This document shows, one piece after another, positions 1-46,752 of a stretch of DNA of 46,752 nt. How positions within the stretch are numbered: the first letter of the stretch is position 1; every line of letters starts with the position of its first letter. A program made the position numbers and the translations under genes. The notes under the pieces were generated by a model. That model saw only the letters and a list, made by a program, of their open reading frames with translations. It ran no database searches and had not been told where the DNA came from. The stretch comes from an uncultured Pirellulaceae bacterium (GTDB lineage: Bacteria > Planctomycetota > Planctomycetia > Pirellulales > Pirellulaceae), in NCBI GenBank assembly GCA_938010615.1, contig CALLUY010000107.1, forward strand, positions 1-46,752, given 5' to 3'.

Positions 1-40
1 ACTGACGATTCTGACGCTGGAAGTTCTCTATCAACTCAGC
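1..40 (+). repeat. 40-bp direct repeat, copy 1
   Basis: The first 40 bases recur identically at 1864-1903. In both places the repeat lies upstream of one of two near-identical attC-like palindromes (77-164 and 2171-2261). This suggests that the ends of two related cassettes are present, the first cut by the window edge. In the second copy the repeat is followed directly by a palindromic insert, so the distance to the attC-like site differs. Confidence 0.75.
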
Positions 41-76
41 TAAAATAACGCTGCACCAAGTCGCACTGGCGACAAA

Positions 77-164
77 GTTCAACGCACGATCTATCGGTGC
101 GTACTAAACCAAATCAAAATTGCGATGCCATAAACACGCAACGATAGATCGCAATTCGTTATCT
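77..164 (+). other. attC-like recombination site A
   Basis: Imperfect palindrome of 88 bp with the layout of an integron attC site. It has an outer R''-like box GTTCAAC (77-83), inner arms GATCTATCG and CGATAGATC that pair perfectly over 9 bp, a variable centre, and an outer R'-like box GTTATCT (158-164). The conserved AAC and GTT cores are present. The R' box differs from the textbook GTTRRRY at one position. The DUF3800 gene starts 41 bp after it, as expected for a cassette gene. The ends match site C (2171-2261), but the centre does not. No integrase gene is in the window, so the assignment rests on structure alone. Confidence 0.6.
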
Positions 165-204
165 CGCCTAACTCAATCGAAACAAAACTGGCCTTGGTGC
201 AGAT

Positions 205-1008
205 TTGGAAACAGAACCTCAGAAACCCCAATTTTCGCTCTATTTCGATGACAGTGGAACTCGCGACCTAGATGCTGACTCCCAAATGAGAGACGACGGC
301 ATGGACTGGTTCGGGCTCGGCGGAGTCCTGATCGAGAACGAGAACATTCCTTCGTTTATCGAATCACACCGCGCGTTCTGCGGGAAATGGGAGGTTACGT
401 CGCCTCTTCACTCAAATAAAATTCGTGGGTCGAGAAAACCTTTTCGCTTCAAAAAAGAGAAACGAGAGGGTTTTCTAGCTGATTTAGAATCCCTGATGGT
501 TAACGCGCCCGTCTTGTGTACGGCCTGCGTAATTCACCGACCCGGATACTTGAACAGATACAGAGACCATTACCAAGAAAAACTCTGGCAGCTTTGTAAA
601 ACTGCATTTGTGATCTTGATCGAACGATCCGCGAAATATGTTTTGGCTAACGGTGGCGAGATGGAAATTCGGTTTGAAAGAACCGGGCCAAACGAGGACG
701 GAAAATTGATTTCCTATCTGAGAGATCTCAAAACTTACGGCAATCCTTTTTCTGCTGGAACCTCAGAAAAATACCAGCCTTTATCCGCCGAAGAATTTTC
801 CACTGCAATCAAAGGCGAACCGCGCGGAAAAACGAAAAATGACCCACTCATGCAGTTGGCTGACTTGGTCCTCTATCCGATTTGCAAAAGCAATTACTCA
901 CAATACCGAACGTTCGACTCGTTATGGGATGCTGGCAAAATAATTGACTGTTGCACCGACGTTGACGACTCAATGAAGATTAAATTCAGTTGTTTCGATG
1001 ACCTATAA
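205..1008 (+). CDS. DUF3800 family protein (cassette gene)
   Basis: A 267-residue protein with the two hallmarks of DUF3800: an N-terminal acidic strand YFDDSGT at residues 13-19, and a C-terminal helix with PLMQLADLVLYP. The family has an RNase H-like fold by prediction and is common in defence and mobile contexts; its activity is not established. The start is TTG at 205. No Met occurs before the conserved YFDDSGT motif, so a non-ATG start is required. The gene lies between attC-like sites A (77-164) and B (1226-1297) and is followed at once by a strong rho-independent terminator, the usual build of an integron gene cassette. Length is normal for the family and no damage is visible. Confidence 0.85.
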   Translation: METEPQKPQFSLYFDDSGTRDLDADSQMRDDGMDWFGLGGVLIENENIPSFIESHRAFCGKWEVTSPLHSNKIRGSRKPFRFKKEKREGFLADLESLMVNAPVLCTACVIHRPGYLNRYRDHYQEKLWQLCKTAFVILIERSAKYVLANGGEMEIRFERTGPNEDGKLISYLRDLKTYGNPFSAGTSEKYQPLSAEEFSTAIKGEPRGKTKNDPLMQLADLVLYPICKSNYSQYRTFDSLWDAGKIIDCCTDVDDSMKIKFSCFDDL

Positions 1009-1043
1009 AAAAAGAGGCCTGCTCAAAAGAACAGGCCTCTTTT
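1009..1043 (+). terminator. Rho-independent terminator after the DUF3800 gene
   Basis: Perfect 12-bp stem: AAAAGAGGCCTG pairs with CAGGCCTCTTTT, with a 10-nt loop and a U-tract arm. It begins within a few bases of the stop codon. Confidence 0.9.
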
Positions 1044-1225
1044 CGGCTCGCGATGGCAAACCCCGGGGCAAAGCCCACGAAAAAAATATATCGAATTAAC
1101 TGACCAAAATCGACCGTAAAAGTTCATCAGGCACCAAAAAATTGGCAAAAAATACTCTAAAATTGACACGTTTGGTCAATCGCACCGAAAAAGAGCCCAT
1201 TCAACCATCCAGTGCAAACGGCGCC

Positions 1226-1297
1226 AGATAACAATTAAGAATTTGACATCGCGTAGTGAGGCACGAACGTAGCCGATATTCAAGTTCTCTGTTCAAG
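1226..1297 (+). other. attC-like recombination site B
   Basis: A 72-bp imperfect palindrome. The R''-like box AGATAAC (1226-1232) is the exact reverse complement of GTTATCT at 158-164, where the same putative cassette begins. This relation is expected because the two boxes come together in the circular cassette. The inner arms GAATTTGA and TCAAGTTC pair with one G-T wobble, continuing after a bulge with ATCG/CGAT. The R'-like box is GTTCAAG (1291-1297). The flanks resemble site D (2750-2876), with arm changes that keep pairing. Confidence 0.6.
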
Positions 1298-1863
1298 AAG
1301 GCCGAATGCGACAAGCGGCTTTCTACTTCCGCCCCTCTTAGGGATTTGCTTCCCGATTCCTCGACGCGAGACGCGGCTTGACGATGCGATTCCTGAAGCG
1401 CAACTCGCCTGAAGAGAGCAATTCGCTCGACCATCGAACTGCAGAACCGATTGACGCGGCCAATCGACTTGCGATTTGATCGCTTCGTGCAGTTTTGCAG
1501 ATGCCGGCGCATACCTTCAGCGCTGACGCTCCCGAAATGCTTTGAAAGTTTTCAGATTTTGACGCCAATGGCAACATCACGGAGGCCCTCGCGTTAAAAG
1601 GTGATCCGCCAACGGCTTGCGCCACACGAGACCTCCTCGATCGTTGGAGGCGACGGACGTTCCGCTGTCACCGACGGCGATGAAGTTCGGGTCTTTCGAA
1701 GTTGATTCATCGAAGGATGATCTTGAGCCTAAGCTTGCAAATCAGGATTCATCTGTTTTACATCGTCAGTGTGAATCTTGCGGCGGTCGATTGATTCCGC
1801 ATAGAGAACCCCCCAAACCAAGTTGGGCTTGCGTCATGGCGTCGCCTTACCGCCCAAGCTGAT

Positions 1864-1903
1864 ACTGACGATTCTGACGCTGGAAGTTCTCTATCAACTC
1901 AGC
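1864..1903 (+). repeat. 40-bp direct repeat, copy 2
   Basis: Identical to positions 1-40. See the copy 1 entry. It abuts the inverted-repeat element at 1902-2058. Confidence 0.75.
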
Positions 1904-2058
1904 CGGGTGCCATGTTTACGCGGGCGTTGGTGGTTGTCTTAAGTCTGCCATCCCAAGCATGCTCACGCCGCTCTGACCATGGCCTCATCTAACGCGTAAG
2001 CATGCCGTTACTGAGTAGGGCACTTGGCTTGAAAGGCGTGAGGCATGGCACCCGGTCA
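1902..2058. repeat. Inverted-repeat (MITE-like) insert
   Basis: The ends CCGGGTGCCATG and CATGGCACCCGG are perfect 12-bp inverted repeats. Inside them CTCACGCC pairs with GGCGTGAG. No reading frame lies within. 'GGGTGCCATG' palindromes are a common style of intergenic repeat in planctomycete genomes. This one appears to interrupt sequence that is continuous between the 40-bp repeat and the attC-like site in copy 1. Confidence 0.55.
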
Positions 2059-2170
2059 AGGTATCACCGGAGTTGACGAAACAAGCTGACTCCAAGTTGC
2101 CCACCAAAACTGGCAACCTTCTCGAAGATCCACTACCATAGGCGTTGGACAGTTCGCATCAGCCGACAAA

Positions 2171-2261
2171 GTTCAACGCACGATCTATCCGCGCGCCACG
2201 AAACAAAACCAAATTGCGAAAAAGTCTCAGTGACACACGGATAGATCGCAATTCGTTATCC
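2171..2261 (+). other. attC-like recombination site C
   Basis: A 91-bp palindrome with the same ends as site A: GTTCAAC (2171-2177), arms GATCTATCC and GGATAGATC (9 bp, perfect), and GTTATCC (2255-2261). The last arm base pair is C-G in this site and G-C in site A, a compensatory change that supports selection on the hairpin. The centres differ. The next gene starts 51 bp downstream. Confidence 0.6.
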
Positions 2262-2311
2262 AGCTTGGGCTGACAGTATCCTGACGTCGCCTGAAATGCA
2301 GTCCTGATCAT

Positions 2312-2719
2312 ATGGCCAAATTCAGATCTTTTTCAATCCGATTTTTATTGGTTCTGACGTTGGTGATTGCGGTTTGTTTTGGATTCGATCACCGCATGTC
2401 GGCTTGGCAGGTTGCTACCCGTGGCAAACTCGAAAATAGACCGAGCGAGCTCCTTGCTTTGCAACCATCTGAATTCGACTCTGAATACAGAGTGGCAACG
2501 ACGACTGATCTGACTTCCACAATTGATCGATTATTCCTTCGGCGAAGAGTTCACGTAGACTATGTCGTGGAATCTCGGGCAGATACGCCGGGGTGTTCCG
2601 TCGCTTACCCACGTCGGATTGAAATAACGGCAGGACTATTCCAAGGAAAGCGAGTTGAATTACCGCTAGACTTTGTTGATCAGATCAGAATTCTTGAGTC
2701 CGTCCGCCAAGGCCCATAA
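2312..2719 (+). CDS. Small membrane-anchored hypothetical protein (cassette gene)
   Basis: 135 residues with no recognised enzymatic domain. Residues 5-25 (RSFSIRFLLVLTLVIAVCFG) form one hydrophobic segment in the 'RFxLRxLLxLTLVIA' style typical of planctomycete inner-membrane anchors. The rest is a soluble, basic, probably extracytoplasmic domain of about 105 residues. The gene lies between attC-like sites C and D, as the DUF3800 gene lies between A and B. Coding likelihood is good from the amino-acid composition and the anchor. Function is unknown. Confidence 0.65.
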   Translation: MAKFRSFSIRFLLVLTLVIAVCFGFDHRMSAWQVATRGKLENRPSELLALQPSEFDSEYRVATTTDLTSTIDRLFLRRRVHVDYVVESRADTPGCSVAYPRRIEITAGLFQGKRVELPLDFVDQIRILESVRQGP

Positions 2720-2749
2720 ATTGATGGTTGGCGAATCAATCGGTCATCT

Positions 2750-2876
2750 GGATAACAATTGAATGTTTGACTTCGCGGGTGCGGCGGAGTGAGTTTGGTC
2801 TAGGCGAGAGTTCTCTTGGAATGTTTGTGTTTGGTGGCTTCTTGGGTTCCGCCGGAGCTCAAACACTTTGTTCAAG
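2750..2876 (+). other. attC-like recombination site D
   Basis: A 127-bp palindrome. The R''-like box GGATAAC (2750-2756) is the exact reverse complement of GTTATCC at 2255-2261, the start of the same putative cassette. Arms TGTTTGA and TCAAACA pair perfectly. The R'-like box GTTCAAG is at 2870-2876. The flanking bases AACAATT and GTTCAAGAAG match site B, while the arm sequence differs and stays paired. Its length is at the long end for attC sites. Confidence 0.55.
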
Positions 2877-3030
2877 AAGCCCGAATTGGCTCTGACGCGT
2901 TCCACTGGCTGCCGTTTTGTGTTGTGATTTTGACCACCGCGCAGCATGAAGGCTCCTTGCTGCTGGACGCTTCAAAGATGTTTATCGAGTCAGTGAATTT
3001 TCATCGCGGAGATGCGCGGCGACAAGCGAA

Positions 3031-3435
3031 CTATCCGGAATCAAGATAGCTCTTCGCATGCGCAGGTAACGCTCGCCAGATCACGCGGCCGTCGGTGATC
3101 ATCGTGACACGCATAGTGCCAACCTTGCACTTGGGACAAGGCCGTGGAGGTCGGGCGATGTCGGGGACGATCTCTTCCTTCTTCATCGACCAACACCAGC
3201 CCAGATACCTCCGCCGGGAACGATGAAGTGCACGCGGGTTGTATACCGTGAAGTCTCGGCCCCACGTGTGCAACGCTCCGAAGAAACCGACTTGCTTCGT
3301 GCCAATAAAACGCTTTCCTGATGCCAGCTCGAGGATCGTTTGGGCTCCGCAGCGAAACAACGCGCCGTAACAGTCTCGCTGGTTGCGACGCACGACCATG
3401 CGTAACTTGCCCGGCACGGTGAAGCGTGGTTTCAT
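3031..3435 (-). pseudogene. Decayed IS91-family (Y2, HUH) transposase
   Basis: The translation contains 'FTVPGKLR...LFRCGAQTILELA...FFGALHTWGRDFTVYNP', which matches the core of IS91-type rolling-circle transposases. The family should continue with the metal-binding HUH motif. That motif, HVHFIVPGGG, is present but one base out of frame (about 3205-3235), so a single-base deletion has destroyed the catalytic frame. The N-terminal zinc-binding part is missing. After the frameshift the sequence jumps to a short C-terminal-like piece with CPKCKVGTM, implying a large internal deletion. It is a non-functional remnant lying beside the attC-like sites. Confidence 0.75.
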
Positions 3436-3567
3436 CGAATCACCGCCGACAGGTTGCGCGTCCTGCCGTACCGCGATACAAGAAAGTTTTCAGCGTACTT
3501 TAGTCCGACTGTAACTTGAACTAAGATGACATCATCAATTTCCAAGTCTCATGCTTCTGGATGACTG

Positions 3568-4878
3568 ATGATCAAAAAGACGAACGATACCGGTGTAATG
3601 GTGCGACTCGGCATCATGATGTTCTTGCAGTTTTTCATCTGGGGCGTGTTCTTCGTCACCATGGGAACTTACCTGACGAAACTGTTTGATGGTCAGGAAG
3701 GAATCAATTCGATTGTCGGCAGTAGCTATGCGACGCAGACCTGGGCAGCTTTGTTCGCTCCGCTGATCGTAGGTTTCCTTGGCGATCGATTGATGAACAA
3801 GGAACATCTCAATGGTATCCTTCATCTGTTGGGGGCAGGTCTATTGTGGTGGGTCAGTACGATCACGGACTCGTCGATGTTGTTTTGGGCGTTGTTGGCG
3901 TTCTTCATTTGCTACATGCCGACCTTGGCACTCGTTAACACGATTACGTTCCAAAACGTTGCAGACATTGAGACTGACTTTCCGAAAGTTCGTTTGTGGG
4001 GCACCATCGGTTGGATCGTTGCGGGGCTCGTCATTTCACAGTCCTTCTTCGGAATATTCTCGCTGCCGGTTTTGCCGGGCGTCGAAGATGCTGGAAGCCA
4101 AAACATTCAGTTCAAAATCGCGGCCATCGTCAGCGTGATCTACGGAATCTTTAGCTTCACTTTGCCAGCTTCGCCGCCAGAAGGCCGCGGCAAACCAGTT
4201 AACATCATCAAGATTCTTGGTTTTGATGCATTGAAGTTGATGGCCAATCCGGCTTATCTCGTGTTTGCAATTTGCTCGTTTTTGATTTGTATTCCGTTGG
4301 CGTTTTACTATGCCCGAACAGGCGAATTCGTAGGAGCAATGTCGTTCGGAAGTGCAACCGGAGGCGTGATGGCGTTGGGTCAAGTTAGTGAAATTGTGTT
4401 CATGGCTTTGGTGCCATTCTTTCTTACTCGACTCGGCGTTAAGAAAATGCTGCTGGTCGGAATGTTGGCTTGGGCGGCACGCTACGTTCTATTCGGCCTG
4501 TTTCCATCATCGCCAGCGATGCTTATTTTGGGCATCGTACTTCATGGCATTTGTTACGACTTCTTTTTCGTGACTGGCCAGCTTTACACTGACCGGGTTG
4601 CACCACCAGAAACGAGGACGAGTGCTCAGGCGTTGGTCGGCTTGCTGACTTACGGAGCCGGAATGCTTGTTGGAAACTATGTGCTGGGTTACTGGGGTGA
4701 TCGAATTGAACTGGATCCTTCGACGAAGGAAGGTTGGCTTGCTGATGGTCAACAGTTCTGGATGATGCCCGCAATCTTCGCGGGGGTCGTCGCGGTTATT
4801 TTCCTGTTGACGTTCTGGGACAAGAGCGGGGACGGGGGCAAGCCGATCTTGGAAGTCGACCAAGCGGCGAAAGCCTAG
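3568..4878 (+). CDS. MFS nucleoside:H+ symporter-like transporter
   Basis: 436 residues with about twelve hydrophobic segments, resembling the NupG/XapB nucleoside-proton symporter branch of the major facilitator superfamily (MVRLGIMMFLQFFIWGVFFVTMGTYL at the N-terminus; KVRLWGTIGWIVAGLVI before helix 5; LHGICYDFFFVTGQLYTDRVAP in the C-half). It would import nucleosides or a related solute across the inner membrane. ATG 3568 is used; ATG 3598 (MVRLGIMM) is an alternative that still keeps the first helix. It stands alone and is followed by a repeat-rich gap. Substrate is inferred only from family resemblance. Confidence 0.8.
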   Translation: MIKKTNDTGVMVRLGIMMFLQFFIWGVFFVTMGTYLTKLFDGQEGINSIVGSSYATQTWAALFAPLIVGFLGDRLMNKEHLNGILHLLGAGLLWWVSTITDSSMLFWALLAFFICYMPTLALVNTITFQNVADIETDFPKVRLWGTIGWIVAGLVISQSFFGIFSLPVLPGVEDAGSQNIQFKIAAIVSVIYGIFSFTLPASPPEGRGKPVNIIKILGFDALKLMANPAYLVFAICSFLICIPLAFYYARTGEFVGAMSFGSATGGVMALGQVSEIVFMALVPFFLTRLGVKKMLLVGMLAWAARYVLFGLFPSSPAMLILGIVLHGICYDFFFVTGQLYTDRVAPPETRTSAQALVGLLTYGAGMLVGNYVLGYWGDRIELDPSTKEGWLADGQQFWMMPAIFAGVVAVIFLLTFWDKSGDGGKPILEVDQAAKA

Positions 4879-5259
4879 TCACCTAGTACTCTGTCTCAGC
4901 TCAATCTTCGAGTTGAGGTGCCATTGCCACGCGAAGCATGGCCATGAACTGAAACTGAATAGCGAAAAAAGCGTCTCTTCAGTAAGGCATGCTCACGCCA
5001 TGGACGTAAGTCCATGGTTGCCGAATATGAACGAACACCGAAAGTCGCAACGCGACGGCATGAGTCTTCCTACCGTCGCGTTGCGACTCCTCGAATACTG
5101 CTGATGCTTGTTCTCGGATTAGCATCCGGGGCTAATTCATGTCGTTCCTCCGGAACTGCAGCGTGCCAAATCCTAACCGATGCCGCAAACTAACGACTTT
5201 ACGGCCGCCGCCATTCGATGTAAGTTGAATCTGGGCCGAAGCCGTTTCTGGAGTTCAAC
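4879..5259. repeat. Intergenic palindromic repeats
   Basis: No gene is seen in this gap. It holds a CCATGGAC-GTAA-GTCCATGG hairpin (4999-5018), the same module as in the 200-bp dispersed repeat. It also holds a perfect 15-bp inverted repeat, GTCGCAACGCGACGG (5044-5058) with its complement at 5073-5087, and 'GCTGATGC...GCATCCG' half-sites. Confidence 0.6.
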
Positions 5260-5667
5260 ATGCTACGAACGATTGTTACAGTAACTATCTTGCTGGTCAG
5301 CGCCGAACTGGTTTGTGCTCAAGCTCCGGGCGTCAACACAACGGTTCAGCTTCCGACCGTCAGAAATTTCAGCATCAACACCGTCGTTAGTGTTCCCGAC
5401 GGCGGCACGATGTACCTTGGCGGCAGTCCCAGTAGGTCACAATTCTCCAGCGGCAGACCCGGCGTGCGTTCTACCAGTCGAGGCATCGGCGGACCAGGCG
5501 TTGCTGTATCGGCGACTCTGATCATTGGATCCGAAGTTGGTGCAGAGCTCGATCGCCGCGGACGGATTGCTCTGTCTCGAAAGAGGCCGCCACGAATTCA
5601 CGGCACTGAGCGCGAGAAAGCAAAAGCTTCTTTTCTGGCCAAACACCTCGGACGCGGGTGGAAGTAG
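5260..5667 (+). CDS. Small secreted protein with secretin-like 'VPDGGT' motif
   Basis: 135 residues. Residues 1-20 (MLRTIVTVTILLVSAELVCA) form a clear Sec signal peptide ending at AQA. The mature part has the strand 'FSINTVVSVPDGGTMYLGG', which resembles the conserved beta-hairpin of type II/III secretin C-domains (VSVPDGGTLLLGG). The protein is far too short to form a secretin channel. The tail is basic. A TGGAG ribosome-binding site precedes the ATG. It may be a peripheral envelope protein; function is unknown. Confidence 0.65.
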   Translation: MLRTIVTVTILLVSAELVCAQAPGVNTTVQLPTVRNFSINTVVSVPDGGTMYLGGSPSRSQFSSGRPGVRSTSRGIGGPGVAVSATLIIGSEVGAELDRRGRIALSRKRPPRIHGTEREKAKASFLAKHLGRGWK

Positions 5668-5722
5668 CTCGACTCTCCGAGTCGATTTCAGCTGCGCCAA
5701 ACGACTCGGAGAGGCGTGCTAC
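5664..5722. terminator. Inverted repeat between convergent genes
   Basis: CTCTCCGAGTCG (5673-5684) pairs perfectly with CGACTCGGAGAG (5702-5713), and outer GTAGC pairs with GCTAC. It overlaps the stop of the secreted protein and precedes the end of the opposite-strand gene, so it could act as a bidirectional terminator. There is no U-tract. Confidence 0.45.
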
Positions 5723-5727
5723 TTTGA

Positions 5728-5994
5728 CTAAGCGGCTCGAGTTTGGGATGGCTGACGAAGCGTTCCATAAAGCGGATCTTGGGGAATCGCTTCTTCCAGT
5801 TGAGCGAGATGCTCGAATGCCGACAACGAAACGTCCATGAAGATCCACTTCTGACCGCCGAACTCGCAAACGCCGCCACCGGTTCCGCCAAATTGATCAT
5901 AACGAACTCGGTATCCCAATTGCGATGCGATTTCTAGCCACGATTCGACCTGTTCGAGCGTGCTGAGCTTTCGCGGTTGATCTTGAATATTCAT
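5728..5994 (-). CDS. Conserved hypothetical protein, 88 residues
   Basis: The protein core (SWLEIASQLGYRVRYDQFGGTGGGVCEFGGQKWIFMDV) looks like a genuine compact alpha/beta protein, with a following FEHLAQLEEAI helix. Its family is not recognised, though it has the look of a small planctomycete-restricted protein. The longest frame starts at 6084. ATG 5994 (MNIQDQPRKL) is preferred because the extension is poor in character and runs into the region upstream of the divergent kinase gene. No signal peptide is seen, so it is probably cytoplasmic. Confidence 0.6.
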   Translation of the reverse strand: MNIQDQPRKLSTLEQVESWLEIASQLGYRVRYDQFGGTGGGVCEFGGQKWIFMDVSLSAFEHLAQLEEAIPQDPLYGTLRQPSQTRAA

Positions 5995-6149
5995 GGCAAT
6001 TTTGGGGCGAAATGAAAAAGCTCTAAAGTCCAATTGCTCGGTGGTCAGTTGGGGTAAGTCAAACTGGGATGCACAGGAAGCCATTGTTCCCTGGAATGTA
6101 TTTTTTCAAACTGAGTCCGAAGCGGGCCGATAGTAGAGAAAAGTACCCG

Positions 6150-7070
6150 ATGCAAAAAGTGCATTCCGCGTCCCAAGCGTGGGATTCGCTTACCCGCCCA
6201 CAAATACCACCGAAAAGACCCATCGTGAACAATTGCCAGCAAACCGAAATTGACTCAGTTCGTGAAGAAAATGCGTCACTACGCAAGCAACTAGAACGCT
6301 GTCAGAAAATGACGGCTTTGGGCGAACTGGTCAGCACGACGACGCACGAGTTCAACAACGTCCTGATGACGATCATGAACTATGCCAAAATGGGCATGCG
6401 GTACGACGACAAGGAAACTCGCGACAAAGCGTTCGACAAAATCAGCCAAGCCAGCAATCGAGCTGCCAAGATCACAAACGCAGTTCTTGGAATGGCTCGC
6501 AATCGCAGCGAACACTTCGAGCAAACCGACCTGAAGCAAATCATTGACCAGACAATGGTTTTGCTTGAGCGTGAATTGCAGAAGTATCGCATCGCTGTTG
6601 AGATGGATTTGGGCGAGAACATCCCGGAAGTTTCCGCGATCGGAAATCAAATCCAGCAAGTGCTGATGAATTTGTTGATCAATGCCCGTCAAGCAATGCC
6701 CGAAGGTGGTCGTTTGTTGATCTCGCTGCAACACGATCAGGAATCGAATTCGGCTCATCTCACTATCCGTGACTTCGGCAGCGGCATGGATGCTGAAACG
6801 ATGCAAAAGATCTTCGAACCTTACTTCTCGACGAAGGAAGGTCCTGATGAGTCCGGCAAGGGCGGGACTGGCTTAGGCTTGGCAGCATGCAAGAACATCA
6901 TCGAAGCTCATGGCGGAAAGATTCGCGTCGAAAGCGCCATCGGACAGGGAACGAAGTTTGTCATCAAGCTTCCCGTCGATCGGCAGAAGTCTCCCGTAAT
7001 GGCAGCTCGCGGAATTGCGGGCGCGATTTCACACATGAACGTCGGCACGTCGGCGATGCAACAGTCGTAG
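6150..7070 (+). CDS. Orphan cytoplasmic sensor histidine kinase
   Basis: About 306 residues. A short N-terminal part with a coiled coil (SVREENASLRKQLERCQKM) leads into the dimerisation helix with phospho-acceptor His at residue 66 (STTTHEFNNVLMTI). The ATPase domain has N box (QVLMNLLINARQAMP), G1 (DFGSGM), F box (IFEPYFSTK) and G2 (GGTGLGL). All catalytic motifs are intact. There is no transmembrane segment and no PAS or other input domain, so signal sensing must be by partner or coiled coil. No response regulator is adjacent. The frame is open from 6069; ATG 6150 is chosen because GAGAAAAG lies just upstream. Confidence 0.85.
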   Translation: MQKVHSASQAWDSLTRPQIPPKRPIVNNCQQTEIDSVREENASLRKQLERCQKMTALGELVSTTTHEFNNVLMTIMNYAKMGMRYDDKETRDKAFDKISQASNRAAKITNAVLGMARNRSEHFEQTDLKQIIDQTMVLLERELQKYRIAVEMDLGENIPEVSAIGNQIQQVLMNLLINARQAMPEGGRLLISLQHDQESNSAHLTIRDFGSGMDAETMQKIFEPYFSTKEGPDESGKGGTGLGLAACKNIIEAHGGKIRVESAIGQGTKFVIKLPVDRQKSPVMAARGIAGAISHMNVGTSAMQQS

Positions 7071-7093
7071 GGAGATTTCCCGGTTCCGAATGC

Positions 7094-7150
7094 GTAGCAC
7101 GGTGTTCCCCACCGTTTGCTGCATGTCTACGGCGGAGACCGCCGTGCTAC
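7094..7150. repeat. Intergenic inverted repeat
   Basis: GTAGCACGG (7094-7102) and CCGTGCTAC (7142-7150) are the arms, with smaller nested hairpins (GGTGTTCCCCACC and GGCGGAGACCGCC). It has the general style of the other palindromic repeats in this window and no coding content. Confidence 0.5.
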
Positions 7151-7241
7151 GTTGTACGTTGGGAAACATCGGCACGCCAGTTTCTAGCGTTTTCCATTGG
7201 ATCGCTTGAACACCCGCGCCCTTCCCGTCGCTTAGCCTCCG

Positions 7242-7275
7242 AGCCTCCCATAGGGAGGCTGATCATTGATTTTTT
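7242..7275 (+). terminator. Putative rho-independent terminator
   Basis: AGCCTCCC and GGGAGGCT form an 8-bp perfect stem with an ATA loop, followed about 10 nt later by TTTTTT. It lies 170 bp after the kinase gene and before the dehydrogenase gene. Confidence 0.5.
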
Positions 7276-7332
7276 GGCTTTGATATGATCTTCTGATGCG
7301 AATCTAATTCGCAACTCAAACTCATAATCAAG

Positions 7333-8430
7333 ATGCCTGAAACATTTTACGTCGTCCCCGAATCTGCTCACAACGCTCTCGTCGCTGCCGCGTATATTCA
7401 TCGTGGCTACAGTGAAGATGAAGGTAGCGCAGCAGCTAAGTTTGCTGCCTACGCCAGCCACCATGGCATCCGCACCCACAACGCGCTCAAGGCGTTGCAT
7501 CTGGACGAGCTGTTCGGCTCGAAGTCACACGGTTGCGTGCCCAACGCGACGATCGAAAAACAAGAATCCAGATTCGCGGCGTCTCAGATTTGGAATGCCA
7601 ACAAAAAGCTCGGTCAAGCAACCGCTTACGAAGCAATCGAAACCGCGATCGAGCTGGCGGACAAATACGGCGTCGGACAAGTCTCCGTCGACAACGCGTT
7701 TCATTACCTTTGGGGCGGCGGCTACGTGATGGACGCCGCGAAGCGTGGCTACATCGCGTACACCAACTGCACCGCTGCACTCGCGGAAGTCGTCCCTTTC
7801 ATGGGTAGCTTTCCAACGCTAGGAACGAACCCGCATTCGTGGGGTTTCCCGACGGTCGACGCGATAGGTTTTCCATTGGTCATCGATTGGGCGACCTCCG
7901 TTGTTGCGATGGGACGCGTTCAGCAACTCAAACGCGAAGGCAAAGCTTTGCCACCGGACGCAGCCGTTGATGTGGATGGCAACGTGACAACCGACGCCAA
8001 CAAAGTTAACGCGCTGACAACGTTCGGACGTCACAAAGGCTATGGCCTTTCGTTGATCAACGAATTGATGGCCGCTTACATTGGTGGATCACTGCCGACG
8101 TTGCGATCAAGATGGGCCGATGACTCAAAAGAGAAACACACTTGTGCGTTTTACTTTCAAGTCATTCATCCGGATGCCGTCAGCAATGGAGACTTCGCAC
8201 TTGGCCGTTCCCAAGCCGAAAACGTGAAAGCCGTTTTGGACGATGTCGCAGGTCACGGTAATGACAAAGTGATCTTCCCGGGTCAAATTGAAGCAGCGTC
8301 CGCGGCTCGAAGTGTCGAAAGCGGCGGGTTGCTGTTCTCCAAGGCAGAGATCGAAGAGTTCAACGAAGTGGCCACTGAATGTGGCCGCGACGCCTGGTCA
8401 ATTGATCAACTCAAGACCGTTGAAATATAG
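7333..8430 (+). CDS. Ldh2-family (malate/L-lactate/ureidoglycolate) NAD(P)-dependent dehydrogenase
   Basis: 365 residues, the usual length for Ldh2/MDH2 2-hydroxyacid dehydrogenases, which are unrelated to classical Rossmann LDH. Recognisable blocks are the N-terminal EDEGSAAAKFAAYASHHGIRTH, the substrate/NAD loop around SVDNAFHYLWGGGY, LGTNPHSWGFPT (family form LGTNP), DWATSVVAMGRVQ, and the glycine motif FGRHKGYGLSLINELM. It oxidises a small 2-hydroxy acid to the oxo-acid with NAD(P)+. Which acid is used cannot be told. It is monocistronic, flanked by a terminator upstream and a repeat cluster downstream. Confidence 0.85.
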   Translation: MPETFYVVPESAHNALVAAAYIHRGYSEDEGSAAAKFAAYASHHGIRTHNALKALHLDELFGSKSHGCVPNATIEKQESRFAASQIWNANKKLGQATAYEAIETAIELADKYGVGQVSVDNAFHYLWGGGYVMDAAKRGYIAYTNCTAALAEVVPFMGSFPTLGTNPHSWGFPTVDAIGFPLVIDWATSVVAMGRVQQLKREGKALPPDAAVDVDGNVTTDANKVNALTTFGRHKGYGLSLINELMAAYIGGSLPTLRSRWADDSKEKHTCAFYFQVIHPDAVSNGDFALGRSQAENVKAVLDDVAGHGNDKVIFPGQIEAASAARSVESGGLLFSKAEIEEFNEVATECGRDAWSIDQLKTVEI

Positions 8431-8484
8431 CGAAGTGTTCTCCAAGCCATTGAGTGTTCGGGAAGTTACGCAAGTTGATAAACC

Positions 8485-8547
8485 AATCACAACCCGACGC
8501 GTAAGCGAGGTGCAGCCGGTACCTCGCTCACGCTTCGGGTTGTGATT
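8485..8547. repeat. REP-like palindrome (AACCCGACGCG type)
   Basis: AATCACAACCCG and CGGGTTGTGATT are perfect 12-bp arms. The interior also pairs (AAGCGAGGT/ACCTCGCTC). The same AACCCGACGCG(T/C)AAGCGAG core recurs at 16400-16476 and 42220-42270. It follows the dehydrogenase gene. Confidence 0.65.
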
Positions 8548-8600
8548 TGCGGTGACGAACCAAAACCATGCAATCGGCCTACCAAAGCGTGCACGCTTTA

Positions 8601-8799
8601 AGTCACGAAGTGACGACATGCATTAGCCATGGACGCAAGTCCGTGGTTACGGTTAATGAATCGCCGCAGAGTGCCGAAGACACGGCAGGAGCCAAGCTTT
8701 GCACTACCGCAATTTTCCTGCCGTCCTTTCAGGACTGCCGATTAATGCGTCAACGTTTCCATGGACTTGCGTCCATGGAAATGCCGTGCTTTCAGCACT
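8601..8799 (+). repeat. Dispersed ~200-bp hairpin repeat, copy A
   Basis: A non-coding repeat also present at 16051-16264 (same strand) and 42285-42488 (opposite strand). It is a string of short perfect hairpins: GTCAC-GAA-GTGAC, CCATGGAC-GCAA-GTCCGTGG, GTGCC-GAA-GACAC, then GTCCT-TTC-AGGAC, CCATGGAC-TTGC-GTCCATGG and GTGCT-TTC-AGCAC. The second half is roughly the inverted version of the first. In this copy one stem (GTGCC/GACAC) is imperfect where copy B is perfect. Confidence 0.8.
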
Positions 8800-8808
8800 A
8801 AACACGGC

Positions 8809-8832
8809 CACAAGCCAGAGGCTTATGCCACC
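8809..8832. repeat. Half copy of the GGTGGCATAAGCC palindrome
   Basis: This matches one arm of the repeat found complete at 29336-29437, 31455-31556 and 39093-39164 (core AGCCAGAGGCTTATGCCACC). It directly follows the 200-bp repeat. Confidence 0.65.
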
Positions 8833-8873
8833 TCATCTCGAAGCACTGCAACTTCGCTGAACGGCACTGCGAA

Positions 8874-10091
8874 CTAGGCCGCGCGGCGGATCGAGGTCTC
8901 AGTTGTCAGCAAAATGCTGCTGAGCGATTCGACGACGTATTGTTGCTCGGCAAGCATCAGTTCTGGGAAGATCGGGAGACTCAACACTTCAACCGCGGCC
9001 TTTTCAGTTTCCGGCAGATCACCCGTTTTGTATCCGAGTTTCGCAAAGCATTCTTGCTGATGCAGCGGAACAGGATAGTAGACTTCTGCTCCAACGTTTT
9101 TCTCCGCAAGTTCTTGACGAACTTCGTCACGCGTCAAATCACTACTTACGCGAATGGTGTACTGATTCCAAACGTGGCCAGCACGCACATCGCACATCGG
9201 CGTCGTGACGCTTTCGCTCAAACCCGATTCGGCGAACAGGCGATGGTAGTTGGCTGCGTTTTCTCGTCGACCAGTCGAAATCGAATCGAGGTGTTTCATC
9301 TTGACGCCAAGCATTGCTGCTTGGATCGAATCGAGCCGACTGTTGATGCCTACTTCTGAATGATAGTAGCGAGGTCGCATGCCGTGATTGGCCAGAAGTC
9401 TAAGCCGATCCGCGATCCCGTCATCGTTGGCCGTCAACATTCCTCCGTCGCCGAAACCGCCGAGGTTCTTGGTCGGATAGAAGCTGAAACAACCAACGTC
9501 ACCCATACTTCCACAAGCTTGTCCGTTCCATTTCGCGCCAATCGATTGAGCGCAATCTTCGACGACTTTCAAACCGTGACGCGATGCGATATCCATGATC
9601 GCATCCATATCCGCGCACTGCCCGAACAGGTGAACCGGAATGATGGCTTTGGTTTTGTCCGTGATCAAGGTTTCGACATGCTCCGGATCGATGTTGAACG
9701 TTCCCGGTTCGATATCGGCGAACACAGGAATTCCGCCGAGCCGATCGATGGCACTGGCGGTCGCAAAGAAAGTGAACGAGGGACAGATGACTTCGTCGCC
9801 CGGTTCGATTCCGACGGCCATCAATGCCAAAATGAGAGCGTCGCTCCCGGAAGCGCATCCGACGCCGTGTTTCGCATCGCTCGCGTCGGCAACGGATTGC
9901 TCCAATGCTTGGCAATGCGGTCCTCCGATGAAGCGACCGGATTCGAGGATCTCACTGAAGACTTCCTGAAATTCCTGCTTCAAAGGATCGTTTCCGCGCC
10001 CGACATCGAGCAATGGAACGGACGTGATTTGATTTGAATTGACGTTAGATTTCGCGTGATTAGCGAACTTTATTGACGTGGGGTTACCCAT
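8874..10091 (-). CDS. DegT/DnrJ/EryC1/StrS PLP-dependent sugar aminotransferase
   Basis: About 405 residues. The fold-type I aminotransferase motifs are intact: GCASGSDALILAL (PLP phosphate site), CPSFTFFATASAI, VVEDCAQSIGA (PLP-ring Asp), and the Schiff-base lysine in SFYPTKNLGGFGDGG. The family transfers an amino group from glutamate to a keto-sugar nucleotide, supplying amino sugars for surface glycans. ATG 10091 (MGNPTS) is chosen because AAGGAGG sits 10 nt upstream; the frame is open further up only through a TTG that overlaps that site. It may serve the glycan genes near 24.5-27.7 kb, though it is not linked to them. Confidence 0.9.
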   Translation of the reverse strand: MGNPTSIKFANHAKSNVNSNQITSVPLLDVGRGNDPLKQEFQEVFSEILESGRFIGGPHCQALEQSVADASDAKHGVGCASGSDALILALMAVGIEPGDEVICPSFTFFATASAIDRLGGIPVFADIEPGTFNIDPEHVETLITDKTKAIIPVHLFGQCADMDAIMDIASRHGLKVVEDCAQSIGAKWNGQACGSMGDVGCFSFYPTKNLGGFGDGGMLTANDDGIADRLRLLANHGMRPRYYHSEVGINSRLDSIQAAMLGVKMKHLDSISTGRRENAANYHRLFAESGLSESVTTPMCDVRAGHVWNQYTIRVSSDLTRDEVRQELAEKNVGAEVYYPVPLHQQECFAKLGYKTGDLPETEKAAVEVLSLPIFPELMLAEQQYVVESLSSILLTTETSIRRAA

Positions 10092-10248
10092 TTCCACCTT
10101 GCCTCCTTGCAATGGTTGGTCTGTTGATGGCGTAAAGTATTGAGCTGTTGAATTGGCGTCAATATGAAAGAGAAGCCATGTTCAGCGTTGAACAATTTGT
10201 CACGCTAGCGTTTTGTACGCCGAAAGATCACGGAACACGATGCTGTGG

Positions 10249-11349
10249 CTACTCGTCGTCAACATCTTTTCCGGATTCCTTCTCAGTTTCTTTAGCTTCT
10301 TCAGGTGGCGTCGCCAAGGTAGGCGTATCCTTGCCGTCGATTCGATCGCGGACGATGTCGGTGATACTGTCTTTGACCCGAGTCAACCGAAAGAACTCAT
10401 GTTGAGTCATCATGATTTTTCGATCGGCATCCTTGCTGATCAGCCAACCAGAAGGGGTTGAGCGAACGCCATAGTCGTCAACGATCTTGTCTTCCCAGCC
10501 TTTGGTAAATCCGTAGCTACCTTCGGTGAACTTTTTTTTGACCAACCATTTGATCGCCTTGGTTTGATCCTTGTCCAGCACAACCGAGATCAATTTTACT
10601 TTGTGTGACTTGCCGAGAGCTTTATACATCTCTTGAACTTGCTTCTGGTAGCCGGGCGTTCGGTCACCGGAATTCATAAAGTTAAGAAAGATGTAATGAT
10701 CCTTGTATGCCTTGAGATCGAAATTCAAATCCTTACCCTTGGATGTTTTCAGAGCAACGCTCGGAGCTGGCTGACCTGTCTTGAACAAAGGAGTGATCGT
10801 AACCGGAATCGGCTGTAGCTTGATTTGATCGACATCGTCAAGAACTTTGATTCGCGCGAAAACCTCGAAGCCATAAGTAATGCCGTCGATATCTTTGTCG
10901 ATGCGTCCTTGTAGTCCATAGTCTCCTGGCGATACGTCGTAGACAACAAAGTCTCCATCGTCGTTGTACTTGACATCAAAAGCAGGAGCATCGTTAATCG
11001 CTTTCTCTTGATCCTTCAGAAACTTCTTGCCGCGATCACTCTGATAAAATTTCCCCAACCACTCTTTACGCTCGTCTTCCGATGCCTTTTCCCAACCACT
11101 CGGAAATGGAGGAGATTTCGGAACAACGATTTTTCGAAGCGACGTTTTGATTTCGTCGTACTTGACCCGGAACGCTTTCCTCGAATCGTTCTTAATGACG
11201 CCTTGCACGGTCGCAAAACGCTTTTCTTTTTTCTTTCGCTGGGCGTTGGCTTGATTGCCGAAGCACAAAAACGACAAAACGATCGCGACAACGAATGTAC
11301 TTCGATGAAATTGACTTCGATTAGAAAGTGATAAGGATTGAGTTCGCAT
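10249..11349 (-). CDS. Secreted thioredoxin-fold (redoxin) protein lacking catalytic cysteines
   Basis: 366 residues with an N-terminal signal peptide (hydrophobic FVVAIVLSFLCFG, cleavage near ANAQ). Residues about 190-330 show a TlpA/redoxin-like fold: GQPAPSVALKTSKGKDLNFDLKAYKDHYIFLNFMNSGDRTPG, then the cis-proline segment YGVRSTPSGWLIS. Where active members have WCxxC the sequence reads FMNSGDRTPG, so no redox cysteine pair exists. It is presumably a structural or chaperone-like derivative outside the cytoplasm. The N-terminal 180 residues are Lys-rich and unrecognised. The C-terminus is acidic and Lys/Glu-rich. Confidence 0.75.
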   Translation of the reverse strand: MRTQSLSLSNRSQFHRSTFVVAIVLSFLCFGNQANAQRKKKEKRFATVQGVIKNDSRKAFRVKYDEIKTSLRKIVVPKSPPFPSGWEKASEDERKEWLGKFYQSDRGKKFLKDQEKAINDAPAFDVKYNDDGDFVVYDVSPGDYGLQGRIDKDIDGITYGFEVFARIKVLDDVDQIKLQPIPVTITPLFKTGQPAPSVALKTSKGKDLNFDLKAYKDHYIFLNFMNSGDRTPGYQKQVQEMYKALGKSHKVKLISVVLDKDQTKAIKWLVKKKFTEGSYGFTKGWEDKIVDDYGVRSTPSGWLISKDADRKIMMTQHEFFRLTRVKDSITDIVRDRIDGKDTPTLATPPEEAKETEKESGKDVDDE

Positions 11350-11554
11350 GGTGGGTTTTACGCTTGAAACAGGTGCTCTTTGGACGGTTATCGCCGTTCC
11401 ATTGACAATAACAAAATCGGTGGTTGACCGCTTTGGTTACCAGATCTTAAACTCTCAAGTTTGCGTCTTGCAGTCCGAATTTTACGGATTGGGGCGACTA
11501 AAAGGAGCCAGATTCCGGTCGGTTCCACAAATTTGAACTGCGAAGGGGAGCTGG

Positions 11555-12880
11555 GTGTCTGGAACTTGCGTGATTGGCCTGCAATGGGGCGACGAAGCCA
11601 AAGGGAAACTGGTCGACTTGCTGACAGAAGGCAGGGACTTGGTTGTTCGCTATCAAGGCGGTGCAAACGCTGGACACACCGTCGTCATCGGCGACGAAGT
11701 CTATAAGCTCCACCATATCCCCAGCGGAATCATCAACGAAGGAGTCCTCAACCTGATCGGTCCGGGCGTCGTGATCAACCCGCCAACGATCCTTCAGGAA
11801 ATCGACATGCTGGCCGGTCGAGGCATCGATGTCGCGGCCCGGATGAAGATCAGTGCTCGAGCTCATGTCGTGATGCCCTGGCACGTCTTGGAAGACAAAA
11901 TGTGGAATCGTCTGGTAACTGGCGAAGACAACATCGGTTCAACGCTCCGCGGCATCGGCCCTTGCTACGCGGACAAAATCGGACGCTCGTTCGCGATTCG
12001 AATCGGCGACATGATTCGCGATGATTTCGCAGACCGAATTCGAAAGATTGTTGACGTTAAGACGAAAGTTCTCTCTGCAGCTGGCTCCGAAGAAATCGGT
12101 TCGCTGGACGCTGACAAAATCATCGCAGAGTACTCCGACTATGCGGCGCGGCTCAAGCCATTGGTCACTGACACGAATCGAATCGTGCTCGACGCCGTCG
12201 ATGCGGACAAAGCCGTTCTGTTTGAGGGCGCCCAGGGTTCGCTTTTGGACATCGACCACGGAACGTTTCCTTTCGTAACCAGCAGCAATGCTTCAGGTAC
12301 AGGAATATCCTCTGGTTCGGGTGCTCCTGGCAGTTTCTTGAAACGCATCATCGGAGTCTGCAAGAGTTATGCGACTCGCGTTGGTGGTGGACCTTTCCCA
12401 ACTGAACAGGAAAACGAAACCGGCGAACACATTCGCAAAATGGGCAACGAGTTCGGAACGACGACCGGCCGACCTCGACGTTGCGGATGGTTCGACGCAG
12501 TCGCCGTCCGATACACGACTCGCTTGGGCGGCGTGACTTCGATCGCGTTGACGATGCTGGATGTTTTGAGCGAGTTGGAAGAAATTCAAATCTGCACGGC
12601 CTACGAATTGAACGGCGAAAAAATTGACTGGTTCCCTTCTCATGCTGACGAGCTAAAAGAACTCGTTCCAATCTATGAGAAAATTGAAGGCTGGCAGAAA
12701 GATGTGACGGGTGCACGAGTAGTTGAAGATCTTCCTCCGAAAGCGATTGCTTTCTGTTTGCGAATGCAAGAGTTGATTGGGCGTCCGATTGAGTTCATTT
12801 CGGTTGGCCCCGATCGGGCTCAGACGATCGACGTGAAACCATCGCAGTTAGAGAAGGCTCTGGCTGCGACGCCGGCCTGA
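11555..12880 (+). CDS. purA: Adenylosuccinate synthetase
   Basis: 441 residues, slightly longer than the bacterial norm of about 430. It catalyses GTP-dependent joining of IMP and aspartate, the first committed step to AMP. Motifs: CVIGLQWGDEAKGK at residues 5-18 (the P-loop; the usual GDEGKGK has Ala here), GGANAGHTV, the GPGVVINP block, the IMP-binding region ITSTLRGIGPCYADK-like segment near 128-142, EGAQGSLLDIDHGTFPFVTSS, and the C-terminal VGPDRAQTI (guanine/GTP site). The GTG start at 11555 is set by AAGGGGAG 6-7 nt upstream. It is transcribed divergently from the redoxin gene. Confidence 0.96.
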   Translation: MSGTCVIGLQWGDEAKGKLVDLLTEGRDLVVRYQGGANAGHTVVIGDEVYKLHHIPSGIINEGVLNLIGPGVVINPPTILQEIDMLAGRGIDVAARMKISARAHVVMPWHVLEDKMWNRLVTGEDNIGSTLRGIGPCYADKIGRSFAIRIGDMIRDDFADRIRKIVDVKTKVLSAAGSEEIGSLDADKIIAEYSDYAARLKPLVTDTNRIVLDAVDADKAVLFEGAQGSLLDIDHGTFPFVTSSNASGTGISSGSGAPGSFLKRIIGVCKSYATRVGGGPFPTEQENETGEHIRKMGNEFGTTTGRPRRCGWFDAVAVRYTTRLGGVTSIALTMLDVLSELEEIQICTAYELNGEKIDWFPSHADELKELVPIYEKIEGWQKDVTGARVVEDLPPKAIAFCLRMQELIGRPIEFISVGPDRAQTIDVKPSQLEKALAATPA

Positions 12881-12897
12881 GCGATCTGTCGCCTACG

Positions 12898-12981
12898 GAA
12901 AGATTTTGCTTTCGTTCTACAACATGAAAGACTTTGCTTTCGTTCTCCAACATGAAAGATTTTGCTGTCGCACTCCAATAT
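12898..12981 (+). repeat. Three tandem copies of a 28-bp unit
   Basis: Units at 12898-12925, 12926-12953 and 12954-12981 start GAAAGA(T/C)TTTGCT and share most positions. The third is the most diverged. A 28-bp period is not a multiple of three, and no frame runs through, so the repeat is non-coding. It lies between purA and the membrane-protein gene. Confidence 0.85.
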
Positions 12982-13039
12982 TCCAGCGACTGCAACGAAG
13001 TAGCCTCCTCACAGCAAGCATCTTGTTCCGGGAATTGTG

Positions 13040-13807
13040 ATGGCGAAGTCTCCACCAACCTCAATGCATCCGAAGCGATGGACAGCGATCACATGGCTGG
13101 GAATTTTCCTGTGGCTGTGGGGACCAACGGTGATGAATCTTGTCCCCAGTATTTACGCAATTGAGAACGACGCTGGCGAATGGGAAAAGACGACCATCGC
13201 GAATTTGTCTGAGTTGCCTTTTGCGATCGGTTGGCCATTTCACTACATCGTTCCTGACGATCCGTTTATCACTTCTGTCCCAATGCCCGTGGGCACTGCT
13301 CTACCACCGCCCGGTCCGGCTGAAGTGTATTACGGTTTCCTAGCCATCAACATATTCCTGATCGCTCTTGCGACCGCCGCATTAGTCTTCTGCCTGCAAA
13401 CACTTTTCCCGCGATTTACGTTGCGTACAGTTTTTGCAGTAACACTCATCGTGGCTCTCTATTTCGGGCTAATGCCTCACGTGACTCGATCGATCGGATT
13501 TATCGCCGGCAGCCTCATCGTCGACGGCCTCTACTTTTCTCCCATCGTCGGCGTGATCGCGATCCTGACATTGAAGAAATTCAATGTCCAATGGCCGACG
13601 ACGATTTCCCACCTTCGAAGTCAGTTCCGCAAAACGGTCGACCACAATGACCCCGAGGAAGTTTTGGCGCACGCTTCGAGGCTAGACAAACAGGGCCGCT
13701 GGGAGGAAGCCATCGACGTTTATCGTTCCGCAGCCTTAAAATGGCCTCATCAGGCGACTTACATCGGAAACTGCGTGGCGGAAATCGAAGAAAAAAAGTC
13801 GACATAA
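13040..13807 (+). CDS. Membrane protein with C-terminal TPR-like tail
   Basis: About 255 residues. Hydrophobic segments lie near residues 15-35, 95-120, 125-148 and 155-180. One reads RFTLRTVFAVTLIVALYFG, the membrane segment style repeated in planctomycete proteins. The cytoplasmic tail (HNDPEEVLAHASRLDKQGRWEEAIDVYRSAALKWPHQATYIGNCVAEIE) fits one and a half tetratricopeptide repeats, a protein-binding module. Start is ATG 13040; the GTG just before could also serve. No enzymatic function is suggested. Confidence 0.75.
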   Translation: MAKSPPTSMHPKRWTAITWLGIFLWLWGPTVMNLVPSIYAIENDAGEWEKTTIANLSELPFAIGWPFHYIVPDDPFITSVPMPVGTALPPPGPAEVYYGFLAINIFLIALATAALVFCLQTLFPRFTLRTVFAVTLIVALYFGLMPHVTRSIGFIAGSLIVDGLYFSPIVGVIAILTLKKFNVQWPTTISHLRSQFRKTVDHNDPEEVLAHASRLDKQGRWEEAIDVYRSAALKWPHQATYIGNCVAEIEEKKST

Positions 13808-13881
13808 ACAAATGATCAACGAAACGGTCAACGCAAGTGCATGTTACGATGTCGCGATACGGTTTGAAAAACGGAAACACC

Positions 13882-14661
13882 ATGAATAAAACTATCGAAG
13901 AAGCGCCAATCGATTTTCGCTTCGACATCGACGCGCTGTTCGCACACCTCACAGGTGAACTGGGACACAACATCGAAGACGAACTCGACTGGAGCTTTGC
14001 GTTGCGTTCGAACGATTTGGCGTTGCTCGAAAAGATCAGCATCGAACTCGAGGACGATTTCCTGACACACGTTCAGGAAAGCGTTGAAGAAGAGGACAGC
14101 GAAGGAAACGCTGTGCAAGGCGATCCAATTCTCGTGCTTGTCGATCGTGGAGCGATGACGGCTGAAGAAGTCAAAGAGATCGTGAACCAACTAAGTGCCA
14201 TCGCAAATGAACGTGGCCTGACGTATGAAGGCGTCGACTGCTGCGACCCGATCGACTACGAAGAAATCTTCGGCTGGATTGCGCCGGAAGACGTATTGCC
14301 ACGACTGCAAAGCATGAACGACAACGGCCTGACGCCGGACGTTCCATTGCCATGGACTTTCCTGTTGCAGACTCCTTCGGTCGAAGCAACAAAAGCGATC
14401 AAAGACGCGCTGAGCGAAGCCGACATGTCGGACATCGACGAGTTCGACGAACCTGACGAAGATGGTAACTTTGGTCTGTGCGTATTCGTTCCCGGTCGAA
14501 ACAACGAAGCGGCTTTGGCCGAAACTCTCAGCGGTGTTACTGAGATCGCGGAAAGCCACGGCGGAGCGATTGACGGCGTCCAGTTTTACACTCGAGAAGA
14601 AGTCGAAGAAGTCTTCGGCGAAGAAGAAGGACTTGAAGAAGCGGAACAAGGCGAAGCTTAA
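13882..14661 (+). CDS. Tandem RraB-like (ribonuclease E inhibitor B fold) protein
   Basis: About 259 very acidic residues. Two repeats with the ferredoxin-like RraB pattern are visible: WSFALRSNDLALLEKISIELEDD ... PILVLVDRGAM ... GLTYEGVDCCDP, then WTFLLQTPSVEATKAIKDALSEADM ... GLCVFVPGRNNEAALAETLSGV ... AIDGVQFYTREE. RraB proteins in proteobacteria bind RNase E; whether that partner applies here is unknown, so only the fold is claimed. The frame is open from 13837. ATG 13882 (MNKTIEEAPIDF) is preferred, with ATG 13849 possible. The tail is Glu-rich (EEVEEVFGEEEGLEEAEQGEA). Confidence 0.7.
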   Translation: MNKTIEEAPIDFRFDIDALFAHLTGELGHNIEDELDWSFALRSNDLALLEKISIELEDDFLTHVQESVEEEDSEGNAVQGDPILVLVDRGAMTAEEVKEIVNQLSAIANERGLTYEGVDCCDPIDYEEIFGWIAPEDVLPRLQSMNDNGLTPDVPLPWTFLLQTPSVEATKAIKDALSEADMSDIDEFDEPDEDGNFGLCVFVPGRNNEAALAETLSGVTEIAESHGGAIDGVQFYTREEVEEVFGEEEGLEEAEQGEA

Positions 14662-14697
14662 AGCTTATCCACAGCCTACTACTGGAGAATCAACAAG

Positions 14698-15984
14698 ATG
14701 CGTTTTACTATTCTGCTCGCTGCACTAGCGGTGTTGTTTGGCCACACTTTCGCCGCCAACGCTCAATCGAACTCGAAAGTCATCAAGGCTTTTGATGCGG
14801 GATTCAAAACGCCCGACGACTTCGATACGGTTTACCAATTTGTGCTGCCATCGGACGACGACACGACTTGGCGACAAGTCCCGTGGATTCCCAGTCTCTG
14901 GCAAGGCATGCAAATCGCGGGGAAGAAGAACAAGCCAATGTTTATCTGGGCGATGAATGGTGATCCGCTGGGCTGTGTCTGAAACAATGGAGTTACGGGC
15001 CGTGCGTCCGGATTTGCCAATCAACGCGTCATCGACATCCTGAATGAGTCTTTTGTTCCCGTCGCGATCGACATCAATCTCGTGCAGCACCAAAGCGATT
15101 CCGAGGGGCAATTCTTCCGGCACATCGCCGAACAGGGCCACTACGCTGGAATGACAAAGCCGGCTCCAACTCGTCAGGGGCTCTACGTGACAGGAGTCGA
15201 TGGAGACCTGCTTCATTCGCTCAACGCCACCGAAGCAAAACAAATCCTGAGCTTGATGGGACGAGGGCTCGCCAAGTGGGAAAAGAAACAGAGCGGAGCT
15301 GCTCGTATCGCTCCGCTTTATAAGTCGAACAAGGCTGATTCAAAGTTCGCGACCGACTTTCCGACCGATGGATTGATTCTCCGTCAAACGATGAGAGATT
15401 TGCCGAGCAGTTCCAATCCAAGACGTGATACTTCGCGGCACAACTTCGATCACGTCTGGTTTACAGCCAAAGAGAAAGCCGATTTCACGCCAAAGAAGAT
15501 GGAAGTCGGCGAGACATGGGAGGTTCCATCGCAAACGGTGAAGCGCCTTGTTGCTTTCCACACCGTTGATCAAGTTCGTGGTGAAGCGGACGCTTGGGGA
15601 TGGGAAGCTGTCAAAGAGGCTTCGATTCAATGTCGCGTTGTTGACATCGCGAAATCCAAAGTGTTGATTGAGCTATATGGCAATGCGAAATGCGTGAAGC
15701 CTCCGTCTGGCGAGATAAACCCGTACAACAACAAGAAGATCGAAAAGGACATCACGAACGATCTACGAATTAGAGGTGAACTGCTCTTCGATTCCGAAGC
15801 TCGCAAGTTTCAATCGTTTCGCTTATTGGCTGCCGGAATGCGAAGTGGAGCCGCGACGTACAACTTTCGATTCGACGATATGGGACCTTCGCCGATTGGT
15901 TTCGCATTTGAGCTACTCGATGACAAACCTGAAAATCGCATCAAGCCCAAGTTTCTTATGTGGGAATACTTCTGGGAAAAGTGA
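14698..15984 (+). CDS. Candidate selenoprotein: secreted thioredoxin-like protein with in-frame TGA (GCV-U)
   Basis: Reads as one 428-residue protein if TGA at 14980-14982 (codon 95) is selenocysteine. The N-terminus is a signal peptide (MRFTILLAALAVLFGHTFAANAQ). Next comes a thioredoxin-like segment, KKNKPMFIWAMNGDPLGCV-U-NNGVTGRASGFANQRVIDILNESFVPVAID, so the TGA falls at the active-site position after Cys93 (CxU). The frame continues without a stop for 333 codons, with domain-like sequence to the end (TKPAPTRQGLYVTGVDGDLLHSL). From memory of the family, homologues carry Cys here. A hairpin with CGUGC loop lies 14-28 nt after the TGA. An annotation program would split this into 14698-14982 and 15082-15984. 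The alternative is a nonsense mutation. Confidence 0.8.
14996..15010 (+). promoter_or_regulatory. Candidate bacterial SECIS hairpin 1
   Basis: CGGGC (14996-15000) pairs with GTCCG (15006-15010), including one G-U pair, around a CGTGC loop starting 19 nt after the TGA. Bacterial SECIS loops lie within about 16-37 nt of the UGA and carry a conserved G/GU at the tip, so position and loop fit. The same loop occurs in the second candidate at 44315-44319. Confidence 0.6.
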
Positions 15985-16050
15985 TTCGACTTCTGACGTC
16001 ATTTTTACCGATACACGCCCGAAGCGTAAGTTTTGAAGTTGCAAACTTTC
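15985..16050. other. Short gap before the dispersed repeat
   Basis: This holds the motif TTTTGAAGTTGCA, also seen near other repeats (16326, 24402, 42270). No gene is seen. Confidence 0.4.
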
Positions 16051-16264
16051 AGTCACGAAGTGACGCCATGAATTAGCCATGGACGCAAGTCCGTGGTTAG
16101 GGTTAATGAATCGCCGCAGAGTGCCGCAGAGTGCCGAAGGCACGGCAGGAGCCAAGTTTTGCACTACCGCAATCTTCCTGCCGTCCTTTCAGGACTCACG
16201 ATTAATGCATCAACGTTTCCATGGACTTGCGTCCATGGCTAATACATGCCGTGCTTTCAGCACT
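16051..16264 (+). repeat. Dispersed ~200-bp hairpin repeat, copy B
   Basis: Same order of small hairpins as copy A (8601-8799). This copy has GTGCC-GAA-GGCAC perfectly paired and carries a 10-bp internal duplication (GCCGCAGAGT twice, near 16111-16130), which explains most of its extra length. The ends are AGTCACGAAGTGACG and GTGCTTTCAGCAC. Confidence 0.8.
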
Positions 16265-16399
16265 AAATACTGTAATTTCAAAACGCCTAGGCGAGGTGCA
16301 GCGGGTACCTCGCTCACGCGCTTTGAAGTTGCACATTTGAGACAAGATTTCGCATTCTAATTGATAAAACACGTGAAAATTGAAAAAGCGAAGCGTTCC

Positions 16400-16476
16400 A
16401 ATACAAGCCCGACGCGCAAGCGAGGGAGCAGGAAATCCAGGGAAATATCCGCTCGCTTGCGCGTCGGGCTTGTATT
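16400..16476. repeat. REP-like palindrome with 25-bp perfect arms
   Basis: The arm at 16400-16424 (begins AATACAAGCCCGACGCGCAA) is perfectly complementary to 16452-16476 around a 27-nt loop. It belongs to the same family as 8485-8547. Fragments of the same unit follow at about 16494-16570. Confidence 0.75.
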
Positions 16477-16588
16477 TGTGCAACTTCCAAACTCACGCGT
16501 CGGGTTGTGATTGGCGGTGACAAACCAAAACCATGCAAATTCCTCTCGCGCTTCGGGATTGTATTTTGAACTTCCAAAAGCGCACGAA

Positions 16589-16617
16589 AAACCCGAGCCA
16601 AAATTTGGCTCGGGTTT
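16589..16617. terminator. Bidirectional rho-independent terminator
   Basis: AAACCCGAGCC and GGCTCGGGTTT form an 11-bp perfect stem with loop AAAATTT. It is flanked by A- and T-runs, so it works in either direction. It lies 24 bp after the end of the BON-domain gene on the minus strand. Confidence 0.85.
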
Positions 16618-16640
16618 CATGTCTTCAACGGTCAGTCGAT

Positions 16641-17450
16641 TTAGTGACGTGATTTGTCAGCGAAATCGAGATTCCAGAATCCGTCGTCCCATTCCAAAGT
16701 GACCTTACGCCATCCAAGTGGAACTTGTGGGTAAGGGTAGAACGGACCGATGTATGGCCAAGCAGAAGCAGAGTACTGCTTAGGATAGCTCACGGCACCG
16801 AAGTTCGGGTGAGCCGCGTAACCAGGCCACGCGTAGCCAGGAAGATTTGGTGCACCAGAAGGTGCTCCCATACCAGCTTGTCCAGCTGCCAATGGTGGCT
16901 GACCGCCAGCCATCATGCCGCCACCCATCGGTGCACCCATTGGAGCACCCATCATGCCGCCGTCCATAGGAGGAGCAGCACAACTTGAGCAAGACGCGAA
17001 CGGGAGCGGATCGCTAGTGACTCCACCCATTACTGAATCCATTACGATTTCCTGACGAGCAGGAACGCCGTAGCTTGCCCGGCCCGTGTAGGCTGGCTGA
17101 GTCGATGAAGGCTGCTGGAACACCTGTGGCTGTTGATAGCCAACGGGGCGAACCTGCGAGGCTCCACTAACTTCGATATCATCCACAACTTGAACCACGC
17201 CAAGACGGCCGGCTTGTTGGGCGGTTTGAAGAATCAACTGCTCTTGCTGAGCATTTGAAACTGTACCTTTGAACCAAACGGTTCCTTGTTCGACTTGCAT
17301 ATCAACATTGAAGCCACGGAGGCGCCCCTGTTGTTGCTCGGCTTGAAGCCGAGTTTGAATGAAGTCTGCAATTTGCGTGTCATCAGCTGTCACAACGCTT
17401 GGCACCAGCGTTGTTGCCGCGACAGCAAGTCCTAAAAGTAAACGTCGCAT
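16641..17450 (-). CDS. Secreted BON-domain protein with Gly/Met/Pro-rich region
   Basis: 269 residues. The signal peptide is MRRLLLGLAVAATTLVPSVVTA, followed at residues about 25-90 by a BON domain (TQIADFIQTRLQAEQQQGRLRGFNVDMQVEQGTVWFKGTVSNAQQEQLILQTAQQ ... VQVVDDIEV), a fold that binds membranes or envelope surfaces. The middle is Gln/Pro-rich, then Gly-Met-rich (GGMMGAPMGAPMGGGMMAGG). The C-terminus is aromatic with PYIGPFYPYPQVPLGWRKVTLEWDDGFWNLDF, which looks like a conserved planctomycete tail. ATG 17450 is fixed by GAGGAGGA just upstream; the longer frame to 17657 lacks coding character. It is probably an envelope structural protein. Confidence 0.8.
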   Translation of the reverse strand: MRRLLLGLAVAATTLVPSVVTADDTQIADFIQTRLQAEQQQGRLRGFNVDMQVEQGTVWFKGTVSNAQQEQLILQTAQQAGRLGVVQVVDDIEVSGASQVRPVGYQQPQVFQQPSSTQPAYTGRASYGVPARQEIVMDSVMGGVTSDPLPFASCSSCAAPPMDGGMMGAPMGAPMGGGMMAGGQPPLAAGQAGMGAPSGAPNLPGYAWPGYAAHPNFGAVSYPKQYSASAWPYIGPFYPYPQVPLGWRKVTLEWDDGFWNLDFADKSRH

Positions 17451-17936
17451 CAGAGTCCTCCTCGCAATCCCGCACCGACACCGCTTGCTTTCCGAAAGGC
17501 GACCAAAGCCATCGGCTGGGTCATCAAACAGGCTGTCAGTGGTATTGTTGAGCGTTTGCAAAAAAATCGAATATCCTGGAAATGGATTCGATCGATGACC
17601 GCTCGGAGGACCAATTGCGTAGCACGACGACGCTTTCACATCATCACTGTTTAGCAAGTTTCCCCCCTCGCGGGATCAGTGAATGAACCCACCTACCTTT
17701 TCGGCTACCTTGGCACGAACCAGTGACAATATTTCCGATTTTGATGATCTTCTGGAAAATTCATGCGGCTAAAACAAGGCCTTGCTAGCGAGTCGCGAGA
17801 AGCTGTATCGATGAGGCGAGATTTTGGGGCAACGGGTCATTTTCCCCGCATCGAATCGAGCGATTGGGGCTCAATTCGCGGAAGTGGCGACCGGCGACCG
17901 CGGTCACTACAATGCTGTCATCAACCCTCGGAGACG
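17451..17936. other. 486-bp gap between divergent genes
   Basis: This is the region between two divergent genes and must carry both promoters. Nothing else is clear in it. The frames present (for example 17763-17936, upstream in frame with the next gene) are not persuasive as coding, and no repeat was found. Confidence 0.4.
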
Positions 17937-19124
17937 ATGATGAGAACTTTGATACTTGCTTTTGCTGTCTGTACTTTCTGCTGCCCCACGAATGGAATCG
18001 GACAAGAGCTGTTAGCTAAACTAACGGCCACGTCGGCGGTCGCAAAGCCAGACGAAGAGGCGAAACAAGACGAGGAGAAGGACAAAGACAAAGACAAAGA
18101 CAAACGGAAACCCGGAGAGATCGCCGTTTCTACGGTCGTCGAAGCGTTAGACAATCCGTTTTCGATCACCATCGAACCGGAATCCGATCGAATCTTTCTG
18201 GCAGAAAGTGGAGCCCAGCGAATTGTCGAAATCAAGGACGGCAAGATCGTTCCGACTGCTGCCGAGTTCGATGCCGTGACGTATCGCGGCTATGACGCCG
18301 GCCCACTGTCTGTTTTCTGCCCCGCAGAGAACGTGCTGCTTGTCGGGCATGACGATGCCTCTGGCGAGGGTTCGCTGACGCTGCTTAAGATCAAACCCAA
18401 CGCGGAAGACGCCGCCAAACCTGAAGTCACTCGTAAGACAATCACGATTGAGAAGAAGAACAGCGAATCGAAGCTGGGGCAATTTTCAAACATCATGGTC
18501 AAGCATTCCATCATCTATGTGGTCACTCATGGCGATGAAGAAAACGGATGGATCGCACTCGCAGAATTCCAAAATGGAAAAGTAACATCGTTCCGCCCCT
18601 CGATTCCGACCGCAAAGCGAAGTAGCTATCCCGGCCCGACCTGTTCTACGGTCAGCCCGGGCGGCGAATACTTAGTCGTTTCTCAAATGGGCAAAGAAGG
18701 AGCAGCCAAGGACTCTCGGTTAGTCTTCTATACGCTGCAAGGAAAAATGTTGCGGAATTTCGAAGTCGATTTACACGACATCGTCGCGTTGGCCTACAGT
18801 CCAGATCGCAAACACCTTTTTGCGATCGACTACAACTACGCCGACCCTTCCAAGGGCGGACTCTATAAGTTGATCGGAAAGGGAGCTGGGAAGTGCGAGG
18901 CTAAAAAACTGCAAGACGTTAGCTACGCAACTTCGATGGCGTTTGACTCAACAGGGAACTTGTTCATCACGACCCTTGGCGGTCCCCCGGCGACGGACGG
19001 AAAGCCAATCGGCAAGCTCGTGAAAATCGAAGGTCTCGATGAGAAGCCAGAAGAAGCGGATTCCGAATCAGATTCAGACACCGAACCGGATACCGAATCG
19101 GCGAAAGAGGAAACTAAATCGTGA
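17937..19124 (+). CDS. Secreted beta-propeller-like protein
   Basis: About 395 residues from ATG 17937 (a second ATG follows directly; CTCGGAGA lies upstream). The signal peptide (MMRTLILAFAVCTFCCPTNGIG) is followed by a charged linker with KDKDKDKDKRK. Blade-like repeats then follow: NPFSITIEPESDRIFLAESGAQRIVEI, GPLSVFCPAENVLLVGHDD, DIVALAYSPDRKHLFAIDY, YATSMAFDSTGNLFITTLGG. This resembles NHL/SMP-30 type propellers, exported to the periplasm or surface. The tail is acidic (EEADSESDSDTEPDTES). The stop overlaps the GTG start of the PSP1 gene by 4 nt (GTGA), so the two are translationally coupled. Ligand unknown. Confidence 0.75.
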   Translation: MMRTLILAFAVCTFCCPTNGIGQELLAKLTATSAVAKPDEEAKQDEEKDKDKDKDKRKPGEIAVSTVVEALDNPFSITIEPESDRIFLAESGAQRIVEIKDGKIVPTAAEFDAVTYRGYDAGPLSVFCPAENVLLVGHDDASGEGSLTLLKIKPNAEDAAKPEVTRKTITIEKKNSESKLGQFSNIMVKHSIIYVVTHGDEENGWIALAEFQNGKVTSFRPSIPTAKRSSYPGPTCSTVSPGGEYLVVSQMGKEGAAKDSRLVFYTLQGKMLRNFEVDLHDIVALAYSPDRKHLFAIDYNYADPSKGGLYKLIGKGAGKCEAKKLQDVSYATSMAFDSTGNLFITTLGGPPATDGKPIGKLVKIEGLDEKPEEADSESDSDTEPDTESAKEETKS

Positions 19125-19660
19125 GCGCCGTCCACTTGGTACAAATTGGTTTATTGGGAAGCATCGGCAAGTTTGCTTCCGCTGATCGACGAGTCTACGC
19201 TCGCGATGCAGAAGTTGTGTGCAGAACTGCACGCGGTTTGGAAGTCGGTAAAGTCATTTGCAAAATCGAACCATCAGATACTGAGTCCGAACGCGATGGA
19301 GAAGTTTTACGTCGTGTCGGTCGTGAAGATCGCGCCATCGTAGAACGATTGGATCGCTTTCGAGATCGGGCATTCCTGGCCTGCACAAAGCTATTGGCCG
19401 AAAGAGACTTGCAAGCGACGTTGGTCGATGTGGAGCATCTGTTCGACGGTCAGTCAATCTGGTTCTATTTCCTTGGCGACGTCAGCCCCGAAGTCGAGTC
19501 ACTCACCGCGGAGCTTGCCGATGTCTACGAGAGCAAAGTCAAGTTTCGCAAGTTCGCCGAAACGTTGGCGAAAGGATGCGGCCCAGATTGCGGCACGGGA
19601 TCATCCTGCGGCGACTGCGGCAGCTGTGCTTTGTCTGGCGGCGGCTGCGGTAAAAAGTAG
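19121..19660 (+). CDS. PSP1-domain protein with Cys-rich C-terminus
   Basis: 179 residues starting at GTG 19121 inside the upstream stop. Residues about 30-150 carry the PSP1 C-terminal domain (ARDAEVVCRTARGLEVGKVI ... LACTKLLAERDLQATLVDVEHLFDGQSIWFYFLGD ... LADVYESKVKFRKF), the domain of Bacillus RicT (YaaT), an Fe-S protein of the RicAFT complex that affects RNA maturation. The last 28 residues hold seven cysteines (CGPDCGTGSSCGDCGSCALSGGGC broken into CxxxC and CxxC spacings), consistent with a metal or Fe-S site. It forms a coupled pair with the propeller gene, which is an odd partner since that one is exported. Confidence 0.85.
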   Translation: MSAVHLVQIGLLGSIGKFASADRRVYARDAEVVCRTARGLEVGKVICKIEPSDTESERDGEVLRRVGREDRAIVERLDRFRDRAFLACTKLLAERDLQATLVDVEHLFDGQSIWFYFLGDVSPEVESLTAELADVYESKVKFRKFAETLAKGCGPDCGTGSSCGDCGSCALSGGGCGKK

Positions 19661-19661
19661 G

Positions 19662-19845
19662 CTAAAAAGCTTTACGCTGCTGACGTTCGATGAACGAATT
19701 CGCCAACGCATCGTCGTCAAAGTTTTCGGCTTTGGTGTCAATGACAAATTCGCGGTTGAGTCGCAACGCAACGTTGATCGCGTGGCAAACGTTCATCGCC
19801 TTGTGATGCGACTGAACGTTGACATTCGAAGGCTGGCTCTTTTTG
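19662..19845 (-). pseudogene. 3' fragment of a Gfo/Idh/MocA oxidoreductase
   Basis: The translation VQSHHKAMNVCHAINVALRLNREFVIDTKAENFDDDALANSFIERQQRK is nearly the same as the last 50 residues of the complete Gfo/Idh gene at 21187-22632. DNA identity is high but not perfect (changes spread over the segment), so this is an old duplicate or a relic of a paralogue. Upstream coding sequence is absent beyond about 19845. Together with the intact gene it brackets the toxin-pair region. Confidence 0.75.
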
Positions 19846-20278
19846 CGTGTCCAGCTACGGGCCAGAAGAAATCGGACAGAGCGCACCTAGCCAGATCGAC
19901 GCTGCTATGCTGGTCATGAAGGAGAATCTGCCTGACGTGTCACCAACGACGCTGGTGGTGGAAATACTGGAGAGGAAGGGCTTTGAGTCAGTCAAGGATA
20001 AAAAGACTCTTAGGCGGTGCTATTAACCGAAAATCAGGATGATTTGCGTCAATACCAAATTCAAAGGAAAAATCCTCTCAAGCATTCATAGGCACAAGCC
20101 CATAACCCAAATGTCCGATACCTTTTATTGTTTAAGACCACTGGCAATAGTGAACAAAGTTTGCCACGATCGCGTCCTTAATGGTAAGATTATCTAGAAG
20201 GCAAGGACACGGAATTAAGCCACTGCAAGGAATGTAGTCGGCTACTTTTTTTGCGCTCAATCTTTGTGAAATGCAGAT
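19846..20278. other. AT-richer gap upstream of the toxin pair
   Basis: A plus-strand frame from about 19846 to 20026 (…IDAAMLVMKENLPDVSPTTLVVEILERKG…) reads as a plausible C-terminal protein fragment but has no recognised family. The rest has no gene and no clear repeat. The region lacks the usual palindromes and looks compositionally different from the core genes. Confidence 0.35.
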
Positions 20279-20704
20279 ATGAACCACATGATTAAAGAGC
20301 TGGCTGAAAGACACACTAAATCGTTCCACGACAGCGTGATGCACGATCATCAAGATGCTATGCAATGCTTTGATTGTGAAGAAATGCTTGAGATGGGAAT
20401 CAAGGCATTCAAAACTCTCGTGCGAGTCGAAAAACTTTTTCGGGACGCAGACGCGGAAGAAATTTTGGAATTTACTGACGAGCTTGAGCAATGGATGTGC
20501 AATTCCTACGTCCATTGGATGTCTCCAGTGGATGTTGCGGAGGAGCTAATCCGAAGAACAGTGTCTACCGGCTTCACGCCTTCTAACTTGGAAGAGTTTC
20601 GAGTGGTTAAAACTCAATGCATTGATAAGGTGGAGTCAAATCGATACATCAACGCCTCTCGATCACGCCTTTTTGAGGAATCCAATCAAGAAGATGATTG
20701 GTAA
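20279..20704 (+). CDS. Helical protein upstream of a MazF-like toxin (possible antitoxin)
   Basis: 141 residues, predicted mostly helical and acidic (HDHQDAMQCFDCEEMLEMGIKAFKTLVRVEKLF ... ILEFTDELEQWMCNSYVHWMSPVDVAEELIRR). No DNA-binding or known antitoxin domain was recognised. Its TAA overlaps the ATG of the next gene by one base (TAATG), a tight coupling typical of toxin-antitoxin pairs. At 141 residues it is longer than common MazE/PemI antitoxins. The antitoxin role is inferred from position alone. Confidence 0.55.
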   Translation: MNHMIKELAERHTKSFHDSVMHDHQDAMQCFDCEEMLEMGIKAFKTLVRVEKLFRDADAEEILEFTDELEQWMCNSYVHWMSPVDVAEELIRRTVSTGFTPSNLEEFRVVKTQCIDKVESNRYINASRSRLFEESNQEDDW

Positions 20705-21054
20705 TGAAACAGCGTGAAATATACTCTCTTAAAAACGATCGAGTTGCCAAGGCTCGCCCTTGCCTGATTGTATCTAAAGACAACATCAATGGCGGTTACG
20801 ATGTAACCGTCGTTCCTTTTAATGGAAGCGACTTTGCAAACAAAAAGGACAAGCCCTTTTGCGTACCTTTCTATTGCGGTGAATTTGGTTTGTCGAAGGA
20901 TTGTGTCGCAAAGTGTGACGAAATTGCACGAATTCGCAAATCCGATTTGAACAGAAGCAAAATTGGAACCATTGACACAGATCGAATGGCAGAAGTGATT
21001 GAAGCAGTCAACTGGTGCATTTCTTGTGAACCAGAAAAAAGTAAAGCTGTTTGA
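20704..21054 (+). CDS. MazF/PemK-like endoribonuclease toxin
   Basis: 116 residues from ATG 20704 (a TTG two codons earlier is possible). The pattern MKQREIYSLKNDRVAKARPCLIVSKDNINGGYDVTVVPF and later FGLSKDCVAKCDEIARIRKSDLNRSKIGTID matches the PemK/MazF SH3-like barrel: an N-terminal strand with G/R-E-I-Y, the RPCLIVS strand, and the conserved 'D-x-I-x-x-I/V-x-K' strand. MazF toxins cut mRNA at short sequences. The sequence is divergent, so family-level assignment is good but activity is unproven. It is translationally coupled to the upstream helical protein. Confidence 0.7.
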   Translation: MKQREIYSLKNDRVAKARPCLIVSKDNINGGYDVTVVPFNGSDFANKKDKPFCVPFYCGEFGLSKDCVAKCDEIARIRKSDLNRSKIGTIDTDRMAEVIEAVNWCISCEPEKSKAV

Positions 21055-21137
21055 CAAATGTAACTCCCTGAAAGCTCTTGGGGCATTGCCAAGAACAATC
21101 ATCACAGGGTAAAATTTTGCCCAACGCACAGTGCAAA

Positions 21138-21166
21138 AAAAAGGACGCCGAATCGGCGTCCTTTGG
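21138..21166. terminator. Bidirectional rho-independent terminator
   Basis: AAAGGACGCCG and CGGCGTCCTTT form an 11-bp perfect stem with a 3-nt loop, preceded by a run of A. It sits between the toxin gene (+) and the Gfo/Idh gene (-) and can serve both. Confidence 0.9.
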
Positions 21167-21186
21167 TTCTCAGAGAATATCGTTTC

Positions 21187-22632
21187 TTAAGAAACGTTGA
21201 TCTCGAATCCTTTACGCTGCTGACGCTCGATGAATGAATTCGCCAACTCATCATCGCCAAAGTTTTCGGCTTTGGTGTCGTAGACAACTTCGCGATTGAG
21301 TCGCAAAGCAACGTTGATCGCGTGACAAACGTTCATCGCCTTGTGATGCGACTGAACGTCAGAACTTGGCGTCTCGCGAGACTTAATGCAATCGAAGAAG
21401 CAACCCATGTTGTTGCTCTCTGGTCGCTTGCCGCTTGCATAAAGAGCACCGATCTTGGACTCATCAAGTGGATTCTTCTTCAGCTCTTCAACTGGCTTAC
21501 CCGTCAGTTTCCCGCGGTTGACGAAGTAACGACCTTTCTCACCTTCGAACATGATTCCATTCTTAAAGCCTTTTGTAGTGTCACAGACTCGCATTTCAAG
21601 ACCGTCGTCAAACGTCAAATCAACCTGAAAGTTGACAGCCGTGTTGAAGTTGTCGTCCTTGGTCGGCATCCCTTTGTCATCAAGAGGAACAGGATGGTAA
21701 GAAGAGATTGGGTTGATCTTAATCTTGCCCGCATCTTCTCCCAGTCGGTCCATCGCCCAGAGAGCGATGTCGATGTGGTGAGCACCCCAGTCGGTCATCT
21801 TGCCGCCAGAGTACTCGTAGAACCAACGGTAGTAGCGATGTGCACGACCGAAGTTGTGGCCAGCACCCCAACCTGTAACGTCTCTCATGACCGCAGCTTC
21901 GCGATAAGGCTTGACTTCGCATTGGCCTTGCCAGAGATCCCAGTTCAAATGCTTCGGAGGATCAACTAGTAGCAAAGGATTCTTTTTGCCCTCTTCATCC
22001 ATGCTATCGCGAGATGGCCCCAGCGCAACAGTGATCTTTTTGCACTTTCCAATGCGACCTTCTCGCATCATGGCGGCAGCCTTGACGAAGAGTTGATTGA
22101 ACTCGTTGCGTTGCTGTGTTCCAACTTGGAAAACCCGGCCAGTTTTCTTAAGGACTTCCAAAATCTGTTGACCTTCGCGGATCGTAAGCGTCAAAGGCTT
22201 TTCGCAATAGACGTCTTTGCCCGCCAACATCGCGTCGATGGCGATCTTGGTGTGCCAGTGATCTACTGAACCAATCACAATTGCATCAATGTCTTTCCGA
22301 TCGAGGACTTTGCGATAGTCTTCGTGTGCGCGAGTGTTGAGCGGATGACCTGCTTCGCGGTGAGCATCCATCACGACTTGCAATGCGCGGCCTGCCTGCA
22401 TCGAATCGACATCAGCAAGCGCTGCACAAGGAGCATGCTTGAGTGCAGCTTCACCAAGGTAAGTATGGTAGCGAATTCCAGTTCCAACGAACCCGACAAC
22501 AGGTTGCTCATTGGGACTGCGATAACCGGCTGCCATGCCAGTTTTGGCGATTGGATTGGACAGCAAGTATCCGCCAGCAGCGGTTGCAGCAGAAGCCTTC
22601 ATGAAGCCTCGACGGCTGGTTTTGTTCGACAT
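21187..22632 (-). CDS. Tat-exported Gfo/Idh/MocA family oxidoreductase
   Basis: 481 residues. The N-terminus MSNKTSRRGFMKASAATAAGGYLL has a twin-arginine motif (SRRGFMK), so it is folded with its cofactor before export. The Rossmann domain starts PVVGFVGTGIRYHTYLGEAAL; the catalytic region has DHWHTKIAIDAMLAGKDVYCEKPLTL, with the family EKP motif intact. The C-terminal domain holds GAHHIDIALWAMDRLG. These enzymes act on sugars or sugar acids with NAD(P), and planctomycetes encode many exported copies linked to polysaccharide breakdown. Start ATG 22632 has GGAG upstream. The C-terminus is duplicated as a fragment at 19662-19845. Confidence 0.9.
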   Translation of the reverse strand: MSNKTSRRGFMKASAATAAGGYLLSNPIAKTGMAAGYRSPNEQPVVGFVGTGIRYHTYLGEAALKHAPCAALADVDSMQAGRALQVVMDAHREAGHPLNTRAHEDYRKVLDRKDIDAIVIGSVDHWHTKIAIDAMLAGKDVYCEKPLTLTIREGQQILEVLKKTGRVFQVGTQQRNEFNQLFVKAAAMMREGRIGKCKKITVALGPSRDSMDEEGKKNPLLLVDPPKHLNWDLWQGQCEVKPYREAAVMRDVTGWGAGHNFGRAHRYYRWFYEYSGGKMTDWGAHHIDIALWAMDRLGEDAGKIKINPISSYHPVPLDDKGMPTKDDNFNTAVNFQVDLTFDDGLEMRVCDTTKGFKNGIMFEGEKGRYFVNRGKLTGKPVEELKKNPLDESKIGALYASGKRPESNNMGCFFDCIKSRETPSSDVQSHHKAMNVCHAINVALRLNREVVYDTKAENFGDDELANSFIERQQRKGFEINVS

Positions 22633-22774
22633 CAGGGAATTACTCCGGAGTTATTAAGCGACTTGAATCTCCCGATTCTAACAGGATATATTCTCATTGG
22701 AACGCGCTTTTTTGTATCGCAATGGCGAGTCTCAGGCGAATAACTGGCCACTGCCGTGCGTGCAAGCCTTCAAT

Positions 22775-22953
22775 CTACTTTTCAACGCCGCGATTCATAC
22801 CGTCAAGCAATTGATAGAACACAGGCTTGAAGTCTTCCCATTGACTTTCGGGAGCATACGCGCGAAATGTTACGCCTCGGTCTCGCGTGATTGCCGTTGC
22901 CCGAATCTCGTGGTCACGGCTTCTCCAGTGGAAGTAGCGCTTTGGACAAGAAT
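22775..22953 (-). pseudogene. Gene remnant, 3' end only
   Basis: A minus-strand frame with no start codon reads HWRSRDHEIRATAITRDRGVTFRAYAP and continues ESQWEDFKPVFYQLLDGMNRGVEK before a TAG at 22775-22777. The composition and the regular strand-helix pattern (TFRAYAPES then a helix) look like the real C-terminus of a protein. It is cut by TAG immediately upstream (about 22954). Family not recognised. It lies in the otherwise empty space between two divergent genes. Confidence 0.4.
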
Positions 22954-23089
22954 CCTATTTCTGTTTGCCTTAAATCGTACTGAATTCGTCAGGGCGTTGC
23001 AAAGTTTCCCCCAGCTCTTCGTCAACAGACAAACCCAGAACGAAAGATGCTATATTCTGAGTCAATCAGACTCACTCAACAGGGCAACC

Positions 23090-24370
23090 ATGAACCGGAC
23101 ATTTACTCTTCTGCTCGTCGTCACCGCCACCACCGCGATTAACTTCTCCAACGCTGCTCACGCTCAGGAACAAAGTGACTGGGCAACGTTTCGAGGTCCC
23201 GATCGAACAGGTGTCTCTTCTGAAACGGGATTGTTGGAGACATGGCCAGAGAGCGGCCCGAAACTGCTTTGGACCGCCGACGGAGCAGGGCAGGGCTACG
23301 CGAGCGTTTCGATTGCCGACGGAAAAATCTTTACCCTCGGCGATGGCCTCAGCGATAGTGACGACAAAGAATATTTGATGTGCTTTGATCAAAGCAATGG
23401 CAAGCTACTTTGGAAATTCAGAACTGGCGACCCTTGGACGAAGGGCCAGAAGAGCTGGCAGAGCTCTCGCAGCACCCCAACGGTTGACGAAGATCGCGTG
23501 TATGTCATCACGCCATCTGGAACTTTGTGGTGCGTAACGACCGAAGGCAAGAAGCAATGGAAAGTTGATCTCAAGAAAAAATTCGGCGGCAAGAAAGCTG
23601 AGATGTGGGGCTACAGCGAATCGGTACTGATCGACGGTGACAATCTGATTTGCACGCCCGGCGGTGAATCAAACACCATGGTCGCGCTTGACAAGATGAC
23701 AGGAAAGAAACAATGGTCGACTCCTCGCAAGGGCGATCGCGGCGCCGGTCATGCGTCGATTGTGATTTCAAATATCGGAGACGTGAAAGTTTACGTTCAG
23801 ACAACCGGCAGTGGCGCGATGGGTGTTCGAGCATCCGACGGCGAGTTGCTTTGGACTTACGACATCGACAAAACGACGGCCGTCATTCCAACACCAATCG
23901 TTCGAGATGATCTCGTATTCTTCAGTGCCGGTTACGGTCGCGGTGGTGCACTGCTACGTCAAGTCGCCGACGGAGATCGAGTAACGACCGAGGAGATCTA
24001 TCCTTTAAACAAAAAGCTCACCAACAAGCACGGCGGCATCGTGTTGGTCGGCGACTATCTTTACGGCGACACCGATGACAAAGGCACGCCATTTTGTGCG
24101 GACTTGATGACGGGTGAAATCAAATGGAAGTCTCGCGGATCAGGACGCAAATCTGCAAGTGTCACAGCGGCTGACGGCCATTTGTTTTTCTTGTACTCCA
24201 ACGCCACGATGACGATGGTGAAAGCTGACCCGGAATCGTTTGAAGAAGTCGGCAGCTTCAAGGTACCGGGAGACACCGACCGTCCAAGCTGGGCGCATCC
24301 GGTGATCTTGGATGGAAAACTATACCTCAGGCAAGGCACCAACATTCATTGCTATTCGTTGACCGAGTAG
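23090..24370 (+). CDS. Secreted PQQ-type beta-propeller protein
   Basis: 426 residues from ATG 23090; the frame is open from 22697 but the signal peptide MNRTFTLLLVVTATTAINFSNAAHAQ fixes the true start. The mature protein begins WATFRGPDRTGVSSETGLLETWPESGPKLLWTADGAGQGYASVSIADGKIFTLG, the standard opening of planctomycete 'outer membrane protein assembly factor BamB'-like propellers. Blades carry the tryptophan-docking pattern GKLLWKFRTGD, GKKQWKVDLKKKFGG, GELLWTYDIDK and GEIKWKSRGSG. No dehydrogenase active-site Asp region was recognised, so it may be a binding or scaffold protein in the periplasm. It is monocistronic. Confidence 0.85.
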   Translation: MNRTFTLLLVVTATTAINFSNAAHAQEQSDWATFRGPDRTGVSSETGLLETWPESGPKLLWTADGAGQGYASVSIADGKIFTLGDGLSDSDDKEYLMCFDQSNGKLLWKFRTGDPWTKGQKSWQSSRSTPTVDEDRVYVITPSGTLWCVTTEGKKQWKVDLKKKFGGKKAEMWGYSESVLIDGDNLICTPGGESNTMVALDKMTGKKQWSTPRKGDRGAGHASIVISNIGDVKVYVQTTGSGAMGVRASDGELLWTYDIDKTTAVIPTPIVRDDLVFFSAGYGRGGALLRQVADGDRVTTEEIYPLNKKLTNKHGGIVLVGDYLYGDTDDKGTPFCADLMTGEIKWKSRGSGRKSASVTAADGHLFFLYSNATMTMVKADPESFEEVGSFKVPGDTDRPSWAHPVILDGKLYLRQGTNIHCYSLTE

Positions 24371-24396
24371 CCGAATTGCGTCGCGAACTAAGCGCA

Positions 24397-24512
24397 ACTT
24401 TTGAAGTTGCACACATTTATATTCCGAAGGAATTTAAGCCATTAGCCGGAGGTCGAGCGTAGCGCCACCTCCGGAACACTAGGGATGGTCCGATATAGTG
24501 CAACTTCAAAGA
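24397..24512. repeat. Nested intergenic palindrome between convergent genes
   Basis: TTGAAGTTGCAC (24402-24413) is repeated in inverse at about 24497-24508 (GTGCAACTTCAA). Inside, CCGGAGGT and ACCTCCGG form a second hairpin (about 24448-24476). No gene. It may also stop transcription from both sides. Confidence 0.6.
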
Positions 24513-24519
24513 GCGCAAC

Positions 24520-25302
24520 CTAAGCGTGCTGCTTCCAACCGAAAAGTTGTCGGCAAACCAGCTGCGGGAAGATCCAAGCGTCACGAGCGTATCGCTTCAC
24601 CAACCGTTTGGGCTCTGAGCACATTCGGTGTACCCACTCGATGCCCGATCGTTGCATCCAAACGGGCGCCCGCTTTTTTTCTCCGGCTAGAAAGTCAATC
24701 GTGGCTCCAACGCAAAGGGCCGCGGACGCTGGAATTCGATCCACGTATTTGCTGACCCAAAGCTCTTGCTTAGGAGCACCGAGTCCAACGATAACCACAT
24801 CGGCTTGCGCTTCTGCCAGCTTGTCCAGAATCAGCTCGCATTGTTCATCGCTTTTTTCGAAGCCCATGGGTGGGCTGAAAACACCAACCGTCTCAACGTT
24901 TGGCCACGTACGCTTCATGTTCTCCGCCGCGGTCGCCCCAACTCCTTCGGCAGCGCCAAGCAAAAACACACGAAGCTTTCCCTGTTTGTTGAAGCTGTCG
25001 AAAAGTTCTGGCACCAACTCCGAACCGGCAACTCGTTCCGGCAAACGCTTTCCAGAGATCATCGAGGTCCACACGATTGGGTGGCCATCGGCCAGAACCA
25101 TTCCGGCACCTTCGTAGGCTTCTCGTAGCTGACTGTTTTCCTGAAACAAAACAGCGTGGTCAACGTTCGGAGTGACAACATAGCGGCAACGTTGATCGCC
25201 ATTTTCGATCCAGTCACGCAAGCGAGAGATGGCTCCTTCCATATTGAGAACGTCGATGTCGATTCCGAAGAGCTGCGTTTTAAGCTGCGTTTTGTTGTCC
25301 AT
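24520..25302 (-). CDS. WecG/TagA/CpsF family glycosyltransferase
   Basis: About 260 residues of the GT26 family, which moves N-acetylmannosamine, ManNAcA or similar sugars from UDP donors to a lipid-linked acceptor during surface-polysaccharide synthesis. Motifs: FGIDIDVLNMEGAISRL, the conserved VVTPNVDHAVLFQEN (TxN substrate block), MVLADGHPIVWTS (active-site Asp), FLLGAAEGVGATAAENM, ADVVIVGLGAPKQELWV, and GATIDFLAGEKKRAPVWMQRSGIEWVHRM. The start may also be ATG 25338; neither has a clear ribosome-binding site. It is divergent from the polysaccharide deacetylase gene, 49 bp or less away, so the two likely share a promoter region. Confidence 0.92.
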   Translation of the reverse strand: MDNKTQLKTQLFGIDIDVLNMEGAISRLRDWIENGDQRCRYVVTPNVDHAVLFQENSQLREAYEGAGMVLADGHPIVWTSMISGKRLPERVAGSELVPELFDSFNKQGKLRVFLLGAAEGVGATAAENMKRTWPNVETVGVFSPPMGFEKSDEQCELILDKLAEAQADVVIVGLGAPKQELWVSKYVDRIPASAALCVGATIDFLAGEKKRAPVWMQRSGIEWVHRMCSEPKRLVKRYARDAWIFPQLVCRQLFGWKQHA

Positions 25303-25350
25303 GATGTCAGAGTCACTAAGGGAGGGATGGGGAAACATGTATGAAAACTT

Positions 25351-26511
25351 ATGTCACGTTTCGAGCGCATGACTTTCGATCCCGTTTGCGATTCCGATTC
25401 AGGCGGTACGTTTATCAGTTGTGACAGTTGTTCCAATTATTTCACTGCATGCCTCGCTCGTTCCTTCGAGTTCATTGGTTTCCGCCGTGAAATGGCTCAC
25501 TCATGTTCAACAATTCAGCATCCAATGCCCGCCCGCCTAACTACCCTCCAGAAGAATCTACGGAAATCGATCGTGAGCAACTTAAATTCCATCCTGACTG
25601 AAGCATGGCGTCTAGGGACTGGACCATGGCGGAATTTTCGCATGCAAAAAATGCGATCTGAATCGAAGGTTCCGACCTTCATCCTGTTTTACCATCGCAT
25701 CGCGGATACGAATCCGAATCCATGGTCGATGACATACAGCCAATTTGAGAAACAGGTTCGCTGGCTCCAGCAAAACTTTGACATCGTGTCCTTGGAAGAA
25801 ACCCAACGACGAATCCAAAGCGGATCCAACACGCGGCCAACGATTTCGATTACTTTCGACGATGGCTACGCCGAAAATAGCGAACGAGCTTTGCCACTAT
25901 TGCTCACCGAAAACATTCCGGTCACGTATTTCGTCACCACGCAAAACATTCGTCAGCAAAAGCCTTTCCCTCACGACGTAAAGGATGGCGCTGCACTTCC
26001 TGTTGACACGGTCGAGTCGATTCGTGCCATGGCAAACGCAGGAATCGAAATCGGTGCTCACACGAGAACACATCCCAACTTGGGTCCGATCAACGATCCG
26101 CATGTGATCTACGACGAAGTCATCAGCGCCACACGGGATCTGGAAGACATCATCGGCAAGAAGGTGAACTACTTTGCCTTCCCGTTTGGACAGCACTCGA
26201 ACTTGAGCGTAGACGCTTTCCAGTTGCTATTGCAGCACGGCTTCAAAGGAGTCTGCTCTGCGTATGGTGGTTGGAACGATATTGGTGGCGATTCGTTTCA
26301 CCTTCAACGCATCCATGGCGATCCAAACTTCACTCGCATGCGCAACTGGTTGACTTACGACCCTCGCATTGGAACCGCCGAACGATACGACTACTCAAAA
26401 ACCAGCCAGAGTATCGATTGGTCGACTTGGCAACAAGAAAATAATCTCGACGTAGCCGATCAACCAGAGAACAAATCGAACATCCTGCAAACAGAATCAA
26501 CAAAAGGTTAG
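25351..26511 (+). CDS. Polysaccharide deacetylase (NodB homology)
   Basis: Up to 386 residues. The NodB domain begins near residue 105 (VPTFILFYHRIAD) with the catalytic/metal motif ITFDDGYAENSERALPLL, and HTRTHPNLG gives the two zinc-binding histidines (HxxxH). A later block is YFAFPFGQHSNLS. The family removes N- or O-acetyl groups from surface glycans. The first 100 residues are not conserved in character, so the true start may be ATG 25492 or 25525 rather than 25351. The stop lies 2 bp before the next gene, forming an operon with the GT4 enzyme. Confidence 0.88.
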   Translation: MSRFERMTFDPVCDSDSGGTFISCDSCSNYFTACLARSFEFIGFRREMAHSCSTIQHPMPARLTTLQKNLRKSIVSNLNSILTEAWRLGTGPWRNFRMQKMRSESKVPTFILFYHRIADTNPNPWSMTYSQFEKQVRWLQQNFDIVSLEETQRRIQSGSNTRPTISITFDDGYAENSERALPLLLTENIPVTYFVTTQNIRQQKPFPHDVKDGAALPVDTVESIRAMANAGIEIGAHTRTHPNLGPINDPHVIYDEVISATRDLEDIIGKKVNYFAFPFGQHSNLSVDAFQLLLQHGFKGVCSAYGGWNDIGGDSFHLQRIHGDPNFTRMRNWLTYDPRIGTAERYDYSKTSQSIDWSTWQQENNLDVADQPENKSNILQTESTKG

Positions 26512-26513
26512 TC

Positions 26514-27731
26514 ATGTCCCATTCTGATCACCGCCCATTGAATGTCATGTTTGTCATTACAAGCATGCCTGTCGGTGGCGCCGAAACGCTGCTAGTGAAC
26601 CTGACTCGCCGCTTCGAGAAAACTCGCATCAAGCCAATGATTGGATGCCTGAAAGAACGTGGAGTGCTCGGCGATGAACTGGCCAATGAAATCCCTGTTT
26701 TCGAACACCTGATCAACCACAAGTACGACGTTGCGGTTGCCCGTCGACTACGCAAACTCTTTCGTGAGAACGAAGTCGACGCCGTCATCACCGTTGGCGC
26801 TGGCGACAAAATGTTCTGGGGACGTTTGGCTGCTCGTGGAGCTGGAACTCCGGTCATTCTTTCAGCACTCCATTCGACTGGTTGGCCCGATGGCGTCGGA
26901 AAACTGAATCGAATGCTGACTGGAATCACCGATGGCTTCATCGCAGTCGCCCATCACCATGCTGACTTCTTGGTCGAATTCGAAAAATTCCCGGAAAGCA
27001 AAGTGTTCATGATTCCAAACGGAATCGATACGGCACGTTTCAAAAAATGCGAAACCGCCAGAACGAACTGGCGCAATGACGTTGGAATTCCGCAAGACAG
27101 CCCAACGCTTGGTATCGTCGCAGCCCTTCGCCCAGAAAAGAATCATGAGCTGTTTCTGGAATGTGCTCGACGGACGTTGAACGACGTTACCGACGCTCAC
27201 TTTGTGATCGCAGGTGACGGCCCCGGTCGCGCCGATCTGGAAGCACTCGCTGTCGAAAAATCGATCGCGGATCGAGTTCACTTTCTGGGTTCGGTTTCCG
27301 ACATCCCTGGTGTTCTGTCGATGCTGGATGTGTTTGCGTTGACCAGCCACAACGAAGCCAGCCCAGTCTCAATTTTGGAAGCACTGTCTTGCAATCGTCC
27401 AGTCGTTGCAACGGACGTTGGCTCGATCAAAGAATCTGTCCTTGAAGGCAAAACTGGTTACCTTTGCGAAGCCGGAAATGCAGCAGAAATCTCAGCTCGC
27501 TGGATTGAGCTTTTGAGCGATGAATCGCTTCGTGAGAAAATGGGCCGGCAAGGCCGATGTCATGTCGTCGACAACAGTTCGCTTGACGCAATGACCAACG
27601 GCTATACAGAGCTAATCGAATCTTTGTACAGTCAGAAAAACAGGAAGCCTCGACAAGCCTCTTCTTCAGGCTCGCTTCTCACATGGGCCGGTTCTGTGTT
27701 CGCAGCTTCGCCACAAGAACCATCCTTATAA
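26514..27731 (+). CDS. GT4-family glycosyltransferase
   Basis: 405 residues with two Rossmann-like domains of the GT-B fold. The N-domain begins NVMFVITSMPVGGAETLLVNLTRRF (Gly-rich loop that contacts the acceptor). The C-domain shows LGIVAALRPEKNHELFLECARR, HFVIAGDGPGRADLEALA, RVHFLGSVSDIPGVLSMLDVFALTSHNEASPVSILEALSCNRPVVATDVGSIKE, which includes the retaining GT4 E-x7-E motif (EASPVSILE). It transfers a sugar from a nucleotide donor to a growing surface glycan. With the deacetylase and the WecG-type enzyme it makes a small exopolysaccharide group. The last 30 residues are low-complexity. Confidence 0.92.
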   Translation: MSHSDHRPLNVMFVITSMPVGGAETLLVNLTRRFEKTRIKPMIGCLKERGVLGDELANEIPVFEHLINHKYDVAVARRLRKLFRENEVDAVITVGAGDKMFWGRLAARGAGTPVILSALHSTGWPDGVGKLNRMLTGITDGFIAVAHHHADFLVEFEKFPESKVFMIPNGIDTARFKKCETARTNWRNDVGIPQDSPTLGIVAALRPEKNHELFLECARRTLNDVTDAHFVIAGDGPGRADLEALAVEKSIADRVHFLGSVSDIPGVLSMLDVFALTSHNEASPVSILEALSCNRPVVATDVGSIKESVLEGKTGYLCEAGNAAEISARWIELLSDESLREKMGRQGRCHVVDNSSLDAMTNGYTELIESLYSQKNRKPRQASSSGSLLTWAGSVFAASPQEPSL

Positions 27732-27768
27732 TCGACGACTGTCAAGCCCGCTTTATGGCGTAATTTGG

Positions 27769-27786
27769 GGTGCAAAATTCTGCACC
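27769..27786 (+). terminator. Short hairpin after the GT4 gene
   Basis: GGTGCA and TGCACC pair around AAATTC, 38 bp after the stop codon. There is no strong U-tract, so terminator activity is uncertain. Confidence 0.35.
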
Positions 27787-27965
27787 TCAAGACGAATCTA
27801 CGCGTGAATTGCGGCGTTTAAATGCGTTTGTGAAAAAATACCAAACGATCACTTTCACCGCTGATCATCCTCGTTAGAATCGCGGAACTCGAGCGGGTCA
27901 ATCGCGTCTGCGGATGACTCGATTCGAGCATCTTTCCGTCGTATTCTTTTTGTGACCGACTTCAC

Positions 27966-28667
27966 TTGAACGCAAAAATTTCACAACTCGTTGAAGCTGC
28001 GCCTGCAGTCTTGCCGTCGTTGCTGCTTTGCGATTTTGGTAACTTGGCCACCGAAGTCGAACGGCTCGAAGATGCTGGAGTTGCTGCTCTGCACCTGGAC
28101 GTAATGGACGGTGTGTTTGTGCCCAACTTCACCTACGGAATGACTATCGTGTCGGCGCTTCGCAAGCTTACCGACATCACGTTGGACGTTCACTTGATGA
28201 TGGTGAATCCGGAGAAGTACGTCGACGCTTTTGTCGATGCCGGATCTGACATCGTCACGATTCATGCCGAAGCCGTCGATGATGCGGTTCCTGTCTTGAA
28301 TCAGATTCGCGAAAAAGGAGCCGCGGCCGGGATTGCCGTGAATCCGGACACGCCCGTTTCAAAAATTAGCAATGCCATTGCTCACGCGGACCTCGCGTTA
28401 GTGATGAGCGTCAATGCTGGCTTTGGCGGACAGAGTTTCATCGAACCAGTGCTGAGCAAGCTTGGTGAGATTCGCGAGCTAAAAGGTGGAGAAAACGTCA
28501 TCCTGGAAATGGATGGCGGAATTAACAAATCAACGATCGCGAAATGCACGGCAGTGGGATGCCAGCTTTGCGTTGCCGGTAGTGCCGTCTTCAAGACGCC
28601 TTTCGGGAATGATTACAGCGCGGCGATCGAGGACCTGATGGGTGAGGTAGCAAGTGAAGATTTATGA
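27966..28667 (+). CDS. rpe: Ribulose-phosphate 3-epimerase
   Basis: 233 residues, full length. It interconverts ribulose-5-phosphate and xylulose-5-phosphate in the pentose phosphate pathway. TIM-barrel motifs: PSLLLCDFGNLATEV, LHLDVMDGVFVPNFT (metal-binding His and catalytic Asp), LDVHLMMVNPEKY, TIHAEA, VMSVNAGFGGQSFIEPVLSKL, EMDGGI (second catalytic Asp) and VAGSAVF. The start is TTG at 27966: no ATG or GTG lies between the preceding stop and the conserved PSLL block at a suitable place. It overlaps the next gene by 14 nt. Confidence 0.95.
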   Translation: MNAKISQLVEAAPAVLPSLLLCDFGNLATEVERLEDAGVAALHLDVMDGVFVPNFTYGMTIVSALRKLTDITLDVHLMMVNPEKYVDAFVDAGSDIVTIHAEAVDDAVPVLNQIREKGAAAGIAVNPDTPVSKISNAIAHADLALVMSVNAGFGGQSFIEPVLSKLGEIRELKGGENVILEMDGGINKSTIAKCTAVGCQLCVAGSAVFKTPFGNDYSAAIEDLMGEVASEDL

Positions 28668-29268
28668 CGGGGCCGACGGATCAAAGATCCTGTTGATTCG
28701 CCCTGGAGCAACTGAGTTTGATGAACAGGGCCGAATCATCGGCACGCTGGACATTCCACTCAGTGAATTGGGGATAGAACAAGCCGAACGTCTTGCGTGT
28801 GAGTCAACCGACTACGACGTGAAAGCGGTGTTTAGCTCGCCGAGTCTTTCGGCTCAGCAGACGGCTGAAATTTTAGCCAAACAACACGGTCAGAAAATTA
28901 AAGTCCGCGACGCGCTTCGCAACATTGACCACGGACTGTGGCAGGGCAAAGAGCTCGAAGAGTTACGGACGACTCAGCCGAAAATCGCTCGGCAATGGGA
29001 AGAGCATCCAGAAACGGTATGTCCGCCAGACGGTGAGTCGGTCGAAGACGCGATTCCACGCGTTCAGAAGTTTCTGCTTAAGCTGCAAAAGAAACACAAG
29101 TCTGGCACGATCGTAATCGTGGTGGCGGATCCGTTGGCAAAAGTGATTTCATCACTACTGAGCCAACAAGTCGAAACAGATGTCGCCGCCAGTGATTCCG
29201 GTTTGGAATTGGATACATGCGGGCGGATGGACTTGCTACCATTGAGTGTCGAATTGGCCGACGCGTAG
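28654..29268 (+). CDS. Histidine-phosphatase-fold protein without catalytic histidines
   Basis: 204 residues from GTG 28654, overlapping rpe. The phosphoglycerate-mutase-like fold is clear: KILLIRPGATEFDEQGRIIGTLDIPLSELGIEQAERLA, AVFSSPSLSAQQTAEILA, IDHGLWQGKELEEL, PPDGESVEDAIPRVQKFL. The defining RHG triad, which carries the phosphorylated histidine, reads RPG (R16-P17-G18), and the distal 'SHG' reads VADPLAK. Both catalytic histidines are therefore gone while the rest is well kept, which points to a conserved pseudoenzyme with a binding or regulatory role. Coupling to rpe suggests a link to sugar-phosphate metabolism. Confidence 0.85.
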   Translation: MKIYDGADGSKILLIRPGATEFDEQGRIIGTLDIPLSELGIEQAERLACESTDYDVKAVFSSPSLSAQQTAEILAKQHGQKIKVRDALRNIDHGLWQGKELEELRTTQPKIARQWEEHPETVCPPDGESVEDAIPRVQKFLLKLQKKHKSGTIVIVVADPLAKVISSLLSQQVETDVAASDSGLELDTCGRMDLLPLSVELADA

Positions 29269-29335
29269 GTTTTTGCAGCAACTGGCTTTTGCCGGTTTGC
29301 ATTGAACGACTTTCCGTCAGCGCAAACACGTCTAA

Positions 29336-29437
29336 AATGAAGTCAAAGTCTCGGTGGCATAGGCCTCTGGCCTGTGTTCTGCATGTCCACAAGCCAGAGG
29401 CTTATGCCACCTCTCCGACTGCAACGACCCTACTGAA
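29336..29437 (+). repeat. 102-bp inverted repeat flanking uup, left copy
   Basis: Near-perfect reverse complement of 31455-31556 (a few substitutions in 102 bp). Internally palindromic: GGTGGCATAGGCCTCTGGCC with a matching arm ending GGCTTATGCCACC. The identity extends beyond the palindrome on both sides, so this is a real duplication and not only a shared motif. Confidence 0.85.
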
Positions 29438-29516
29438 AAGCCAAAACGAAGGGTGACATCACCTTCACTGAACCGTATTGCGTCTAAAGGCGACAACTAC
29501 AAACGTCATGCAATGA

Positions 29517-31325
29517 CTACTCGGCCAACGCCTCAAGCTCCGTCCACCGTTCAAACTTCTTTTCCAACTCAGCCTGAAAATCCGTGGCGTCTTTTTGAAC
29601 CTTTGCGATCTCGCCACTGTCCTGCTTGTAGAAATCTGGCTCGGCCATCGCTTCGTGCAGCGACGCGATCTGCTTTTCCAAAAACTCAATCTTTTCTGGC
29701 AGCGATTCCAACTCCCGCTTTTCTTTGTAACTCAATCGACGTGGCTTGGACGAATCGGCTGGCTTCGTTGAATCGATCCGTTTCTTCTTTGACGGCGCCG
29801 CATCTTTCGACTCCGCCGTTTTCGATTGCCGAACCCATTCGTCGTAGCCGCCAACGTACTCCTTCAGTCCACCATCCTCGAACACGATTGAACTCGAAAC
29901 GACATTGTTCAAAAACTCGCGGTCGTGGCTGACGATCAAGACCGTGCCGTCAAACTGAACCAATTTGCTCTCAAGCAACTCCAGCGTTTCGGTGTCGAGG
30001 TCATTCGTGGGCTCGTCCATCACGATGACGTTGGCGGGCTTTGAAAATAGCTTCGCCAACAGAATTCGATTCCGTTCACCACCAGACAAAAACTTGACTT
30101 CTGTTCTCGCCCGCTGCGGCTCGAACAGAAAATCAGCGAGGTACCCGAGAATATGCGTTGGCGTTCCGTTGATCAGCAATCGGTCCGACCCCTCACCTAC
30201 GTTGTCGATCACCGACAGCTCCGGATCGAGCTGTGACTTCAATTGGTCAAAGTAGGCGATCTCAAGATTCGTGCCGCGTTTGACCGTTCCGCTGGTTGGC
30301 TCAAGTTCGCCCAGCATGACTTTCAGGATCGTTGACTTACCAATTCCATTGCGACCGATGATGCCAACCTTGTCGCCTCTGAGAATCGTCGTGGAGAAGT
30401 TTTCGAAAATCGGTTTGTCGTCGTAGCCGAAGGAAACTTCCTTCAATTCAATCGTCAAGTTACCACTTCGTTGCCCCTGCTGAATTTTCAGATTCGAAGT
30501 CCCGACTTGCGAGCGTCGTTCGCTGCGTTGTTCACGCATCGCCTTGAGTGCACGAACGCGGCCTTCATTTCGAGTCCTTCTCGCTTTGATACCTTTGCGA
30601 ATCCAGACTTCTTCTTCAGCCAGCTTTTTGTCGAACAGAGCGTTCTGTTTTTCTTCGGCTTCGATCGCGTCCTGTTTCCGTTTCAAAAACGTTTTGTAGT
30701 CGCAACTCCAATCAAAAATGCGACCTCGATCGATTTCCAGAATTCGATTCGCGAGCTTCTGAAGAAACGCACGGTCGTGAGTCACAAACAATAGCGTCGC
30801 AGAATACTCTCTCAGGAATTCTTCCAGCCATTTGATCGAAGGAATATCAAGATGGTTCGTCGGCTCATCGAGCAACAGAACTTCTGGCTCGCTGACAATC
30901 GCTTGAGCCAACAGGACTCGACGCTTCATTCCCGCGGACAGCATTTCGAATCGCGATTCAGGGTCGAGCTCCATTCGCGACATAATCTGAGCGGTTTTGG
31001 TATGAGCTTCCCATTCTTCGATGTCAATTTTCTCGCCCGAGAATTCCGGATCGAAAGCACGTTGCACGATCTCTTCGACGGTTCCCGTTTCATCGGTCGG
31101 AACGTGTTGAGACAGCTGCCGAACTCGAACGTTTGGCGCGACAATGATTTTCCCTGAGTCCGGATCTTGCTGACCGGACAGCAACTTCAACAGCGTGGTT
31201 TTGCCGGCTCCGTTGCGACCGAGCAATCCAATCTTCTGCCCTTTCTCAATCACACAAGTGACTTCGTCCAACAAAGCGGGACCGCGGAATCGGATGGTGA
31301 CATTTTCTACAGTGATTAAGGGCAT
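29517..31325 (-). CDS. uup: ABC-F ATPase, Uup type
   Basis: 602 residues with two fused ABC domains and no membrane part. First domain: GLLGRNGAGKTTLL (Walker A), LSAGMKRRVLLAQA (signature, with LSAG in place of LSGG), VLLLDEPTNHLD (Walker B). Second: GIIGRNGIGKSTIL, FLSGGERNRILLAKL, VIVMDEPTNDLD. A Lys/Arg-rich linker (RTRNEGRVRALKAMREQRSERR) lies between. The C-terminal Lys-rich segment plus coiled coil (LESLPEKIEFLEKQIASLHEAM) is diagnostic of Uup among ABC-F proteins, which act on the ribosome and affect transposon excision in E. coli. The gene sits inside a 102-bp inverted repeat. Confidence 0.92.
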   Translation of the reverse strand: MPLITVENVTIRFRGPALLDEVTCVIEKGQKIGLLGRNGAGKTTLLKLLSGQQDPDSGKIIVAPNVRVRQLSQHVPTDETGTVEEIVQRAFDPEFSGEKIDIEEWEAHTKTAQIMSRMELDPESRFEMLSAGMKRRVLLAQAIVSEPEVLLLDEPTNHLDIPSIKWLEEFLREYSATLLFVTHDRAFLQKLANRILEIDRGRIFDWSCDYKTFLKRKQDAIEAEEKQNALFDKKLAEEEVWIRKGIKARRTRNEGRVRALKAMREQRSERRSQVGTSNLKIQQGQRSGNLTIELKEVSFGYDDKPIFENFSTTILRGDKVGIIGRNGIGKSTILKVMLGELEPTSGTVKRGTNLEIAYFDQLKSQLDPELSVIDNVGEGSDRLLINGTPTHILGYLADFLFEPQRARTEVKFLSGGERNRILLAKLFSKPANVIVMDEPTNDLDTETLELLESKLVQFDGTVLIVSHDREFLNNVVSSSIVFEDGGLKEYVGGYDEWVRQSKTAESKDAAPSKKKRIDSTKPADSSKPRRLSYKEKRELESLPEKIEFLEKQIASLHEAMAEPDFYKQDSGEIAKVQKDATDFQAELEKKFERWTELEALAE

Positions 31326-31331
31326 GGGGAG

Positions 31332-31365
31332 TGTTCAGAGAGCAGTGTTCAGTGTTCAGTGTTCA
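31332..31365 (+). repeat. AGTGTTC tandem repeat
   Basis: Four to five imperfect copies of an AGTGTTC(A) unit directly upstream of uup, in its 5' region. A similar low-complexity array (GTGTGCAG units) occurs at 35731-35765, between the MoxR and DUF58 genes. Confidence 0.6.
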
Positions 31366-31454
31366 AACGCAAGCGAGGTTTTACACCTTTGGGCAGCAGT
31401 TGTCATTACTGAACCATCATTCGTTTAACGTCAATACCGTTCAATGAAGGTGAT

Positions 31455-31556
31455 TCAGTAGGGTCGTTGCAGTTGAGGAGGTGGCATAAGCCTCTGGCTT
31501 GTGGACATGCAGAACACAGGCCAGAGGCCTATGCCACCGAGACTTTGGCTTCATTA
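31455..31556 (-). repeat. 102-bp inverted repeat flanking uup, right copy
   Basis: Reverse complement of 29336-29437. See the left copy. It lies between uup and the phosphoesterase gene, divergent promoters on either side. Confidence 0.85.
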
Positions 31557-31629
31557 AACGAGCTCTCGCGAATTTGACCATTTGATACAATGATCTTCCC
31601 ACTCTCAACTCCCAGCCATCTCGACTCAC

Positions 31630-32154
31630 ATGCAAATCGGACTCATTTCAGACACCCACAGTTACCTTGACCCGAAAGTCTTCGAAGCGTTCAAGGACTG
31701 CGATGAGATCTGGCACGCGGGAGACTTCGGCACGCTCAAAGTCGCCCAAGAGTTGGCTGACTTCCTTCCGCTGAAGGGCGTTTACGGCAACATCGATGAT
31801 CGGGAGATTCGTGACAGCTACCCTGAGAACCTGCGCTTCGAATGTGAAGGCGTCGACGTCCTGATGACGCACATTGCTGGTTGTCCGGGACGATATCCAG
31901 CTCGCGTGAAGAAGTTGCTCAACGAATCGCCGCCGCCGGACGTTTTGATCTGCGGACACTCGCACATTGTGCATGTCGAAAACGATTGGAAGTACAAAAA
32001 AATGAAGTACCTCAATCCGGGAGCCGCAGGTCATGAAGGCCATCACGTGATGCGGACGCTGATCAAGCTAAAGTGCGACAAGGGAAAGCTGAAGGATATG
32101 AAGCTGGTTGAGCTAGGACCGCGAGGACGTCAGCTCAACAAAAATGACCAGTGA
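31630..32154 (+). CDS. YfcE/MJ0936-type metallophosphoesterase
   Basis: 174 residues, typical for the family. Metal ligands are visible in order: GLISDTHS (D-x-H), WHAGDFG (GD), GVYGNIDDRE (GN-x-D), MTHIAG (H), ICGHSHIVHVE (GHSH). It hydrolyses phosphodiesters with two metal ions; the physiological substrate is unknown in this family. The C-terminal 30 residues are Lys-rich. It converges on the DUF4159 gene with a 13-bp gap. Confidence 0.9.
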   Translation: MQIGLISDTHSYLDPKVFEAFKDCDEIWHAGDFGTLKVAQELADFLPLKGVYGNIDDREIRDSYPENLRFECEGVDVLMTHIAGCPGRYPARVKKLLNESPPPDVLICGHSHIVHVENDWKYKKMKYLNPGAAGHEGHHVMRTLIKLKCDKGKLKDMKLVELGPRGRQLNKNDQ

Positions 32155-32167
32155 TAATTCGCCGCCG

Positions 32168-34525
32168 TCAATCAACTCTCAAACGATACAGCAAAACATT
32201 CACGCCGATCCGTTCGGCATCCTTTCGAATGTAGCCATCGCACTGCGAAACCGTTGAGCTTTCCATCGCACAGCTCAAATCGTTTGGTGAAAACACAACC
32301 ACAAGTCGCCCATCGATTTCGTGGCCTTCGAGTTCTGGCGGTCCTTTGACTTCATCGAACTTCCCAGTCTCCCCACGTTTCTTTCGGAGCGTCACACTAT
32401 CGATTTTGAATAGAAACTTACGGTCGTTCCAAATTGGATGGCTGGCAGGAATCGGCTTCAGCGAATCACCAAGAATCGTTTTCATCTCCTCACGGAAACT
32501 ATCAGTAAACTCTTCCGAAGAACAAATCGAATCCGCGAAAATAAAACCGCCCATGTCGACGATGTAAGTCTTCAACGCAGTCCGTTCTTCATCGGTGAAC
32601 GAAAACGCATTGCGACCATGCATGAACACAAATGGATAGTCGCTAAGCTGTTCGACATCGACGTTGATCAGCTTTTTCTCGAAGTTGACAGAGCTGCCAG
32701 TTTCGGCATAGCGTTTCTGAATGTTTCGCCAAGCGTTCGGTGCTTCATCGTGTCCGCCGCCGTGAATCAGTTTCGGCAACTCCAGCGAACGGTGCTCAAG
32801 AACCGATTTTGCTTTCGATTCCAGCTTCGGTCGGTCGCCCTTCTCTTTCAGTTCACGGCCGGTCGCGTAAGTCGCCACATTGACGCCAACTTTCGTCGCG
32901 TACTTGATTTCGCCCAACAAGCGATCGAACTTCGGAGCGACTTCGTTCATCTTCCGTTCGATTCCCGGACGATCGACGTTCCAAAAACAAGCCAAGTTTC
33001 GCGGACAATAGATGACACTGGTCTTACAACAGGCTTGAAGCCCCAACAACGGACGCTCCTTTGGACGATCGAGCCGATAATGCGAACTCCACACCGGATG
33101 ATTCAACGGCAAAGCTTCCAGCGGGCTTTCAGGAAAAAGTTCGGCCATCAGAGCACGAAACGAACGATCGAATTCAGCTTGTCCGCAGCCTTCACCTTGG
33201 CAGGCGTCTGCAAACAGAAAGCCGCCGTTTTCCAAATACTTTTTCAATGCATCTTTTTGGAAATCGTTGAGTGAAAAGCCACGGTTGCCGGACATGAAAA
33301 TGACAGGCGCTTCCAATAGGTCGTCAACCGTTGCCGTGGAACCTTTGACTTCCTGCCAGTTCAACTTTTGGTCCCAGGCTTTTTCCAGATTTCGCGTTAG
33401 GTAATGGACGCCTTTTTGATGGAAGTCATCTTCCTCGGACTCAAACAGATATTTTGCGATCGCGATTGGACGCTTTCCCTTGGACAAAAACAGCAGCGAC
33501 ATCGCCGTTGCGACTTCCTCCATCTCCAATCTGCCTCCGCTCCAAGCTCCGCCGTTCATTTGCCAGTCGATTAGTTTCGCTACGCCCTCGCGGTACCAAT
33601 CGTGCGCGCCAAAAAAGCGACGTCCCGAAAGCCGTCCGGCTCGCTCAAGTCCATACATAAAATAGAATCGCCATTCGGCACCACGATTGCCGCGCGGGCG
33701 ATTCCCGAGCTTAAATGTGTTGCCCAGAAAGTCCGCTGTTAGCTTTTGATGGTCTTCGCCTTCCGTTTTTCCGCAACACGAAATTCGTGCCCCGTCAAAC
33801 ATCGCGCCTAAATCGGGAAGGTTTTCATCGATGATGATCGCAGACGCGAGGCCCGCGGCTGACATTGTCTTTCGCACTTGGCCGTTTGAGTGGTAGGAAT
33901 AACCGCCGCGTTTCACTTGACAGTCAATCCAATATTTCTTCGTGCTCTCCCAGACCTCGTCGTCAATCAACGCTCCCATGCGACTGGCTTCGTGGAGTGC
34001 CAACAGCGCGAACTGGCTGTTCGACGAATCCGGAGAACCGCCGCCGGTTCGGCCGTATCCCCAACCACCAGATCTCGATTGAATCCTCACCAACCAATCA
34101 ATATCGTCTTGAACGGCTCGCAGATACTTTTTTCCATCAGGATCGGCCGTTGCCAAACACATGATGCGAAGCGAAATAAAATAGGTGGAACGATTGGCCT
34201 GCCTTAAAATAGCTTTGAGCCCATTTTCAATCGCAGGTGTATCGATGCGATCCGACGCATTGAGCAACGCCAACGTACAAAGTGCGCTCGAACCACCGGC
34301 GCAGTTAGGATGTTCTCGCCATTCTCCGTCGCCGTTTTGGCGTCCTTCAAGGAACTGAATTCCGCGCTTGATCGAATCCCGAACCTCGGCCGCGCTGACC
34401 TGGCGAGCTTGAGGCGCAGCACGGCGATTTCGGTCGAACATGCCCTGAGCAACCACATTCGATGCTTGAATCGCGATGGCGAACGAAGCAACAGTAAGTA
34501 TCGTAAGAGTAGTGGCGCGGTACAT
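32168..34525 (-). CDS. Secreted prenyltransferase-like/double DUF4159 protein
   Basis: 785 residues. Signal peptide MYRATTLTILTVASFAIAIQASNVVAQ. Residues about 45-385 form an alpha/alpha-barrel of squalene-cyclase-like repeats (SIKRGIQFLEGRQNGDGEW, WLVRIQSRSGGWGYGRTGGGSPDSSNSQFALLAL, MNGGAWSGGRLEMEEVATAMSLLFLSKG), seen in planctomycete exported proteins without known cyclase activity. Two DUF4159 domains follow: about 400-540 (APVIFMSGNRGFSLNDFQKDALKKYLENGGFLFADACQG) and about 600-785 (YPFVFMHGRNAFSFTDEERTALKTYIVDMGGFIFADSICS). GAGGAGAA precedes ATG 34525. It is divergent from the MoxR operon, a common planctomycete arrangement, and probably acts with it. Confidence 0.9.
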   Translation of the reverse strand: MYRATTLTILTVASFAIAIQASNVVAQGMFDRNRRAAPQARQVSAAEVRDSIKRGIQFLEGRQNGDGEWREHPNCAGGSSALCTLALLNASDRIDTPAIENGLKAILRQANRSTYFISLRIMCLATADPDGKKYLRAVQDDIDWLVRIQSRSGGWGYGRTGGGSPDSSNSQFALLALHEASRMGALIDDEVWESTKKYWIDCQVKRGGYSYHSNGQVRKTMSAAGLASAIIIDENLPDLGAMFDGARISCCGKTEGEDHQKLTADFLGNTFKLGNRPRGNRGAEWRFYFMYGLERAGRLSGRRFFGAHDWYREGVAKLIDWQMNGGAWSGGRLEMEEVATAMSLLFLSKGKRPIAIAKYLFESEEDDFHQKGVHYLTRNLEKAWDQKLNWQEVKGSTATVDDLLEAPVIFMSGNRGFSLNDFQKDALKKYLENGGFLFADACQGEGCGQAEFDRSFRALMAELFPESPLEALPLNHPVWSSHYRLDRPKERPLLGLQACCKTSVIYCPRNLACFWNVDRPGIERKMNEVAPKFDRLLGEIKYATKVGVNVATYATGRELKEKGDRPKLESKAKSVLEHRSLELPKLIHGGGHDEAPNAWRNIQKRYAETGSSVNFEKKLINVDVEQLSDYPFVFMHGRNAFSFTDEERTALKTYIVDMGGFIFADSICSSEEFTDSFREEMKTILGDSLKPIPASHPIWNDRKFLFKIDSVTLRKKRGETGKFDEVKGPPELEGHEIDGRLVVVFSPNDLSCAMESSTVSQCDGYIRKDAERIGVNVLLYRLRVD

Positions 34526-34711
34526 TGTGAGTTCTCCTCGAGTTCCAATGGCACATTCACCATCATAATGACATTTCGGGAAAAAAACTCTTTCCCGCCT
34601 GTCCGTTGCCCCTTTGAAGTCCGAAATTTACAATAGAGTTGCGGCGTCGTGTGCATTTTGTTGCATTTGCGGTCGCCGGATTGATGGCATCTCTTGGGAA
34701 TCGGAGCGAGT

Positions 34712-35731
34712 GTGACAGGGAAACAGAGAAGTCTTGGCGATGTTTTGCAGGAGTTCAGTCAGCATCGGAAGCTCATGGAAGAAGAGCTTCACAAAGTTAT
34801 CGTCGGGCAGGAAGAAGTCATCGAACAAGTCTTCGCCGCCATTTTCACTCGCGGCCACTGCCTCCTCGAAGGTGTCCCCGGCTTGGCGAAGACCTTGATG
34901 GTCAGCACGATTGCCCAGATCCTTGACGTGAACTTTAAGCGAATTCAATTCACGCCGGACTTGATGCCGTCCGACATCACGGGCACCAACGTTCTGGACG
35001 AAGACGAAGACGGTCGTCGGCAGTTCCGTTTCGTGGAAGGTCCGATCTTCACGAACATTTTGCTGGCGGACGAGATCAATCGTACTCCTCCCAAAACGCA
35101 AGCGGCTCTTCTGCAAGCGATGCAGGAACGTGAGATCACGGTCGGTCGCAAGACTTATGATCTCGCACCACCGTTCTTCACCATCGCGACGCAGAACCCG
35201 ATCGAGCAGGAGGGAACTTATCCGCTTCCCGAAGCTCAGCTTGACCGTTTCATGTTCAACATCAAAGTTGGCTATCCGACGGCCGACGAAGAAGAAAAAA
35301 TTCTTTCCGCTGCCAGTCGTGGCGAGAAAAAAGAAGTTCGCAAAGTACTTTCTGCGAAGGCAATCGTGAACCTGCAAAAGTTGGTTCACTCAGTCGCGGT
35401 CAGCGACTACATCATTCAGTACGCTTCGCGTTTGGTTCGAGCGACTCGTCCGGCCGATCCGCAGACTCCTGCGTTTGTGAAGGAGTTGGTCGATTGGGGC
35501 GCGGGTCCGCGTGCGGGTCAGTTCCTGATTTCGGGCGGCAAGGCGATGGCTGCGATGGAGGGCCGTTTCTCGGTTGCCGTTGCCGACATCCAGAAAGTTG
35601 CTCTTCCTGTTTTGCGTCACCGCGTCAGCACGAACTTTCAGGCTCAAGCGGAAGGGATGACGACGGAAGATGTGATTGAGAGGTTGTTGAAAGAGATTCC
35701 ACCGCCAGAAGTGGCGAAGTTTGAGTCGTAG
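34712..35731 (+). CDS. MoxR-family AAA+ ATPase
   Basis: About 339 residues from GTG 34712, with GGAGCGAG 5-6 nt upstream; the frame opens at TTG 34694. Walker A is GVPGLAKT, Walker B ILLADEINRTPPKTQAALLQAMQE, sensor 1 IATQNPIEQEGTYPLPEAQLDRFMF, and the C-terminal lid has VRATRP and GPRAGQFLISGGKAMA. MoxR ATPases are chaperones that mature von Willebrand-type proteins or metal centres. Here it heads an operon with DUF58, BatA-like and vWA/amidotransferase-like genes, whose products are likely clients. Confidence 0.95.
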   Translation: MTGKQRSLGDVLQEFSQHRKLMEEELHKVIVGQEEVIEQVFAAIFTRGHCLLEGVPGLAKTLMVSTIAQILDVNFKRIQFTPDLMPSDITGTNVLDEDEDGRRQFRFVEGPIFTNILLADEINRTPPKTQAALLQAMQEREITVGRKTYDLAPPFFTIATQNPIEQEGTYPLPEAQLDRFMFNIKVGYPTADEEEKILSAASRGEKKEVRKVLSAKAIVNLQKLVHSVAVSDYIIQYASRLVRATRPADPQTPAFVKELVDWGAGPRAGQFLISGGKAMAAMEGRFSVAVADIQKVALPVLRHRVSTNFQAQAEGMTTEDVIERLLKEIPPPEVAKFES

Positions 35732-35765
35732 AGTGTGAAGTTGGCAGTGTGCAGTGTGCAGTGCC
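35731..35765 (+). repeat. GTGTGCAG/GTGTGAAG low-complexity array
   Basis: Imperfect repeats of a 7-9 bp unit between two operon genes. A partly inverse copy (CTTCACACT) recurs twice before the DUF58 start. There is no terminator-like U-tract, so co-transcription is still expected. Confidence 0.5.
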
Positions 35766-35813
35766 AATATCTTTTTACTTCACACTGTAAACTGAAAACT
35801 TCACACTAAAAAA

Positions 35814-36707
35814 ATGTCTGTCGAAAAGTACCTCAAACCGGAAGTCATCAACCAAATCAAAAGGTTGGACTTGCGCGCCCAGTTTGTGGTCAAGGGTTTT
35901 CTACACGGTCTGCACGCGAGTCCCTTTCACGGATTTAGTGTCGAATTTAGCGAGCATAGAAAATATTCGCACGGCGATGACCTCAAAGACATCGACTGGC
36001 ACGTGTACGCGAAAACTGACAAATACTACGTTCGAAAGTACGAATCGGAAACGAACATCACAGGCTACCTCGTGATGGATCTGAGTAGCTCGATGGGTTA
36101 CACGTTTGAGCAAAGCCTGACGAAATTTGACTATGCGATTTGCTTGGCTGCGTCACTGGCGTACTTGATGACGCAACAGCAAGATCCCGTTGGCTTGATC
36201 ACGTTCAATGACAAAGTTCGCTCCAGCTTACCGCCGCGAAGTAAGCGGACTCAGCTTTCGAACATTCTGTCACTGCTTTCGAAAATCAAGCCGGAAGGGA
36301 CGACGGACTTCAAACATAGCATGGGCCAAATGGCTGCGATGCTGAAGACTCGAAGTTTGATCATGGTGTTTTCGGATTTCCTAGTCGATGAACAGGAGAC
36401 CCTGGACGCGCTTTATCGAATTCGTCACGGCGGCCACGATGTCATTCTTTTCCACGTGCTCGACGAAGCCGAAATTTCGTTTCCGTTTCGCGGTCTTTAT
36501 AAGATGAAGGATCCGGAGACGGGTGAGGAATTGAAAATCGATGGCGATGGGTTTCGCAACGACTACCAGAAACAGGTTCAGGAATTTCGCGACGGACTGG
36601 CGAGAGAATGTCGCAAGAGCGGCATCGATTATGTTCCAGTCGACACGAGCATGCAGTTTGACAAAGCGTTGATGGAATATCTTCTCAGTCGTCGAGCGAG
36701 AGGGTAG
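35814..36707 (+). CDS. DUF58 protein (von Willebrand A-like)
   Basis: 297 residues. The defining DUF58 block HGFSVEFSEHRKYSHGDDLKDIDWHVYAKTDKYYVRKYESETN occurs near residues 45-85, followed by a vWA domain with MIDAS-like DLSSSMGY and later VFSDFLVDEQETL. Proteins of this type are the usual partners of MoxR ATPases. No membrane segment or signal peptide, so cytoplasmic or membrane-associated. The stop is 3 bp before the next gene. Confidence 0.93.
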   Translation: MSVEKYLKPEVINQIKRLDLRAQFVVKGFLHGLHASPFHGFSVEFSEHRKYSHGDDLKDIDWHVYAKTDKYYVRKYESETNITGYLVMDLSSSMGYTFEQSLTKFDYAICLAASLAYLMTQQQDPVGLITFNDKVRSSLPPRSKRTQLSNILSLLSKIKPEGTTDFKHSMGQMAAMLKTRSLIMVFSDFLVDEQETLDALYRIRHGGHDVILFHVLDEAEISFPFRGLYKMKDPETGEELKIDGDGFRNDYQKQVQEFRDGLARECRKSGIDYVPVDTSMQFDKALMEYLLSRRARG

Positions 36708-36710
36708 ACC

Positions 36711-39089
36711 ATGATTTGGGCAAATCTTGCGTTGCTAGGTTTCGGCGGACTGATGCTTTCGGTTCCGGTGCTGATTCACTTCTTGATGCAGCCGAAGCCA
36801 ATCGAAGTCAACTTTCCAGCGATGCGCTTCCTGAAACAAAAGCAGCTGATCAATCGTTCCCGAACGAGACTGCGGCACCTTTTGCTGTTGCTGTTGCGCT
36901 GCATCTTGATCGCACTGTTGGTCTTGGCACTCGCTGGACCGGCAGTCGCTTCGCAGCAATTCGGAAAGTGGCTCACGTTTGGCGGCATCTCGTTTATCGC
37001 TGCATTGGTGGGACTCGTCCTGTTGTTTTCAATGTCCAGCGGTTCAAACAAGTTGCTCAACGGAATCCTTGGCGCTTTCCTTGCGGTCATGCTGTTGTTG
37101 GCTGGATGGTACGGACTGAAGTTGTTCGACGAAGATGCCAGCGGACAGATTCTGGGTGACGATGGCGAACCGGTCGCGGCGTTGGTGCTGTTGGATACTT
37201 CGCCGACGATGCAATACGAACTGGAAAACGAAACACGACTTCAGAAAGCATCTTCGGTTGCGACTTGGATCGTGAACCAGCTACCAACCGGATCTCAGGT
37301 TTGCGTTGCGGCTCCCGATGGTGATCGAGCATTCTTTTCGCCGGACCAAGGAGCTGCCAGTCGTCGAATCGAATCCCTGCAGACTTGCTTCAATCCGCAA
37401 ACAATTCCCGAAGCGTTGGCCGATGCGTTTCCGCTAATCGAAGATTCCCCGCTGACGCGAAAAGAAGTCTACGTCGTCTCTGATTTAACGCGTAAAGGCT
37501 GGTCGCCGTCCGCGGATCCTGCGATCAACCGATTGATCGAAGATGACTCCATCAGTCTATTTGTCGTTGACGTTGGAGTCGACGATCCCGTTGACTTTCG
37601 CATGGGAGCTCTGGAGCTTTCGGCGCGACAAATTACGTCCAACGGCTCGCTGAAAATCAAGACATCGGTCAACCGTCTGGGCGGGGCAGCTCAACGAAAC
37701 GTTCTCCTTTCAGTTGAGAGGCCGGATGCGACGCGACCGGTGATTAGCAACGGGAAAACTCTGTTCCCGGAAAAGGTTTGGACAATCAAACAAACAGTCG
37801 ACGTTTTCGAAAACGGGAGTTCGAATGTTGTGTTCCCATTCGAAGAGGCTTTGCAGCCCGGCGTTTACCATGGCAAAGTTGAAATTGTTGGCGGCGATCC
37901 GCTGGCGATCGACGACGAACAGTTTTTCACTTTTGAAGTCAATTCTCCGTGGCAGGCATTGCTCGTGCGTACGGGTAGCGATGGATCGGATTTCCTCGAG
38001 AACACACTCAGCATCAGTGGCAGCTTTGACACGACGATTGTCGACCAAAGCGAATTCGAAGAAATTGTTGACCTAAAGAAATACAACGCGATCTTTCTGG
38101 TCGATCCAAAGCCCATTTCGAATGATTTGTGGGCAGCGATGGAGGCTTTCGTCAACGACGGCGGTGGCTTGGCTGTGTTCCTTGGTCACAACGCCGCGAC
38201 AAAAGATGGAACTCCCGAACCATCCTTTCAAACCGAAGCAGCCAGTCGAATCCTCACTGGAAAATTGTCGAATCAGTTTCGCTGCCCCGACCGCATAAAG
38301 GATCCTTTCCTGTTTAGCCCGCAGGATTACACGCATCCGATTCTCGCACCCTTTCGTGAAATAAGCACATCGCTTCCGTGGGGCAAGAATCCAGTTTTCA
38401 CGTTCTGGGGTTTGGAACGGGATAACAACAGCGAAGAGTTTCCGACGGTTGATGTGATGTCGTACAACAATTTTGAACCTGCGATTTTGGAACGTCGCAT
38501 TGGAGCAGGTCGAGTCCTCGTGATGACGACGCCAGTTTCCGAATTCAACAATATTCGCGAACGCAAAACTTGGAATCAAAAGCCGCTGTTTCCTCAGATC
38601 TGGTTTGCGATCGCCAGAGGCATAACTCGTCACGTCGTTCAAGCGGATTCTGATTCGCTGGGCGTAAGAGTTGGGCAAATTGCTTCATTGCGAAACGACT
38701 TGAAGAAGTATCCTGATTCGTGGAACCTGTTTTCACCGGATCCAGAGAAGCCGCCGTCGAAGATTGCTTCGATTAATAATGCGGTGACTTATTCGCACAC
38801 CGATGTGCCCGGTCAGTATCGGTTAAAAGGAGTCCTGAATGGTCCGGTGCTACGAGGCTTTTCGGCCAACATCGATCCGGCGACCGTTGATCTGACTCGC
38901 GTCGATCCGGAAGAGTTGGACAAAGTCCTAGGAGCCGGGCGATATCAGCTTGCGAAGGAACAGGAAGATATCTCTCGACAGCAAGGACAAGCGCGAAAGG
39001 GACGAGAATTTTATCCACTGCTAATGCTGATGATGTTTGCAGCAGTGGTGATCGAGTATTTGGTTTCGAACAGGTTTTATAAACATTAA
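36711..39089 (+). CDS. BatA-like membrane protein with vWA and periplasmic domains
   Basis: 792 residues. It opens with the BatA N-terminal domain (LALLGFGGLMLSVPVLIHFLMQPKPIEVNFPAMRFL ... RLRHLLLLLLRCILIALLVLALAGP), giving two membrane helices, then two more helices at about 85-140. A vWA-like domain follows with DTSPTMQYE in the MIDAS position (DxSxT). The large central part resembles a glutamine-amidotransferase-like fold (NAIFLVDPKPISNDLWAAMEAFVNDGGGLAVFLGHNA). A last helix near the C-terminus (LLMLMMFAAVVIEYLVS) returns it to the membrane. AGAGGG lies before the ATG. It works with the MoxR/DUF58 system in the envelope. Confidence 0.9.
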   Translation: MIWANLALLGFGGLMLSVPVLIHFLMQPKPIEVNFPAMRFLKQKQLINRSRTRLRHLLLLLLRCILIALLVLALAGPAVASQQFGKWLTFGGISFIAALVGLVLLFSMSSGSNKLLNGILGAFLAVMLLLAGWYGLKLFDEDASGQILGDDGEPVAALVLLDTSPTMQYELENETRLQKASSVATWIVNQLPTGSQVCVAAPDGDRAFFSPDQGAASRRIESLQTCFNPQTIPEALADAFPLIEDSPLTRKEVYVVSDLTRKGWSPSADPAINRLIEDDSISLFVVDVGVDDPVDFRMGALELSARQITSNGSLKIKTSVNRLGGAAQRNVLLSVERPDATRPVISNGKTLFPEKVWTIKQTVDVFENGSSNVVFPFEEALQPGVYHGKVEIVGGDPLAIDDEQFFTFEVNSPWQALLVRTGSDGSDFLENTLSISGSFDTTIVDQSEFEEIVDLKKYNAIFLVDPKPISNDLWAAMEAFVNDGGGLAVFLGHNAATKDGTPEPSFQTEAASRILTGKLSNQFRCPDRIKDPFLFSPQDYTHPILAPFREISTSLPWGKNPVFTFWGLERDNNSEEFPTVDVMSYNNFEPAILERRIGAGRVLVMTTPVSEFNNIRERKTWNQKPLFPQIWFAIARGITRHVVQADSDSLGVRVGQIASLRNDLKKYPDSWNLFSPDPEKPPSKIASINNAVTYSHTDVPGQYRLKGVLNGPVLRGFSANIDPATVDLTRVDPEELDKVLGAGRYQLAKEQEDISRQQGQARKGREFYPLLMLMMFAAVVIEYLVSNRFYKH

Positions 39090-39092
39090 AAA

Positions 39093-39164
39093 GGTGGCAT
39101 AAGCCTCTGGCTTGTGGTCTGCATCTCAATACATGCGGATCACAAGCCAGAGGCTTATGCCACC
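39093..39164. repeat. GGTGGCATAAGCC palindrome, third copy
   Basis: 24-bp arms beginning GGTGGCATAAGCCTCTGGCT and ending with the inverse, around a short loop containing another small hairpin (TCTGCAT/ATGCGGA). It lies between two operon genes. Unlike the uup copies it lacks the extended flanks. Confidence 0.85.
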
Positions 39165-39185
39165 ACTCCACCAATCGACATACAC

Positions 39186-41486
39186 ATGAACACATTCACA
39201 CTACAACCTGTCACCAGCATCTGGATCGTCCTGATCCTGGCGGTGTGCGCGTTGTTGATGCTGTTCGTGCGACCATCGTTCTCCAAAGTCACCAGCGGTC
39301 AGCGAAAGACGTTGAACCTTCTTCGAACTTGCGTCGTCCTACTGGCGCTGCTGGGAATACTCAGGCCGGGCTGTGTACAAACAGAAGAAAAATTTCAGGC
39401 GGGCGTGCTACTGTGTTTGCTGGATACCAGTCGAAGCATGGAGCTACCACACCTGAAAGATGACACAAGTCGCTGGGACACGATCGTCGAAACGATGCGA
39501 TCCAACGAAGGACGTTTTAAGGAACTCGCCGAAAAGAAAATCGATGTGCGGTTCTTCGGCTTCGACAACGAGATGGTGCCGATCGAGTTTGACGATGGCT
39601 TGAAACTGCCAACGAAACCCGAAGGTGGGGAAACCGATGTTGCTTCACCGCTGTACAACAGCACGCTGAAAACTCGAGGCGAGCGACTGATTGGTGTTGT
39701 CTTGATGTCCGATGGAGTCACGACGGTCCTAAATCCGTCGGTCGAGATTTCCCAAGCCGTCACGCCGCTGGTGAACATGGAAACGCCGCTGTATAGCATT
39801 CCGCTGGGCAGTCCTGCTGACTCCGGCCAGAGCCGCGATGTCGCAATCACGAACTTTGCCGAACAGCACGTCGTCAACGTAAAGAACCGTCTGTCGGCCA
39901 AAGCAACGGTCGTCACGCGTGGCTATGTGAATGAAGACATTCGGGTCGAGTTGGTCGTGATCGATTCAAAAGGCGTTGAGCAGGTTGTCGAATCCAAAAT
40001 TGTTACTCCGCGTCGAGCCGTTCAGGAAACGAACATCGACATCCCCTACAAGCCAACCGAAGCGGGCGAATACCGCATGAAGATCCGTTCCGTTCCAATG
40101 CCAGGCGAGATGGCGTTGCGTAACAATGAGCTCGATGCATTCCTGACCGTCAACGATAAGGGACTCAGCGTTGTTTTGATTGACGGCGGAATGCTGTTTG
40201 AGCAAAGCTACTTGCGTCGTTCGTTGGCGACGGCCGAGTTCTTGGATCTTCAGTTTATTCCAATCTATCCGTCCGAGTTAGAAGCAGGACCGAGGGATGA
40301 TCTGGTCGAAGTGTTTGAAGATGACTCAGTCGACGTCTTCATCCTCAGCAATATCGACTCGAGGTTACTTTATGATGAAGTCAAAAGTCCGTTAGGGTTG
40401 GAGGCACTTCGTGATGCCGTGGAAAAGCGACGCAAAGGATTGTTGATGCTTGGCGGCTATCACAGTTTCGGCCCCGGAAAGTATCACTCAACGCCACTCG
40501 CGGATTTGCTTCCCATTGAGATGAACAAATCTGAGCAACAGGATTTCAACGCGGACATTCGGCGTGAACTGCACATCAGTGGTGAATTGAAGCTGCGACC
40601 GGTCGTAAACCATCCATTAACGCAACTGGGGGATGAGAGCGTTGACTGGTCTGAATTGCCTCCTTTGGTCGGAGCCAACCGTTTCGTTAAAGTCAAAAAG
40701 AATGCTCTGATTTTGCTTGAGAGTGACGATCAAGCTAGGCATCCGTTGATGGTCGCGTCGAACGTTGGCGGACGCATCCTCGCGTTCGCTGGCGATTCGC
40801 TATGGCGTTGGAATTTGAAAGGGCACAAAAAACATGGCCGAACTTTCAAGCCGGAGTACGACAAGTTTTACCGGCAAGTTATTTTGTGGTTGGCACGTTG
40901 GGATGCTCGCAATGACGATTCGATTTCTATCGAATTTCCGCAGCGACGGTTTCAACCCAAGGGTCGTGTTCGATTTGGCGTTAAAGCCCAATCCGTAACC
41001 GGGGAGAATCTGACAGACGTAAAATACAAAGCTGTTTTGACTCAGCCCAACGGAGCGCAGCAGCCCGTTTCGGTTACCGCAATGGGCGAAGGAAACTGGA
41101 ATCAAGTCGACCGCGATTTGGTTGCACAACCCGGCGTGTATCTGCTACAAATTGAAGGCGAACGAAACGGAGCGTCGCTCGGCGTTGCTCAGCGACAGTT
41201 CGTTGTTGTTGATCGGGACGTGGAGAAATCCAATCCGGTCGCCAATGTCGAACGCATGGCCATGCTTGCTAATCAGACTCGAGACTTTGGCGGAAAAATA
41301 ATGGATTCGGCTGAGTTGGCGAAAGTGCTAGACGCGATGATCGAAGATCCACCAGTTGAGAAGATTCAAATTCCAACCGCTTGGAAATTTGGGGAAACAA
41401 TGTCTCACTCGTTGGCGTTCCTGATGGTGTTCGTTGCCCTGTTGGCAACCGAGTGGGTTTTGAGAAAGAAGTGGGGCTTGGTGTAG
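39186..41486 (+). CDS. Membrane-anchored vWA / amidotransferase-like domain protein
   Basis: 766 residues from ATG 39186. Two N-terminal helices (IWIVLILAVCALLMLFV; LLRTCVVLLALLGILRPG) are followed by a vWA domain with MIDAS CLLDTSRSMELP at about residues 77-88. A class-I amidotransferase-like domain then contains KGLLMLGGYHSFGPGKYHSTPLADLLPIEM, without a visible catalytic Cys-His pair in the right place. A C-terminal helix ends at EWVLRKKWGLV. This is the last gene of the MoxR operon and a standard member of it in planctomycetes. The family's role is envelope stress or protein maturation by analogy with Bat systems; this is inference. Confidence 0.9.
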   Translation: MNTFTLQPVTSIWIVLILAVCALLMLFVRPSFSKVTSGQRKTLNLLRTCVVLLALLGILRPGCVQTEEKFQAGVLLCLLDTSRSMELPHLKDDTSRWDTIVETMRSNEGRFKELAEKKIDVRFFGFDNEMVPIEFDDGLKLPTKPEGGETDVASPLYNSTLKTRGERLIGVVLMSDGVTTVLNPSVEISQAVTPLVNMETPLYSIPLGSPADSGQSRDVAITNFAEQHVVNVKNRLSAKATVVTRGYVNEDIRVELVVIDSKGVEQVVESKIVTPRRAVQETNIDIPYKPTEAGEYRMKIRSVPMPGEMALRNNELDAFLTVNDKGLSVVLIDGGMLFEQSYLRRSLATAEFLDLQFIPIYPSELEAGPRDDLVEVFEDDSVDVFILSNIDSRLLYDEVKSPLGLEALRDAVEKRRKGLLMLGGYHSFGPGKYHSTPLADLLPIEMNKSEQQDFNADIRRELHISGELKLRPVVNHPLTQLGDESVDWSELPPLVGANRFVKVKKNALILLESDDQARHPLMVASNVGGRILAFAGDSLWRWNLKGHKKHGRTFKPEYDKFYRQVILWLARWDARNDDSISIEFPQRRFQPKGRVRFGVKAQSVTGENLTDVKYKAVLTQPNGAQQPVSVTAMGEGNWNQVDRDLVAQPGVYLLQIEGERNGASLGVAQRQFVVVDRDVEKSNPVANVERMAMLANQTRDFGGKIMDSAELAKVLDAMIEDPPVEKIQIPTAWKFGETMSHSLAFLMVFVALLATEWVLRKKWGLV

Positions 41487-41541
41487 CGTACGAATCGCAA
41501 CTCTTTTGCCTTTGAACTAACTATTGAATTTGGAATGAAGA

Positions 41542-42144
41542 ATGTCAGAGAACCCATTTGAACAACCAACGGTTCCCCAATCGAATGAATCGTACCCTAC
41601 GGGACCCGTCGGCTTTCCAACGGCGGTGATGGTGATTTGCATCCTGTGTCTGATTTTGGGTTTGTTTGGCCTGTTCAGTGTCTGTGGCAGTGGCTTTACC
41701 CTTGCTGCAGCCGAGTCCTTGGGGCAACTGATTCCCGAAGAGGCTCGTGAAGATTTCCAAAAGACGTTAGACCTTCAGTTTATTCCGCTGGTTCTTCAAA
41801 CAGTCATCGGAGCGATTTTCGCGCCGCTAATGGTCGTGGCCAGCATTGGTTGTTTGATTCGAAAACCTTGGGGACGGTCATTGTTAGTGATCGCGGCGAT
41901 CGGATTCATCGTTTGGAATCTTGTTGCCATCGGATTCGCTGTCTGGATGACGGTATTCCACATTGATGCGTTGGCTAGTCCCAACGCCGCAACCTTGGGC
42001 AAAGACGCCGCGGTTCAGATGGCATACGCAGGACAGATTTTCGCGATTGTTTTGTCGGCCGTGTTCATGTGTTTCTACATTTTTGCCGCAACTTATATGA
42101 AGCGAAAGAGCGTGAAAGATTTCTTTGCGGCTCAAGCGGTGTAG
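41542..42144 (+). CDS. Four-helix membrane protein of unknown function
   Basis: 200 residues. A polar, Pro/Asn-rich N-terminus (SENPFEQPTVPQSNESYPTG) precedes helices near 28-55 (AVMVICILCLILGLFGLFSVCG), 85-105, 110-135 (LLVIAAIGFIVWNLVAIGFAVWM) and 160-185 (IFAIVLSAVFMCFYIFAATYM). The layout is common among small planctomycete membrane proteins starting 'NPFxxP'. AATGAAGA precedes the ATG. It follows the MoxR operon by 55 bp and may be co-transcribed. Confidence 0.75.
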   Translation: MSENPFEQPTVPQSNESYPTGPVGFPTAVMVICILCLILGLFGLFSVCGSGFTLAAAESLGQLIPEEAREDFQKTLDLQFIPLVLQTVIGAIFAPLMVVASIGCLIRKPWGRSLLVIAAIGFIVWNLVAIGFAVWMTVFHIDALASPNAATLGKDAAVQMAYAGQIFAIVLSAVFMCFYIFAATYMKRKSVKDFFAAQAV

Positions 42145-42217
42145 CAATCCAACATCACCTTGCCTCTGGGTAGAAGGCTCCGCTACCCGGGTATTTACGG
42201 CGTTCCGTACTGCCAAT

Positions 42218-42272
42218 CATAACCCGACGCGTAAGCGAGTTACCAGGGCGCACCTCGCTCACGCGTTTTTAA
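42218..42272. repeat. REP-like element (AACCCGACGCG type), degenerate
   Basis: CATAACCCGACGCGTAAGCG is followed by the inverse CGCTCACGCG, in the same family as 8485-8547 and 16400-16476. One arm is incomplete. As at the other two loci it adjoins a copy of the 200-bp hairpin repeat. Confidence 0.6.
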
Positions 42273-42284
42273 GTTGCAGTGTTT

Positions 42285-42488
42285 AGTGCTGAAAGCACGA
42301 CATGCATTAGCCATGGACGCCAGTCCATGGAAACGTTGGTGCATTAATCGTCAGTCCTGAAAGGACGGCAGGAAAATTGCGGTAGTGCAAAGCTTGGCTC
42401 CTGCCGTGCCATCGGCACTCCGCGGCGATTCATTAACCGTAACCACGGACTTGCGTCCATGGCTAATGCATGTCGTCACTTCGTGACT
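42285..42488 (-). repeat. Dispersed ~200-bp hairpin repeat, copy C (inverted)
   Basis: Reverse-complement copy of 8601-8799 and 16051-16264. It begins AGTGCTGAAAGCACG and ends GTCACTTCGTGACT. One stem differs (CCATGGAC-GCCA-GTCCATGG loop) but all hairpins stay paired. It occupies the space between the convergent membrane-protein and PanB-like genes. Confidence 0.8.
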
Positions 42489-42588
42489 GAAAGCATGAAA
42501 CAAAAACTTGGCAATGGAAAACACAAGCAGCTTCACCTCCCCAGCCACTCGTTCCTCGCGTCTGACCCTCCCAGAGGGATGCCGGTGT

Positions 42589-43398
42589 TTACTCCTCGAC
42601 TTCTTTCACAAACTGATCAAAATCCTCATCAGCCATTCCAACCGTATTGGCATCGGTTGGAAAATTGCCATCGTTAACATCCGCGATGTATTCACTGAAC
42701 GCGGCGATCCGTTCTGCCTGCAATCGTTTTCGCTCAGCTGAAAAATCGCGATAGGCTTTTGCGTGACGCGGAATCTGTTCGTCATAGTCGCCAAGAATAT
42801 CGCACGAAAACAGAAACTGTGTGTCGCAACCCGATCCAGCGCCCAGCGACATCAGAATCATCTTTGTATTGGCAGAAAGATAGCTGGCCAGTTTGTGAGG
42901 CACGACTTCCAGTTCCGCCGCATACGCTCCCGCGTTTTCCAACTCCTTCATGCGATCAAATAGCTGTTTGGCTTCGCGCGGTTTCTTACCGATCGCTCGA
43001 TAACCTGTCCAAGTCACATGTCGCGGCACCAACCCAAGATGTCCAACAACGGGGATCCCTTCATCGGCCATCGCTTCAATGATCCGTGGACTTGAAGAGC
43101 AATAAACGGAGCTCGCTCCAAGCTCCATTGCTTCGAACGCGACCCGAATCGCTTCTTCGGCCGAAGCCATCCCGTGTGGCGTTGCACATGAAATAAAGCT
43201 ACTCGGTGCGGCCTGCACGATTCGTGGAAACCGCATTTGTGCTTCGGGCGAATCGAAACTGCAACTCATCAAGTCGATTCCGGCCTCTTCAGCAGCGGCA
43301 GCTTCGTCGGGTGACTTCACGTGAATGTGAGTTAAGCAACGTTTTCCTTTAAGCTTCTGTAGTTCGTAGACGTTATACTTTTTTCTTGGTCGGAGCAT
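42589..43398 (-). CDS. Ketopantoate hydroxymethyltransferase (PanB) superfamily protein
   Basis: About 269 residues from ATG 43398 (TTG 43407 is the frame limit). The PanB TIM barrel is recognisable: GKRCLTHIHVKSPDEAAAAEEAGIDLM, VAFEAMELGASSVYCSS, GIPVVGHLGLVPRHVTWTGYRAIGKKPREAKQLFDRMKELENAGAYAAELEVVPHKLA, ILMSLGAGSGCDTQFLFSCDILG. In PanB these segments hold the Mg2+ and ketopantoate sites. The N-terminal 'THxHVKSPDEA' differs from PanB's usual 'TAYD..A'. It is probably a divergent paralogue with a different acceptor or substrate, so panB is not assigned. No pan genes are adjacent. Confidence 0.75.
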   Translation of the reverse strand: MLRPRKKYNVYELQKLKGKRCLTHIHVKSPDEAAAAEEAGIDLMSCSFDSPEAQMRFPRIVQAAPSSFISCATPHGMASAEEAIRVAFEAMELGASSVYCSSSPRIIEAMADEGIPVVGHLGLVPRHVTWTGYRAIGKKPREAKQLFDRMKELENAGAYAAELEVVPHKLASYLSANTKMILMSLGAGSGCDTQFLFSCDILGDYDEQIPRHAKAYRDFSAERKRLQAERIAAFSEYIADVNDGNFPTDANTVGMADEDFDQFVKEVEE

Positions 43399-43580
43399 GT
43401 CGAACAATCGTGACTTGGAAGAGGAGAACGCAATTTATCATTTCGAGTTTGTTTTGTACCGCGTATCTTCCAATTTTTTCGACACCGCCTGCCAAAACTT
43501 GTGTTTTCAGGCATGATAGCCCCAACGCAAAATTACAACCAACGCTCGAAATTTATCAGAACAGAAATTGGAAATACTCA

Positions 43581-44483
43581 ATGTCACACAAATCAATCTT
43601 CAACGTCATCACGATCGCAGCCATTTTACTTTCGTCGTTCTCTGGTCAACAATCGATTGCCCAAGAAGCCGCCGTTGCTGCAACTCCTGTCCCCGTCCAG
43701 TCTGCGGTTATTTTGGCACCGACGAACTCGCGAATTAGCTTCGTCGGAATTCACGTCGGCGACGACCCAAAACCGCGACTCGGTGGCTTCGCCGATTTCA
43801 ACGGCTATGCGGTTGTTGATCCTGCCAACGGAACCGTTAGCTCGCTGAATTTGGATATCAACGTCGACTCTGTTTGGACGCAGTTTGAAAAACTCACCGG
43901 ACATCTCAAGAATGAAGACTTCTTCGAAACGGAAAAGTTTCCGACGGCAAAGTTCGCCAGTACTTCAATCGCGGCTGGCGAAAATGGAAAGTCCACCATC
44001 ACTGGAAATTTAACGCTGCACGGCGAAACGAAAGAAGTCTCTTTCCCGGCCGATGTGAAAATGGAAAACGGCGGAATGCTGCTCAAAGCATCATTCCAGT
44101 TGGACCGCTCGATCTTTGGCATGGACAAGATGCTCAGTGGTGTTGATAAACTAGTCAAAGTCGAAATTGTTGTCGGCGAGAAAACGGCCCCTTCGAAAGC
44201 GGAGCCCGGTCATGGCGGGAAGAAAAAGAAACAGTCCAGCACGGACAACTCAAACAAGCTTCAAAAAGTATCGCTCAACGTTCCAAACATGAGCTGAACT
44301 GGCTGCGAAGCTTCCGTGCGAAGCGATTTGAAAGCTGTTGACGGGGTCCGGAACATTGAAACCGATCTCGATGAGCTAACTTGTTCGTTCGAGATCGATT
44401 CGGGCGTCGACGCCGAAGAACTAGTCAACCGACTGGCGGAGAAGAACAACAAGCTGGCCGATTGGACTTTTGTTGAGAATTAG
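43581..44483 (+). CDS. Candidate selenoprotein: YceI domain fused to a heavy-metal-associated domain with UxxC
   Basis: Reads as 300 residues if TGA at 44295-44297 (codon 239) is selenocysteine. Signal peptide MSHKSIFNVITIAAILLSSFSGQQSIAQ. Residues about 45-200 are a YceI lipocalin-like domain (ISFVGIHVGDDPKPRLGGFADFNGYAVVD ... HLKNEDFFETEKFPTAKF ... LTLHGETKEVSFPADV). After a basic linker (GHGGKKKKQSS) comes an HMA fold: KVSLNVPNMS-U-TGCEASVRSDLKAVDGV, then DELTCSFEIDSGVDAEELVNRL. HMA domains bind metal with MxCxxC; here the first Cys is replaced by the TGA. The frame continues 62 codons to TAG 44481. A hairpin with CGUGC loop follows the TGA. The open frame begins at 43386, but the signal peptide sets the start at 43581. 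Confidence 0.82.
44310..44324 (+). promoter_or_regulatory. Candidate bacterial SECIS hairpin 2
   Basis: GCTTC (44310-44314) pairs perfectly with GAAGC (44320-44324) around CGTGC, the same loop as at 15001-15005. The loop starts 18 nt after the TGA, within the range for bacterial SECIS elements, and the hairpin lies inside the coding sequence as required. Confidence 0.65.
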
Positions 44484-44495
44484 ATTTCGGCAAAG

Positions 44496-44569
44496 TAGGG
44501 CTGGAGGGACTCGAACCCCCGGCAAAGAAATTATGAGTTTCCTGCTCTAACCAACTGAGCTACAGCCCC
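44496..44569 (-). tRNA. tRNA-Met (CAT anticodon)
   Basis: The reverse strand folds as a tRNA: acceptor GGGGCTG with CAGCCCT (one G-U pair), D arm GCTCAGTTGGTTAGAGC, anticodon arm with loop CTCATAA (anticodon CAT), T arm GGGGGTTCGAGTCCCTC. The sequence around the anticodon resembles the elongator tRNA-Met, and the acceptor does not show the mismatch of an initiator. The CCA end is not encoded. It is on the strand opposite to the selenoprotein gene, 12 bp away. It could in principle be a tRNA-Ile2 (lysidine) species, which also has CAT. Confidence 0.93.
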
Positions 44570-44624
44570 AAATGTTTTCGCTACGAGGATGGAATTTACA
44601 CAATTTCCCTCGCACACGAAAGCC

Positions 44625-44951
44625 TTACCGAAGACGCAAACGGACAAGGAGGTCGTTTACGGCCTCCACGTCTCGTGATTCGGGCAGCGATGATCGCTCG
44701 AACGCCTCTTCCAGTTTCTTCTCAAGCGACTCCATCTTGCGTGCGTGAAACTCCCAATCTAGATCCGCGAGACCGATTTTTTCCTCTATCTTTGCCGCGA
44801 TCAAATCTGGGATGAACTCCAAACCGGCATCATCGCATAGCAATCGAACATCCGTTTCGACACGACCCGTGTTCATCAGGTTCACACCCGTAAGCAAAAC
44901 ATGACACGCGTAGACCGCTACTGGTTCGGGGTTCGTGGCGACCGTTCCCAT
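44625..44951 (-). CDS. Short hypothetical protein, probably a C-terminal fragment
   Basis: Up to 108 residues with credible composition (YACHVLLTGVNLMNTGRVETDVRLLCDDAG, then IPDLIAAKIEEKIGLADLDWEFHARKMESLEKKLEEAFE and a final NDLLVRLRLR). The start is cut off by a stop just upstream of ATG 44951, and the protein begins inside what looks like a domain. It is likely the tail of a larger gene whose 5' part is lost. The ATG lacks a ribosome-binding site. Family not recognised with confidence. Confidence 0.45.
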   Translation of the reverse strand: MGTVATNPEPVAVYACHVLLTGVNLMNTGRVETDVRLLCDDAGLEFIPDLIAAKIEEKIGLADLDWEFHARKMESLEKKLEEAFERSSLPESRDVEAVNDLLVRLRLR

Positions 44952-45126
44952 TGGCAGGAGTCAGTGGCCATCTACAACCTACATTCAGGAGCGACTGGTC
45001 AAGGGTTGGATCAGGCAGCATCGAGCGAAGACAGGAACAGATCGCGAGTGTCCGTTGTGGAACGAAACGTTTGTTGCATTGAAGTTGTGGCTGGAGATCA
45101 GGAAAGAGAAATAGAGGTACGTCTGA

Positions 45127-45909
45127 TTATTTTCCAGAGGGGAGAATTTCAGCAATAGGCGTTTTCTTAACCGCACCCCGCAAAAAATCTTGGCGTTCAT
45201 CTTCGTAATTGAAATCCAGCACGAGTTTTTCCATTGATAACGTAGAGAAGTAATTGTCGAATTCTTTACCATAGAATCGACGCATCTCTTCACGTCTCTC
45301 TGGAGAAATACCATCAAGCAACGTGCTACAAGCCTCTTTTCGCGTTTCCTTAAAAAGTCGTTCAACCTTTTTTGACAACTCGGTCGAGCGATCACGAATT
45401 GACTGTTTTTCTTTATCAGTCAGTTCAAATGCCTTTCCAGCGAACGATTCGGTAAGCGACTTCGGGAGCCCAGAAGCCTTGACGCTCATGTCAGTGAGGG
45501 CTGATAGCTGATGTTCCATCAATAAGCCGACCACATTTTTTGTCAACTCTCGTCGCAACTTCTGTATCTCAACGAGGCGCCCCATACGTGACAATTCGGT
45601 CTTGCCCTCAATCTCCGATTTCTGTTCTTCAAACTTCTTTTGCAAACCCTTGATATCTGCTTCTTGATACTCAAGCAATTCAAGCGAATCAATTAATTGC
45701 CCTTTCTCGAGGGCTGCCTCTAAAAGTGGTAATAATTCTCCTTCCATCCTCTGTTGTTGTAATTTGAGATTGGAATCGGCCAGACTTTTTTCTACAGCCT
45801 GTTCAATTAAATCGACATACTGCGGGTCTACATTCATTTGAGCATAGGTTGACTGCGTCACCAATGCGACGGTAAAGAGGATCGGGATCGTTTTAAACGT
45901 CGGCCACAT
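45127..45909 (-). CDS. Secreted coiled-coil protein of unknown function
   Basis: 260 residues. Signal peptide MWPTFKTIPILFTVALVTQSTYAQ. The mature part is almost entirely helical and charged (ADIKGLQKKFEEQKSEIEGKTELSRMGRLVEIQKLRREL; STELSKKVERLFKETRKEACSTLL). The C-terminal third has ISPERREEMRRFYGKEFDNYF, which recalls the stress-type periplasmic helical proteins of planctomycetes but is not diagnostic. The base composition is richer in A/T than the core genes nearby. Function unknown. Confidence 0.7.
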   Translation of the reverse strand: MWPTFKTIPILFTVALVTQSTYAQMNVDPQYVDLIEQAVEKSLADSNLKLQQQRMEGELLPLLEAALEKGQLIDSLELLEYQEADIKGLQKKFEEQKSEIEGKTELSRMGRLVEIQKLRRELTKNVVGLLMEHQLSALTDMSVKASGLPKSLTESFAGKAFELTDKEKQSIRDRSTELSKKVERLFKETRKEACSTLLDGISPERREEMRRFYGKEFDNYFSTLSMEKLVLDFNYEDERQDFLRGAVKKTPIAEILPSGK

Positions 45910-45968
45910 TTTATAGTCCAGTTCTATTTAATTTAAAATCCAGTTCTAAATGAGAATGTCGCTCCGGA

Positions 45969-46511
45969 TTAAGGGTTCGAAGGCATGACCACAAATTGAT
46001 TTGATACGACAGGTGAGACCAATGTCCAAGAGCCTCCTTGCACCCTCGCATTGATAGTTGAGGTCACCGTATAAGTGCCTGGAGTAGCATCTTCAAAAGT
46101 CCCGGCTCTCCCCAAAGTCGCTGAGTCGCCTTTAGACGTAATAATCTCTGTGACTCGCAAATTATTGTCGGGAAGCCGGTTGGTAAACCCAACCAGAATC
46201 AAGCGCGGTTGACCACCGACAACTTCAACTTTATGAAGATGAAGGGATATGAAAACCTCCACCCATTGATCCGACAAGCTGGTAGCGATGCCAACGGCAC
46301 TCAGATCAATATCTTCACCCTCTTGATGCCAAGAATTACCGGCAGGCGTTAAAGATGTGACTTCCCCCTCCGCAATTGGACCTTGGACAGGGGGAGACGG
46401 GTTGCCAGTGCCAGATGGCGGCGGGGCCTGACCTAAGCATTCGGATTGGTTCGGGACAAGCAGTAGTGCAGCTACGAGCGCGATTAGCATAATTCGCCAT
46501 GTTTGGTTCAT
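45969..46511 (-). CDS. Secreted hypothetical protein
   Basis: 180 residues from ATG 46511 (AGAAGGAA lies upstream; a GTG precedes directly). Signal peptide NQTWRIMLIALVAALLLVPNQSECLG, then a Pro/Gly linker (PPPSGTGNPSPPVQGP) and a beta-rich domain (VEVFISLHLHKVEVVGGQPRLILVGFTNRLP ... TYTVTSTINARVQGGSWTLVSPVVSNQFVVMP) that looks immunoglobulin-like. It lies 59 bp upstream of the coiled-coil gene on the same strand, so the two may be co-transcribed. Function unknown. Confidence 0.7.
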   Translation of the reverse strand: MNQTWRIMLIALVAALLLVPNQSECLGQAPPPSGTGNPSPPVQGPIAEGEVTSLTPAGNSWHQEGEDIDLSAVGIATSLSDQWVEVFISLHLHKVEVVGGQPRLILVGFTNRLPDNNLRVTEIITSKGDSATLGRAGTFEDATPGTYTVTSTINARVQGGSWTLVSPVVSNQFVVMPSNP

Positions 46512-46632
46512 CACATTTCCTTCTGAACATACGTGTAAATTTGGGGTGTAGTCTCGTCGGGGCGCAATTTGTCGGGAGATTGAGTGCTTTTTGATAGGCG
46601 ATTTTTGTTGACATCAAACTGGTATTTCAAAG

Positions 46633-46692
46633 AAAGGGCGTTCCGCGTCACACTGGTGTTGCAAAACAAAAAACGCAACAACAGAACGCCCT
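46633..46692. repeat. Long inverted repeat at the window edge
   Basis: AGGGCGTTC (about 46635) and GAACGCCCT (about 46684-46692) pair over 9 bp. Inside, GTTGC and GCAAC form a second stem. A reading frame opens at ATG 46694 directly after it. Terminal inverted repeats next to a gene start can mark the end of an insertion sequence, but too little sequence remains to tell. Confidence 0.4.
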
Positions 46693-46693
46693 C

Positions 46694-46752
46694 ATGGATG
46701 AGCTTAACGGGTGGGGTCACCGGCATGCAACGGACACTCAGAAAAATTTTCA
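46694..46752 (+). CDS. Possible truncated reading frame at the window edge
   Basis: An ATG at 46694 opens a frame (MDELNGWGHRHATDTQKNF...) that stays open to the end of the window. No ribosome-binding site is visible beyond the hairpin. It could be the first codons of a transposase or of an unrelated gene. Only 19 codons are seen, so this is a weak call. Confidence 0.25.
   Translation, partial: MDELNGWGHRHATDTQKNF

Follow-up and report, generated by a model that had tools for sequence, protein, structure and literature searches.

The window, that is the whole stretch of 46,752 nucleotides that was analysed, contains a gene in which an in-frame TGA follows a YceI domain and falls inside what would be a heavy-metal-associated (HMA) domain. 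The question is whether this TGA ends a plain YceI protein or is read as selenocysteine (Sec). The data argue for the second answer. A genuine selenoprotein gene, with the TGA read as Sec and a two-domain YceI and HMA anatomy, is given a probability of roughly 0.88 from the sequence evidence. Sec insertion at the TGA is predicted as very likely, and comparison with homologues gives strong support to the Sec codon and the SECIS hairpin, to the two folds, and to purifying selection acting on the HMA part. The initial annotation of this locus had proposed an exported YceI protein fused to a metal or redox site that contains selenium, and the evidence fits that proposal.

Table 1. Features of the YceI-HMA gene, in window coordinates.
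Feature	Position	Strand	Basis or remark
Whole gene, ATG to TAG, one in-frame TGA, 300 residues	43581..44483	+	Predicted YceI-HMA selenoprotein, probably exported
Probable signal peptide, ~28 residues, end ...SIAQ	43581..43664	+	By eye
YceI domain, residues 46-197	43716..44171	+	Pfam PF04264, 111.7 bits; Foldseek 1wub, E. coli YceI 1y0g
Lys/Ser-rich linker	44172..44273	+	Translation; pLDDT <50 at residues 205-225
HMA domain, residues 232-287	44274..44441	+	Pfam PF00403, 39.3 bits; model pLDDT 97.2; Foldseek MerP 1osd
TGA codon 239, very likely read as selenocysteine	44295..44297	+	Frame, alignment, TGA in all fusions found
TGC codon 242, second member of UxxC pair	44304..44306	+	Invariant in 43 rows of alignment A1
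Predicted bacterial SECIS hairpin, 5-bp stem, CGTGC loop	44310..44324	+	Family alignment, covariation, test rows

The Pfam match to YceI has an E-value of 5e-32 and lies far above the gathering score of 23.7 bits. The HMA match, obtained with the TGA read as Cys, exceeds its cut-off of 24.8 bits. Since this match runs across the TGA, the codon lies within the domain, where the MxCxxC motif has its first Cys, as had been claimed; the second Cys is retained as Cys242. The frame was also said to stay open past the TGA as far as a TAG, and 61 sense codons were counted between the two. In alignment A1 (43 rows) both chalcogen positions are invariant and the Met at -2 is nearly invariant; locus L036, which was left out of A1, carries Arg at the second-Cys position. 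The AlphaFold2 model of the whole protein was modest (pLDDT 68.6). Its YceI part matched solved YceI structures in Foldseek with E-values down to 3e-11, and its C-terminal part matched HMA domains with E-values of ∼0.007 or weaker and target TM-scores of ∼0.7–0.8. Modelled alone from the 43-row alignment, the HMA domain gave the high pLDDT listed in Table 1 and showed a ferredoxin-like fold, with oxidised MerP as the best Foldseek match (E 1e-4). Searched against the PDB, the HMA sequence profile found copper-ATPase HMA domains first and MerP next. A complete HMA-like fold after the YceI domain, as originally suggested, is indicated by both Pfam and the domain model. The signal peptide suggests that the protein is probably exported. 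A tRNA gene lies directly downstream on the opposite strand (44496-44569, -).

The first search, of 149 genomes of the same family, gave five other full-length YceI-HMA fusions with one TGA each. A profile of the six fusions was run over 241 family genomes with a threshold of E 1e-60, and 14 genomes matched at this level or better, 11 with full-length fusions (the present one included) and three with the YceI part only. Aligned at codon 239, all 11 full-length fusions contain the TGA at the same HMA position, and a Cys-containing YceI-HMA fusion, which the initial annotation had thought worth looking for, was not found among these 11 from the 241 genomes. The HMA domains of the fusions form one clade (support 95/82, from a short alignment whose bootstrap is unsettled), which fits a single fusion event. 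In three loci of the same genus (L231, L232 and L233, in genomes G587, G573 and G576) YceI is joined to C-terminal parts other than Sec-HMA. The parts in question are EF-hand-like repeats, matched by Pfam in the one locus scanned and judged by eye in the other two, so that comparison with the fusions suggests an apparent swap of C-terminal metal-binding modules. The YceI-only loci (25 distinct) end at about query position 201-226 in 23 cases, at ∼235 in one case, with a TAA stop and an unrelated tail, and at ∼264 in another. It is therefore not the case that YceI homologues always end near codon 238, a pattern that had been named as one that would speak against Sec. TGA is the stop codon at four of these loci, and past it no HMA domain was seen in frame at any of the four. 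The fusions, unlike the YceI-only loci, continue through the TGA.

The 5-bp hairpin reported after the TGA was recovered as GCTTC-CGTGC-GAAGC, with 12 nt from the TGA to the stem and 17 nt to the loop. In loop, stem and spacing this element agrees with the bacterial SECIS model in the available part of PMC13188914. Taken alone, the window hairpin is not significant against a synonymous-codon simulation (p 0.11 for Watson-Crick pairs only, 0.41 when G-U pairs are allowed); it draws its weight from the family. Its folding z is +0.44, its energy is -5.6 kcal/mol over 33 nt and -10.8 kcal/mol over 45 nt (published threshold -7.5 or lower), and the minimum-energy structure of a 51-nt fold lacks the hairpin.

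The family was examined in an alignment of 40 ungapped TGA rows, with columns 16-20 paired with columns 26-30. In this register 88.5% of cells were paired and both-sided changes were found in all five pairs (28 such cells); registers slid by 1–3 columns were 31–47% paired. The covariation score was 0.421 versus 0.196 for shuffled alignments, and none of 500 shuffles scored as high, while the measure 'further pair types' was unremarkable (100 of 500 shuffles). Watson-Crick stems of at least five pairs were present in 35 of the 40 TGA rows, where 500 synonymous-codon simulations gave 5.3 on average expectation and a maximum of 11, and in none of seven Cys rows. When G-U pairs were allowed the figures became 39 of 40, with 26 expected and a maximum of 34, and two of the seven Cys rows had long stems; the Watson-Crick count separates the two forms better than the count with G-U pairs. 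All five fixed pairs formed in 29 of the 40 rows, and several of the 11 rows where they did not have a stem in a shifted register. The threshold of -7.5 kcal/mol was reached by 32 of 40 rows with the fixed pairs forced and by 39 of 40 with any structure in the best sub-window. Model R1, which has the window row among its 40 building rows, gives the window hairpin 52.5 bits. A test set of 21 further loci contained 18 with TGA and three without. The five pairs form in all 18 TGA rows, some of which are close to earlier rows (the HMA domain of L225 is identical to that of L025), and the Cys forms L120 and L241 have two and one of the five pairs, respectively.

The CGTGC loop had been described as shared with a first candidate elsewhere, which is most likely the TGA at 14980-14982 of the window. 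This TGA lies in a second probable selenoprotein gene (14698-15984, +) for an exported-looking protein with the motif GCVUNNG, and is followed by a hairpin with the same loop if G-U pairs are allowed. The only Pfam match of that protein is to the thioredoxin-like PF03190, at 14.4 of 27 bits and thus below the cut-off.

Nucleotide differences after the TGA are mainly at third codon positions, with 6, 1 and 23 differences at the three positions for the pair L023-L024 (dN 0.049, dS 1.44). Eleven pairs were compared in this region, dS not being computable for two, and the weakest dN/dS values were 0.104/0.189 for L060-L074 and 0.41/1.20 for L054-L059. These substitution patterns show purifying selection on the codons that follow the TGA.

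The machinery for Sec was searched for in the genome from which the window comes (4.7 Mb, 84% complete), as the initial annotation had made its proposal depend on it. All of it was present: tRNA-Sec at 65.9 bits (cut-off 47), in agreement with ARAGORN, SelA at 552 bits (cut-off 268), SelB at 349.8 bits (cut-off 242) and SelD at 262.6 bits (cut-off 125). SelB was above the cut-off in 77 of the 149 family genomes, made up of 29 of the 31 genomes with a TGA-containing HMA domain versus 48 of the 118 without one (Fisher p 4e-8, from an overlap counted by hand and with a test that ignores relatedness). The two exceptions with TGA-HMA and no SelB above the cut-off are G024, at 78% completeness, and G095, at 84%. 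Genomes G053 and G097 have Cys HMA forms only and no SelB above the cut-off; G029 has Cys forms only, yet its SelB is above the cut-off.

A repeat of ∼220 bp occurs in the window at 8590-8811, 16040-16267 and 42279-42497, and also near tRNA-Sec and at other fetched loci of the genome. Rfam Acido-Lenti-1 matches lie, facing outwards, at both ends of two copies. From its sequence the repeat looks like a small mobile element with the Acido-Lenti-1 'RNA' as its ends.

The picture in the initial annotation is amended in one respect: the Sec-HMA module is not confined to the YceI fusion but belongs to a wider Sec-HMA set. Besides the fusions, the first family-genome search picked up separate HMA matches carrying one TGA each. 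Forty further regions were fetched, and duplicates and weak matches were dropped; the resulting 47 motif-bearing HMA domains comprise 40 with TGA and seven with Cys codons, four of the latter being subfamily members and three other HMA domains. Judged by eye, 23 of the TGA rows are from short lipoprotein-like proteins with a signal, a Cys box and a low-complexity linker, six are YceI fusions, five have a helical or coiled region, four are tandem domains of one protein and two are partial. The present genome itself has a second Sec-HMA gene (contig C40, TGA at 25420). At locus L069 (G076:C92, ∼1034-2390) one predicted lipoprotein-like frame spans four HMA domains, and every one of them has its own in-frame TGA together with a hairpin whose register is shifted. 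This predicts four Sec residues in a single protein, versus two to three in the multi-Sec families described in the accessible part of PMC13188914.

Profile A1 matched 35 of the 149 family genomes at E 1e-9 or better, and 31 of these had a TGA-containing match above 60 bits. A class sample of 397 genomes, which overlaps the family sample, gave matches in 23 genomes from five families (25 matches, 22 with TGA and three without). In a phylum sample of 392 genomes 65 matched, and only the two loci of the present genome and one in G460, from another family of the same class, exceeded 88 bits; the others were at 46.4 bits or below, and eight of these weaker matches were also flagged with TGA. The motif pattern, applied to 12 phylum loci, returned L090 (the G460 locus), L104 (Cys) and L110 (MTU). 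L110, in G527 from another family of the phylum, is a separate lipoprotein-like HMA domain with the motif MTUASC, and on its sequence is a possible Sec-HMA outside the class. A contig scan in which Cys alone was back-translated, and which for that reason finds no TGA forms, gave 77 loci; four were examined (L120, L171, L174 and L181) and only L120, a lipoprotein-like protein with the Cys form from a Pirellulaceae MAG, was used.

With all rows combined, the in-frame TGA of 57 Sec rows aligns with the Cys of seven Cys rows. On a tree of these rows, where many forks are unresolved, five changes between Sec and Cys labels are needed, at least four of them forced by starred branches. Gene neighbourhoods were read by eye in 15 regions using open reading frames from a simple script, the TGA being located by pattern in 14 of them (not in L202). 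No conserved operon was seen in these 15 neighbourhoods from this crude list, and thus any ligand is a guess from the fold.

The mechanism that best explains these results is as follows. The UGA would be decoded as Sec by SelB and Sec-tRNA, helped by the downstream hairpin, to give an exported protein in which a flexible linker connects a YceI barrel to a C-terminal HMA domain bearing the pair Sec239-x-x-Cys242. MerP is periplasmic and captures a soft metal with its CxxC. Outside the cytoplasm the Sec-Cys pair would likewise capture an ion of a soft metal, such as Cu+ or Hg2+, Sec making the binding tighter or faster, and YceI would serve as a carrier or as a lipid- or quinone-binding body. 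Such a metal role is favoured by the conserved chalcogens and Met and by the closest solved structures, those of MerP and of HMA domains that handle copper; the odds for it, by analogy, appear about even.

Could the TGA be an ordinary stop followed by a decayed remnant of an HMA frame? TGA is a usual stop, as at the four YceI-only loci above, and the L036 copy in G076 is broken in the same frame by TAG stops as well. Purifying selection after the TGA, its presence in every full-length fusion, a covarying hairpin and the Sec machinery all stand against this explanation, which is very improbable; the codon-position bias, conservation and covariation contradict a decayed tail. A sequencing error or a changed code, in favour of which nothing was found, deserves hardly any credence given that the same TGA occurs in many separate genomes and that tRNA-Sec, SelA, SelB and SelD are present. 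Recoding of TGA to Trp in particular is contradicted by the homologues without the TGA, which have Cys there.

Other alternatives accept the selenoprotein and differ over what Sec is for. The UGA may act as a selenium-dependent switch, giving YceI-HMA with selenium and a 238-residue secreted YceI protein without it, both of them used. The TGA does lie downstream of a complete YceI domain and linker. As same-genus homologues join YceI to another C-terminal module and many YceI homologues have none, YceI seems able to function without Sec-HMA. The same truncation in the lipoprotein-like Sec-HMA proteins, however, leaves only a leader and a linker, which suggests that it is the HMA motif, and not the needs of a switch, that fixes the position of the TGA, and a switch is improbable. 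A wider proposal is that Sec-HMA is a portable export module with an internal SECIS, placed on exported carriers that are unrelated to one another, from lipoprotein-like linkers and helical regions to a four-copy tandem and YceI, and that the UGA of YceI-HMA is also a selenium-sensing switch. If true, this switch would toggle between plain YceI and a metal-capturing form; this combination, drawn from sequence comparison, is speculative. The main rival to the metal role, possible though less likely than it, is that the Sec-Cys pair forms a redox site, using a selenenyl-sulfide or reducing peroxides or disulfides, for which YceI would supply a lipid or a quinone as substrate. According to the part of PMC13188914 available, most uncharacterised selenoproteins are expected to be redox proteins, and the MerP structure that matches the domain best in Foldseek is an oxidised one. 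Against this, the domain folds as an HMA and not as a thioredoxin, and it retains the Met of the MxCxxC metal loop.

The selenoprotein with a predicted metal-binding site would add to those already catalogued. The table in the available part of a 2026 review (PMC13188914) has 119 selenoprotein families or subfamilies, among them an ATPase with UxxC, a metal-binding protein with UxxU and a protein of the MerT type, and no Sec-HMA joined to YceI or to a lipoprotein was found among them. A survey of GOS data, as far as its text was available (PMC2398784), contains a MerP selenoprotein with two metagenomic sequences, and no YceI- or lipoprotein-linked group was found alongside the ATPase and MerP selenoproteins in the portions available of PMC13188914 and PMC2398784. 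Titles and abstracts in the literature gave no YceI- or lipoprotein-linked Sec-HMA among the matches listed. The word stem 'planctomycet' is absent from the main text of the prokaryotic selenoprotein reviews PMC13188914 and PMC9312934. Planctomycete selenoproteins are already known from two isolates, formate dehydrogenase and formylmethanofuran dehydrogenase being named in the part available of PMC4807772. The present set contributes a conserved group of selenoproteins, exported-looking and with a metallochaperone fold, from five families of one class. Its Sec and Cys forms of one HMA site, repeatedly exchanged on the tree, amount to a natural experiment on the part that selenium plays in a loop of this metal-binding kind. 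Routine gene calling would probably truncate such genes at the TGA.

Among known systems, MerP (TIGR02052; PDB 1osd, 1afi) shares the HMA fold and is the top Foldseek match of the Sec-HMA model. The MxCxxC site is found in MerP too. The window domain differs in having Sec in place of the first Cys, and scores 30.3 bits against TIGR02052, below the cut-off of 92.55; no mer operon was recognised by eye in the neighbourhoods read. The CopZ copper chaperones share the HMA fold and the metal loop, and the window domain stays below their cut-offs (34.9 of 91 bits for NF033795, 30.3 of 85 for NF047957). CopZ proteins are cytosolic and free-standing. Two families named as selenoproteins by NCBI have HMA-like parts, NF045683 (MerT_CopZ_Se, MerT/CopZ fusion-like) and NF041115 (UxxU_metal_bind, metal-binding (seleno)protein), and the window domain reaches neither cut-off (26 of 375 and 26.7 of 95 bits). 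The whole protein exceeded no NCBIfam cut-off among the 13 families listed for it, nor did its HMA domain among the nine listed. NF041115 is a UxxU family with two Sec in the table of PMC13188914, in the part available. The same source includes a UxxC cation-transporting ATPase E1-E2 selenoprotein, which shares the use of Sec in heavy-metal transport and is itself an ATPase. Finally, the N-terminal domain of the window protein is a clear member of the YceI or polyisoprenoid-binding proteins (PF04264; 1wub, 1y0g). The full-length protein is below the NF002994 equivalog cut-off (74.3 of 232 bits) and differs from these proteins in adding a C-terminal Sec-HMA domain.
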